Source: Lutibacter sp. (GTDB lineage Bacteria; Bacteroidota; Bacteroidia; Flavobacteriales; Flavobacteriaceae). Taken from it: a DNA stretch of 39,295 nt. How positions within the stretch are numbered: position 1 is the first letter of the stretch; the number at the start of each line of letters is the position of its first letter. Positions 1-39,295 of this stretch are shown here, one piece after another. The position numbers were made by a program, and so were the translations under genes. The notes below the pieces were generated by a model. It was not told the origin of the DNA. It saw only the letters and a program-made list of their open reading frames with translations, and did no database searches. Where the stretch lies: contig NZ_JABDRI010000106.1 of the NCBI RefSeq assembly GCF_013041805.1, positions 1-39,295 on the forward strand, read 5' to 3'.

Positions 1-1318
1 TACTCATCCAATCTTCGTTTCCAAATATTAGAGCAGCAATAATAAAAATTGAAACACCTGCCATTACACTATGCACTAACATATGTAATGGTAATGTTGG
101 GCTTTGCCAAAAGTCACGTCCTTTTGCTTGAGCGAATAAAAATGCTGTATAAATAGCTAATAATATTGCGAAACCAGCAGTTACCCATAATAAAATAGTT
201 TCTCCAGCTTTAATTTCGAAGAATGTCATTGCTCCCCAAACTGTAACTAACAGTCCAAAAACAGTAATTGTGTAACCACCTTTAACTAACCAAGAATTCC
301 ATTGTGGACGGAATAAAACGTTTAAAAAACGATCTGGTCTATCTAAATCCATTACTAAGAATAATCCTGTTAATCCTAAAAATGATAATGAAATTCCAGC
401 TGACCATAATTTAGCAGTTAAAGAAACTTCATAACCTAACATAATTGCTAAAAACGGAATTAAAAATGCTCCTGCGGCAATTGCTTTTGTAAATACATAA
501 GCAGAAACTTCCCATCCCCATAAAATTCCTTTATCTGGTGTATCATAAACTCTTCGAGCTTTCCCGGATAATACGTCAATATAATTTGGATTTTTACTTT
601 CTGATTTTTGATAAGCCGCTTGAATATCATTATCTATTGTCATTTGTAACAAATCAACATCATCATTTGTATGCATCATTTTTTCAGCTGCTTTTGCAAA
701 ATGCCCAACTCCGCGAGCTTGAGAATTCCACAAACTTGGTCCAGATTTATCTGTAGCTTCAGGAATTAATGAAGAATCATCTCCATCTATATAAAATAAG
801 TTCGGATTTGTACCTTTTTCAGGTTTACGAACCTTCACTGCCTGACGAGCCAATAACTGTGAAATTTCAGTTCTAGGATTCTCCATATCACCAGCAATAA
901 TTGCATGCTCAGGACACACAGAAACACACGCCGGCTCTCTACCTACATCTACTCTGTGCGCGCAATAGTTACATTTTGCTGCGGTGCTAGTATCGGGATC
1001 AATATACAACGCATCATATGGACAAGCTTGCATACAAGACTTACAACCAATACAACGGTTATTATCAAAATCTACAATACCATCCTCACGAGTATATAAA
1101 GCCTCTACAGGACAAATTTCAACACAAGGTGCATCAGTACAATGATTACATCGCATGACGGAAAAAATTCTTCGCGTATCAGGAAACTCTCCTTTTTCTA
1201 CTTGTTTAACATAAGTTCTGTTAACTCCTACAGCAACATCGTGTTCCGACTTACAAGCTGTAGTACAAGCATGACAACCTATACACTTTCGATTGTCAAT
1301 TATAAAACCATACTTCAT
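1..1318 (-). CDS. Fused four-cluster [4Fe-4S] electron-transfer subunit and NrfD-type quinone-linked membrane subunit (C-terminus cut by window)
   Basis: I translated this from the ATG at 1316-1318. It is open for 439 codons to the window edge, so the C-terminus is missing. The first ~160 residues carry four cysteine groups of the DmsB/PsrB type: CIGCHACTTAC (C12, C15, C18, C22), CNHC..C..C, CIGCKSCMQAC and CNYC...C...C. A linker follows, and from about residue 265 there are several hydrophobic helices typical of NrfD/PsrC, including a DLDRPDRF motif. In this family the Fe-S part receives or delivers electrons to a molybdopterin subunit and NrfD exchanges them with quinone. B and C subunits are usually separate proteins, so the fusion is notable. 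The catalytic subunit should lie nearby but is not in the window. The neighbouring molybdopterin cofactor genes support a molybdoenzyme. The substrate cannot be read from this protein; a sulfur compound is my guess from the YeeE genes. Confidence 0.9.
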   Translation of the reverse strand, partial: MKYGFIIDNRKCIGCHACTTACKSEHDVAVGVNRTYVKQVEKGEFPDTRRIFSVMRCNHCTDAPCVEICPVEALYTREDGIVDFDNNRCIGCKSCMQACPYDALYIDPDTSTAAKCNYCAHRVDVGREPACVSVCPEHAIIAGDMENPRTEISQLLARQAVKVRKPEKGTNPNLFYIDGDDSSLIPEATDKSGPSLWNSQARGVGHFAKAAEKMMHTNDDVDLLQMTIDNDIQAAYQKSESKNPNYIDVLSGKARRVYDTPDKGILWGWEVSAYVFTKAIAAGAFLIPFLAIMLGYEVSLTAKLWSAGISLSFLGLTGLFLVMDLDRPDRFLNVLFRPQWNSWLVKGGYTITVFGLLVTVWGAMTFFEIKAGETILLWVTAGFAILLAIYTAFLFAQAKGRDFWQSPTLPLHMLVHSVMAGVSIFIIAALIFGNEDWMS

Positions 1319-1344
1319 ATTAATTTATAAAATTTTGAATTAAA

Positions 1345-1352
1345 CAAATTTA
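1345..1352 (-). promoter_or_regulatory. Possible -7 element for the Fe-S/NrfD gene
   Basis: On the minus strand this reads TAAATTTG, an exact match to the Bacteroidota -7 consensus TAnnTTTG, 27 bp before the start codon. No TTG lies at the usual 17-23 nt upstream, so the promoter may depend on an activator. An inverted repeat at 1396-1418 sits about 67 bp upstream of the expected transcription start. Confidence 0.35.
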
Positions 1353-1395
1353 GTTATTGGGAATATGCATTTTGTGATTAAGATTACATAACATA

Positions 1396-1418
1396 TTATT
1401 TAGAGTAATTCTAAATAA
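1396..1418. promoter_or_regulatory. Inverted repeat between the divergent Fe-S/NrfD and moaD genes; candidate operator
   Basis: The arms TTATTTAGA and TCTAAATAA are perfect 9-bp complements around a 5-nt centre (GTAAT). The repeat lies in the 154-bp divergent intergenic region, where a shared operator would be expected. The odd-length centre differs from the usual 5-4-5 Crp/Fnr site, and AT-rich DNA gives such repeats by chance, so function is uncertain. Confidence 0.35.
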
Positions 1419-1472
1419 AATATCATTTTTATTGTTAAATATATTACTTTTACGCCAAATTAATACATAATA

Positions 1473-1715
1473 ATGAATATTAATATTTTATTTTTTGGTA
1501 TTACTTCAGATTTTGTGGGAAAATCTAAAGTAAGTTACACTATTAATCAAAAATCAACTGTTAAAAACCTAAAAAAGGAGATAACAAATTTATATCCCAA
1601 CTTGAGCAATATCAAAGAATTCGCCATTGCGGTAAACGAGGAGTATGCACATGACGATTTAATACTAAATGATGGTGATGTAGTTGCAATTATCCCTCCT
1701 GTAAGTGGAGGTTAA
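1473..1715 (+). CDS. moaD: Molybdopterin synthase small (sulfur carrier) subunit MoaD
   Basis: An 80-residue ubiquitin-fold protein ending in PPVSGG. The C-terminal Gly-Gly is adenylated by MoeB and converted to a thiocarboxylate that supplies sulfur for the molybdopterin dithiolene in the MoaD-MoaE complex. The size is normal for the family and the PxSGG ending is the diagnostic feature. It is transcribed away from the Fe-S/NrfD gene and is the first of two molybdopterin synthase genes on this strand, with moaE about 350 bp downstream. Its stop codon overlaps that of the convergent DUF3817 gene by 4 nt (TTAA). ThiS-type sulfur carriers look similar, but the moaE neighbour and the cofactor cluster favour MoaD. 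Confidence 0.93.
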   Translation: MNINILFFGITSDFVGKSKVSYTINQKSTVKNLKKEITNLYPNLSNIKEFAIAVNEEYAHDDLILNDGDVVAIIPPVSGG

Positions 1716-1987
1716 TTTTTTAAATATTTTTGATCAATGTAAAATGTTCCAAAAGGAATTACAGATGCAATTATAACGAGCCAAAAGGTTTTAGAATTCC
1801 ATTTTAATTCGAATTTTAAAAGAAGTGCAAATGTTATATAAATTAAAAATAATATTCCATGTGGCATTCCAAGCATTTTTACAAAAACATCGTTCTGTGC
1901 ATAATATTTTAAAGGAGTTGCGATAAATAATAACAATATAAAAGAAATCCCTTCTAACAAACTAACTATTCTAAATGCCTTTTTCAT
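1712..1987 (-). CDS. Small DUF3817-type membrane protein
   Basis: A 91-residue protein with about three hydrophobic segments: residues ~7-25, ~43-60 and ~67-83. The N-terminal FRIVSLLEGISF and the central GMPHGILFLIY are the conserved features of DUF3817 integral membrane proteins, whose function is unknown. It lies convergent to moaD with overlapping stop codons and is divergent from moaE. It therefore sits on the opposite strand inside the molybdopterin genes, and nothing in the sequence ties it to that pathway. The family call rests on motif recognition and hydrophobicity. Confidence 0.75.
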   Translation of the reverse strand: MKKAFRIVSLLEGISFILLLFIATPLKYYAQNDVFVKMLGMPHGILFLIYITFALLLKFELKWNSKTFWLVIIASVIPFGTFYIDQKYLKN

Positions 1988-2010
1988 TTGATTTACTTAA
2001 ATTAAATATT

Positions 2011-2043
2011 TTGCGAAAATAGCCTTTAGATTTGTTAAATTTG
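2011..2043 (+). promoter_or_regulatory. Bacteroidota-type promoter of moaE
   Basis: TTG at 2011-2013, a 22-nt spacer, then TAAATTTG at 2036-2043, matching TTG-N17-23-TAnnTTTG. The expected transcription start is near 2048, giving a leader of about 14 nt before the moaE ATG at 2062. This would let moaE be transcribed independently of moaD. Confidence 0.65.
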
Positions 2044-2061
2044 CCAAATAATAGTTAAAAA

Positions 2062-2487
2062 ATGGATCAAAAAACATCTATAAAAGTAACCTCAGAAAAA
2101 TTAGATTTACAAGACTGCACTAGTTTTGTTGAAGATGAATCTTGTGGTGGAATTGTAACATTTATTGGTACTGTTAGAAATGCTACCGAAAACAGAACTG
2201 TTACTTTATTAGATTTTAGTGGGTATGAGACGATGGCAGTGAAAGAGATGCAAAAAATTGCTGATAAAGCTTTACAAAAATTTCCAATTTATAAAATTGC
2301 TATACATCATGCTGTTGGAAAATTAAAAATTGGTGAAATTCCAGTAATTATTGCAGTTTCATCAGCACATAGAAAAGCCTCTTTTGAAGCTTGCGAATTT
2401 GCTATTGATACTTTAAAAGAAACGGTTCCTATTTGGAAAAAAGAACATTTTGAAGATGGTGAAGTTTGGGTAAATTCACATCCTTAA
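2062..2487 (+). CDS. moaE: Molybdopterin synthase catalytic subunit MoaE
   Basis: A 141-residue protein with the full set of MoaE signatures: GGIVTFIGTVRN near residue 29, HAVGKLKIGE, VSSAHRKASFEACEFAID, and PIWKKEHFEDG near the end, which carries the catalytic lysine region. MoaE accepts sulfur from thiocarboxylated MoaD and turns cyclic pyranopterin monophosphate into molybdopterin in the cytoplasm. Its length is normal. It has its own likely promoter (2011-2043). The stop codon overlaps that of the convergent MutS-like gene by 4 nt, the same TTAA arrangement as moaD with its convergent neighbour. Confidence 0.96.
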   Translation: MDQKTSIKVTSEKLDLQDCTSFVEDESCGGIVTFIGTVRNATENRTVTLLDFSGYETMAVKEMQKIADKALQKFPIYKIAIHHAVGKLKIGEIPVIIAVSSAHRKASFEACEFAIDTLKETVPIWKKEHFEDGEVWVNSHP

Positions 2488-4253
2488 ATAATTTTCATTT
2501 TTTTTAATAAAAAAGAAGCGTTCATATTTTTACAAATACCGTTTTTTAATTGGTAGTCAAAATTTAATTCGTCGTTTATAATTTCAGCATCAAAATAGTA
2601 GTTTTTAACTTCATTCAATTCATTTTCAATTTCACATAAACTTAAATCGTGGGTAGCTATAATTCCAGTAGATTTTGAATTTACTAACTTTTGAACAAAC
2701 TTTTTAGATCCAATAGCTTTATCTGTACTATTTGTGCCTTTTAGAATTTCATCTAAAATGATAAAATATTCCTTCGTTTTAATTTGATCAACTATAAATT
2801 TTAATCGTTTTAATTCAGAAAAGAAATACGATTCATTATCAGCTAAAGAATCAGAAGTACGCATACTTGTAATTAATTTTATTGGAGTGTATTTGAATAC
2901 TGATGCACAAACTGGCAAACCTATATTTCCCATAACAATGGCAAGCGAAACAGTTCTTAAAAAAGTACTTTTCCCAGCCATGTTTGCGCCCGTAATTATA
3001 AAAAATTGATGATTCTCAATTGAAAAATTATTATCAACTCTTTGTGATTCTTTTAATAACGGATGTCCCAAATTTTTTGAAGTAATTACTTGTTTATTTT
3101 TATGAATCTCAGGATAAACATAACTTGGGTGGTTGTATGCAAAGTTTGCTAAAGAATTTTGAGCATCAAAAAAAGCAATAACTTTAAACCAATTTTCTAC
3201 TTTTCCTTTATACGCACCTATCCATTTTTCCACATTGTAAACTTGCTGTAAATCTCGCAGCAAAAAAGCATTTCCAAAAACAGCAACTATTAAATTATTA
3301 CGCTGATCAAAAGCATCTAATGCTTTAGAGAATTTAGCAAATATAGTAGAGGCTTTTTGAGACACTGTTTGTATTTCTTGCTGTTTTTCCTTTAAAATTA
3401 GTGAAGAAAAGGTAGTCGACTCAATTTCATTCAATAATTTATGATACTGCTTAAACGTATCTTTTGCATTACTTGAATCCGTGTATAATTCATTTACTTT
3501 CTTGTGATATACTCCTGAAATTCCTAACCCAAGAAAAAACCAAATTAATAAAACTTGTTCTGCAATACTATTCATACCAACAAGTACAATTAATGCAACA
3601 GAAATAGTTGAAAATACTGTTGGCAAAAAAGCTATAAATTTTGGAAAAACAGATTTATAATTATGAATCCAATTAATAATTTCATCAGCCGGATGTTCAA
3701 CTTTTACCAAACTAGCAAGAGCTGAAAACTGTTGTCTCCATTTTGGTTTTTGACTTAATTCTTTAATTGCATTTTGTCTTTCAACAATATATGAAATATC
3801 ATTATTTGTTAATCTTTTAACAAACTCCTGTTTGCCTTCATTTGTAGCTGTTCTATTACAATATTGAAAAAAAGACCCTTTTCCAAACAAATCAATATCA
3901 TAACTAAAAGCATGTGTTGGTTCAATAAATTCATTTCCTGCATTGAACGAAAAATAATCTCTATTTAAAACTTTTATTTCTGTTTTGTTTATTTCAATTA
4001 ACGCTTTGTTAAGATTACTTTTGTATTGCAAATTAACATGCCTTTTTATTAAAAATATAAATGAAACTATCCATAAAACAACTATAAAAATCACAATTTT
4101 AATTGTTCCGAAAAAGAAATAAACACCAAAAATTGCACTTAAAAAAATAAAGAGACGTAATGAACTAGAAATAGCTAATTGCTTTTTTAATGTTTTTAAT
4201 TCTTGCTCAAAAAATGATTTCTGAGTGCTATAAAATTCTTCTAGATTTTGCAT
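2484..4253 (-). CDS. Membrane-anchored MutS-like ATPase (MutS domain V family)
   Basis: A 589-residue protein. The C-terminal part is a clear MutS-family ATPase: Walker A GANMAGKST at about 422-430, a DSLADNESYFFSELKRL segment, Walker B FIILDE at about 497-502, then ILKGTNSTDKA and an ATHD motif. The N-terminal mismatch-recognition domain of true MutS is absent. Instead there are two predicted membrane helices at ~29-70 and two more at ~205-250, so this is not classical mismatch repair. Such MutS-related membrane proteins are common in Bacteroidota and their role is unknown to me. Its start codon directly follows the stop of the moeB-like gene with no gap, so it is the last gene of the molybdopterin operon. 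The placement may be incidental co-transcription. Confidence 0.88.
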   Translation of the reverse strand: MQNLEEFYSTQKSFFEQELKTLKKQLAISSSLRLFIFLSAIFGVYFFFGTIKIVIFIVVLWIVSFIFLIKRHVNLQYKSNLNKALIEINKTEIKVLNRDYFSFNAGNEFIEPTHAFSYDIDLFGKGSFFQYCNRTATNEGKQEFVKRLTNNDISYIVERQNAIKELSQKPKWRQQFSALASLVKVEHPADEIINWIHNYKSVFPKFIAFLPTVFSTISVALIVLVGMNSIAEQVLLIWFFLGLGISGVYHKKVNELYTDSSNAKDTFKQYHKLLNEIESTTFSSLILKEKQQEIQTVSQKASTIFAKFSKALDAFDQRNNLIVAVFGNAFLLRDLQQVYNVEKWIGAYKGKVENWFKVIAFFDAQNSLANFAYNHPSYVYPEIHKNKQVITSKNLGHPLLKESQRVDNNFSIENHQFFIITGANMAGKSTFLRTVSLAIVMGNIGLPVCASVFKYTPIKLITSMRTSDSLADNESYFFSELKRLKFIVDQIKTKEYFIILDEILKGTNSTDKAIGSKKFVQKLVNSKSTGIIATHDLSLCEIENELNEVKNYYFDAEIINDELNFDYQLKNGICKNMNASFLLKKMKII

Positions 4254-5333
4254 TTAATAATTGTCAATACCTTCATTTAGGCTAAAAATACTTAGACTAG
4301 GATATTTTGTTTTTAATTTAACTGTTACATCATAGCTTGTAATTCCTTTTTTACAAACAATAACATAATACTTATCAAAATTTGGAATAAATTCATCTAT
4401 ATTAAAAGTTTTATAAGGCATTTTTTGATGAACTTTAAAAGGAAGTTTAGAATCCTTATGATTTAAAACACTAATGATTTCAACTTTTTCATCTAACATT
4501 TTTTTCTTAAAGTCAGTAATTGAAATTGTTAAATCTGCTTCTTGAGTTGAACAAAAAGTTTCTAAATAATCTGATTCTGCAAATATGTCAGAAATATTTA
4601 ACGCATTATTTTTCTTTAATTTTAATTTAAATTGTGAATTTTCTAGCACATTATAAATTAACAATTGATTTGTTAATAGCTTCCCTGTTTTAGTAAGTAA
4701 TTTAACCACTTCATTTACTTGCAATAAAGCAATAATCCCAACAATCGGGTTTAAAGTTCCTGCTTCTTCACAATTAGGAATATCTGTAGCAATTATAGGA
4801 AATGCATCACGTAAATTACATGTAAAATCACCTTCGCCATTTAACACATTAAATGTAGCCACATATCCATCAAATTTGTATAACGAACCATATACTAATG
4901 GCTTTTTAGAAATCACACAAGCATCATTTATTAAATACTTAATTTGTAAATTATCTGTTCCGTCAACAACAACATCATAGTTTGAAATTAAGTCCAAAAT
5001 AGAATTTTTGCTGACCGCCTCATTGGTAAATGAAACTTTTGTAAAAGGCGCTCTTTTTTTTATTTCATTAGCTAGCACTGCCGCTTTTGGCTGCTTTATG
5101 TCTTCAACTTTAAAAAAAACTTGACGGTGTAAATTTGATATAGAAACAGTATCAAAATCAACCAAATGAAGCTCTCCAATACCGCTTGTAGCCAAGTAAA
5201 TTGCAATTGGGCTTCCTAAACCACCACAGCCAATAACTAATACTTTGGCTTTTTGCAATAAACCTTGACCTACTTCTCCTATTTCAGATAAAACTGTTTG
5301 ACGTTGAAAATATTCCTCTTTACTAAAGTCCAT
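4254..5333 (-). CDS. moeB: MoeB/ThiF-type sulfur-carrier adenylyltransferase with C-terminal rhodanese-like domain
   Basis: A 359-residue E1-like enzyme. The nucleotide-binding motif GCGGLGSP is at residues 35-42, followed by DFDTVSISNLHRQ and DGTDN, and the CEEAGT segment carries the conserved cysteine. It should adenylate the C-terminal glycine of MoaD (and perhaps ThiS). The last ~90 residues look like a rhodanese domain with a Cys in VCKKGITS, which could hand over sulfur. The paired CxxC zinc ligands of E. coli MoeB are not visible: the first pair has only one Cys (FTCNLRD) and the second pair is absent. It overlaps the DUF1835 gene by 1 nt and abuts the MutS-like gene, so it is in the same operon. 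ThiF or HesA are alternative names; the context favours MoeB. Confidence 0.88.
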   Translation of the reverse strand: MDFSKEEYFQRQTVLSEIGEVGQGLLQKAKVLVIGCGGLGSPIAIYLATSGIGELHLVDFDTVSISNLHRQVFFKVEDIKQPKAAVLANEIKKRAPFTKVSFTNEAVSKNSILDLISNYDVVVDGTDNLQIKYLINDACVISKKPLVYGSLYKFDGYVATFNVLNGEGDFTCNLRDAFPIIATDIPNCEEAGTLNPIVGIIALLQVNEVVKLLTKTGKLLTNQLLIYNVLENSQFKLKLKKNNALNISDIFAESDYLETFCSTQEADLTISITDFKKKMLDEKVEIISVLNHKDSKLPFKVHQKMPYKTFNIDEFIPNFDKYYVIVCKKGITSYDVTVKLKTKYPSLSIFSLNEGIDNY

Positions 5334-6169
5334 TATTGATTTATTTTAGCTAAACCTTTTTCATTTAAATAGTACTTATTATCATCAATAGTAAAGTACT
5401 TTTTTAACTTATTAATGTACAGATTATACTGTACATCTCCAAATCCATAAACGGTTTCCTTTTGTTGCCAAATTAATAGAGTATTTATAATTTCTTCTTT
5501 AGAAAGGGCATTAGATTTTAAAATTTCAAAAATTTTAGTTGAAATTTGATTCAGCCCATTTTTAGATGGAAACAATAACAAATGTTGATTAATCGCTGCC
5601 TGTAAATACTTGAATTTAGCACTTTTATTGAAGTTAAATTCATCTAATTTTTTGAAGTCGTTTTCCACATACAACTCCCAACTTTCTTTTGCAAATTCTA
5701 AGTTAGTTTTACTTAAAGCTATTTTTGTTTCATAAAGAGTTTCGAATCCTGAAGGTTTAAAATCAGTTAAAGATTGAAGCTTGTTTTTACCTTTCACTTC
5801 CCCTGTGCAAATTAAATAATAATTTGCTTTTTTTACATAGTTAGCTAATAAGTAAGTACATAATGCCATTAAATTCACTTGGCAAAACAAATCATATTCA
5901 AACCATAAAACAACCTCTTCGTAACCAGATAAATCTTCGAGTTTTACAATTTCTTTGATAGTTGTATCATAATATTCTAACCGACTAATTCTGAGCTCTT
6001 CCTCAAAAAAAGAATATCTATTAATCCAAAATTCATCACTTCCAACACTTTTATGAACAGGGCCTTCACACAACATTTCTCGCCAAATAATAACGTCTCC
6101 CTCTATTTTAGATTTTTCTAAAACTTGAGCAGTACTATCACCATTTAAAACGTGAATTGTTTTACTCAT
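5333..6169 (-). CDS. DUF1835 domain protein of unknown function
   Basis: A 278-residue soluble protein. The N-terminus (IHVLNGDSTAQVL, then a WREMLCEGP segment and a VVLWFEYDLFCQ motif) fits the DUF1835 family, a domain with conserved HxxxGDS, WxD/E and WFE features. The C-terminal ~120 residues look like a helical/winged region. No catalytic function is established to my knowledge. It overlaps mobA by 8 nt and the moeB-like gene by 1 nt, so it is translated within the cofactor operon. Whether it takes part in cofactor synthesis cannot be told from sequence. Confidence 0.78.
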   Translation of the reverse strand: MSKTIHVLNGDSTAQVLEKSKIEGDVIIWREMLCEGPVHKSVGSDEFWINRYSFFEEELRISRLEYYDTTIKEIVKLEDLSGYEEVVLWFEYDLFCQVNLMALCTYLLANYVKKANYYLICTGEVKGKNKLQSLTDFKPSGFETLYETKIALSKTNLEFAKESWELYVENDFKKLDEFNFNKSAKFKYLQAAINQHLLLFPSKNGLNQISTKIFEILKSNALSKEEIINTLLIWQQKETVYGFGDVQYNLYINKLKKYFTIDDNKYYLNEKGLAKINQ

Positions 6170-7274
6170 TTATTTCTTTATGAGCGGCTTTAAATTCTTC
6201 AGGAGTATTAATATTTCTTATAAAATTATCGTCTACTTCAATAATTTCAACATCAGAATTTATCAATACTTTTCGTGGGCAGGAATAACCTTGCGCCAAA
6301 TAATTTAACAGTAACGTATAACTTTTAGGCTCCCAAATAGTCACTAATGGTTCAGGAAATTGCTTATCAATTCCTTTAATAGAAGTGGCAGCTTTTGACG
6401 GATTTCTATGCTTTAATAGCAATTGAATAATCTCATCATTTACAAAAGGTAAATCTGTTGCAATTACCAACCAAGCAACATCTGGATTTTCTTGAAACGC
6501 TGAGCAAATTGCTCCAAAAGGTCCAAGACCAACAAACTTATCCGTAATTTTATTCTCAATTCCAATTTCTTGATCTTCTCTGACTGATAAAAATGTTTTT
6601 AAATGATTTTTCTCTAGTAACTCGATGGCAACATCACGCTGATTTTTACCGTAAAAATTCAGCGTACCTTTATCTGTTCCCATTCTGGTACTTTTACCTC
6701 CAGCTAATACTAAACCTTGAATTGGTGCAATTTTTTCTTTGATTAAATTTTCAATATGCTGAGAAATTTTATCAGTTTCATGGATATGATAACAGTGTAA
6801 ATTTTTAATTTGAGGATTCTTTTCTTCCAAAAAATCAAAAAACTCAACATCCTCCGTTAATTTTATAACGAATTGTATATGGTTCAATTGATCTAATCTT
6901 TTTAAAACTGAAGCTTCTTTATCTTTATCTAAAACCAAAATTTGCTTCGCTCCTTGGTAATGATTTCCGTTGATAAAAACATAATCGTATTGTGAAAACT
7001 GAACACGTTGATTGAATTTATTTACAGAACTATTCAAAGAACCATTTAAAGTACCTTTTGAATGAAATGTAAAAGTTTCAACAGTATTTAATAGAACATC
7101 TTTTGAATGCGACGCATCAAAATAAGCCAATTTATAAGTAGTTAAGTTCTTAGAAACTTCATTTACCAAATTTGAAATTACATCACATTTTGTACCAACA
7201 AAAGCAATTTCATTCGGAGCAAAATTATCATTATCTCTTAACTTTAATTTTGCATGTTTTTGATGTTTACCCAT
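6162..7274 (-). CDS. mobA: Molybdenum cofactor guanylyltransferase MobA with an N-terminal degenerate MobB-like domain
   Basis: About 370 residues from my preferred start at 7274 (MGKHQKHAKL). An in-frame ATG at 7307 would add 11 residues. The C-terminal ~190 residues are a MobA nucleotidyltransferase: GLVLAGGKSTRMGTDKG near residue 186, GPFGAI, and ATDLPFV as the metal-binding Asp motif. MobA attaches GMP to the molybdopterin cofactor to make the MGD form used by DMSO-reductase-family enzymes, which matches the four-cluster Fe-S subunit in the window. The first ~180 residues resemble a MobB-type P-loop domain, but the expected GxxxxGK(S/T) is replaced by GTKCDVISN, so GTP binding is doubtful. 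It overlaps moaC and the DUF1835 gene. Confidence 0.88.
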   Translation of the reverse strand: MGKHQKHAKLKLRDNDNFAPNEIAFVGTKCDVISNLVNEVSKNLTTYKLAYFDASHSKDVLLNTVETFTFHSKGTLNGSLNSSVNKFNQRVQFSQYDYVFINGNHYQGAKQILVLDKDKEASVLKRLDQLNHIQFVIKLTEDVEFFDFLEEKNPQIKNLHCYHIHETDKISQHIENLIKEKIAPIQGLVLAGGKSTRMGTDKGTLNFYGKNQRDVAIELLEKNHLKTFLSVREDQEIGIENKITDKFVGLGPFGAICSAFQENPDVAWLVIATDLPFVNDEIIQLLLKHRNPSKAATSIKGIDKQFPEPLVTIWEPKSYTLLLNYLAQGYSCPRKVLINSDVEIIEVDDNFIRNINTPEEFKAAHKEINE

Positions 7275-7746
7275 TTTTAATATCGCTTTTTCCTCCAGAT
7301 TTCTCAACCAATTTCACTTCCTTAATTACCATTTTTTGAGAGATAGATTTACACATATCATATACTGTTAATGCTGCAACATTTGCACCAGTGAGTGCTT
7401 CCATTTCAACACCTGTTTTCCCTTCAATTGAAACGGTACAAAAAATTTCTATATGTTCATTATCTATAATTTCAATGTCAATATCAACTCCATTAATTAA
7501 TAAAGGGTGACACATTGGAATTAACTCTGATGTTTTTTTAACCGCCTGAATACCAGCAATAATTGCTGTTTGAAAAACAGGTCCTTTCTTGGTTATTAAT
7601 TCCTTATTTTGAAAATGAGAAATAATTTCAGCACCCAAAAACATAGCAGCTTTTGCTGTAGCTTTTCGCTTTGTGATTTTTTTATCACCAACGTTTACCA
7701 TTTTTGGTGTGTTTTTTTCTCCTATATGTGTGAATTCATTTTCCAT
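7267..7746 (-). CDS. moaC: Cyclic pyranopterin monophosphate synthase MoaC
   Basis: About 159 residues from the ATG at 7746. An in-frame ATG at 7773 would add nine residues, but the shorter form starts MENEFTHIGE, as in known MoaC proteins. Conserved features are MVNVGDK near the N-terminus, IPMCHPL in the middle (active-site His) and GVEMEALTGANVAALTVYDM toward the end. With MoaA it converts GTP to cyclic pyranopterin monophosphate, the first step of the pathway. The length is typical. It lies just after moeA and overlaps mobA by 8 nt. Confidence 0.95.
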   Translation of the reverse strand: MENEFTHIGEKNTPKMVNVGDKKITKRKATAKAAMFLGAEIISHFQNKELITKKGPVFQTAIIAGIQAVKKTSELIPMCHPLLINGVDIDIEIIDNEHIEIFCTVSIEGKTGVEMEALTGANVAALTVYDMCKSISQKMVIKEVKLVEKSGGKSDIKNG

Positions 7747-7785
7747 ATGTGCTAGATTCTGAGTCAAATTCAAAATGACAAACTT

Positions 7786-8982
7786 TTATCTATATGTTAT
7801 TAAAGGAAATACTTCTCCTTTGGTAAAATTACTTCTATCATCTGGCAATTCCAAAAAAGCATCAGAATCAACTAAGTTTGCTAAATCTGCCGAACCTCTT
7901 CCAGTAATAGGAGTTGCAAATACTTTACCGTCTTCTTTAGTTACTTTAACTTGTAAAAAATACGTTAAGTCTGGTTTAAAAAAGTAATCTTCGGCTAAAA
8001 TTGCTTGGTTCTTATTTTCATAATTTATACCAACCGATTTATAATACCAAGGGTAAAAATATTTTAAACAACTAGCAAAAGTAGATACTGGGTTTCCTGG
8101 AAATGCAAAAATGGTTTTATGGTCTTTTTTTCCAAACCAAAATGGTTTTCCGGGACGCTGTTTTACTCTGTGAAATAATTTATCAACACCTAACTCATCT
8201 AACACCTCAGGTATAAAATCAAATTTACCTTTTGACACAGCTCCACTAAATAATAATACATCAAAATCATTTAAAAAAGAGTTTATTTTAGTTAAAAGCA
8301 ACTCTTTATCGTCAGTTATATGGGCAGTTTCTGCATGAATATTTAATTTTTCTAACAAAGAAACTAAGGTGTAAACGTTACTTCTTCTTATTTGATGTTC
8401 TTCAGGTGTATCGCAAACTCCTACCAGTTCATTTCCTGTAGAAATTATCATAACTTTTGGCTGTTTTGCAACTTTTACAGTCATTTTTCCCACAGTAGCA
8501 AATACACCAATTTCAGCGGGTGATATTAAAGTGTTTTTAGGAATTAAAATGTCTCCTTTTTTTCTGTCTAAACCTTTTAAATGAACATTTTGACTGCTTT
8601 TGATAGCTTCTAAATTAACTGTTGCAACTCCGTCTTTAATATCTAATAATTCATATTGAATAACTATGTCTGTATTTTTAGGTAATACTGCACCTGTCAT
8701 AGCTTCAATACAATTCGCTGGGTTTTGCATTGTTAGTTGCTTACTTCCAGCCGCTTGAACTCCTTCAATTTTAAATGATCGTTGTCCTTTATTAAACGCC
8801 TCAGATGAAATTGCAATTCCATCCATACTTATACGGTTAAATGGTGGGAAATCACGATCGGCTAAAATATCTTCTTTTAAAGTTCTTCCTAATGATTTTA
8901 AAAATTTTACTTCTTCAGTACCGAAATCCTCTGAAGTATCTAATATAATTTTTAACGCTTCTTGTGCTGTAGTTAAACTCAT
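7786..8982 (-). CDS. moeA: Molybdopterin molybdenumtransferase MoeA
   Basis: A 398-residue protein, normal for MoeA. It shows FPPFNRISMDGIA near residue 45, GAVLPKNTD, ISTGNEL followed by IRRSN, SGAVSKGKFD (the usual SGGVSxGxxD with one change) and FAFPGNPVS. MoeA inserts molybdate into adenylated molybdopterin. The partner adenylyltransferase MogA/MoaB is not encoded in the window, so it must lie elsewhere. Genes on either side (moaA 57 bp upstream, moaC downstream) are on the same strand and probably co-transcribed. Confidence 0.95.
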   Translation of the reverse strand: MSLTTAQEALKIILDTSEDFGTEEVKFLKSLGRTLKEDILADRDFPPFNRISMDGIAISSEAFNKGQRSFKIEGVQAAGSKQLTMQNPANCIEAMTGAVLPKNTDIVIQYELLDIKDGVATVNLEAIKSSQNVHLKGLDRKKGDILIPKNTLISPAEIGVFATVGKMTVKVAKQPKVMIISTGNELVGVCDTPEEHQIRRSNVYTLVSLLEKLNIHAETAHITDDKELLLTKINSFLNDFDVLLFSGAVSKGKFDFIPEVLDELGVDKLFHRVKQRPGKPFWFGKKDHKTIFAFPGNPVSTFASCLKYFYPWYYKSVGINYENKNQAILAEDYFFKPDLTYFLQVKVTKEDGKVFATPITGRGSADLANLVDSDAFLELPDDRSNFTKGEVFPLITYR

Positions 8983-9039
8983 ATTTTAATTAAAAAATTC
9001 CTATGAAAATAAGAAATGTGTTATTTGTTATAATTTAAA

Positions 9040-10026
9040 TTATCCGCCAATTGTAGACATACTTTCCGACACATCATTACCTCGAGCTGCCTCAGCAATA
9101 AAACCATTTTCTGGTTTTTTATGAACTGTAGAAATAAATAATTGTTTTAATTCATCATCACTTGCTCCGTTTCTCATAAAATCTCTAACATTAAAAACAC
9201 CACCATCAAATAAACAGTTTTTAAACATTCCTGTAGCAGTAATTCTAATTCTATTACAGTCGTTACAAATAGTACGTGTAAATGCTGGTATAATGCCAAA
9301 AGTTCCTTTGTAGTTTGGTATTTTAAAGTTTCTTGAGGTTGAGGATTTTTTATCTTTAAGAGTTTCTACTATTGAATAATGTTCGTTTACAAGATTAATT
9401 ATCTTCTTGAAATTCCATTCTTCTTTCATTTCTCGTTGGCCTTTTCCGTTAAAAGGCATTTCTTCAATGAAACGAACAGCAATATCTTTTGTTTTTGAAA
9501 GCTCAATAAAATCAATAATTTCATCGGTATTAAAGCCCGATTGAACTACAACATTTAGTTTTAATTTTAAGTTACTTTTTTCTAACTTTTCAAGCGTATC
9601 ATACACACCTAGAAAAACATCTCTACGCGTAATTTTTGCAAATCGATCTCTTTGTAAACTATCAATACTTAAATTAATTGCATTGATGTTTAACTCTTCT
9701 AATTTATCAATATGATTAGAAATTAACGCTCCATTTGTTGTTATGTTAATTTCATCTAATTTATCATTAAAAGAAAGTGATTCTAAAAAAGAAATAAAGT
9801 CTTTTCTTACAAACGGCTCACCACCAGTTAGACGAACTTTATTCACGCCTAATTCTGAGAGAACTCGCGTAATTCTATACATTTCTTTATATGAAAGCAA
9901 TTCTTTTCTATCTACTATATCTATACCATGAGCAGGCATGCAATATTGGCAACGTAAATTACATCGATCAGTTACTGCTAATCGTAAATATGATATTTTT
10001 CTGCCAAATTTATCTCTTAACTCCAT
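9040..10026 (-). CDS. moaA: GTP 3',8-cyclase MoaA (radical SAM)
   Basis: A 328-residue radical SAM enzyme. The N-terminal cluster motif is C22-x3-C26-x2-C29 (DRCNLRCQYCMP), the GGEP motif is at TGGEPFVRKDF, and the C-terminal cluster is CNDC plus a third Cys 14 residues on. The protein ends in STIGG, the double glycine needed for activity in known MoaA. It starts cofactor synthesis by rearranging GTP with MoaC. Its ATG overlaps the stop of the upstream Crp/Fnr regulator by 1 nt (TAATG), which suggests translational coupling. Both Fe-S clusters make it oxygen-sensitive, fitting control by a Crp/Fnr protein. Confidence 0.97.
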   Translation of the reverse strand: MELRDKFGRKISYLRLAVTDRCNLRCQYCMPAHGIDIVDRKELLSYKEMYRITRVLSELGVNKVRLTGGEPFVRKDFISFLESLSFNDKLDEINITTNGALISNHIDKLEELNINAINLSIDSLQRDRFAKITRRDVFLGVYDTLEKLEKSNLKLKLNVVVQSGFNTDEIIDFIELSKTKDIAVRFIEEMPFNGKGQREMKEEWNFKKIINLVNEHYSIVETLKDKKSSTSRNFKIPNYKGTFGIIPAFTRTICNDCNRIRITATGMFKNCLFDGGVFNVRDFMRNGASDDELKQLFISTVHKKPENGFIAEAARGNDVSESMSTIGG

Positions 10027-10661
10027 TAATTGAGTGTTATTTTATTTCTTCCTAAAGAAATTATTTCTTCTTTCTCTAGTTTTTTCAAGGTTCTAGATAC
10101 TGCTTCTCTTGAGACTTTTAAATCGCGTGCAATATCAAAATGTTTCCTGCTTATTTTATTGGTATTTGTAATTAAACTCGTGTGTTCTAAATATTTGAGC
10201 AACCTTTCTTCCAAACTTGTAAAAGCAATATCCTGAATTGTTCCGATTAAAAAAGAAGTTTGTTGCCTATTTAATTTAAAATAAAAATTTCTCCAAGATT
10301 TAAATTTTAAAAACCACGAATCTACAACTTTGGATGGTATTGCAATGTAAGTAATATTACTTTGTGCCTCCAGTCTAATTTCACTTTTTTCCCCTTCTAA
10401 AGCATATGAGATTGCAATTGCACTAGATTGGTTTTCAAGTAAATAATGCAAGAATATCCCGTTTCCTCTACCATCTCTATGCATTACTTTTACAATTCCT
10501 GAGACTATTAAAGGTATAAACTTAATATCTCTTCTAATTTCTAAAATTATTTTTTCAGGTTCGGCATATTTTAGTATTCCATTATTACATATTTCTTGTA
10601 ATAAATCTTGTTCAAATAAATCAGAAAAATTAGCCTTAACAATTTCATGTAATTTCATCAA
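10026..10661 (-). CDS. Crp/Fnr family transcriptional regulator, first of two paralogues
   Basis: A 211-residue protein with an N-terminal cyclic-nucleotide-binding-like beta barrel (about 1-125), a dimer helix and a C-terminal winged helix-turn-helix (ISRKHFDIARDLKVSREAVSRTLKKLE, written here as its key stretch RDLKVSREAVSRTL). The cysteine cluster of FNR is missing; I see a single Cys near residue 25. The ligand is therefore unknown, with haem/NO, redox or no ligand all possible. It shares a WRNF segment and overall length with the second regulator at 11743-12375, so the two look like paralogues. It sits between the YeeE genes and moaA and overlaps moaA by 1 nt, so it probably controls its own operon. 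Confidence 0.88.
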   Translation of the reverse strand: MMKLHEIVKANFSDLFEQDLLQEICNNGILKYAEPEKIILEIRRDIKFIPLIVSGIVKVMHRDGRGNGIFLHYLLENQSSAIAISYALEGEKSEIRLEAQSNITYIAIPSKVVDSWFLKFKSWRNFYFKLNRQQTSFLIGTIQDIAFTSLEERLLKYLEHTSLITNTNKISRKHFDIARDLKVSREAVSRTLKKLEKEEIISLGRNKITLN

Positions 10662-10675
10662 CCTGAACTTTGCTA

Positions 10676-10691
10676 GTTATGATTATATAAC
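10676..10691. promoter_or_regulatory. Weak palindrome upstream of the first Crp/Fnr gene
   Basis: GTTAT and ATAAC arms flank a 6-nt centre, 15 bp before the regulator start and inside the 37-bp gap after the second YeeE gene. The arms resemble half of the GTAAC/GTTAC site at 11724-11737 (GTTA shared). It could be an internal autoregulatory site, but short AT-rich arms make chance likely. Confidence 0.2.
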
Positions 10692-10698
10692 GTAAATT

Positions 10699-11112
10699 CT
10701 AATGAGGAATTTTGTCTTTAGATAAACCATAAAGAAACGCTCCTAAAGTTGCTCCAAAAATAACAACCAATATAGAAACTACGCCCTTTCCTACTAAAAC
10801 AAACATTGGCCCTGGACAAGCTCCAGCTAAAGCCCAACCTAGTCCAAATAATATACCACCAAGAAGATTTCTATACATTCCTAATTTTTTTGGCTTCACA
10901 TGTATTTCATTCCCTTCAAATGTTTTAACCAATTTTTTTCTAAAGAAAAACATACTAATCATTCCTAACATAACTGCTGAGCCAATGATACCATACATAT
11001 GGAAAGATTGAAATTTAAACATTTCGTATATTCTATACCACGAAATAATTTCTGCTTTACTCATTACGATTCCAAAAAGGATACCTATTATAAAAAACTT
11101 TATATATTTCAT
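10699..11112 (-). CDS. YeeE/YedE-family sulfur transport subunit (second half, DUF6691-like)
   Basis: A 137-residue membrane protein with four or so hydrophobic helices and the conserved GWALAGACPGP segment, whose Cys is the family hallmark. YeeE/YedE proteins move thiosulfate or related sulfur species across the inner membrane; in E. coli and Spirochaeta YeeE conserved cysteines pass the substrate through. In Bacteroidota the protein is commonly split into two adjacent genes, as here, with 3 nt between them. It is encoded in the same run as a Crp/Fnr regulator and the molybdopterin genes, which links sulfur handling to the molybdoenzyme. Confidence 0.88.
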   Translation of the reverse strand: MKYIKFFIIGILFGIVMSKAEIISWYRIYEMFKFQSFHMYGIIGSAVMLGMISMFFFRKKLVKTFEGNEIHVKPKKLGMYRNLLGGILFGLGWALAGACPGPMFVLVGKGVVSILVVIFGATLGAFLYGLSKDKIPH

Positions 11113-11115
11113 GTC

Positions 11116-11673
11116 TTAAAAAATTAGTGGTAAAATTAACCAGGTCATTACTAAACCTCCTATAAAAAATCCAATAACAGAAATTAGTGAAGGAAGCTCT
11201 AAGTTACTTAAGCCTACAATTGCATGGCCAGATGTGCAACCTCCTGCCCAACGGGCTCCAAACCCAACCATAATACCGGCTATTAATAGTATAAAAAAGC
11301 CTTTAATTGAAAGCATTGTATCTATACTAAAAATTTCATCAGGCAAATACGTTTGTCCCGCATTGGCAATTCCAATATCGGCCAAATCTTGAACTGTTTG
11401 TGGATTTAACATAACAGCATCACTTGGCGACAACCAATAAGAAGCAATAAAACCTCCTACTATTGAGCCAGCAACAAAAATTAAATTCCATTTGTTTTGT
11501 TTCCAATCTATTTTAAAATAATCTACAAACTTACCTGCACCTCCTATAGAACAAAAGGTCTCTAAGTTTGATGACATCCCAAATCGTTCACCAAAATAAA
11601 ATAGTAAAAACATGATTAAAGCAATAACGGGTCCGGCAACATACCAAGCCCAAGGTTGAGTTATAAATTCCAT
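11116..11673 (-). CDS. YeeE/YedE-family sulfur transport subunit (first half)
   Basis: A 185-residue membrane protein with about five hydrophobic segments and the conserved GARWAGGCTSGHAIVGL motif near residue 140, containing the cysteine used by YeeE transporters. It pairs with the next gene (10699-11112) to make the full set of helices. It is the first gene of the long minus-strand run that continues into the molybdopterin genes. A promoter with a TATTTTTG -7 element and a perfect Crp/Fnr-type palindrome lie directly upstream (11695-11737). The substrate is inferred as thiosulfate or a reactive sulfur species; the sequence alone does not say which. Confidence 0.9.
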   Translation of the reverse strand: MEFITQPWAWYVAGPVIALIMFLLFYFGERFGMSSNLETFCSIGGAGKFVDYFKIDWKQNKWNLIFVAGSIVGGFIASYWLSPSDAVMLNPQTVQDLADIGIANAGQTYLPDEIFSIDTMLSIKGFFILLIAGIMVGFGARWAGGCTSGHAIVGLSNLELPSLISVIGFFIGGLVMTWLILPLIF

Positions 11674-11694
11674 AATTTTTTTTAGTTAGTTTTT

Positions 11695-11702
11695 CAAAAA
11701 TA
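11695..11702 (-). promoter_or_regulatory. -7 element of the yeeE promoter
   Basis: Reads TATTTTTG on the minus strand, an exact TAnnTTTG match 22 bp before the yeeE start codon. The nearest upstream TTG is 25 nt away, longer than the usual 17-23, and lies inside the palindrome at 11724-11737. A poor -33 with an operator in its place is what an activator-dependent promoter looks like. Confidence 0.55.
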
Positions 11703-11723
11703 TCATATAAATTATGCTGCTTA

Positions 11724-11737
11724 GTAACAAATGTTAC
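11724..11737. promoter_or_regulatory. Perfect Crp/Fnr-type operator upstream of yeeE
   Basis: GTAAC-AAAT-GTTAC is a perfect 5-4-5 palindrome, the geometry of Crp/Fnr sites. It lies in the 69-bp gap between the second regulator and yeeE. Its centre (11730.5) is about 41 bp upstream of the transcription start predicted from the TATTTTTG element, the position where class II Crp/Fnr activators bind. Confidence 0.6.
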
Positions 11738-11742
11738 ACTTC

Positions 11743-12375
11743 TTAAAATTCTAGAATTTCAATTTTATTCCTATGCAGCGTTATTTTCCCCTCGTTTTCA
11801 AGTTGCTTCAACAATCTAGAAATTACTACTCTTGAGGTATGTAAATCATAAGCAATCTCTTGATGTGTTGTGTTGAGTGATGTTTCTCTCATTATTTGAG
11901 CCTTATCAGTTAAATACTTGTATAAACGCTCGTCCATTCTCATAAAGGCTAATGTATCAATAGTCTCCATCATTTCATTTAGACGTACATTATAACTATC
12001 AATAACAAAATTTCTCCAAGTTTTATACTTAACTAGCCAATCATCTAGTTTCTCTGTAGGCAGAAAAATAATTTCAGAATCTTTTTCTGCGATGGCTCTT
12101 ATACCACACTTTCCATTTGTAATTGCACTTGCAAAAGAACTTGCACAGGTATCACCTCTTTCTAAAAAATATAACAATATTTCTTCACCTTTTTTATCTT
12201 CTCTAACAATTTTAATAGCTCCGTCTAATAATAAAGGTACGCCTTTCATTTTATCACCTAAGTCGACCAAAAGTTCATTTTCTCGAAGTTTTTTATAAGT
12301 GCCAACTTGTTCAATTTCATCTAGTAGTTCTTTCTCGAACACAAATGAAAAGTAGTTATCTAATTTTTCTCTCAT
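11743..12375 (-). CDS. Crp/Fnr family transcriptional regulator, second paralogue
   Basis: A 210-residue protein with an N-terminal sensor barrel, a dimerisation helix around residues 120-150 and a C-terminal winged helix-turn-helix (HQEIAYDLHTSRVVISRLL region). It lacks the N-terminal four-cysteine cluster of FNR; two cysteines lie in the middle of the barrel (TCASSF and GKCGIR). A redox or NO role is possible but not shown. It lies next to the GTAAC/GTTAC palindrome and the yeeE operon, the most likely target. Its start overlaps the end of kdtA by 20 nt, so it is likely co-transcribed with kdtA. Confidence 0.88.
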   Translation of the reverse strand: MREKLDNYFSFVFEKELLDEIEQVGTYKKLRENELLVDLGDKMKGVPLLLDGAIKIVREDKKGEEILLYFLERGDTCASSFASAITNGKCGIRAIAEKDSEIIFLPTEKLDDWLVKYKTWRNFVIDSYNVRLNEMMETIDTLAFMRMDERLYKYLTDKAQIMRETSLNTTHQEIAYDLHTSRVVISRLLKQLENEGKITLHRNKIEILEF

Positions 12376-13606
12376 TTTTTAAATAATATAATATTTTAGT
12401 AGTAGCTCCAGTTTTATCAATTACATATTTTAACGCATTTTCACCTGCCCTATTTCTGAATTTTTTCAACTGAAATAATTTTTCTAAAAGTACGGATAAT
12501 TTTTTAGACTTATCAATTGAAAAGCATGCTTCAATTTTAACTAAATCTACAACTTCATTAAACTTATAATAATTAGGTCCAATTACTATTGGGATTCCAA
12601 AAGTAGCAGGCTCTAAGGTATTATGAACCCCAGATTTAGTAAAGCCTCCTCCAACATATGCAATAGTGGCATAACTGTAAATCTTACTAAGAATTCCAAC
12701 CGTGTCAATTATAAAAACTTGATACTTTTGTAATTCCTTTTGGTCTTTTTCAGAAAATAAAACTACCCTTTTGTTGAAAGAACTTTTTAGTTTCTGAATA
12801 TCTTCTTTTTTAATATTATGTGGCGCAATTATAAATTTTTCATTTTCAGAAGCGTTATTATTTATATAATCAACTAATAACTCCTCATCTTCTTTCCAAG
12901 TACTGCCAGCAACTAGGGTATATCTATTATTCTTAAATTCTTCTATAAAAGAAAGCTGGTTATCTTGTTTTGTAATTTCATAAACTCTATCAAAACGAGT
13001 ATCACCACTGACTGTAACATTTTTAAAATTAATAGAATGTAATAATAATTTTGAATTTTCATCCTGAACAAAAAAATGTTCAAATGCATTTAAAGCTTTT
13101 CTTATCCAACCACCATACCATTTAAAAAATGCCTGATTTCCCCTAAATATTCCAGAAATCAAAAATGTTTTAATAGATCGCCTCTTTAATTCATTTAGTA
13201 TATTTGGCCAAAATTCGTATTTTACAAAAAACACTAATTCCGGATGCGTACAATCTAAAAATTTACGAGCATTTAATTTAGTGTCTAGCGGTAAATAACA
13301 AACTATATCGGCTAATTTATAATTTTTTCTAATTTCATATCCTGAAGGTGAAAAAAAGGTTAACACAATTTTATGGATTGGATATTGCTCTTTTAGACTT
13401 TCTAATATTGGGCGTCCTTGCTCAAACTCTCCAAGCGAAGCGCAATGAAACCAAATTACTTTATCCTTTTCAGCAATAACACTAGCTATATTTTCAAAAG
13501 TTTGCTTTCTCCCATCAACAAAAAGTTTTATTTTTTTATTGAATAGAGCAATCCCTTTTAATAGAAATCCAACAATTGAAACTAGAATGTTATACAATAA
13601 ATTCAT
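12356..13606 (-). CDS. kdtA: 3-deoxy-D-manno-octulosonic acid (Kdo) transferase
   Basis: A 416-residue GT-B glycosyltransferase that adds Kdo to lipid A precursor at the inner membrane. The N-terminus has one membrane anchor helix, then WFHCASLGEFEQ containing the catalytic Glu region, then VKYEFWPN. The C-terminal half has VAGSTWKEDEE and GGGFTKSGVHNTLEPA, which binds CMP-Kdo. Length is normal. The rpmA terminator lies upstream, and a TAACTTTG element at 13614-13621 just before the start suggests its own promoter with a very short leader. It is followed by the second Crp/Fnr gene with a 20-nt overlap. Confidence 0.95.
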   Translation of the reverse strand: MNLLYNILVSIVGFLLKGIALFNKKIKLFVDGRKQTFENIASVIAEKDKVIWFHCASLGEFEQGRPILESLKEQYPIHKIVLTFFSPSGYEIRKNYKLADIVCYLPLDTKLNARKFLDCTHPELVFFVKYEFWPNILNELKRRSIKTFLISGIFRGNQAFFKWYGGWIRKALNAFEHFFVQDENSKLLLHSINFKNVTVSGDTRFDRVYEITKQDNQLSFIEEFKNNRYTLVAGSTWKEDEELLVDYINNNASENEKFIIAPHNIKKEDIQKLKSSFNKRVVLFSEKDQKELQKYQVFIIDTVGILSKIYSYATIAYVGGGFTKSGVHNTLEPATFGIPIVIGPNYYKFNEVVDLVKIEACFSIDKSKKLSVLLEKLFQLKKFRNRAGENALKYVIDKTGATTKILYYLKNERKIR

Positions 13607-13613
13607 AAATATG

Positions 13614-13621
13614 CAAAGTTA
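13614..13621 (-). promoter_or_regulatory. Possible -7 element for kdtA
   Basis: TAACTTTG on the minus strand matches TAnnTTTG 7 bp before the kdtA ATG, implying an almost leaderless message. The nearest TTG upstream is 25 nt away and overlaps the rpmA terminator, so this is tentative. Confidence 0.3.
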
Positions 13622-13640
13622 CAAAATATGCACATAAAAA

Positions 13641-13668
13641 AACTCCCAAACTTATAAGTTTGGGAGTT
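13641..13668 (-). terminator. Rho-independent terminator of the rplU-rpmA unit
   Basis: A perfect 28-bp palindrome (14-bp arms, AACTCCCAAACTTA and its complement) flanked by A-runs on the left and T-runs on the right, so it can end transcripts from either side. It lies 24 bp after rpmA and before kdtA. Confidence 0.85.
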
Positions 13669-13692
13669 TTAAATTTTATAAACATCTGTTTC

Positions 13693-13953
13693 TTAAGCTT
13701 CAAATGGCTCAATAGAAACATAAGATCTATTATCTTTTTTCTTTTGGAATTTTACAACACCATCAACTTTTGCATGTAATGTGTGATCTTTTCCCATATA
13801 CACGTTATCACCTGGATGATGTGAAGTTCCTCTTTGACGAATAATAATGTTACCTGCAATTGCAGCTTGTCCACCAAATATTTTTACTCCTAGTCGTTTC
13901 GATTCTGATTCTCTACCATTCTTCGAACTACCTACTCCTTTTTTATGTGCCAT
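13693..13953 (-). CDS. rpmA: 50S ribosomal protein L27
   Basis: An 86-residue basic protein starting [16 protein letters not shown], with [16 protein letters not shown] and the [10 protein letters not shown] segment, all standard for bacterial L27, which reaches the peptidyl-transferase centre with its N-terminus. There is no Firmicute-type cleavable N-terminal extension. It follows rplU by 34 bp in the conserved rplU-rpmA order and is followed by a strong palindromic terminator. Confidence 0.98.
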
Positions 13954-13987
13954 TTTATTAAGTTTTTATAAGTTAAACTTTACAGAT

Positions 13988-14662
13988 TTATTTTTCAACG
14001 CCTCCGTCTAATCTATCTTGTAATTCTTTTAATTCATCCCACTTACCTTCAGCAGCTAAACCAGCCTGTTTTGGCCAAGTATCAGTTACTAAATGTGCTA
14101 ATCTTGAGCTAGCTTCTGTTAAAATTTCTGCTATTTTCTTAGAATCAGCTTTTGCAACTTTAGCAAAAGTATCTAAACCAGCATTAATCATAGCTTCTGC
14201 AGCTTTTGGTCCTACTCCTTCAATCTTTTTTAGATCATCTGCTTTAGCTACTTTTTTAGCAGGAGCTTCTTTTGTTGCAACTTTAGTTTGTTTTACAACT
14301 TTTTCCTTTTTTGGAGCTGCTTTTTTCGCTGCTACTTTTTTCTTAGCACCACTTGCTGCAATACTCTCAATTTGGATTTCTGTTAAAAATTGGCGATGAC
14401 CATTTTTCTTCTTATATCCTTTTCTTCGTTTCTTTTTAAAAACGATTACTTTATCACCTTTTAGGTGACCTAAAATTTTGGCCGTTACTTCGGCTCCTTC
14501 TATAGCTGGGGCGCCAACGGTTACTGTACCTTCACTGTCTAAAAGAAGAACTTTACTAAAAGAAACTTTTGCTCCTTCTTCTTCTTGTAAGCGGTGTACA
14601 TAAACCTTTTGGTCTTTCGCTACTTTAAACTGCTGCCCTGCTATCTCTACAATTGCATACAT
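13988..14662 (-). CDS. rplU: 50S ribosomal protein L21 with a long C-terminal helix-hairpin-helix extension
   Basis: A 224-residue protein, about twice the usual ~103. Residues 1-103 are normal L21 ([14 protein letters not shown] start, [15 protein letters not shown] near 80). A Lys/Ala-rich linker (about 104-143) follows, then a helix-hairpin-helix-like region with [18 protein letters not shown] and more helix to the end. Such tailed L21 proteins occur in flavobacteria; the function of the tail is unknown to me, with rRNA or DNA binding possible. It is transcribed first in the rplU-rpmA unit from a well-formed promoter at 14721-14750. Confidence 0.96.
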
Positions 14663-14977
14663 ACGTATAGTTTTATTCGCTTTGTTAATAACTAATTTAC
14701 CTTTTCAATTAAGGCGGGTGCAAATATATATCTTTTTTCTTTTAGTACAAAACTAATTTTATGCTAATAAATCACTAAGAGTAAGTCAATTAAAACAAAG
14801 TATCATAATTTTTGGTTAATTTTTAATCCTATCCTGAATATTTTAATAAATAATTTTAAATTTGGAACTCAATTTTTCTTTGGAATTATTTTATAAAGAA
14901 TTCATTACAAAATTGTAACAAAAAATAAAAATTGCGTCAAATACGTATTAATATTAATTAAAACTTAAACACTACCT
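14663..14977. other. Divergent intergenic region between rplU and the M16 peptidase pair
   Basis: These 315 bases hold the rplU promoter and leader on the minus strand. For the plus strand there is a TAAATTTG at 14857-14864 without a well-spaced TTG, over 100 bp before the peptidase start, so that promoter is unclear. I see no open frame, RNA gene or repeat in the rest. Confidence 0.6.
14721..14750 (-). promoter_or_regulatory. Strong Bacteroidota-type promoter of rplU-rpmA
   Basis: On the minus strand TTG at 14748-14750, a 19-nt spacer, then TATATTTG at 14721-14728: a full consensus match. The expected transcription start is near 14716, giving a leader of about 54 nt before the rplU ATG. Confidence 0.8.
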
Positions 14978-16300
14978 ATGAAAAAAATTTATTTCTTAAG
15001 CCTTTTAGGACTTCTTTTAAGTGTCAACCTTAGTGCTCAACAGGTTGCATTTGAGGAATATGACTTAAGCAACGGATTACATGTAATCTTACATCAAGAT
15101 AACTCAGCACCAGTCGTAACGACATCTGTAATGTACCATGTAGGTGCAAAAGATGAAGTTGAAGGTAGAACTGGGTTTGCACACTTTTTTGAACATTTAT
15201 TATTTGAAGGAACTGAAAATATTCCAAAAGGAGAATTTTTTAAAATAGTTTCTGCTAATGGAGGTTCTAATAATGCGAATACTACTCAAGATCGCACCTA
15301 TTATTATGAAACGTTCCCATCTAACAATTTGGCTTTAGGATTATGGTTAGAATCTGAAAGAATGTTACACCCTGTAATTAATCAAGATGGTGTTGATACA
15401 CAAAATGAAGTTGTTAAAGAAGAGAAAAGAGCAAGAATTGATAATGCTCCTTATGGAAAAATTATCTACAGAACTGGAATCAATCAACATATCTTTAATA
15501 AACATCCATATAAAAATTCAGTTATTGGTAGTATGGAAGATTTAGATGCTGCACAATTAGTTGAGTTTATAAATTTTCATAAAAAATTCTATGCACCTAA
15601 CAATGCTGTTTTAGTAGTTGCTGGGGATTTTGAAACTGAAGCAACTAAAAAGATGATTAAAGATTATTTTGGTGATATCCCTTCAGGTGAAAAAATTGAA
15701 AGAGTTCATATTGTTGAAGAACCTGTTGAAGCTGTGAAAGTAACGGAGTATGATTCTAATATTCAAATTCCAATAAAACTATTTATTTTTAGAACACCTT
15801 CTAGTAAAGATAAAGATGCTTATGTATTAGATATGGTTTCTTCAATTTTAACTAGCGGTAAAAGTTCAAGAATGTATAAAAGATTAGTTGAAAATAAAAA
15901 AGCTCTACAAGTTTTAGCTTTTAATGATTCACAAGAAGATTATGGTACATACATTATGGGCGCATTGCCATTAGGAGAAACATCATTAGATGAAATTGCT
16001 GCTGAAATGGAAGATGAAATAACAAAACTTCAAACTGAGTTAATTTCTGAAAAAGAATACCAAAAACTTCAAAATACGTTTGAAAACAGATTTGTAAATT
16101 CAAATTCAGGAGTTCAAAATATTGCAAATACATTGGCTAGAAATTATATGTTAAAAGGAAATACTAATTTAATTAATGATGAAATTAATATTTTCAGATC
16201 TATTACAAGAGAGGACATTAAACGTGTTGCGAATACTTATTTAAATAAAGGTCATAGAGTGGAAATGGATTATCTAAAAAAAGAAAGTGAACAACATTAA
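14978..16300 (+). CDS. M16 family zinc metallopeptidase, catalytically intact partner
   Basis: A 440-residue exported protein with a signal peptide ending near NLSA/QQ. The inverted zinc motif HFFEH lies at about residues 67-71 (AHFFEHLLFEGT), with the downstream acidic ligand in EVVKEEKRARID. The second M16 domain (about 200-430) is the substrate-chamber half. M16 proteases of this size work as pairs, and the next gene 4 nt downstream encodes a partner without the zinc motif. The protein is probably periplasmic or outer-membrane-associated and degrades peptides. The exact substrate is unknown. Confidence 0.95.
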   Translation: MKKIYFLSLLGLLLSVNLSAQQVAFEEYDLSNGLHVILHQDNSAPVVTTSVMYHVGAKDEVEGRTGFAHFFEHLLFEGTENIPKGEFFKIVSANGGSNNANTTQDRTYYYETFPSNNLALGLWLESERMLHPVINQDGVDTQNEVVKEEKRARIDNAPYGKIIYRTGINQHIFNKHPYKNSVIGSMEDLDAAQLVEFINFHKKFYAPNNAVLVVAGDFETEATKKMIKDYFGDIPSGEKIERVHIVEEPVEAVKVTEYDSNIQIPIKLFIFRTPSSKDKDAYVLDMVSSILTSGKSSRMYKRLVENKKALQVLAFNDSQEDYGTYIMGALPLGETSLDEIAAEMEDEITKLQTELISEKEYQKLQNTFENRFVNSNSGVQNIANTLARNYMLKGNTNLINDEINIFRSITREDIKRVANTYLNKGHRVEMDYLKKESEQH

Positions 16301-16303
16301 AAG

Positions 16304-18370
16304 ATGAAAAAACAAATGAAAACAAAAATAACAACTCTAATTGCTTTGTTTCTTCTTTCTTTAGGAGTAACAGCACAAATTGATAGAACAAAACAGCCTA
16401 AAGCAGGTCCAGCACCTAAAATAAATTTAGGAAAACCAAAAACTTTTGAGCTTAAAAATGGTTTAAAAGTGTTAGTTGTAGAAAATCATAAATTACCAAA
16501 AGTTACTGCGAGTTTAATTTTAGATAACGGGCCAATTTTTGAAGGTGACAAAGCGGGTTTAACTAGTATTGTTGGTGGTATGATGGGTAATGGAACAACT
16601 AATATTCCTAAAGATGAATTTGTTGAAGAAATAGACTTTTTAGGAGCATCACTTAATATTGGTAGCCAAAGCGCAAGTTTCAATACTTTGTCAAAATATT
16701 TTCCAAGAATATTAGAATTAATGGCTGATGCTACTCAAAATCCTTTATTCACAGAGGAAGAATTTGGAAAACAACAAACACAATTAATTGAAGGAATTAA
16801 ATCTGGAGAAAATAGTGTAGGTGAAATTGCAAGCAAGGTTGAAAATGCGTTAGTCTATGGTAAAAATCATCCTTATGGAGAATTTGCTTCCGAATCTACT
16901 GCTAATAATGTTACCATTGATGATGTTAAAAACTTTTATGCAACATACTTCAAACCTGCAAATGGGTATTTAGTAATTATTGGTGATGTAAATTTTAAAG
17001 ACGTTAAAAAATTAGTTAAAAAGAATTTTGATAAGTGGGAGAAAGGAACAGTTCCTGCATATACCATTCCAGAAGTTACGAATGTTGCAGAAACTGAAAT
17101 CAACTTTGTGAATATGCCAAATGCAGTTCAATCAAGTATCGCTGTAGTTAATACAGTTGATTTAAAAATGAGTAATCCAGATTATTTTCCGTTATTATTA
17201 GCCAATAAAATATTTGGTGGTGGTGGTGAAGGTAGACTTTTCTTAAACTTACGTGAAGATAAAGGTTATACCTATGGAGCCTACTCTAGTATAGGAAATA
17301 ATGAGAGAACTTCCTCTAAATTTAAATCTTCAGCTAGTGTAAGAAATATGGTTACAGATAGTGCTGTTGTAGAATTTATTAAAGAAATCAAAACTTTTAG
17401 AGATACGAAAGTAAGTGATGAAGAACTTAAGAATGCAAAAGCTGCTTATATAGGAAACTTTGTGATGGCGCTTGAAAGAACTTCAACAGCCGCTAATTAT
17501 GCCTTAAATATAGCAACTAAAAATTTATCAGAAGACTTTTACGAAACTTATTTAGAAAAAATTAATGCCGTAACTTCTGATGATATTCAACGTGTTGCTC
17601 AAAAATACTTTAGTGCTGATAATGCAAGAATAGTTATTGTAGGAAAAGCGTTAGATGTTTTACCTAATTTAGAAAAGATGCCTTATAAAATCAACTATTT
17701 TGATAAAGAGGCCAACGCAACTGATAAGCCAGAAATGACAAAGCCTATTCCTGCTGGTGTTACTAAACAAACTGTAATTGATACTTATTTAAATGCTATT
17801 GGTGGCGCTGAAAAATTAAAAGCATTAGAAAGTACTTTAGTGACTTATGAGGCAAGTGCTATGGGAAGTACAATTAAATCTACAGAAAAAAGAACTTCAA
17901 CCAAATATGCAAATGAAACTAGTATGGGTGGTAATGTTCTTGCAAAAGTAGTGATGACTAACGATGGTGTTTTTATGAATAAACAACCGTTGCCTCCTGC
18001 TATGGCAAATGATATGAAAAAAACGATAGGTACTTTTGTAGAAATTGGAATGTTAAATGATGAATCTGCAACGCTTACTGGTATAGAACCTCTAGATGGT
18101 AAAGATGCTTATGTAATTTTATCAAAAGGTGAAGTAGTAAGTATGTCTGTATATTTTGATGTTGAAACTGGACTAAAAGTAAAAGAAGCTCAAGTAGTAT
18201 CTATGAACGGACAAACTCAAAACCAAGAAGCTACTTTCAGTAATTATCAAGAATTTAATGGTGTTAAATTTCCAGGAACAAAAATTGGAAGTTTAGGACC
18301 TCAAAAAGTTGAATTTAAGTTAATTGATGCGAAAGTAAATGAAGGAGTTTCAGAAAGTGATTTTGAATAA
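16304..18370 (+). CDS. M16 family inactive partner with a C-terminal LolA-like extra domain
   Basis: A 688-residue exported protein. A signal peptide ends near GVTA/QID, and translation could equally start at the fifth codon (MKTKITT). The HxxEH motif is replaced (GLTSIVGGMMGNG), but the R/Y substrate-binding motif NLREDKGYTYGAYSS of the non-catalytic half is present. This fits the known active/inactive M16 pairs. Residues from about 480 on (start VIDTYLNAIGGAEKL) form an added domain that resembles the lipoprotein-sorting LolA/LolB fold family seen in Bacteroidota; that assignment is tentative. It is co-transcribed with the active partner and ends at a terminator at 18393-18420. Confidence 0.92.
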   Translation: MKKQMKTKITTLIALFLLSLGVTAQIDRTKQPKAGPAPKINLGKPKTFELKNGLKVLVVENHKLPKVTASLILDNGPIFEGDKAGLTSIVGGMMGNGTTNIPKDEFVEEIDFLGASLNIGSQSASFNTLSKYFPRILELMADATQNPLFTEEEFGKQQTQLIEGIKSGENSVGEIASKVENALVYGKNHPYGEFASESTANNVTIDDVKNFYATYFKPANGYLVIIGDVNFKDVKKLVKKNFDKWEKGTVPAYTIPEVTNVAETEINFVNMPNAVQSSIAVVNTVDLKMSNPDYFPLLLANKIFGGGGEGRLFLNLREDKGYTYGAYSSIGNNERTSSKFKSSASVRNMVTDSAVVEFIKEIKTFRDTKVSDEELKNAKAAYIGNFVMALERTSTAANYALNIATKNLSEDFYETYLEKINAVTSDDIQRVAQKYFSADNARIVIVGKALDVLPNLEKMPYKINYFDKEANATDKPEMTKPIPAGVTKQTVIDTYLNAIGGAEKLKALESTLVTYEASAMGSTIKSTEKRTSTKYANETSMGGNVLAKVVMTNDGVFMNKQPLPPAMANDMKKTIGTFVEIGMLNDESATLTGIEPLDGKDAYVILSKGEVVSMSVYFDVETGLKVKEAQVVSMNGQTQNQEATFSNYQEFNGVKFPGTKIGSLGPQKVEFKLIDAKVNEGVSESDFE

Positions 18371-18392
18371 AAAATAAAATAAATTTATTTAC

Positions 18393-18420
18393 AAAACGCC
18401 TCAAGAAATTGGGGCGTTTT
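18393..18420 (+). terminator. Terminator of the M16 peptidase pair
   Basis: An 11-bp stem (AAAACGCCTCA paired with TGGGGCGTTTT, one G-T wobble), a 6-nt loop and a T-run. It overlaps the stop codon of the convergent EamA gene by 1 nt and probably serves both strands. Confidence 0.85.
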
Positions 18421-19292
18421 TATTTTGACCTATTCACCAAATACACTCCAAACAAAATAATAAAACCAGAACTAAACTGCATCAACGTAACTTTCTCCCC
18501 ATCAAAAATACCCCAAGAAATAGCAACAATAGGAATTAAATATGTTACTGAAGACGAAAATATTGGATTAGAAATTTGAATAAGTCTATTAAACATAATT
18601 TTTGCAACTCCTGTACCAATTACTGCTAAAATTGTTAAATACAATAGTCCATTTAAACTTTGATCATTTGTTTCAAAGGTTTGGAAAAAATCAGTAAACC
18701 ATAAAACAATTAAAGTTGGAACAATTAACAAAAAGAAGTTACCAACTGTAATACTTAACGCATCTAAATCATGTAGGTATTTTTTCAAAATATTTACATT
18801 TAAGGCATAACCAACAGAGGATAACAAAATAAAACTTGCGTAGAAATAATCCTGATTAGGGTTAACTTCTGCTCCCTTTAAAATTAAAAGTATAGTTCCA
18901 ACTAACCCAATTAACACTCCAATTAGTTGCCTTTTTCTAAATCCAAAACCAAAAAGTAGTGCTCCAAAAATTAAGGTATTTAAAGGTGTTAAGGAATTTA
19001 GTATTGAAGCAATAGAACTATCTATTTTCTCAATGGCATAAGCAAATAAAAATGAAGGAAAAAAAGTTCCAACAAAACCATTTAAAGTTAAATAATACCA
19101 ATGCCGCTTTTTTATTTTTAATAAACGCTTAAACCCAATAAGCATCAAAAAAATAGCGGTAATAATAATTCTTAAAGCGCCAACTTGTATTGGCGATAAA
19201 CCTAATAAGGCCTTTTTCATTAAAATAAATGAACTCCCCCAAATTAAAGAAAGAACTATTAAATATACCCAGCGTAGCTTTCTATTTTCCAT
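18420..19292 (-). CDS. EamA/DMT family transporter
   Basis: About 290 residues from the ATG at 19292 (MENRKLRWVYL); an in-frame ATG at 19313 would add seven residues. Ten hydrophobic segments are visible in two EamA repeats, with the first helix motif LIWGSSFILMKKAL and a GTFFPSFLFAYAIE segment. DMT-family proteins export amino acids or other metabolites across the inner membrane; the substrate cannot be predicted. It stands alone, convergent to the M16 pair and divergent from the heavy-metal-domain lipoprotein. Confidence 0.9.
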   Translation of the reverse strand: MENRKLRWVYLIVLSLIWGSSFILMKKALLGLSPIQVGALRIIITAIFLMLIGFKRLLKIKKRHWYYLTLNGFVGTFFPSFLFAYAIEKIDSSIASILNSLTPLNTLIFGALLFGFGFRKRQLIGVLIGLVGTILLILKGAEVNPNQDYFYASFILLSSVGYALNVNILKKYLHDLDALSITVGNFFLLIVPTLIVLWFTDFFQTFETNDQSLNGLLYLTILAVIGTGVAKIMFNRLIQISNPIFSSSVTYLIPIVAISWGIFDGEKVTLMQFSSGFIILFGVYLVNRSK

Positions 19293-19384
19293 AGAATTTA
19301 AAATAAAGTACAAAAATGGGACAATTATTCGGATTTCAAATAATTAGTTTATAAATTCGCTACATATTATAATAGAGATATCTT

Positions 19385-19762
19385 ATGAGAATATTTAGTG
19401 TATATTTGGTCATTGTTTTAGCTTTTATTTCTTGTACTGAAGTAAAAAAAGAAAATACCGCAAAAGAACCAGAAACAATAAAACAAGAAGTTGCAGCTGT
19501 TTATAAAAATGTAGAAGTTGAAATTGAAGGAATGACATGTGAAATTGGTTGTGCAAGGTTAATTGAATCTAAACTATCCAAAGTGGAAGGAATTTCATAT
19601 TCAAATGTTGATTTTGCTTCAAAAACAGGGCAATTTACCTACGATACAAATAAAATAAGTAAAGAAGATGTTTCTGAAAAAATTAATGCAATTGCTGGCG
19701 GAGACCTATATAAAGTTGTGAAATCTACTGAAATTGAAAAGATTACAGAAAAAAGTGAATAA
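19385..19762 (+). CDS. Lipoprotein with a heavy-metal-associated (HMA) domain
   Basis: A 125-residue protein with a lipoprotein signal ending FISC, a charged linker, then an HMA domain from about residue 47: GMTCEIGCARLIESKL. The metal motif is MTCEIGC, with three residues between the cysteines instead of the usual two (MxCxxC), a difference from typical copper chaperones. Cu(I) or another soft metal is the likely ligand, in the periplasm or at the cell surface. It is followed 93 bp later by another small lipoprotein, possibly separately transcribed. Confidence 0.85.
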   Translation: MRIFSVYLVIVLAFISCTEVKKENTAKEPETIKQEVAAVYKNVEVEIEGMTCEIGCARLIESKLSKVEGISYSNVDFASKTGQFTYDTNKISKEDVSEKINAIAGGDLYKVVKSTEIEKITEKSE

Positions 19763-19855
19763 TATGGATAACTCTCTAACATATTTATTGTTTCTTTGTA
19801 TTTTAAATTAAATTTTAATAAATCTTAATATTTATCAATAAAAATCAATCTAAAA

Positions 19856-20191
19856 ATGAAAACATTTAAATTATTAATTGCAATTGCAATAATTAGTGTA
19901 ATTACAATTTCTTGTAAAGAAACTGAGAAAAAAGATCTAAAAGATGCTGTTTCAACAGAAGTTGAAGCTGCTAAAGATGCTGCCGAAGATGCTGCCGAAG
20001 ATGCTAAAGACGCTGTAGAAGAAGGTACCGAGAATCTTAAAGAAGGTGTTGAAAAAGCTGTTGACTCTTTAAGTGCTGATGCAAAAGAAGCTGCTGGTGC
20101 TGTTAAAGAAACAGTGAAAGAAGGAGCTGAAGCTGTAAAAGTAGGAGCTGAAAAAGTTAAAAAAGAAGTTAAAGATGTTATAAAACAATAA
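19856..20191 (+). CDS. Small Ala/Glu/Lys-rich lipoprotein of LEA/apolipoprotein-like composition
   Basis: A 111-residue protein. The signal peptide ends at ITISC, a lipobox. The rest is almost entirely A, E, D, K and V in amphipathic helical repeats with 11-residue-like spacing (AAKDAAEDAAEDAKDAVEEG and similar). No catalytic motif is visible. The composition resembles LEA-type stress proteins and YtxH-like proteins, so a stress or envelope-structural role is a guess. A 12-bp DNA tandem repeat at 19976 encodes part of it, which suggests recent repeat expansion. A terminator follows at 20211-20238. Confidence 0.8.
   Translation: MKTFKLLIAIAIISVITISCKETEKKDLKDAVSTEVEAAKDAAEDAAEDAKDAVEEGTENLKEGVEKAVDSLSADAKEAAGAVKETVKEGAEAVKVGAEKVKKEVKDVIKQ
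19976..20005 (+). repeat. 12-bp tandem repeat, 2.5 copies, inside the lipoprotein gene
   Basis: GATGCTGCCGAA occurs at 19976-19987 and again at 19988-19999, followed by GATGCT. It encodes DAAE repeats and keeps frame, so changes in copy number would lengthen or shorten the helix without breaking the gene. Confidence 0.8.
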
Positions 20192-20210
20192 ATTCTTTAT
20201 TTAAAATTTT

Positions 20211-20238
20211 AAAACTCCAATTATAAAATTGGAGTTTT
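20211..20238 (+). terminator. Bidirectional terminator between the lipoprotein and ctaA
   Basis: Perfect 12-bp arms (AAAACTCCAATT and complement) with a 4-nt loop and a T-run on the plus strand. The A-rich left flank gives a T-run on the minus strand for the convergent ctaA gene. Confidence 0.88.
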
Positions 20239-20239
20239 T

Positions 20240-21295
20240 TTATGTCTTATAATTTCTAACTGAAAAGAGTAAAAATAATAAGCTCATAAAATATAATAAT
20301 CCTACTAATTGATGGCTAACCCCATAAAATAATGGTATTTTACCATTTACATTAATAACAGTAAGCACGCCTAGAACAATTTGAAGAACAACGAGTACTG
20401 ACAAATAATTTATCCATCTTCGCGAAGATAATTCAACGTATGGCTTTAGTTTAAAAAACATATAAAATGTAAGAGCAGCTAAAACATAGGCTAACATTCT
20501 ATGAGTAAACTGAACAAATGCAGGTGCAAATAAATAAGTGTCATAGTTAATCATATTCCCCCAATTCCAATGTGTTGAATTTAATAGAACATTTGGAACA
20601 AACTCTCCATTCATATCTGGCCAAGTTGGGTAATACAATCCTCCTCGCATTCCTGCTAGCAATCCTGCAAAAATTAATTGAACAAAAGTTACGCTTAAAA
20701 CTACTGTAACAAATGATTTTCTATTTATTTTTCTAGCGCTTCCAAACCCGTAAACATCAGCAACCGTTTTAACCATGGCTGCAAACACTAATAATGCTAA
20801 AATAAAATGAATTGTAAGTTTATATGCATTTACCCAAGGTCTATTAATTAATCCACTTTGTACCATAATCCAGCCTGCAGAAGCAGTCAATACCGTTAAA
20901 AAAACAACCAAACCTAAACGCTTTATCAGATAGGAATCTATTTGTTTTTTTACTACAAAAATTATAAACGGAATTAAAAAAATAAATCCTAATGAGCGAA
21001 CCCAAAGTCTATGAAAATACTCCCAGAAATAAATAAATTTAAACTCATTGATCGTAAACATTGAATTTATCTTTTGAAACTGCGGTGTTTCTTTGTACAA
21101 TTCAAATGCTTCTACCCATTGCTCAGCATTTAATGGTGGAATTACACCCGTAATTATATCCCAACGAGTTATTGAAAGTCCAGAACCTGTTAAACGAGTT
21201 ATCCCTCCAATAACGACTTGCCCAACTAACATAATTAAACCAAGCAATAGCCAGTTTCTTATAATTTTTGAATATTTATATTTTTTTTTCATCAT
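20240..21295 (-). CDS. ctaA: Haem A synthase CtaA/COX15
   Basis: A 351-residue inner-membrane protein with about eight hydrophobic helices. Signatures are GGITRLTGSGLSITRWD with PP shortly after, the first haem-ligand region EYFHRLWVR, FTHRMLAYVLA and GVSHQLVGLL. It oxidises haem O to haem A for aa3-type cytochrome oxidase, so the organism should have such an oxidase. It directly follows gldD with no gap on the minus strand and ends at a bidirectional terminator. Length fits the COX15-like (type 2) branch. Confidence 0.93.
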   Translation of the reverse strand: MMKKKYKYSKIIRNWLLLGLIMLVGQVVIGGITRLTGSGLSITRWDIITGVIPPLNAEQWVEAFELYKETPQFQKINSMFTINEFKFIYFWEYFHRLWVRSLGFIFLIPFIIFVVKKQIDSYLIKRLGLVVFLTVLTASAGWIMVQSGLINRPWVNAYKLTIHFILALLVFAAMVKTVADVYGFGSARKINRKSFVTVVLSVTFVQLIFAGLLAGMRGGLYYPTWPDMNGEFVPNVLLNSTHWNWGNMINYDTYLFAPAFVQFTHRMLAYVLAALTFYMFFKLKPYVELSSRRWINYLSVLVVLQIVLGVLTVINVNGKIPLFYGVSHQLVGLLYFMSLLFLLFSVRNYKT

Positions 21296-21850
21296 CTATT
21301 GCCATTCTAAAGTTTCTACTAAATGAATAATATCTTTTTCTAAATAATTTATTGCAGGGCGAATTGAATCGTAATTAGGTTTTACATAAAAATATAATGC
21401 ACCAGACAGTACATGTTTTAAGCTATCTGTCGCTCTAAATTGAATATTTGTTGCCACATTCCCTTCAATTGTATATAATTTGGCGAAAACTCTTTTATCA
21501 AAATTTTCATAAGGTACAGCATTAATAACATCTGCTTTTACAGTATGTTCAAATGTAAGTTTTTCTACTTCTTTTAAAATCTCTTGTAAATTATTGTTTA
21601 CTGGTCTGTATGTAATATGGATTGTAGCTTTTAATGTTGGATATTGAATAGTTAACCAACAATTATTTTTAACAGAAATTATTGCATTACTAGAAGTTTC
21701 AAAATTATACGAACAGCTTGTATTTAATTTCTGATAAGAATAGTCAGGATATTCTAATTTCAAAAAAGCTTTTGGTTTTGGCAGGGTTTCGTTATCACAA
21801 GAAACCAAAAATGCAAAAATAATTATAATTACAATACTATAGTTTTTCAT
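21296..21850 (-). CDS. gldD: Gliding motility lipoprotein GldD
   Basis: A 184-residue lipoprotein (signal ending FLVSC). Features such as PKPKAFLKLEYPDYSYQ after the lipobox, NCWLTIQYP, ITYRPV and SGALYFYVKPNYDS match GldD, which is required for gliding and for secretion through the type IX system in Flavobacterium johnsoniae. It overlaps gldE by 14 nt and lies in the conserved order mutY-ssb-gldE-gldD, which supports the call. Its precise molecular role is not established. Confidence 0.93.
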   Translation of the reverse strand: MKNYSIVIIIIFAFLVSCDNETLPKPKAFLKLEYPDYSYQKLNTSCSYNFETSSNAIISVKNNCWLTIQYPTLKATIHITYRPVNNNLQEILKEVEKLTFEHTVKADVINAVPYENFDKRVFAKLYTIEGNVATNIQFRATDSLKHVLSGALYFYVKPNYDSIRPAINYLEKDIIHLVETLEWQ

Positions 21851-23168
21851 TTATATGGTCTCTATTTATGGTAATTTTAACTTGTTTTATCCTTTTTTTA
21901 TCTACCGATTCAATTTTAAACGAACAGTTATTAAATTTTATTATTTCCTTTTTTTTCGGAAACTTCCCACAAACTTCAAGAATAAAACCCGCAATGGTTT
22001 CAGATTCTCCTTTATTTTCCTCAAATACTTCAGTATTTGAAATTTCTAAAATTTTATAAAAATCCTTTAAATTAGTTTTTCCTTCAAATAAATAAGTATT
22101 TAAATCTAATTTTGAGTAAGACAAATCTTCGTCGTCATATTCATCGCTAATATCACCAACTATCTCTTCAATAACATCTTCTAAAGTTACAATTCCACTC
22201 GTTCCTCCATACTCATCAACCACTATGGCCAAGTGGTTTTTCTTTTCTTGAAATTCCTTCAATAAATCATCCAATTTTTTGTTTTCAGGAACAAAATAGG
22301 GTTCTCTTATTAATTCTTGCCATTCAAAGTTTTCTTTATTTAAATGTGGTAATAAATCTTTCGCATATAAAACTCCTATAATCTCATCAATATTTTCTTT
22401 ATATACAGGATTTCTTGAAAATCCTTTCTCTACAATATTACTAAGAACCTTGTTGTAAGTTTCGTCAAATGAGAGCGCAAAAATATCAATTCTAGGAATC
22501 ATAATTTGACTAGTTTCTGTATTTCCAAAATTTACAATTCCTTGTAAAATTTTCTGTTCATCTTCAGTTGTAGCCTCATTTGAAGTTAACTCTAAAGCTT
22601 GTGATAATTTTTCAACTGAAAGGTTAGACTGTTTTTTACCCAAACTATTCTCTATTCTATTTGTTAAACTCATTAACGGCAAACTAACAATAGTCAATAA
22701 GGAATTTAAGACTTTAAGTGGATAGGCCATAAAAGAGGCGAATTTTAGCGCATTTCTAGTAGCATATAGCTTTGGAAGTACTTCACCAAATAATAAAATT
22801 AAAAAAGTAACTAGTACAATTTCTATTATAAACTTTAATTCTATTGACGAAATATTACTAAAAATTACATCTCCAATATATGCAAAGAGCAAAACAACTA
22901 AAATATTTACAAAATTATTTGAAATAAGTATTGTTGCTAATAATTTTTGTGGATTTTCTAATAGTTCAACAACTGTTTTCTGAATTGTTGATTTAGATTC
23001 TGTAGCGTTAGTGATATCTTCTTTTGTGAGTGAAAAAAAGGCAACTTCTGCACCTGATATTAATGCCGATAATATCAGCAGTAAAAAAAGCACTACCATA
23101 CTTGATACTAACAAATAGTTAATATTTTCTGAAAATAAAATTAGTAAAAATGTGGGCTCAGGGTCCAA
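21837..23168 (-). CDS. gldE: Gliding motility-associated protein GldE (CNNM/CBS/CorC_HlyC family)
   Basis: A 443-residue protein with a CNNM-type membrane domain (about four hydrophobic helices to ~190, starting [13 protein letters not shown]), two CBS domains (about 205-340, including PRIDIFALS and [24 protein letters not shown]) and a C-terminal CorC/HlyC domain. In F. johnsoniae gldE overlaps gldD functionally. The wider family includes magnesium transport-related proteins. It follows ssb by 22 bp. Confidence 0.92.
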
Positions 23169-23190
23169 ATTAATTTATATTTAATTAAAC

Positions 23191-23631
23191 TTAGAATGGT
23201 AAGTCATCATCCTTTCCGTCATTTATTGATTGCTCCGGAAGAGTTGGTTCAATTGGTTTTTTATCAGCACCTTTTTCCGAAGCACTAGACCCTCCTGTTG
23301 TTGACAAAAACGTCATTTCAACTACATGAATTTCGGTAGTATACCTTTTCGTTTTGGTTTCATCTTCATACTGACGGGTTTTTATGCGTCCTTCGCAATA
23401 AATTTTATCCCCTTTGTGCAAATATTTTTCACAAATTTCAGCTAATTTATTTCTTACAACAATGTTGTGCCACTCTGTAGTTGTAACTTTTTCTCCAGTT
23501 TGCTTATTTGTATACGTTTCATTAGTTGCAATTGGAAAACGTCCAATTGAATTACCCCCTTCAAAATAATGCATTTTCACTTCATCGCCTAAATGCCCAA
23601 TAAGTATTACTTTATTAATTGTGCCAGCCAT
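23191..23631 (-). CDS. ssb: Single-stranded DNA-binding protein
   Basis: A 146-residue protein with an OB fold (residues 1-~110, start MAGTINKVILIGHLGDEV, then TEWHNIVV and YCEGRIKTRQYED), a disordered linker and the acidic DDDLPF tip that recruits repair and replication partners. Length is normal. It lies between mutY and gldE on the same strand. A TACTTTTG element at 23655-23662 is a possible promoter -7. Confidence 0.96.
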   Translation of the reverse strand: MAGTINKVILIGHLGDEVKMHYFEGGNSIGRFPIATNETYTNKQTGEKVTTTEWHNIVVRNKLAEICEKYLHKGDKIYCEGRIKTRQYEDETKTKRYTTEIHVVEMTFLSTTGGSSASEKGADKKPIEPTLPEQSINDGKDDDLPF

Positions 23632-23654
23632 AATAATCTAATTTATTTATATAC

Positions 23655-23662
23655 CAAAAGTA
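23655..23662 (-). promoter_or_regulatory. Possible -7 element for ssb
   Basis: TACTTTTG on the minus strand matches TAnnTTTG 23 bp before the ssb start, in the 40-bp gap after mutY. No TTG is found at the right distance upstream, so it is only a candidate for an internal promoter. Confidence 0.35.
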
Positions 23663-23671
23663 CTAAAAAAT

Positions 23672-24733
23672 TTAGTGTATTTTATATTGGTTTAAAAAAT
23701 TATCTATTAAGGTTGAAACCGGATATTTATGCACTGTTTCCCAGGGTATTTGAAAATCTTCTGAAGCTGGTGTATTCACAATCCAAAATTTAGTGTGAAT
23801 ATGTTGATGAGATAACTTGTGAACTATTACTTCTTTATTAAAAAGTTTAAGAGTAACTGACATTTTTTTTAATGCACTATTAAATATAGAGTGCTCAATT
23901 AATTGATTTTCATCAATTAAATTCGAGGTTTCAATTAATAAAAACTCATATAAATTTAACCAAACACCTTTTTCTCGTTTTACTAACATTGTTTTATTAT
24001 CATCAGTTTTAATTACCAAATAGTTAAAATACCGATTTCTAATTTTAATTTTCTTTTCTTTAATGGGAAGTTCTTTAGTTTGATTCTTCGACAAAGCAAC
24101 ACAACTCGTATTTAAAGGGCAACTATTACAATCAGGGCTTTGAGGTTTGCACATTGTTGCACCAAATTCCATAATAGCTTGGTTATATGTACCTGGTTCA
24201 TTTGTATCAATCAAACTTTGAGCAAGCTGTTTGAACTCTTTAACTCCTTTTGATGAATTAATTGGAGTACAAATTCCATAATAACGGGCTAACACTCTAT
24301 AAACGTTCCCATCAACAACTGCAGTTGGCTCATTATAACAAATAGAAGCAATGGCAGAGGCTGTATAATCACCTACTCCTTTCAATTTAATTAACTCATT
24401 ATACGAAGTTGGAAATATATTTTGAAGTTCATTTACAATATACTGTGCAGAAAAATGTAAATTTCTGGCTCTTGAATAATATCCCAATCCTTGCCATAGC
24501 TTTAACACCTCTTCTTCTGAAGCTAACGCTAGATCTCTTACCGTAGGAAAATTTTCAATAAACTTGTAATAATATGATATTCCTTGATCAACTCTAGTTT
24601 GCTGCAAGATGATTTCGGATAACCAAATATTATATGGATTTGTTGTAGTACGCCAAGGCAAATCTCTTTTGTTTTGTAAATACCACGGTATTAGATAATT
24701 AGATAATTTCATCGATTTTTTTATAAAATGCAA
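23672..24733 (-). CDS. mutY: A/G-specific adenine glycosylase MutY
   Basis: A 353-residue base-excision repair enzyme. The helix-hairpin-helix LKGVGDYTASAIAS is at about residues 113-126, the catalytic Asp region AVVDGNVYRVLAR follows, and the [4Fe-4S] ligands are in CKPQSPDCNSCPLNTSC. The N-terminal LQQTRVDQ is the conserved adenine-contact loop. The C-terminal ~120 residues form the NUDIX-like domain that reads 8-oxoguanine. It is the first gene of mutY-ssb-gldE-gldD-ctaA. The start used gives seven residues before MKLSNYL; the ATG at codon 8 is an equally good start. Confidence 0.95.
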   Translation of the reverse strand: MHFIKKSMKLSNYLIPWYLQNKRDLPWRTTTNPYNIWLSEIILQQTRVDQGISYYYKFIENFPTVRDLALASEEEVLKLWQGLGYYSRARNLHFSAQYIVNELQNIFPTSYNELIKLKGVGDYTASAIASICYNEPTAVVDGNVYRVLARYYGICTPINSSKGVKEFKQLAQSLIDTNEPGTYNQAIMEFGATMCKPQSPDCNSCPLNTSCVALSKNQTKELPIKEKKIKIRNRYFNYLVIKTDDNKTMLVKREKGVWLNLYEFLLIETSNLIDENQLIEHSIFNSALKKMSVTLKLFNKEVIVHKLSHQHIHTKFWIVNTPASEDFQIPWETVHKYPVSTLIDNFLNQYKIH

Positions 24734-24775
24734 TATTACAAGATTTAATTGATTAAATTTTAGTGAATTAACTTT

Positions 24776-24804
24776 TTGAAATTGATTTATATATCCTATA
24801 TTTG
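24776..24804 (+). promoter_or_regulatory. Bacteroidota-type promoter of the HU-family gene
   Basis: TTG at 24776-24778, 18-nt spacer, TATATTTG at 24797-24804. This is a full consensus match. Transcription should begin near 24809, giving a leader of about 36 nt to the ATG at 24845. Confidence 0.8.
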
Positions 24805-24844
24805 CCGTCTTAATTTTATAATAACTTATATAACAATATTAAAA

Positions 24845-25135
24845 ATGACGAAAGCAGAAATCGTATCAAGCATTTCAGAAAAATCTGGAATTGAGAAAGC
24901 TGATGTTTTAGCAACAGTTGAAGCGTTTATGGACGAAGTAAAAGTATCTTTGGAAAAAGGTGACAATGTTTATTTAAGAGGATTTGGTAGTTTTATAATT
25001 AAAACTAGAGCTGAAAAAACTGGAAGAAACATTTCAAAAAATACAACTATTAAAATTCCTGCACACAATATTCCTTCTTTTAAACCTGCAAAAGTATTTG
25101 TTGAAGGTGTAAAATCTAAAGTTAGAGTAAAGTAG
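24845..25135 (+). CDS. HU/IHF-family nucleoid DNA-binding protein
   Basis: A 96-residue protein starting MTKAEIVSSISEKSG. It has the family body: helices to ~45, the LRGFGSF turn at about residue 46-52, then the DNA-binding arm with RNISKNTTIKIPAHNIPSFKPAK. The arm carries the conserved IPA..P proline that intercalates into bent DNA. I start it at 24845 because upstream in-frame codons overlap the promoter and are hydrophobic, unlike the family. A 30-residue basic protein follows 38 bp later, probably in the same transcript. Confidence 0.95.
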   Translation: MTKAEIVSSISEKSGIEKADVLATVEAFMDEVKVSLEKGDNVYLRGFGSFIIKTRAEKTGRNISKNTTIKIPAHNIPSFKPAKVFVEGVKSKVRVK

Positions 25136-25173
25136 GCACAACATAATTATTAACATAAAAACATCCTTTTATT

Positions 25174-25266
25174 ATGCCAAGTGGTAAAAAAAGAAAAAGA
25201 GCTAAGATCTCTACGCACAAACGTAAAAAAAGAGCTAGAGCGAATAGACACAAAAAGAAAAAGTAA
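25174..25266 (+). CDS. Very small, extremely basic protein (30 residues), ribosomal-protein-like
   Basis: I translated ATG 25174 to the TAA at 25264. The protein begins MPSGKKRKRAK, has the middle THKRKKRARANRH and ends KKKK. More than half of the residues are Lys, Arg or His, and there are no acidic residues. I recognise it as a short protein that recurs almost unchanged in flavobacterial genomes, usually unnamed. The composition is that of a ribosomal tail or an RNA-binding peptide, similar in style to Thx or L34-type proteins. It follows the HU-family gene and has its own stem-loop terminator that overlaps its stop codon. A ribosomal role is inference only. Confidence 0.8.
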   Translation: MPSGKKRKRAKISTHKRKKRARANRHKKKK

Positions 25267-25282
25267 GCCTTGCTTACTTTTT
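25261..25282 (+). terminator. Terminator overlapping the end of the 30-residue gene
   Basis: AAGTAAGC and GCTTACTT form an 8-bp stem around a 3-nt loop, followed by a T-run. The left arm contains the stop codon of the small gene, so termination and the coding end coincide. Confidence 0.8.
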
Positions 25283-25310
25283 TCTTTAAATTTTTAAGTT
25301 CATTGAAATA

Positions 25311-25336
25311 AATATTTACATTAAATTGTAAATATT
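25311..25336. promoter_or_regulatory. Inverted repeat in the rng upstream region
   Basis: Perfect 10-bp arms AATATTTACA and TGTAAATATT around a 6-nt centre, 74 bp before rng. It could be a protein site or a hairpin; there is no T-run for termination. Confidence 0.4.
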
Positions 25337-25372
25337 GTTGGGTATAAAATCCTGTAAAATAAATTATAAATA

Positions 25373-25393
25373 GTTCAATAAATATTATTGAAC
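25373..25393 (+). promoter_or_regulatory. Second inverted repeat, 16 bp before the rng start
   Basis: Arms GTTCAATA and TATTGAAC pair perfectly around a 5-nt centre. In RNA it would put a hairpin next to the GTG start of rng. RNase E in E. coli regulates itself through leader hairpins, so a similar role is possible here, but it is not shown. Confidence 0.4.
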
Positions 25394-25409
25394 ATAAAAA
25401 CAATTCAGA

Positions 25410-26960
25410 GTGAAAACGGAATTAATTATTAGATCAAACTCCTCTGATATTGATTTTGCCTTATTAAAAGATGGTAAATTAACAGCACTAAACTCAGAAA
25501 CAAATGGAAATAAATTCTCTGTAGGAGATATATTTCTTGCTAAAATTGGTAAAGTATTATCTGGTTTAAACGCCTCGTTTGTGAACGTAGGTTACGAAAA
25601 AGATGGTTTTTTACATTACCAAGATTTAGGAGCTCAATTATTATCACTAAATAAGTTTATAAAAGGTATTAGCACAGGTAAAATTAAAGATTACACTTTA
25701 AATAATTTTCAACTAGAAAAAGACATTGATAAACATGGAAGTATAGTTGATGCATTAAAAACAGGTCAAAATTCACTTGTACAAATTGTTAAAGAACCAA
25801 TTTCTACAAAAGGGCCGCGAATGAGTTCTGAAATATCTATAGCTGGTAGATATATGGTCTTAGTTCCTTTTTCTGATAGAGTTTCGGTTTCTCAAAAAAT
25901 AACCGACTTAGAAGAAAAAGAACGTTTAAAAAGACTGGTTAAAAGTATAAAACCTAAAGGTTTTGGAGTAATTATTAGAACTGTAGCAGTTAATAAAAAA
26001 GTTGCAGATCTTGATAGAGATATACAAAATTCGTTTGGCCGTTGGGTGGCAATGTGTAAGAAAATTAGAATTGCGAAAACACAACAAACGCCTGTAAAAG
26101 TTTTAAGTGAATTAAATAGAGTATCTTCAATTCTTAGAGACCTATTTAATGATTCTTTTACAAAAATAGTTACAAATGATGAAGTATTACTTCTTGAAAT
26201 TAAAGAATACTTGCAAAGAATTGCTCCTGAAAAAGAGTCGATTGTGAGTTTATATAATTCACAAACTCCCATTTTTGAAAAATTTGGAATTGAACGTCAA
26301 ATTAAATCATCGTTTGGGAAAACAGTTTCTATGAGCAAAGGTGCTTATTTAGTAATTGAACATACAGAAGCACTGCATGTAATTGATGTAAATAGCGGAA
26401 ACCGTTCTAACAAAGCTACATCACAAGCAGATACCGCACTTGAAGTAAATTTAATAGCTGCTTCAGAAGTTGCTAGACAATTACAATTGCGCGATATGGG
26501 AGGAATTATTGTTGTTGATTTTATTGATATGCATACAGCCGATCATAGGCAAAAATTATATGATCATTTAAAAGCGGAAATGGCATTTGATAGAACTAAA
26601 CATAAAATATTGCCTCCAAGCAAGTTTGGTTTGATACAAATTACTAGACAAAGAGTACGACCTGAAATGGTTATTAAAACTCAAGAACCTAATCCTAGTG
26701 GTTCTGGAGAAGTTGAAGCTCCAATAGTATTGTTAGATACTATTAAAGCCGAACTTGATAAGCGCATAGCTTCTCAAAAGCATCAAAAGATTGTACTAAA
26801 TGTTCATCCTTTTATTGCTGCTTATTTAAAAAAAGGAATTCCATCCATACAGCAAAGATGGTTTATAAAATATAAAAAGTGGATCAAAATTTTACCAAGA
26901 GATGCTTACCAATATTTAAGATTTGATTTCACAAATGAAAATGGTGAAATTATTAAATAA
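25410..26960 (+). CDS. rng: Ribonuclease G/E family endoribonuclease
   Basis: A 516-residue RNase E/G catalytic domain without the long C-terminal scaffold of RNase E, so it is G-like. It starts with GTG at 25410. An S1 domain is inserted near residues 35-130. The magnesium-binding aspartates are in IDVNSGNRSN and VVDFIDMH. The Zn-link CPxCxGTG motif is replaced by NPSGSGEVEAP with no cysteines, so dimer or tetramer assembly must not rely on zinc; related flavobacterial proteins appear to share this. It processes rRNA and mRNA. The upstream region has two perfect inverted repeats. Confidence 0.94.
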   Translation: MKTELIIRSNSSDIDFALLKDGKLTALNSETNGNKFSVGDIFLAKIGKVLSGLNASFVNVGYEKDGFLHYQDLGAQLLSLNKFIKGISTGKIKDYTLNNFQLEKDIDKHGSIVDALKTGQNSLVQIVKEPISTKGPRMSSEISIAGRYMVLVPFSDRVSVSQKITDLEEKERLKRLVKSIKPKGFGVIIRTVAVNKKVADLDRDIQNSFGRWVAMCKKIRIAKTQQTPVKVLSELNRVSSILRDLFNDSFTKIVTNDEVLLLEIKEYLQRIAPEKESIVSLYNSQTPIFEKFGIERQIKSSFGKTVSMSKGAYLVIEHTEALHVIDVNSGNRSNKATSQADTALEVNLIAASEVARQLQLRDMGGIIVVDFIDMHTADHRQKLYDHLKAEMAFDRTKHKILPPSKFGLIQITRQRVRPEMVIKTQEPNPSGSGEVEAPIVLLDTIKAELDKRIASQKHQKIVLNVHPFIAAYLKKGIPSIQQRWFIKYKKWIKILPRDAYQYLRFDFTNENGEIIK

Positions 26961-26979
26961 GGCATTTACAATATCAAAA

Positions 26980-27002
26980 AGTCCTGCATTTTATGCAGGG
27001 CT
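26980..27002 (+). terminator. Bidirectional terminator between rng and the patatin-like gene
   Basis: Arms AGTCCTGCAT and ATGCAGGGCT (one G-T wobble) around 3 nt, with a T-run on the right and an A-run on the left. It serves the convergent genes rng and the patatin-like gene. Confidence 0.88.
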
Positions 27003-27006
27003 TTTT

Positions 27007-29247
27007 TTAAAACCAATACCCAACGTTAAAATACCAATATCTATCTTTAGTATCTGGTGACCAAGCATAATTTATTTCAATAGGTCCTAAAAAAGTATCT
27101 AAACCGTACCCAACCATATAGCCAGATTTGGTATTATCAAAAATTCTCCCATTATTAAATAAATCACTTTCTACTCTTGAATAATTTGCTGTTGCAGCTA
27201 AATAATTTTTAGGCAAATACTCATATCTAAATGTTAAAGATGATTTTAAAAATGAATTCGCATTTAACTCCGCAAAATCATAACCATAAAAGGGAATAAA
27301 GTTATTTATAAAATTTTCACCATAACCACCAACATTATACTCTAATACTCTATTATTATTATCTCCAATTGTAATTCCCGCCTCTGAAATAAAATGAGTT
27401 GTAAACTTATTAAATATAGTAGAGGCAAATCCTAACTTACCTTTTAACTGTGAAAATGGCTTAAAATTTGTATGTTCTTGTTCAAAATTATTATGATAAT
27501 CTGAAGAGGATACATACCATCTAAAATCAGCACTCAAATAAAATCCTTTCTTTTGAAAATATTTTTTATCATACGTATCTATTTTTAAATATGAAATAAG
27601 ATTTAAATAATCTGATTTATTGAAATACAACCTCCCATTATTATCAGCCGCTAAATTATTTTCTACCGACGATATTGTCTCTGTAAAAGCCTTTATCCTT
27701 TTGTGCTCTAATCCAATTCCTAAAGCAAACTTTCTACTAAAAACAGTTTGAAAATAAACTTGATTGGTAAAATCTTCAAAATCTAAATTGATTTCATTCA
27801 CATTAGCCTCATCAAAATTAACACTGGTATTGAAATTATTATATCGAGATTTTAATCCAAAACTCCAATAAAATCCATTATCAATAAAATAGTTTAAATT
27901 ATATCTAATATTATCACCTAAAATAATGTCGGTGGATAAAATATCATTTTTTGATAGTACATGCTTAAATGTAGTATTGATAAGAACACTTGTTTTATAA
28001 AAATCATCATAATGTGCTGCCAATTGCAAAAAGTTAGCTATTTGGTTTTCTTTTACTTTAAATTCTACATCTTGCCCATCATCTTCATTATCAGCTATAT
28101 TATATTGAATAGTTTGAAAATTTCCTGTTGCGGTTAAATTATTGATACTTTCAATTAACTTTTGATAACTTGTAGTATCTCTTTTTTTTAGGTTTAATTT
28201 CCCTAAAATATAAGCCCTTGTATAATTTTTATTACCACTAATTTCAATATTATTTATATGAAGTTTTCTTATTAAAGAGCTATTAATTTTTTTCTTTTCA
28301 TACTTAATTTGTTTTTCCCCAATTGCTTTTAGTTCCTTCATTTTAATCCGGGAGGCTATATCTCCTTTTTCTAAAATTTCTTTTAATTTATCAAATGAAA
28401 CAACATTGAATTCACTAATATCTGGTTTTATCAATAAATCTACCTTCTTATATTTTTCATCCAAGGTTTTATACATTTGAAAACCTACAATTTGGTTTAA
28501 TATTTTTACGGCAGAATCTAATTTATCTTTCTTTTCTAACCCACTTTGAATATCAACACCAATTACTACATCTGCACCCATTTGCTTTACTTCATCAACA
28601 GGAAAATTATTTACGATACCCCCATCAGATAATAGTCTCCCATCAATTTCTACTGGTGCTAGTAATGTAGGAAACGACCCACTCGCCTTCACTGCTTCCG
28701 GTAAAAAACCTTTATTTAATGTAACCTGCTCACCGGTTTCTAAATCTGTAGCAATACATAAAAATGGAATTGGAAGTTTGCTAAAATCTGTAATCTGATT
28801 TACGTGTTGAGTTAGTTCTGTAAGTAAATTTAATACATTTTGACCCTCTGATATTGCTACAGGAATTCCTACTTTTTTATTTTTAATTGGAAACGTCAAC
28901 GCATATTTTTCACCACTTTCTTTTTCATAAAAAGGTTTAGACTTTCTTGGTAAATCATTTGATAAAATTTTATAAAAATCAATAGTTCGAACAATTGAAT
29001 CTAACTGATTAGCTGTATATCCTGATGCATATAATGCTCCTACAATTGCTCCCATACTTGTTCCGCTAATATAATCCACACGAACGCCTGCTTCTTCTAT
29101 TACTTTTAAAACTGCTACATGTGCTAATCCTTTTGCGCCACCGCCACTCAAAACCAAACCAACTTTAATATCATTTTTTTCAATAACTTCCTGTGAAAAC
29201 GTAAGATGTATTGAACAAATAAAAACAATAATTAAAAAATATTTCAT
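27007..29247 (-). CDS. Patatin-POTRA-outer membrane barrel protein (PlpD-like, type Vd secretion architecture)
   Basis: A 746-residue exported protein: signal peptide (to about residue 18), a patatin-like phospholipase domain (about 27-270), a POTRA-like region (about 325-400) and a C-terminal outer-membrane beta barrel ending YWYFNVGYWF. Catalytic features are the oxyanion loop GGGAKG, the nucleophile serine in GTSMG and the DGG aspartate in SDGGIVNNFP. This is the domain order of PlpD/FplA-type Vd autotransporters, which place a lipase at the surface. Whether the patatin is released is unknown. It follows uvrC with 1 nt between, an operon pair of unrelated functions. Confidence 0.93.
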   Translation of the reverse strand: MKYFLIIVFICSIHLTFSQEVIEKNDIKVGLVLSGGGAKGLAHVAVLKVIEEAGVRVDYISGTSMGAIVGALYASGYTANQLDSIVRTIDFYKILSNDLPRKSKPFYEKESGEKYALTFPIKNKKVGIPVAISEGQNVLNLLTELTQHVNQITDFSKLPIPFLCIATDLETGEQVTLNKGFLPEAVKASGSFPTLLAPVEIDGRLLSDGGIVNNFPVDEVKQMGADVVIGVDIQSGLEKKDKLDSAVKILNQIVGFQMYKTLDEKYKKVDLLIKPDISEFNVVSFDKLKEILEKGDIASRIKMKELKAIGEKQIKYEKKKINSSLIRKLHINNIEISGNKNYTRAYILGKLNLKKRDTTSYQKLIESINNLTATGNFQTIQYNIADNEDDGQDVEFKVKENQIANFLQLAAHYDDFYKTSVLINTTFKHVLSKNDILSTDIILGDNIRYNLNYFIDNGFYWSFGLKSRYNNFNTSVNFDEANVNEINLDFEDFTNQVYFQTVFSRKFALGIGLEHKRIKAFTETISSVENNLAADNNGRLYFNKSDYLNLISYLKIDTYDKKYFQKKGFYLSADFRWYVSSSDYHNNFEQEHTNFKPFSQLKGKLGFASTIFNKFTTHFISEAGITIGDNNNRVLEYNVGGYGENFINNFIPFYGYDFAELNANSFLKSSLTFRYEYLPKNYLAATANYSRVESDLFNNGRIFDNTKSGYMVGYGLDTFLGPIEINYAWSPDTKDRYWYFNVGYWF

Positions 29248-29248
29248 G

Positions 29249-31033
29249 TTACTTTTTTTGAAAATAATTATAAATAATGACAGCTCTATTTTTACCTATA
29301 ATAGCTTCAATTTCCTTTAATGTTGCTTGTTTGATTCTTTTTACAGATTTAAAATGCTTTAATAAAGATACAACTGTTTGCTTTCCTATTCCTGAAATAT
29401 GTTCCAACTCATTTACTAAAGCTCCTTTACTCCTTTTATTTCTATGGTGTGTAATACTAAATCTATGCGCTTCATTTCTTAATTGCTGAATAATTTTTAA
29501 ACTTTCAGAAGTTTTATCTAAATATAAAGGTACAGAATCATTAGGATAATAAATTTCTTCTAACCGTTTTGCAATTCCAATAATTGCAATTTTATTTCTT
29601 AGACCTAACACGTCTAAACTTTTTAATGAGGCTGACAACTGCCCTTTTCCACCATCAATTACAATTAATTGAGGTAGATTTTGCCCTTCATCTTTCAAGC
29701 GCTTATAACGTCTAAAAACAACCTCTTCCATTGAAGCAAAATCATCTGGGCCTTCAACTGTTTTAATATTAAAATGTCTATAATCTTTCTTGCTAGGCTT
29801 TCCATCTTTAAAAACTACACAAGCCGAAACTGGATTTGTTCCTTGTATATTAGAATTATCAAAACATTCTATATGCCTTGGTTCAACAGATAATCTCAAA
29901 TCTTTTTTCATTTGAGCCATAATTCTATTCACATGTCTATCTGGATCCACAATTTTTATTTGCTTAAATCTTTCTTGCCGGTAGTATTTTGCATTTCTAA
30001 TACTTAACTCTACAATTCGTTTTTTATCTCCAAGTTTAGGGACTGTAATTTTAATACTATTACCCAAATCCACTTCAAAAGGCACATAAATTTCATTAGA
30101 CTGCGAATTGAATCGTTGTCTAATTTCTATAATGGCAAGTTCTAACAATTCCTTATCAGTCTCGTCTAACTTTTTCTTTATTTCTGTTGTATGAGATTGT
30201 ATGATAGCACCATTACTTATTTTGAAAAAATTTACATAACTATAACTCTCATCAGAAACAATAGAGAAGACATCTACATTTGTAATAGACGGATTTACTA
30301 CAGTTGATTTAGCTTGATAATTTGCAAGTAGTTCGATTTTTTCTTTAATCTTTTGAGCTTCTTCAAATTCCATTTCATTTGCATAATGCATCATTAATTG
30401 TTGAAACAGTTTTAAAGATTCTTTGAAATTTCCTTTAATAATATTACGAATAGCAACTATATCTTGTTCGTAATTAGTTGCAGTTTGCAATCCTTCACAA
30501 GCGCCCTTGCAGTTTCCAATATGAAAATCTAAACAAACTTTATATTTTTCGATTTCTATATTTTTCTTGCTTAAATCATAACTACAGCTACGTAATAAAT
30601 ACAACTCTTTAATTAAGTCTAATAATGCTTTTGCAGTCCTTACCGAAGTATAAGGACCATAATACTCTGATCCATCTTTAATTACATTACGAGTTAAAAA
30701 AACTCTAGGAAACCGCTCTTTTTTAATACAAATCCAAGGATACGTTTTATCATCTTTCAACATCACATTATAGCGAGGTTGATATTTTTTAATTAGATTA
30801 TTTTCAAGTAGTAAGGCATCTGTTTCTGTGTTTACAACTATATGCTTAATAGTGGTAATTTTATTAACAAGCACTTTCGTTTTACCATACTCATGATTCT
30901 TTGTGAAGTATGAAGAAACTCTTTTCTTTAAATTTTTTGCTTTTCCAACATATAAAATTGTCCCATTTTTATCATAATATTGATAAACTCCAGGTTGTGT
31001 TGGTAATGTTTTTATTTGTATTTCTAACTCCAA
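29249..31033 (-). CDS. uvrC: Excinuclease ABC subunit C
   Basis: A 594-residue protein. N-terminal GIY-YIG nuclease (PGVYQYYDKNG...ILYVGKAKNLKKRVSSYF), a UVR domain near residues 195-235, the RNase H-like C-terminal nuclease (FDNSNIQGTNPVSACVVF, VIDGGKGQL) and a terminal helix-hairpin-helix region (ISGIGKQTVVSLLKHF). It makes both cuts in nucleotide excision repair with UvrA and UvrB, in the cytoplasm. Length is normal. The next gene on the strand is the patatin-like gene, 1 nt away. Confidence 0.97.
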   Translation of the reverse strand: MELEIQIKTLPTQPGVYQYYDKNGTILYVGKAKNLKKRVSSYFTKNHEYGKTKVLVNKITTIKHIVVNTETDALLLENNLIKKYQPRYNVMLKDDKTYPWICIKKERFPRVFLTRNVIKDGSEYYGPYTSVRTAKALLDLIKELYLLRSCSYDLSKKNIEIEKYKVCLDFHIGNCKGACEGLQTATNYEQDIVAIRNIIKGNFKESLKLFQQLMMHYANEMEFEEAQKIKEKIELLANYQAKSTVVNPSITNVDVFSIVSDESYSYVNFFKISNGAIIQSHTTEIKKKLDETDKELLELAIIEIRQRFNSQSNEIYVPFEVDLGNSIKITVPKLGDKKRIVELSIRNAKYYRQERFKQIKIVDPDRHVNRIMAQMKKDLRLSVEPRHIECFDNSNIQGTNPVSACVVFKDGKPSKKDYRHFNIKTVEGPDDFASMEEVVFRRYKRLKDEGQNLPQLIVIDGGKGQLSASLKSLDVLGLRNKIAIIGIAKRLEEIYYPNDSVPLYLDKTSESLKIIQQLRNEAHRFSITHHRNKRSKGALVNELEHISGIGKQTVVSLLKHFKSVKRIKQATLKEIEAIIGKNRAVIIYNYFQKK

Positions 31034-31178
31034 AAAATTGCTTGTTTTAAATACTAAAATTACAGTTTTTTACTGAATCTACTATTCCTTTAATCATTAA
31101 GAAAAAGATTTAAATTTACTAATAAAAAAGTGTTTTTTGTAGCTGTATATAAATAACTTTATGTTATTATTTATTACA

Positions 31179-31203
31179 TAAACTTTAACTATTTTAAAGT
31201 TTA
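31179..31203 (-). terminator. Hairpin downstream of the arsenic operon, possible terminator
   Basis: A perfect 10-5-10 inverted repeat (arms TAAACTTTAA and TTAAAGTTTA) 24 bp after the small membrane peptide gene. The stem is AT-rich and there is no T-run on the minus strand, so it may be a weak terminator, an RNA 3' stabiliser or chance. Confidence 0.35.
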
Positions 31204-31227
31204 AACTTACGTTGAAAAAACCAATCG

Positions 31228-31326
31228 TTAAATAACAAACGAATAAAATATATACGCCAAAATAATTATAACAAACAAAACTTTAGTTTCTGTTGGTGTA
31301 TTTTTAATTTTTTCAATTAGTTTCAT
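31228..31326 (-). CDS. Single-span membrane peptide of 32 residues at the end of the arsenic operon
   Basis: Reading ATG at 31324-31326 to TAA at 31228-31230 gives a charged N-terminus (MKLIEKIKNTPTETK) followed by a 16-17 residue hydrophobic segment (VLFVIIILAYIFYSFVI). It starts 30 bp after the arsG-like gene on the same strand, so it is probably its last partner. I do not recognise a family. It could help assemble or regulate the neighbouring permease, as other tiny membrane proteins do, but that is inference. The ORF is short and coding status is unproven. Confidence 0.5.
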   Translation of the reverse strand: MKLIEKIKNTPTETKVLFVIIILAYIFYSFVI

Positions 31327-31356
31327 AGGTAGATTACTTTTGGCTAATTTAAAAAA

Positions 31357-32064
31357 TTAAATAAACTTCGCAAAAATCAATACATAATAAATACCAGCAA
31401 TTACAAAAATAACACCTGACATTAAGCGTATTACTTTTTCAATTCTAGAAATTTTAGCATAAAATACTCCGATATTACTTGCAGCATAGGCTAACAAATA
31501 AGTAAATAAAATCACTGGTAATCCAGTTCCCAATGCAAAAATAATTGGTAAGTATAAACCATCATAACTCGAAATAGTCATAGGAATTAACATTCCAAAG
31601 TACAAAGCACCACTATAAGGGCAAAAGGCCAATGCAAAAATAACACCTATTAAAAATGACCCTAATAAGCCTTTTTCTTTTAATTTATCGGTTAGTTTTT
31701 CTGCAAAATTAGATTTCCCTAAAAAATTAAGTTTAATTACATTCAACATAATTAAACCAACAATTATTAATAAAGGTCCTAAAAACTTTTCTCCATTTTG
31801 CTGAAAAAATCTCCCAATGTGAAACTTGCTAGCTCCAAAAAATAAAATTAAACCAATTGCTGTATAACTAAAAGCTCGTCCTAAGGAATAAACCAAACCA
31901 CTTAAAAACACAACTTTTTTATTTGAAATATTCTTAGAAATAAAAGCTGTAGCAGTAATATTTGTAGCCAATGGACATGGACTAATTGATGTCATTAAGC
32001 CTAGCACGAAAGCCGATAAAATTGGGACATTATAATTTTCGAGAAGTGATTGTAAAAAATCCAA
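31357..32064 (-). CDS. arsG: ArsG-type efflux permease (CcdA/DsbD-like membrane protein)
   Basis: A 235-residue membrane protein with about six hydrophobic helices in the CcdA/DsbD arrangement. Conserved cysteines appear in SISPCPLATN near the N-terminus and in AFCPYSGALYFG in the middle, where they could form a redox pair. It follows the arsF-like thioredoxin gene directly (no gap) and lies in an arsenic operon, which matches ArsG-type permeases described for aromatic arsenical efflux. A cytochrome c biogenesis CcdA role is the alternative, but the context argues against it. The true substrate is not known. Confidence 0.8.
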   Translation of the reverse strand: MDFLQSLLENYNVPILSAFVLGLMTSISPCPLATNITATAFISKNISNKKVVFLSGLVYSLGRAFSYTAIGLILFFGASKFHIGRFFQQNGEKFLGPLLIIVGLIMLNVIKLNFLGKSNFAEKLTDKLKEKGLLGSFLIGVIFALAFCPYSGALYFGMLIPMTISSYDGLYLPIIFALGTGLPVILFTYLLAYAASNIGVFYAKISRIEKVIRLMSGVIFVIAGIYYVLIFAKFI

Positions 32065-32502
32065 TTATACTTTTTTTAACTCTGTTTGAATTGTTGCTTT
32101 TAACTCATTTGAAAACTTTTCTTGATCGTTTCCATTCATAAATGCAAATTCAGTTAAATCAATTTGAGTTTCTTTACCATCAACAATCACATTTAAAAAT
32201 AATGCGGTTCCTGTTGCTTCAAATTTTTCAGCTAGTTTATAATTTTCTTCTTCATCTACATTCACAACTTGAAAAGTAATATTTTGATTTTTTAGTTCAT
32301 CGGAAAAATAAGTTTCTAACGTGTATCGTGTACTTGCCTCAATGGCATTACAAGTCATACATCTATGAGTTGAGTGAAAATCAATTACTTCAATTTTATT
32401 AGCTAATTTTTCATTAGTTGATTTTTCTGTTGCAATTTTTTCTTTGCAAGAAAATAACACTAAACTAACTATCATTACGACTAAAATACTAAGTTGTTTC
32501 AT
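32065..32502 (-). CDS. arsF: ArsF-like thioredoxin-fold lipoprotein
   Basis: A 145-residue protein with a lipoprotein signal (ending VLFSC) and a thioredoxin-like domain carrying a CMTC redox pair (THRCMTCNAIE). It matches the subunit named ArsF in arsEFG operons, where it works with a partner on nitro-aromatic arsenicals. It may draw electrons from the adjacent ArsG-type, DsbD-like membrane protein across the membrane, by analogy with DsbD and its partners; this is inference. It lies 18 bp after the ArsP-type permease gene. Confidence 0.78.
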   Translation of the reverse strand: MKQLSILVVMIVSLVLFSCKEKIATEKSTNEKLANKIEVIDFHSTHRCMTCNAIEASTRYTLETYFSDELKNQNITFQVVNVDEEENYKLAEKFEATGTALFLNVIVDGKETQIDLTEFAFMNGNDQEKFSNELKATIQTELKKV

Positions 32503-32520
32503 TGTTAAAAGTTTAATTTG

Positions 32521-33498
32521 TTAAAAAATTATATTAAATATATATCCTGAAATTATTATACATAAAGTTACAACAAAAAAGAAAATGGCAATTAATTTTA
32601 GTGTCATTACTTTTTTAAGCAACATTGCTTCTGGCAAAGAAAGTCCAACAACACCCATCATAAATGCAATGGCTGTTCCTAATGGAATTCCTTTAGAAAC
32701 TAAAACTTGAGCTACCGGTAAAATACCAGAGGCATTCGAATACATTGGTACCGCCAAAATGGTTGCGGCTGGCACTGCAAACCAGTTATCTTTACCCATA
32801 TATTTTTCAAAAAAACCTTCTGGAATATACCCGTGCATTAAACCTCCAATAGCAATTCCAACCAAAACATAAGGTAAAATACCCATTAAAATGGTTTTTG
32901 TTTCTTTCCAAATAGATGGTAATCTATCTTTTAATGAAGTGTGTGCAGCCTCAAATTGTTCTGTTTCTTTTTGACTATTTTCTAATACTTGTTTCACCCA
33001 AGGAGAAAGGTATTTTTCAAGTTTTAATTTTTGAAGAATTATACCCGAAATGGTTCCTAATAAAACTCCACTTACTACGTATATTATTGTTGTTTTAATA
33101 CCAAACAATCCAATAAATAACCCAATAGCAACTTCGTTTACTAAAGGTGATGTAATTAAAAAAGCAAATGTTACACCTAAAGGAATTCCTCCCTTTACAA
33201 AACCAATAAATAATGGTACAGATGAACATGAACAAAATGGTGTAACAACGCCAAATAGTGATGCCATTAAATACTCAAATCCGTATAATTTTTTTCGAGA
33301 AAGATAATTTCTTACTTTTTCAACTGGGAAGTAACTATTTACAATTCCCATAAAAAAGATAATGACAAAAACTAACAATAGAATTTTTATACTATCATAA
33401 ATAAAGAAGTTTAAGGCTTCCGCTAAATGATCTCCTGATTTTAATTTAAGAAGTTCAAATACAAGCCAATCTGCTAATTGTTGAATCCAATCAAACAT
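32521..33498 (-). CDS. ArsP-type permease (UPF0718/DUF318 family)
   Basis: A 325-residue membrane protein with about eight hydrophobic helices in two halves. The cysteine-rich signature TPFCSCSSVPLF near residue 87 and LITSPLVNE are characteristic of the ArsP_1 permease family. ArsP members export trivalent methylated or aromatic arsenicals. The placement in an arsenic operon supports such a role. The family also contains permeases of unknown substrate, so the substrate is inferred. It follows the methyltransferase gene by 9 bp. Confidence 0.85.
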   Translation of the reverse strand: MFDWIQQLADWLVFELLKLKSGDHLAEALNFFIYDSIKILLLVFVIIFFMGIVNSYFPVEKVRNYLSRKKLYGFEYLMASLFGVVTPFCSCSSVPLFIGFVKGGIPLGVTFAFLITSPLVNEVAIGLFIGLFGIKTTIIYVVSGVLLGTISGIILQKLKLEKYLSPWVKQVLENSQKETEQFEAAHTSLKDRLPSIWKETKTILMGILPYVLVGIAIGGLMHGYIPEGFFEKYMGKDNWFAVPAATILAVPMYSNASGILPVAQVLVSKGIPLGTAIAFMMGVVGLSLPEAMLLKKVMTLKLIAIFFFVVTLCIIISGYIFNIIF

Positions 33499-33507
33499 AA
33501 AATATTT

Positions 33508-34122
33508 TTATTTTTTTCCAATAAAACGAATTACAGAAGCTTTTCCCTTATGATATGCTCCTTCATTTAATTCAATTTCTTCATGCTCTAAAACTACGAC
33601 TTCAAGTGCTGAGAAATCCTGTTCAATTTCATCCAATGAAAATAGCATTTCACTATTTTTTGGACCAAGATCAATTTTATATTCTGCATTAATTTTAAGC
33701 TGTTCTTTACTAAAACCTTCTAAAATTAAGAGTCCTCCCTTTTTTAAATATTTTGTTATTCTTTGGTGATATTCTGACTTTAAATTAGGTGGAAAATGTG
33801 CATATATTAATACAATTACATCAAACGAATTTTCCCTAAAACTGATTTGAGAAAATTCCCCAACTAAATAATTAATATTCACATTATTTAATTCGGCTAA
33901 TTTTAAAGCTTTCAACTTTCCTTGATTACTGATATCAAAACAAGTAACATTTAAACCCTTTTTTGCAGCAAATACAGCATTTCTACCTTCACCTTCTGCA
34001 GGTAAAAGTATACTTCCTTTTAGGTTATATTTAGCTATAGTATCTTCAAAAAATTGATTTGGTTTTACACCATAAGCAAATTCTTCATTTTTATATCTTT
34101 CTTCCCAAAACTCTTTCATCAT
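33508..34122 (-). CDS. Class I SAM-dependent methyltransferase in the arsenic operon
   Basis: A 204-residue protein. Motif I is [18 protein letters not shown] followed by the acidic ribose-binding FDIS, and later motifs are [11 protein letters not shown] and GGLLILEGF. The N-terminal [14 protein letters not shown] resembles TehB/thiopurine-type methyltransferases. It lacks the three conserved cysteines of ArsM, so it is probably not a classical arsenite methyltransferase. Its start overlaps acr3 by 4 nt (ATGA-type), so it is coupled to the arsenite efflux gene and may detoxify a metalloid such as tellurite or selenite, or a product. Function is uncertain. Confidence 0.85.
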
Positions 34123-35159
34123 AGTGCTTTTAAATAATATTTTTTCTTTAAATATAATGATACATTTACTAAAGCAATTAAAACGGGAACCTCAACCAAG
34201 GGTCCTATAACACCCGTAAAAGCTTGTGGAGAATTTATTCCAAAAACAGCAATTGCAACTGCAATAGCCAATTCAAAATTGTTTCCCGTAGCTGTAAATG
34301 CAACTGCTGCATTCCGTTTATAATCAATATTCATAGCTTTTCCAGTGAAAAAACTCACAAAAAACATCAATACAAAATAGATAACTAATGGTACTGCGAT
34401 TTTTAATACGTCAAAAGGAATTTCAACAATTAAATCACCTTTTAAACTAAACATTAGAACAATGGTAGCTAGTAAAGCAATTAGTGTGAGTGGAGAAATA
34501 AATGGGATAAATTTTGTATTGTACCATACTTCCCCTTTGTATTTTACTAAATATTTCCGACTTAAAAATCCGGCTAAAAAAGGAATTCCTAAATATATTA
34601 AAACACTTTTAGCAACTTCAAAAACTGAAATATTTACATCAAATCCCTCTAAACCAATAAAATTGGGTAAAACTGTAATAAACAACCAAGCGTAAAAACT
34701 ATACGTAATTATTTGAAATACACTATTTAAAGCTACTAATGTTGCACCATATTCTCGGCTTGCTCCTGCTAAATCGTTCCAAACAATTACCATTGCTATA
34801 CAACGTGCTAAACCAATTAAAATTAAACCAGACATATAACCTGGCTCGTCTCTTAAAAAAATTACTGCTAATACAAACATTAAAATTGGACCAACAATCC
34901 AATTTAAAAATAAAGACAAGGACATTAATTTTGTGTCTTTAAAAACTGTTGGAATTAAACTATAATCCACTTTTGCTAATGGAGGATACATCATTAAAAT
35001 TAGTCCAATTGCCAAAGGTATATTTGTAGTTCCTACCGAAAAAGAATCAGTTATTTCACCGATTTGAGGAAAAAAATATCCTAACCCAACACCAATGGCC
35101 ATTGCTAAAAATATCCATATGGTTAAGTACTTATCTAAAAATTTAAGTCTTTTTTTCAT
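34119..35159 (-). CDS. acr3: Arsenite efflux transporter Acr3
   Basis: A 346-residue protein with ten hydrophobic helices of the bile-acid/arsenite/riboflavin transporter fold. The conserved [14 protein letters not shown] with Cys120 is the key Acr3 signature, and a second half with a [20 protein letters not shown] segment carries the conserved Glu. Acr3 extrudes As(III) using the proton gradient. It overlaps arsC by 1 nt and the methyltransferase by 4 nt. Confidence 0.95.
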
Positions 35160-35773
35160 TACTTCTTAATTTGAGAAAATACATACATCATTTCTGAAGC
35201 AATTTCATTACTTCGCTCCAAATATTTTTCCGCTTGTTGTGGTGTGTTATCAAATACTTTAGGATCATTATATCGAATAGGAATTCTAGCTTCACAACCA
35301 ACAATAAATGGACAATTCTCATCAGCGTGATCGCAAGTCATTAATGCTGCAAACTCACCCTTTGGATTAAAATTATCATCATATTTTTTAGAAAAACATA
35401 TAATTGAAGGATTGTTTTCTGCATATTTTACGCTATAAACTGGGTTATCCTCATTAGACAACTTCGTAATTTGAAACCCTTGACTTGCTAATATTTGCCC
35501 AACCATTGGAAACATTGCTGTAGCTTCCGTTCCGCCAGAATAACAAAACACATTTTTTATTCCAAAATTTTGAGCAGCTGTTTGCGCCCAAATTTGAGAC
35601 AAATGACTTCTACGTGAATTATGTGTGCAAATAAAATTTAAGTTTACATTTTTATTTGCTGAAACTTTAGACTGAACAAAATCAATCATTGGTTGTAAAG
35701 TTTCTTTTCTTTCTACTGAAATAATTAAGTTCTTTAACTCTTCTACAGAATTATTTATTTCTTTCAATAACAT
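35159..35773 (-). CDS. arsC: Arsenate reductase ArsC-like, low-molecular-weight phosphatase family
   Basis: A 204-residue protein with the CX5R(S) active site in [17 protein letters not shown] near residue 50. Conserved [10 protein letters not shown] follows near 148 with GC at 158, cysteines that could relay oxidation. The length exceeds plain LMW phosphatases (~140), mainly through extra N-terminal residues. It reduces arsenate to arsenite, which Acr3 then exports. It lies 10 bp after the thioredoxin-like gene, whose CPNC site could be its electron donor, and overlaps acr3 by 1 nt. Confidence 0.9.
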
Positions 35774-35783
35774 AATCTACTAT

Positions 35784-36104
35784 TTAGCAACAACCAGATT
35801 CTTTATCTTCAGAAGAACAACAAGAAGACTCAATGTTGTCGTCTGAACAACAGGCATTATTTGCAAAATTATCAACTAAAAAAGCCTGTATTTCATTCTT
35901 TGAAGGAACTTTACCTTTTATAACAACTTGTTCATCAATAACAACAGCTGGTGTGCTCATAATATCATACATCATAATTTCCTGAATATCTGTTACCTTT
36001 ACAATGGTAGCATCAATATTCAACTCGTTTACAACTTCAGTTACAATCTTTTCTGTTGTTACACAATTTGGGCAACCTGTTCCTAATATTTTAATTGTTT
36101 TCAT
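35784..36104 (-). CDS. Small thioredoxin-fold protein with a periodic Cys-Cys tail
   Basis: A 106-residue protein. The first ~80 residues are a small thioredoxin-like domain with GTGCPNC (C11, C14) and a STPAVVID cis-proline region, typical of redox-active disulfide proteins. The last 22 residues are unusual: Cys-Cys pairs at 85-86, 95-96 and 105-106, exactly ten residues apart, separated by acidic and serine residues. Such a tail is suited to bind a soft metal or As(III). It lies in the arsenic operon before arsC and may be an electron donor for it or an ArsE-like partner; both are inference. Confidence 0.87.
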   Translation of the reverse strand: MKTIKILGTGCPNCVTTEKIVTEVVNELNIDATIVKVTDIQEIMMYDIMSTPAVVIDEQVVIKGKVPSKNEIQAFLVDNFANNACCSDDNIESSCCSSEDKESGCC

Positions 36105-36163
36105 TTTATTTATTTCGATTTATTTCTATACTCTTTAACGCATACTAGCGCCTATACATTTTT

Positions 36164-36637
36164 TTAACAGCAATTAGATGCTGGTGCACAACAATTAGAG
36201 GTGGTATTAACTATATTTGAAAGTTTTACTTTTGATTTTTTAATTGAAACATCACAAGCATCCTTTGCCAAACAATTAGTTTGTTTGGTGGTTAATAAAA
36301 AATTTATTCCATCAAAATCCAGATCATATTTACCAATAGTTAAACCTTGATATTCTACTTCAATTTCTAAATTTTCTAGATTTAAAATTTTATCGGATAA
36401 TTCAATTATATGAATTAATTTTTCAGGGTGTAAACGATGATTATAGTCATTAGCCTCCCATAACTGAAAATTAGCAACGGCTTCATTTCTAACCGTTCCT
36501 CCACAATCAATAAAATGCTTTGTTACTTTACCTACTTCTGTTACATGAAAATGACTAGGAACCATATTACCATCTGGCAATTGAAAAGCTATTGTATTTA
36601 AATTCCTTAAATATTCCTTTATTTCTTCTATTTTCAT
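36164..36637 (-). CDS. DUF6428-type protein with Cys-Cys tail
   Basis: A 157-residue protein of unknown function. I recognise it as the DUF6428 type found next to arsR in Bacteroidota: LPDGNMVPSHFHVTEVG near residue 20, FIDCGGT, and FQLWEANDYNHRLHPEKL. The HFHVTEVG part looks like a ligand or metal site. The end has a Cys-rich tail (NCCAPASNCC), with CC at 149-150 and 156-157. It lies 26 nt... downstream of an ArsR-type operator (36661-36678), so it can be expressed under arsenic control separately from arsR. No enzyme function is assigned. Confidence 0.82.
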   Translation of the reverse strand: MKIEEIKEYLRNLNTIAFQLPDGNMVPSHFHVTEVGKVTKHFIDCGGTVRNEAVANFQLWEANDYNHRLHPEKLIHIIELSDKILNLENLEIEVEYQGLTIGKYDLDFDGINFLLTTKQTNCLAKDACDVSIKKSKVKLSNIVNTTSNCCAPASNCC

Positions 36638-36660
36638 TTCATCTCGTTTTAACTAATTAT

Positions 36661-36678
36661 CATCGCAAATAAACGATG
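36661..36678. promoter_or_regulatory. Second ArsR-type operator, before the DUF6428 gene
   Basis: CATCG and CGATG arms flank CAAATAAA, an 18-bp palindrome. The core ATCGCAAATAAACGAT differs at one base from the site at 37032-37047 over the arsR promoter. It lies between arsR and the DUF6428 gene, 24-41 bp before that gene. On the minus strand the middle reads TTTATTTG, one base off the -7 consensus TAnnTTTG. Confidence 0.72.
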
Positions 36679-36695
36679 AATTGAATTAATTTTTT

Positions 36696-37025
36696 TTAGC
36701 AATATGTTTTTATAGTCTGTTTTTCAAAAAAAGAAGCAAATAATGTTTTTGCTTTTTGCCAGTTTTCTTGATGTATACAATACTTTATTTTTGGTGGGTT
36801 TACTTCCCCATTTATCAATCCTGCGTTTTTCAATTCTTTTAAGTGTTGAGATATTGTAGATTGTGCTAACGGTAAAACATCTAACAAATCCCCAGTATAA
36901 CAACAACTTTGATTTTCTAAATAATTTAAAATTTTAATCCGTGTTGGATGCCCCAAGGCTTTTGCAAATTTTGCCAAAGCTTCAGTTTCTTCCAAATAAT
37001 TAATATCTTGAATTGTCCTTTTCAT
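36696..37025 (-). CDS. arsR: ArsR/SmtB family transcriptional repressor
   Basis: A 109-residue winged helix protein. The recognition region LAQSTISQHLKELKNAGLI is at about residues 53-71, preceded by FAKALGHPTRIKILNYL. The sensor cysteines differ from E. coli ArsR (CVC): here C41-C42 (QSCCYTG), with further cysteines at C83 and C109, the last residue. It should bind As(III) or Sb(III) and leave the DNA. Its own promoter -7 element lies inside the palindrome at 37031-37048, which implies autorepression. The gene leads the arsenic operon. Confidence 0.93.
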   Translation of the reverse strand: MKRTIQDINYLEETEALAKFAKALGHPTRIKILNYLENQSCCYTGDLLDVLPLAQSTISQHLKELKNAGLINGEVNPPKIKYCIHQENWQKAKTLFASFFEKQTIKTYC

Positions 37026-37030
37026 AAGTT

Positions 37031-37048
37031 CATCGCAAATATACGATT
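37031..37048. promoter_or_regulatory. ArsR-type operator covering the arsR -7 element
   Basis: The near-palindrome CATCGCAAATATACGATT (core ATCG and CGAT arms, 8-nt centre) lies 6 bp before the arsR ATG. Its centre on the minus strand is TATATTTG, the promoter -7 element, so a bound repressor would block RNA polymerase directly. A near-copy lies at 36661-36678. Confidence 0.8.
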
Positions 37049-37065
37049 AATAAATTAGTTTCCAA
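37036..37065 (-). promoter_or_regulatory. Promoter of arsR and the arsenic operon
   Basis: Minus-strand TTG at 37063-37065, 19-nt spacer, TATATTTG at 37036-37043. The predicted start (about 37031) is only about 5 nt from the arsR ATG at 37025, so the message would be almost leaderless. Confidence 0.78.
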
Positions 37066-37123
37066 ATTTTAAACCAAATGAATAGATTTAAGTCTAAACT
37101 TATAATTGTTAAAATTTAAAGTA

Positions 37124-38344
37124 ATGAAAGAAGTTAGCTATCTTATTCTAAGTATACTATTATTAGTATCGTGCAGCACAACAAATGACGAAATACTAGA
37201 TGAAACTATAATACCTGATATAATAACAACTGAATACAACTACCCAATAGTGGATACTGGTGTTACTAATTTTTATGATAACACAACTATTATTACTTCA
37301 CCAACTCAAGGATCTTCTTTTTTTGGGCAAGATGCAAATTATAGCGGAAATCAACCTTCTTATACAGATAATAATGATGGAACTATTACAGATAATGTTA
37401 CCGGTTTAATGTGGGAGCAAGATATGGGTTCTAAAATTACATTTAACGAAGCCTTTTCAAAAGCTAGTACTTCAACTTTAGGAAATCATAACGATTGGAG
37501 AGTTCCAACTTTAAAAGAATTATATTCTTTAATATTATTTTCAGGAAAAGTAAAAGGTGAAGTAGCTATTGATTTGTTTATTGACACCAATTATTTCAAT
37601 CAAGAATTAGGAGATACTTCCATTGGAGAACGCGAAATTGATGCTCAAACTTGGTCTTCAACTGAATATGTTTCTACAACTATGGTTAACGTTGAAACAG
37701 TTTTTGGAGTAAATTTTATTGATGGGCGTATAAAAGGGTATCCAAAATATAAACCAGGTTCTGGAAATGCAAATACAATGTATTTTAGAATGGTGAGAGG
37801 AAATACGGATTATGGAACAAATAATTTTGTAGATAATGGAGATGGAACAATCAGCGATTTAGCAACTGGTTTAATGTGGCAACAATCTGATGATGGAACT
37901 TCAAGAGATTGGGAGGAATCTTTAGCCTATGCCGAAGATCTTGACCTTGGAAACAAAACCGATTGGCGCTTACCAAATGCAAAAGAATTACAAAGTATTG
38001 TAGATTATACCAGATCTCCAAAAACTACCAATTCACCCGCCATTAATCCTCTTTTTAATTGTACTGAAATATCAGATCCAGATGGGAACACCGGTAATTA
38101 CCCATTTTATTGGACTGGAACGAGTCATTTAGATGGAGCAAACCCATATTCAAGTGGTGTTTATGTTGCTTTTGGCGAAGGACAAGGAGAAATGAATGGA
38201 GTACTAATGGATGTTCACGGAGCTGGTTGTCAACGTAGCGACCCCAAAAGTGGAAACCTAAATGATTACCCACAGTTTTTCGGTCCTCAAGGTGATGTTC
38301 GGTATGTTTACAATTATGTTCGATGTGTAAGAACAATAAATTAA
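37124..38344 (+). CDS. Lipoprotein with two DUF1566 (Lcl C-terminal-like) domains
   Basis: A 406-residue lipoprotein from ATG 37124 (MKEVSYLILSILLLVSC, lipobox Cys17). Two repeats are visible: the first has DNNDGTITDNVTGLMWEQ and WRVPTLKEL, the second DNGDGTISDLATGLMWQQ and WRLPNAKEL. DUF1566 domains have a C-type-lectin-like fold related to the formylglycine-generating-enzyme fold and often bind surfaces or polymers. It faces the cell surface or periplasm. The next gene is a sulfatase lipoprotein, 23 bp later on the same strand, so the pair may act together on a sulfated polymer. The role is inferred. Confidence 0.85.
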   Translation: MKEVSYLILSILLLVSCSTTNDEILDETIIPDIITTEYNYPIVDTGVTNFYDNTTIITSPTQGSSFFGQDANYSGNQPSYTDNNDGTITDNVTGLMWEQDMGSKITFNEAFSKASTSTLGNHNDWRVPTLKELYSLILFSGKVKGEVAIDLFIDTNYFNQELGDTSIGEREIDAQTWSSTEYVSTTMVNVETVFGVNFIDGRIKGYPKYKPGSGNANTMYFRMVRGNTDYGTNNFVDNGDGTISDLATGLMWQQSDDGTSRDWEESLAYAEDLDLGNKTDWRLPNAKELQSIVDYTRSPKTTNSPAINPLFNCTEISDPDGNTGNYPFYWTGTSHLDGANPYSSGVYVAFGEGQGEMNGVLMDVHGAGCQRSDPKSGNLNDYPQFFGPQGDVRYVYNYVRCVRTIN

Positions 38345-38367
38345 TAGTATTCTTCAAAAAACTAAAA

Positions 38368-39295
38368 ATGTTTAAATATCTGTTTTCTACTTTCAAGCTA
38401 CTTTTTATCATTACATTGATATTAGTTTCTTGCTCTAAAAAAAATTCTGATTTTAATGATTCTGAAACCGAAAATATTACAGAAAACCCTTCTGAAATAA
38501 CAAAACCTAATATTTTATTGGTCATTGCAGATGATATGGGCTTGGATGCTTCACCTGGATATGAAATTGGATCAATTAAACCTTATATGCCAAATCTTGA
38601 AAAATTAGCAGCTAATGGAATAACGTTTAACAATGTTTGGTCAAACCCTACTTGTACTCCAACGCGTTCAAGCATACTTACAGGAAAATATGGAGTTAGA
38701 ACTAATATGTTAAAAGTAGGTGACGTACTTTCAACTTCTGAAACATCCATTCAAAAATATTTAGCTAATAATTTGGGATCAACTTATAGTCATGCCGTTA
38801 TAGGTAAATGGCATCTATCAACAGATCCTAATCACCCAACAAACATGGGAGTGGGCTATTATGCCGGTTTATTAACTGGTGCCGTATCATCTTATTGGGA
38901 TTGGAATTTAACTGAAAACAGTCAAACAACTACATCTACAGAATATGCAACTACAAAAATTACTGATTTGGCAATAGATTGGGTTGAAAATAAAACAAAT
39001 CCTTGGTTTTTATGGGTAGCTTATAGTGCGCCACATACTCCTTTTCATTTACCACCAACTAATTTACATTCACAAGGAAATTTACCTTCAGATGAAGCCA
39101 GTATTGTTACAAATCCATTACCTTATTATATGGCCATGCTAGAAGCAATGGACTCCGAAATGGGAAGGCTTATGAACTCTCTAAGTCAGGAAGAAAAAGA
39201 AAATACTGTTATTATTTTTATTGGAGACAATGGAACACCTCAACAAGTAGCTCAAGAATACAATTCCTCAAGAACTAAAGGTTCATTATATCAAG
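38368..39295 (+). CDS. Lipoprotein sulfatase (S1 family), C-terminus cut by window
   Basis: Translated from ATG 38368; open for 309 codons to the window edge, so the end is missing. A lipobox (ILVSC, Cys22) is followed by a sulfatase domain: the metal-binding LVIADDMG at about 51-58, the formylglycine motif CTPTR with Cys96, GKWHLS, APHTPFH and IGDNG. The Cys in a C-x-P-x-R motif needs conversion to formylglycine by an FGE or anaerobic sulfatase-maturing enzyme, not seen in this window. It should hydrolyse sulfate esters, perhaps of marine algal polysaccharides. It follows the DUF1566 lipoprotein by 23 bp. The specific sulfatase subfamily cannot be set from a partial sequence. Confidence 0.9.
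   Translation, partial: MFKYLFSTFKLLFIITLILVSCSKKNSDFNDSETENITENPSEITKPNILLVIADDMGLDASPGYEIGSIKPYMPNLEKLAANGITFNNVWSNPTCTPTRSSILTGKYGVRTNMLKVGDVLSTSETSIQKYLANNLGSTYSHAVIGKWHLSTDPNHPTNMGVGYYAGLLTGAVSSYWDWNLTENSQTTTSTEYATTKITDLAIDWVENKTNPWFLWVAYSAPHTPFHLPPTNLHSQGNLPSDEASIVTNPLPYYMAMLEAMDSEMGRLMNSLSQEEKENTVIIFIGDNGTPQQVAQEYNSSRTKGSLYQ

Follow-up and report, generated by a model that had tools for sequence, protein, structure and literature searches.

An arsR operon of Lutibacter sp. raises the question of why one regulator gene would be accompanied by two near-identical palindromes, one over its promoter and the other between it and the next gene. We analyzed this operon in a window of 39,295 nucleotides, the whole stretch of DNA under study (contig NZ_JABDRI010000106.1). 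A first-pass annotation had proposed that both palindromes, here called op1 and op2, are ArsR operators, with op1 shutting off arsR and op2 separately gating the rest of the operon.

The operon and its two palindromes

The genes lie on the minus strand in the order arsR, DUF6428, ArsE-type thioredoxin, ArsC-like, ACR3, methyltransferase, and ArsP permease, with the following features.

37063..37065 (-): TTG with a 19-nt spacer to the -7 element, a possible -33 element, weakly conserved
37036..37043 (-): -7 element TATATTTG within op1, an exact TAnnTTTG (consensus from PMC6847099 and PMC9723704)
37032..37047 (-): op1, predicted ArsR operator over the arsR promoter, ATCGTATATTTGCGAT = ATCG-TATATTTG-CGAT
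36696..37025 (-): arsR, class B (Cys41-Cys42 and Cys83), ArsR/SmtB family, 109 amino acids
36688..36697 (-): A8T2 tract at the arsR stop codon
36662..36677 (-): op2, predicted second ArsR operator with no promoter features, ATCGTTTATTTGCGAT = ATCG-TTTATTTG-CGAT
36164..36637 (-): DUF6428 gene (PF20001), 157 amino acids, C terminus Cys-rich
35784..36104 (-): thioredoxin-like protein, MTH895/ArsE family, tail Cys-rich
35159..35773 (-): ArsC-like protein (arsC_pI258 match weak and below cut-off; no Pfam family)
34119..35159 (-): ACR3 arsenite efflux transporter (match above its cut-off)
33508..34122 (-): SAM-dependent methyltransferase
32521..33498 (-): ArsP_1 permease

The window ArsR matched PF01022 at 52.9 bits (cut-off, 22) and NF033788 at 64.4 bits (cut-off, 55), which identifies an ArsR-type winged helix-turn-helix protein. 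Four of the top five DUF6428 matches among the named genomes (best 80 of 509) were from Lutibacter. A CC pair was present in the last 12 residues of the available DUF6428 stretch in 197 of 197 loci, and the C-terminal part of the thioredoxin-like protein gave a subthreshold match to ArsD. The Cys-rich tails of these two proteins and the C-terminal Cys of class-A ArsR (described below) are possibly a shared arsenic-handling tail.

Both palindromes were confirmed where the first-pass annotation had placed them. op2 lies in the 58-bp gap between arsR and DUF6428, 24 bp before the DUF6428 ATG as had been noted, and 370 bp downstream of op1. The pattern ATCGCAAATAWACGAT had two exact matches in the window, the next match having three mismatches, and two in the whole genome (2,812,216 bases), which were op1 and op2 themselves; the reversed control had 0. 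Specificity lies in the exact sequence, as the genome gave 64 matches with up to three mismatches versus 68 for the reversed control.

Exact matches to the commonest op1, ATCGTAATATTGCAAT, occurred in 74 of 100 family genomes, mostly one per genome (reversed control, 0), and 29 of 30 fetched places sat just 5' of an ArsR-family ORF. Scanned with a weight matrix, 66 named loci (414,260 bases) yielded five matches apart from the two expected sites, at four places: two were the op1 of another arsR, and two (L071 and L087) were op1-type sites farther from the called arsR start. Within the genome and the loci scanned, the palindrome is not equally frequent elsewhere, which would have spoken against the annotation. 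A mobile origin was rejected: viral contigs gave 13 pattern matches and no relative of the window ArsR, and the 63 matching plasmid records were all below 60% identity.

Conservation of the pair in two ArsR classes

A DUF6428 search of the family, distant relatives included, matched in 229 of 299 genomes; 130 family loci, not all matches, were fetched, and the best 80 of 509 were used from the named genomes. We located arsR and DUF6428 with profile HMMs and discarded 16 loci in which the two genes were not both found, 12 nonadjacent pairs among 228 arsR/DUF6428 pairs, and 19 identical copies, leaving 197 nonredundant arsR-DUF6428 loci, window included. A site was an ATYG-N8-CRAT no more than 60 nt before arsR (op1) or in the arsR/DUF6428 gap (op2).

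This search, which the first-pass annotation had suggested for related genomes, found op1 in 187 of the 197 loci. In 94 it found op2, a candidate repressor site that would be transcribed along with arsR and the gene after it. Dinucleotide shuffles predict 1.4 and 1.1; these are not independent events, as the loci are related by descent. The op1 pattern itself had been used to find 24 of the 197 loci. Without them, op1 was present in 103 of the 107 nonredundant loci sampled by genome and in 60 of the other 66, and op2 in 62/107 and 27/66. Gaps of at least 35 nt contained op2 in 94 of 135 loci and lacked it in 41, and shorter gaps contained it in 0 of 62, 25 of these being too short for any site; of the 107 genome-sampled loci, 81 had a gap of 35 nt or more, and 62 of these had op2. 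Tenacibaculum and Arenibacter species are among those whose locus carries it. Because op2 is missing from about half of all loci, these operons evidently work without it. On a rough tree in which few branches were supported, its state changed at least 31 times, in keeping with an old element that was repeatedly lost, or regained.

DUF6428 was present in 96 of 395 genomes of a phylum sample. From the loci listed beyond the family we read a subset of 54, of which 10 had no detectable arsR upstream. The 44 with arsR had op1 in 41 cases and op2 in 22 (0.34 and 0.26 expected from shuffles), the latter spanning five families. In three loci from another class of the phylum (L365, L367, and L368), an op2-like ATCGCAAAAATACGAT or ATCGCATAAATACGAT stands directly 5' of DUF6428, ending no more than 3 nt before its ATG, and the profile detected no arsR upstream. 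Many Flavobacteriaceae genomes (e.g., L224-L242) have distant DUF6428 relatives (25 to 34% identity), and most of these, too, are preceded by op1 and arsR.

Most DUF6428 operons are led by a class-A ArsR, 41 to 55% identical to that of the window. The window ArsR belongs to class B, which is mostly found before a thioredoxin gene. We compiled 58 class-B loci (ArsR identity of 60% or more, taken in order of match quality and counting the window; five identical named copies dropped), and found op1 in 55 and op2, within 60 nt 3' of arsR, in 27, with 0.5 expected for each. Where the next start lay at a distance of 35 to 80 nt, 24 of 28 class-B loci had op2; at less than 35 nt, 2 of 16 did. The ORF following these 27 sites was thioredoxin-like in 23 cases, DUF6428 in 3, and another protein in 1; in the closest relative, L273 (ArsR 88% identical), op2 is directly 5' of thioredoxin. 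Thus, op2 accompanies the 3' end of arsR and not the gene that comes next. Conservation of the predicted pair greatly exceeds chance and extends over two ArsR classes and several families. The first-pass annotation is supported in its two operator-like sites for a single autoregulator, the first at the promoter and the second positioned so that it could gate the genes behind it; the tie of op2 to arsR in place of DUF6428 is a revision. In L078 and L108, an extra gene separates arsR from DUF6428 and op2 stays directly 3' of arsR; the inserted product is secreted-looking, about 210 amino acids long, and in L108 weakly matches the window ArsC-like protein.

The arms of the predicted operators follow the ArsR class. 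All 27 class-B op2 sites had a CGAT arm, versus 12 of the 94 from DUF6428-type loci, and a class-B-like op1 accompanied four of these 12; the combination of ATCG and CAAT arms accounted for 80 of the 94. The proteins differ as well. C42, C44, C81, C83, and a C-terminal Cys were present in 96 to 100% of class A (194 rows, a few class-B included); class B (63 rows) has C41, C42, and C83 in 98 to 100%, but T44 and K81. These Cys residues, a possible As(III)-binding pair or triad, bear some likeness to the E. coli CxC motif. Because the class-B set differs from that of class A, the inducer of the window ArsR could differ from As(III), although the ACR3, ArsC-like, and ArsP genes in the operon favor arsenic.

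Within Lutibacter, L034 and L037 have adjacent operons, class-A arsR-DUF6428-trx-arsC-ACR3 followed by class-B arsR-trx-ArsP. In the window, L033, and L091 there is a single operon led by class-B arsR, with class-B op1 and op2. We infer from these sequences that the regulator and both operators were probably exchanged together in front of DUF6428. The two adjacent ars operons of some Lutibacter appear to have merged into one in the lineage of the window.

Promoter features at op1 and op2

As annotated, op1 has an exact -7 element at its center with TTG 19 nt upstream. It resembles Bacteroidota sigma-A promoters (TTTG / TAnnTTTG; PMC6847099, PMC9723704) in this exact -7 element and differs from a plain promoter of that type in being embedded in a palindromic operator, with op2 lacking the element. 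In Flavobacterium johnsoniae, T-12, A-11, T-8, T-7, T-6, and G-5 are reported as nearly invariant, and the -33 element as far less evident than the -7 (PMC6847099). The complete TTG-N19 promoter of the first-pass annotation is present in the window but is not a class-B trait, as the stretch checked contained TTG at only 14 of 55 class-B op1 sites (88 of 187 in DUF6428-type loci). The conserved promoter part before class-B arsR is the predicted -7 element and not TTG-N19, and DUF6428-type op1 sites mostly have five of the six key -7 bases.

Taking the -7 G as position -5 puts the predicted transcript start about 6 nt 5' of the arsR ATG, close to the 5 nt first estimated. Such a leader is short relative to F. 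johnsoniae, where leaders exceed 10 nt in 87% of transcripts as reported in PMC6847099, and this counts against our preferred explanation. Class-B promoters carry a further signal: 28 of 55 had a TGAY-N4-RTCA dyad starting 31 to 32 nt 5' of op1, 27 of them at -31, versus 0.2 expected from base shuffles. The dyad was found in 1 of 187 DUF6428-type loci and was absent from the window's own arsR promoter; examples are L246, L259, and L262 (class-B loci among L245-L300). By arithmetic, its center falls at -41.5 relative to the start implied by the -7 element. This is the classical position of a CRP/FNR-type activator, and the agreement supports that start site.

At op2, the half-site arms are retained in both class-B and DUF6428-type loci. 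The window op2 differs from op1 by a single change, in which T replaces A as the second base of TAnnTTTG. That near-invariant A was found in 55 of 55 class-B op1 sites versus 0 of 27 class-B op2 sites, and the earlier hint that op2 overlaps a usable, one-off -7 element is not supported by this comparison. Mean matches to the six -7 bases fell from 5.65 at op1 to 3.70 at op2 in class B and from 5.01 to 3.69 in DUF6428-type loci. Since the window's A-to-T change is a systematic difference between the two sites in class B, op2 looks like a promoterless operator.

Its being instead the operator of a weak internal promoter, driving DUF6428 and later genes independently of arsR, strikes us as unlikely. 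The window's TTTATTTG is one base from TAnnTTTG, DUF6428-type op2 sites have T (81%) and A (87%) at the first two -7 positions, and a similar A-rich stretch follows both op1 and op2 in these loci, possibly as the sign of a weak second start or of a signal for translation; L231, a class-B-like locus outside the 58, also retains the -7 A at op2. Set against this, the A is lost from all 27 class-B op2 sites, and TTG was present in the stretch checked at 1 of 94 DUF6428-type and 3 of 27 class-B op2 sites. In the window, TAnnTTTG with a properly spaced -33 was absent from op2 as judged by the sigma-A consensus only, the closest upstream TTG being 26 nt from the octamer (19 nt at op1). By that consensus, relatives tend the same way, class-B op2 having lost the -7 A and DUF6428-type op2 nearly always lacking TTG, and a second sigma-A promoter there is disfavored; a promoter for another sigma factor could escape the consensus.

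We think it quite improbable that ArsR dimers at op1 and op2 loop the arsR gene, with op2 an auxiliary operator that tightens repression at op1. The window does have two like sites on one DNA, 370 bp apart, but across loci the spacing ranges from 367 to 432 (79 of 93 within 377 to 387), covering a full helical turn with weak phasing (R = 0.20, n = 93), and looping with strict phasing is rejected on that ground. To our knowledge, ArsR/SmtB proteins are dimers with no tetramer form, which also counts against looping. Conservation of op2 as an RNA hairpin, an attenuator or mRNA stabilizer, is very hard to credit: the ATCG and CGAT arms could pair in the window and in class B, but in 80 of 94 DUF6428-type op2 sites the arms set C against A, for which reason we reject it, and the arms track the ArsR class. 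Just as remote is a chance look-alike or functionless duplication. The absence of op2 from about half of the loci would suit it, but the excess over shuffles, the divergence of the center while the arms are kept, and the recurrence in other families and a second ArsR class argue otherwise; the shuffles and the scan of whole loci reject a chance look-alike.

A candidate roadblock after the regulator gene

Because op2 has kept the repressor half-sites, shed the promoter, and lies between arsR and the effector genes, it is best read as a roadblock. We put at roughly two in three the probability that op1 and op2 are two operators of one ArsR autorepressor, with op2 an inducer-releasable roadblock, with ArsR binding, roadblocking, and arsenic as the inducer each inferred. 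An ArsR dimer at op1 would cover the -7 element and the start site, shutting off initiation, and a second dimer at op2, inside the transcript, would block RNA polymerases that leaked past op1. The off state would then yield little arsR message and almost none for DUF6428, thioredoxin, ArsC-like, ACR3, methyltransferase, and ArsP. The inducer, most likely As(III), would release op1 and op2 together.

The A/T tract found where arsR ends may belong to the same element. It was found in 91 of 94 loci with op2 versus 5 of 41 without (gap of at least 35 nt), descent being ignored in this comparison; an independent-pairs test had 4 supported pairs only. In 82 of 94 loci, a distance of 17 to 19 nt separates the stop codon of arsR from the start of op2. 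We regard it as an even call whether op2 and the A/T tract form a composite ligand-gated roadblock, a standard part of Bacteroidota ars operons that moves with its regulator, both operators having changed in a Lutibacter lineage with the exchanged DUF6428-leading regulator. In such an element, leaked transcripts would end at the point of ribosome release from the arsR message, allowing basal repressor to be made while the effector genes stay silent.

The closest known layout is engineered. The E. coli reporter pPR-arsR-ABS-egfp carries a second ArsR site downstream of arsR (Stocker 2003, cited in Merulla 2013; PMC3918153), and a second site after arsR is reported to lower background in engineered E. 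coli circuits (PMC3918153). These reporters share with the window the order operator-arsR-operator-output gene, one repressor, and a second site to cut uninduced output (PMC3918153). They are man-made, however, with E. coli ArsR, its operator, and a reporter downstream, whereas the layout here is natural, with another operator and a whole resistance operon, and occurs in several families of the phylum. As in the E. coli R773 and K-12 arsR operons, an ArsR/SmtB repressor is the first gene and presumably represses its own promoter. The E. coli operator is described as lying upstream of the promoter (PMC3918153), whereas the first operator here contains the -7 element and a second is added.

Blocking of elongating polymerase has precedent, as one review lists ArsR among the repressors shown to do so, its roadblocks comprising LacI, PurR, GalR, CcpA, CodY, and E. 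coli ArsR (PMC10310618). Like the sites reviewed there, op2 lies within transcribed DNA, 3' of the promoter, where it would act as a roadblock. Unlike them, it comes directly after the gene for its own repressor, and a block there would separate that repressor from the effectors. In the literature on second ArsR sites, roadblocks, and DUF6428, the titles and abstract openings of the matches listed do not describe this architecture for Bacteroidota.

If our reading is true, these operons would be a natural, widely conserved counterpart to the engineered low-background arsenic sensor design. Bacteroidota gain a defined candidate operator, with the same half-sites present with and without a promoter within one operon. 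The arrangement would explain how an autorepressor keeps its own basal supply without leaking the pump genes, and it would offer ready-made tight switches for Bacteroidota strains.
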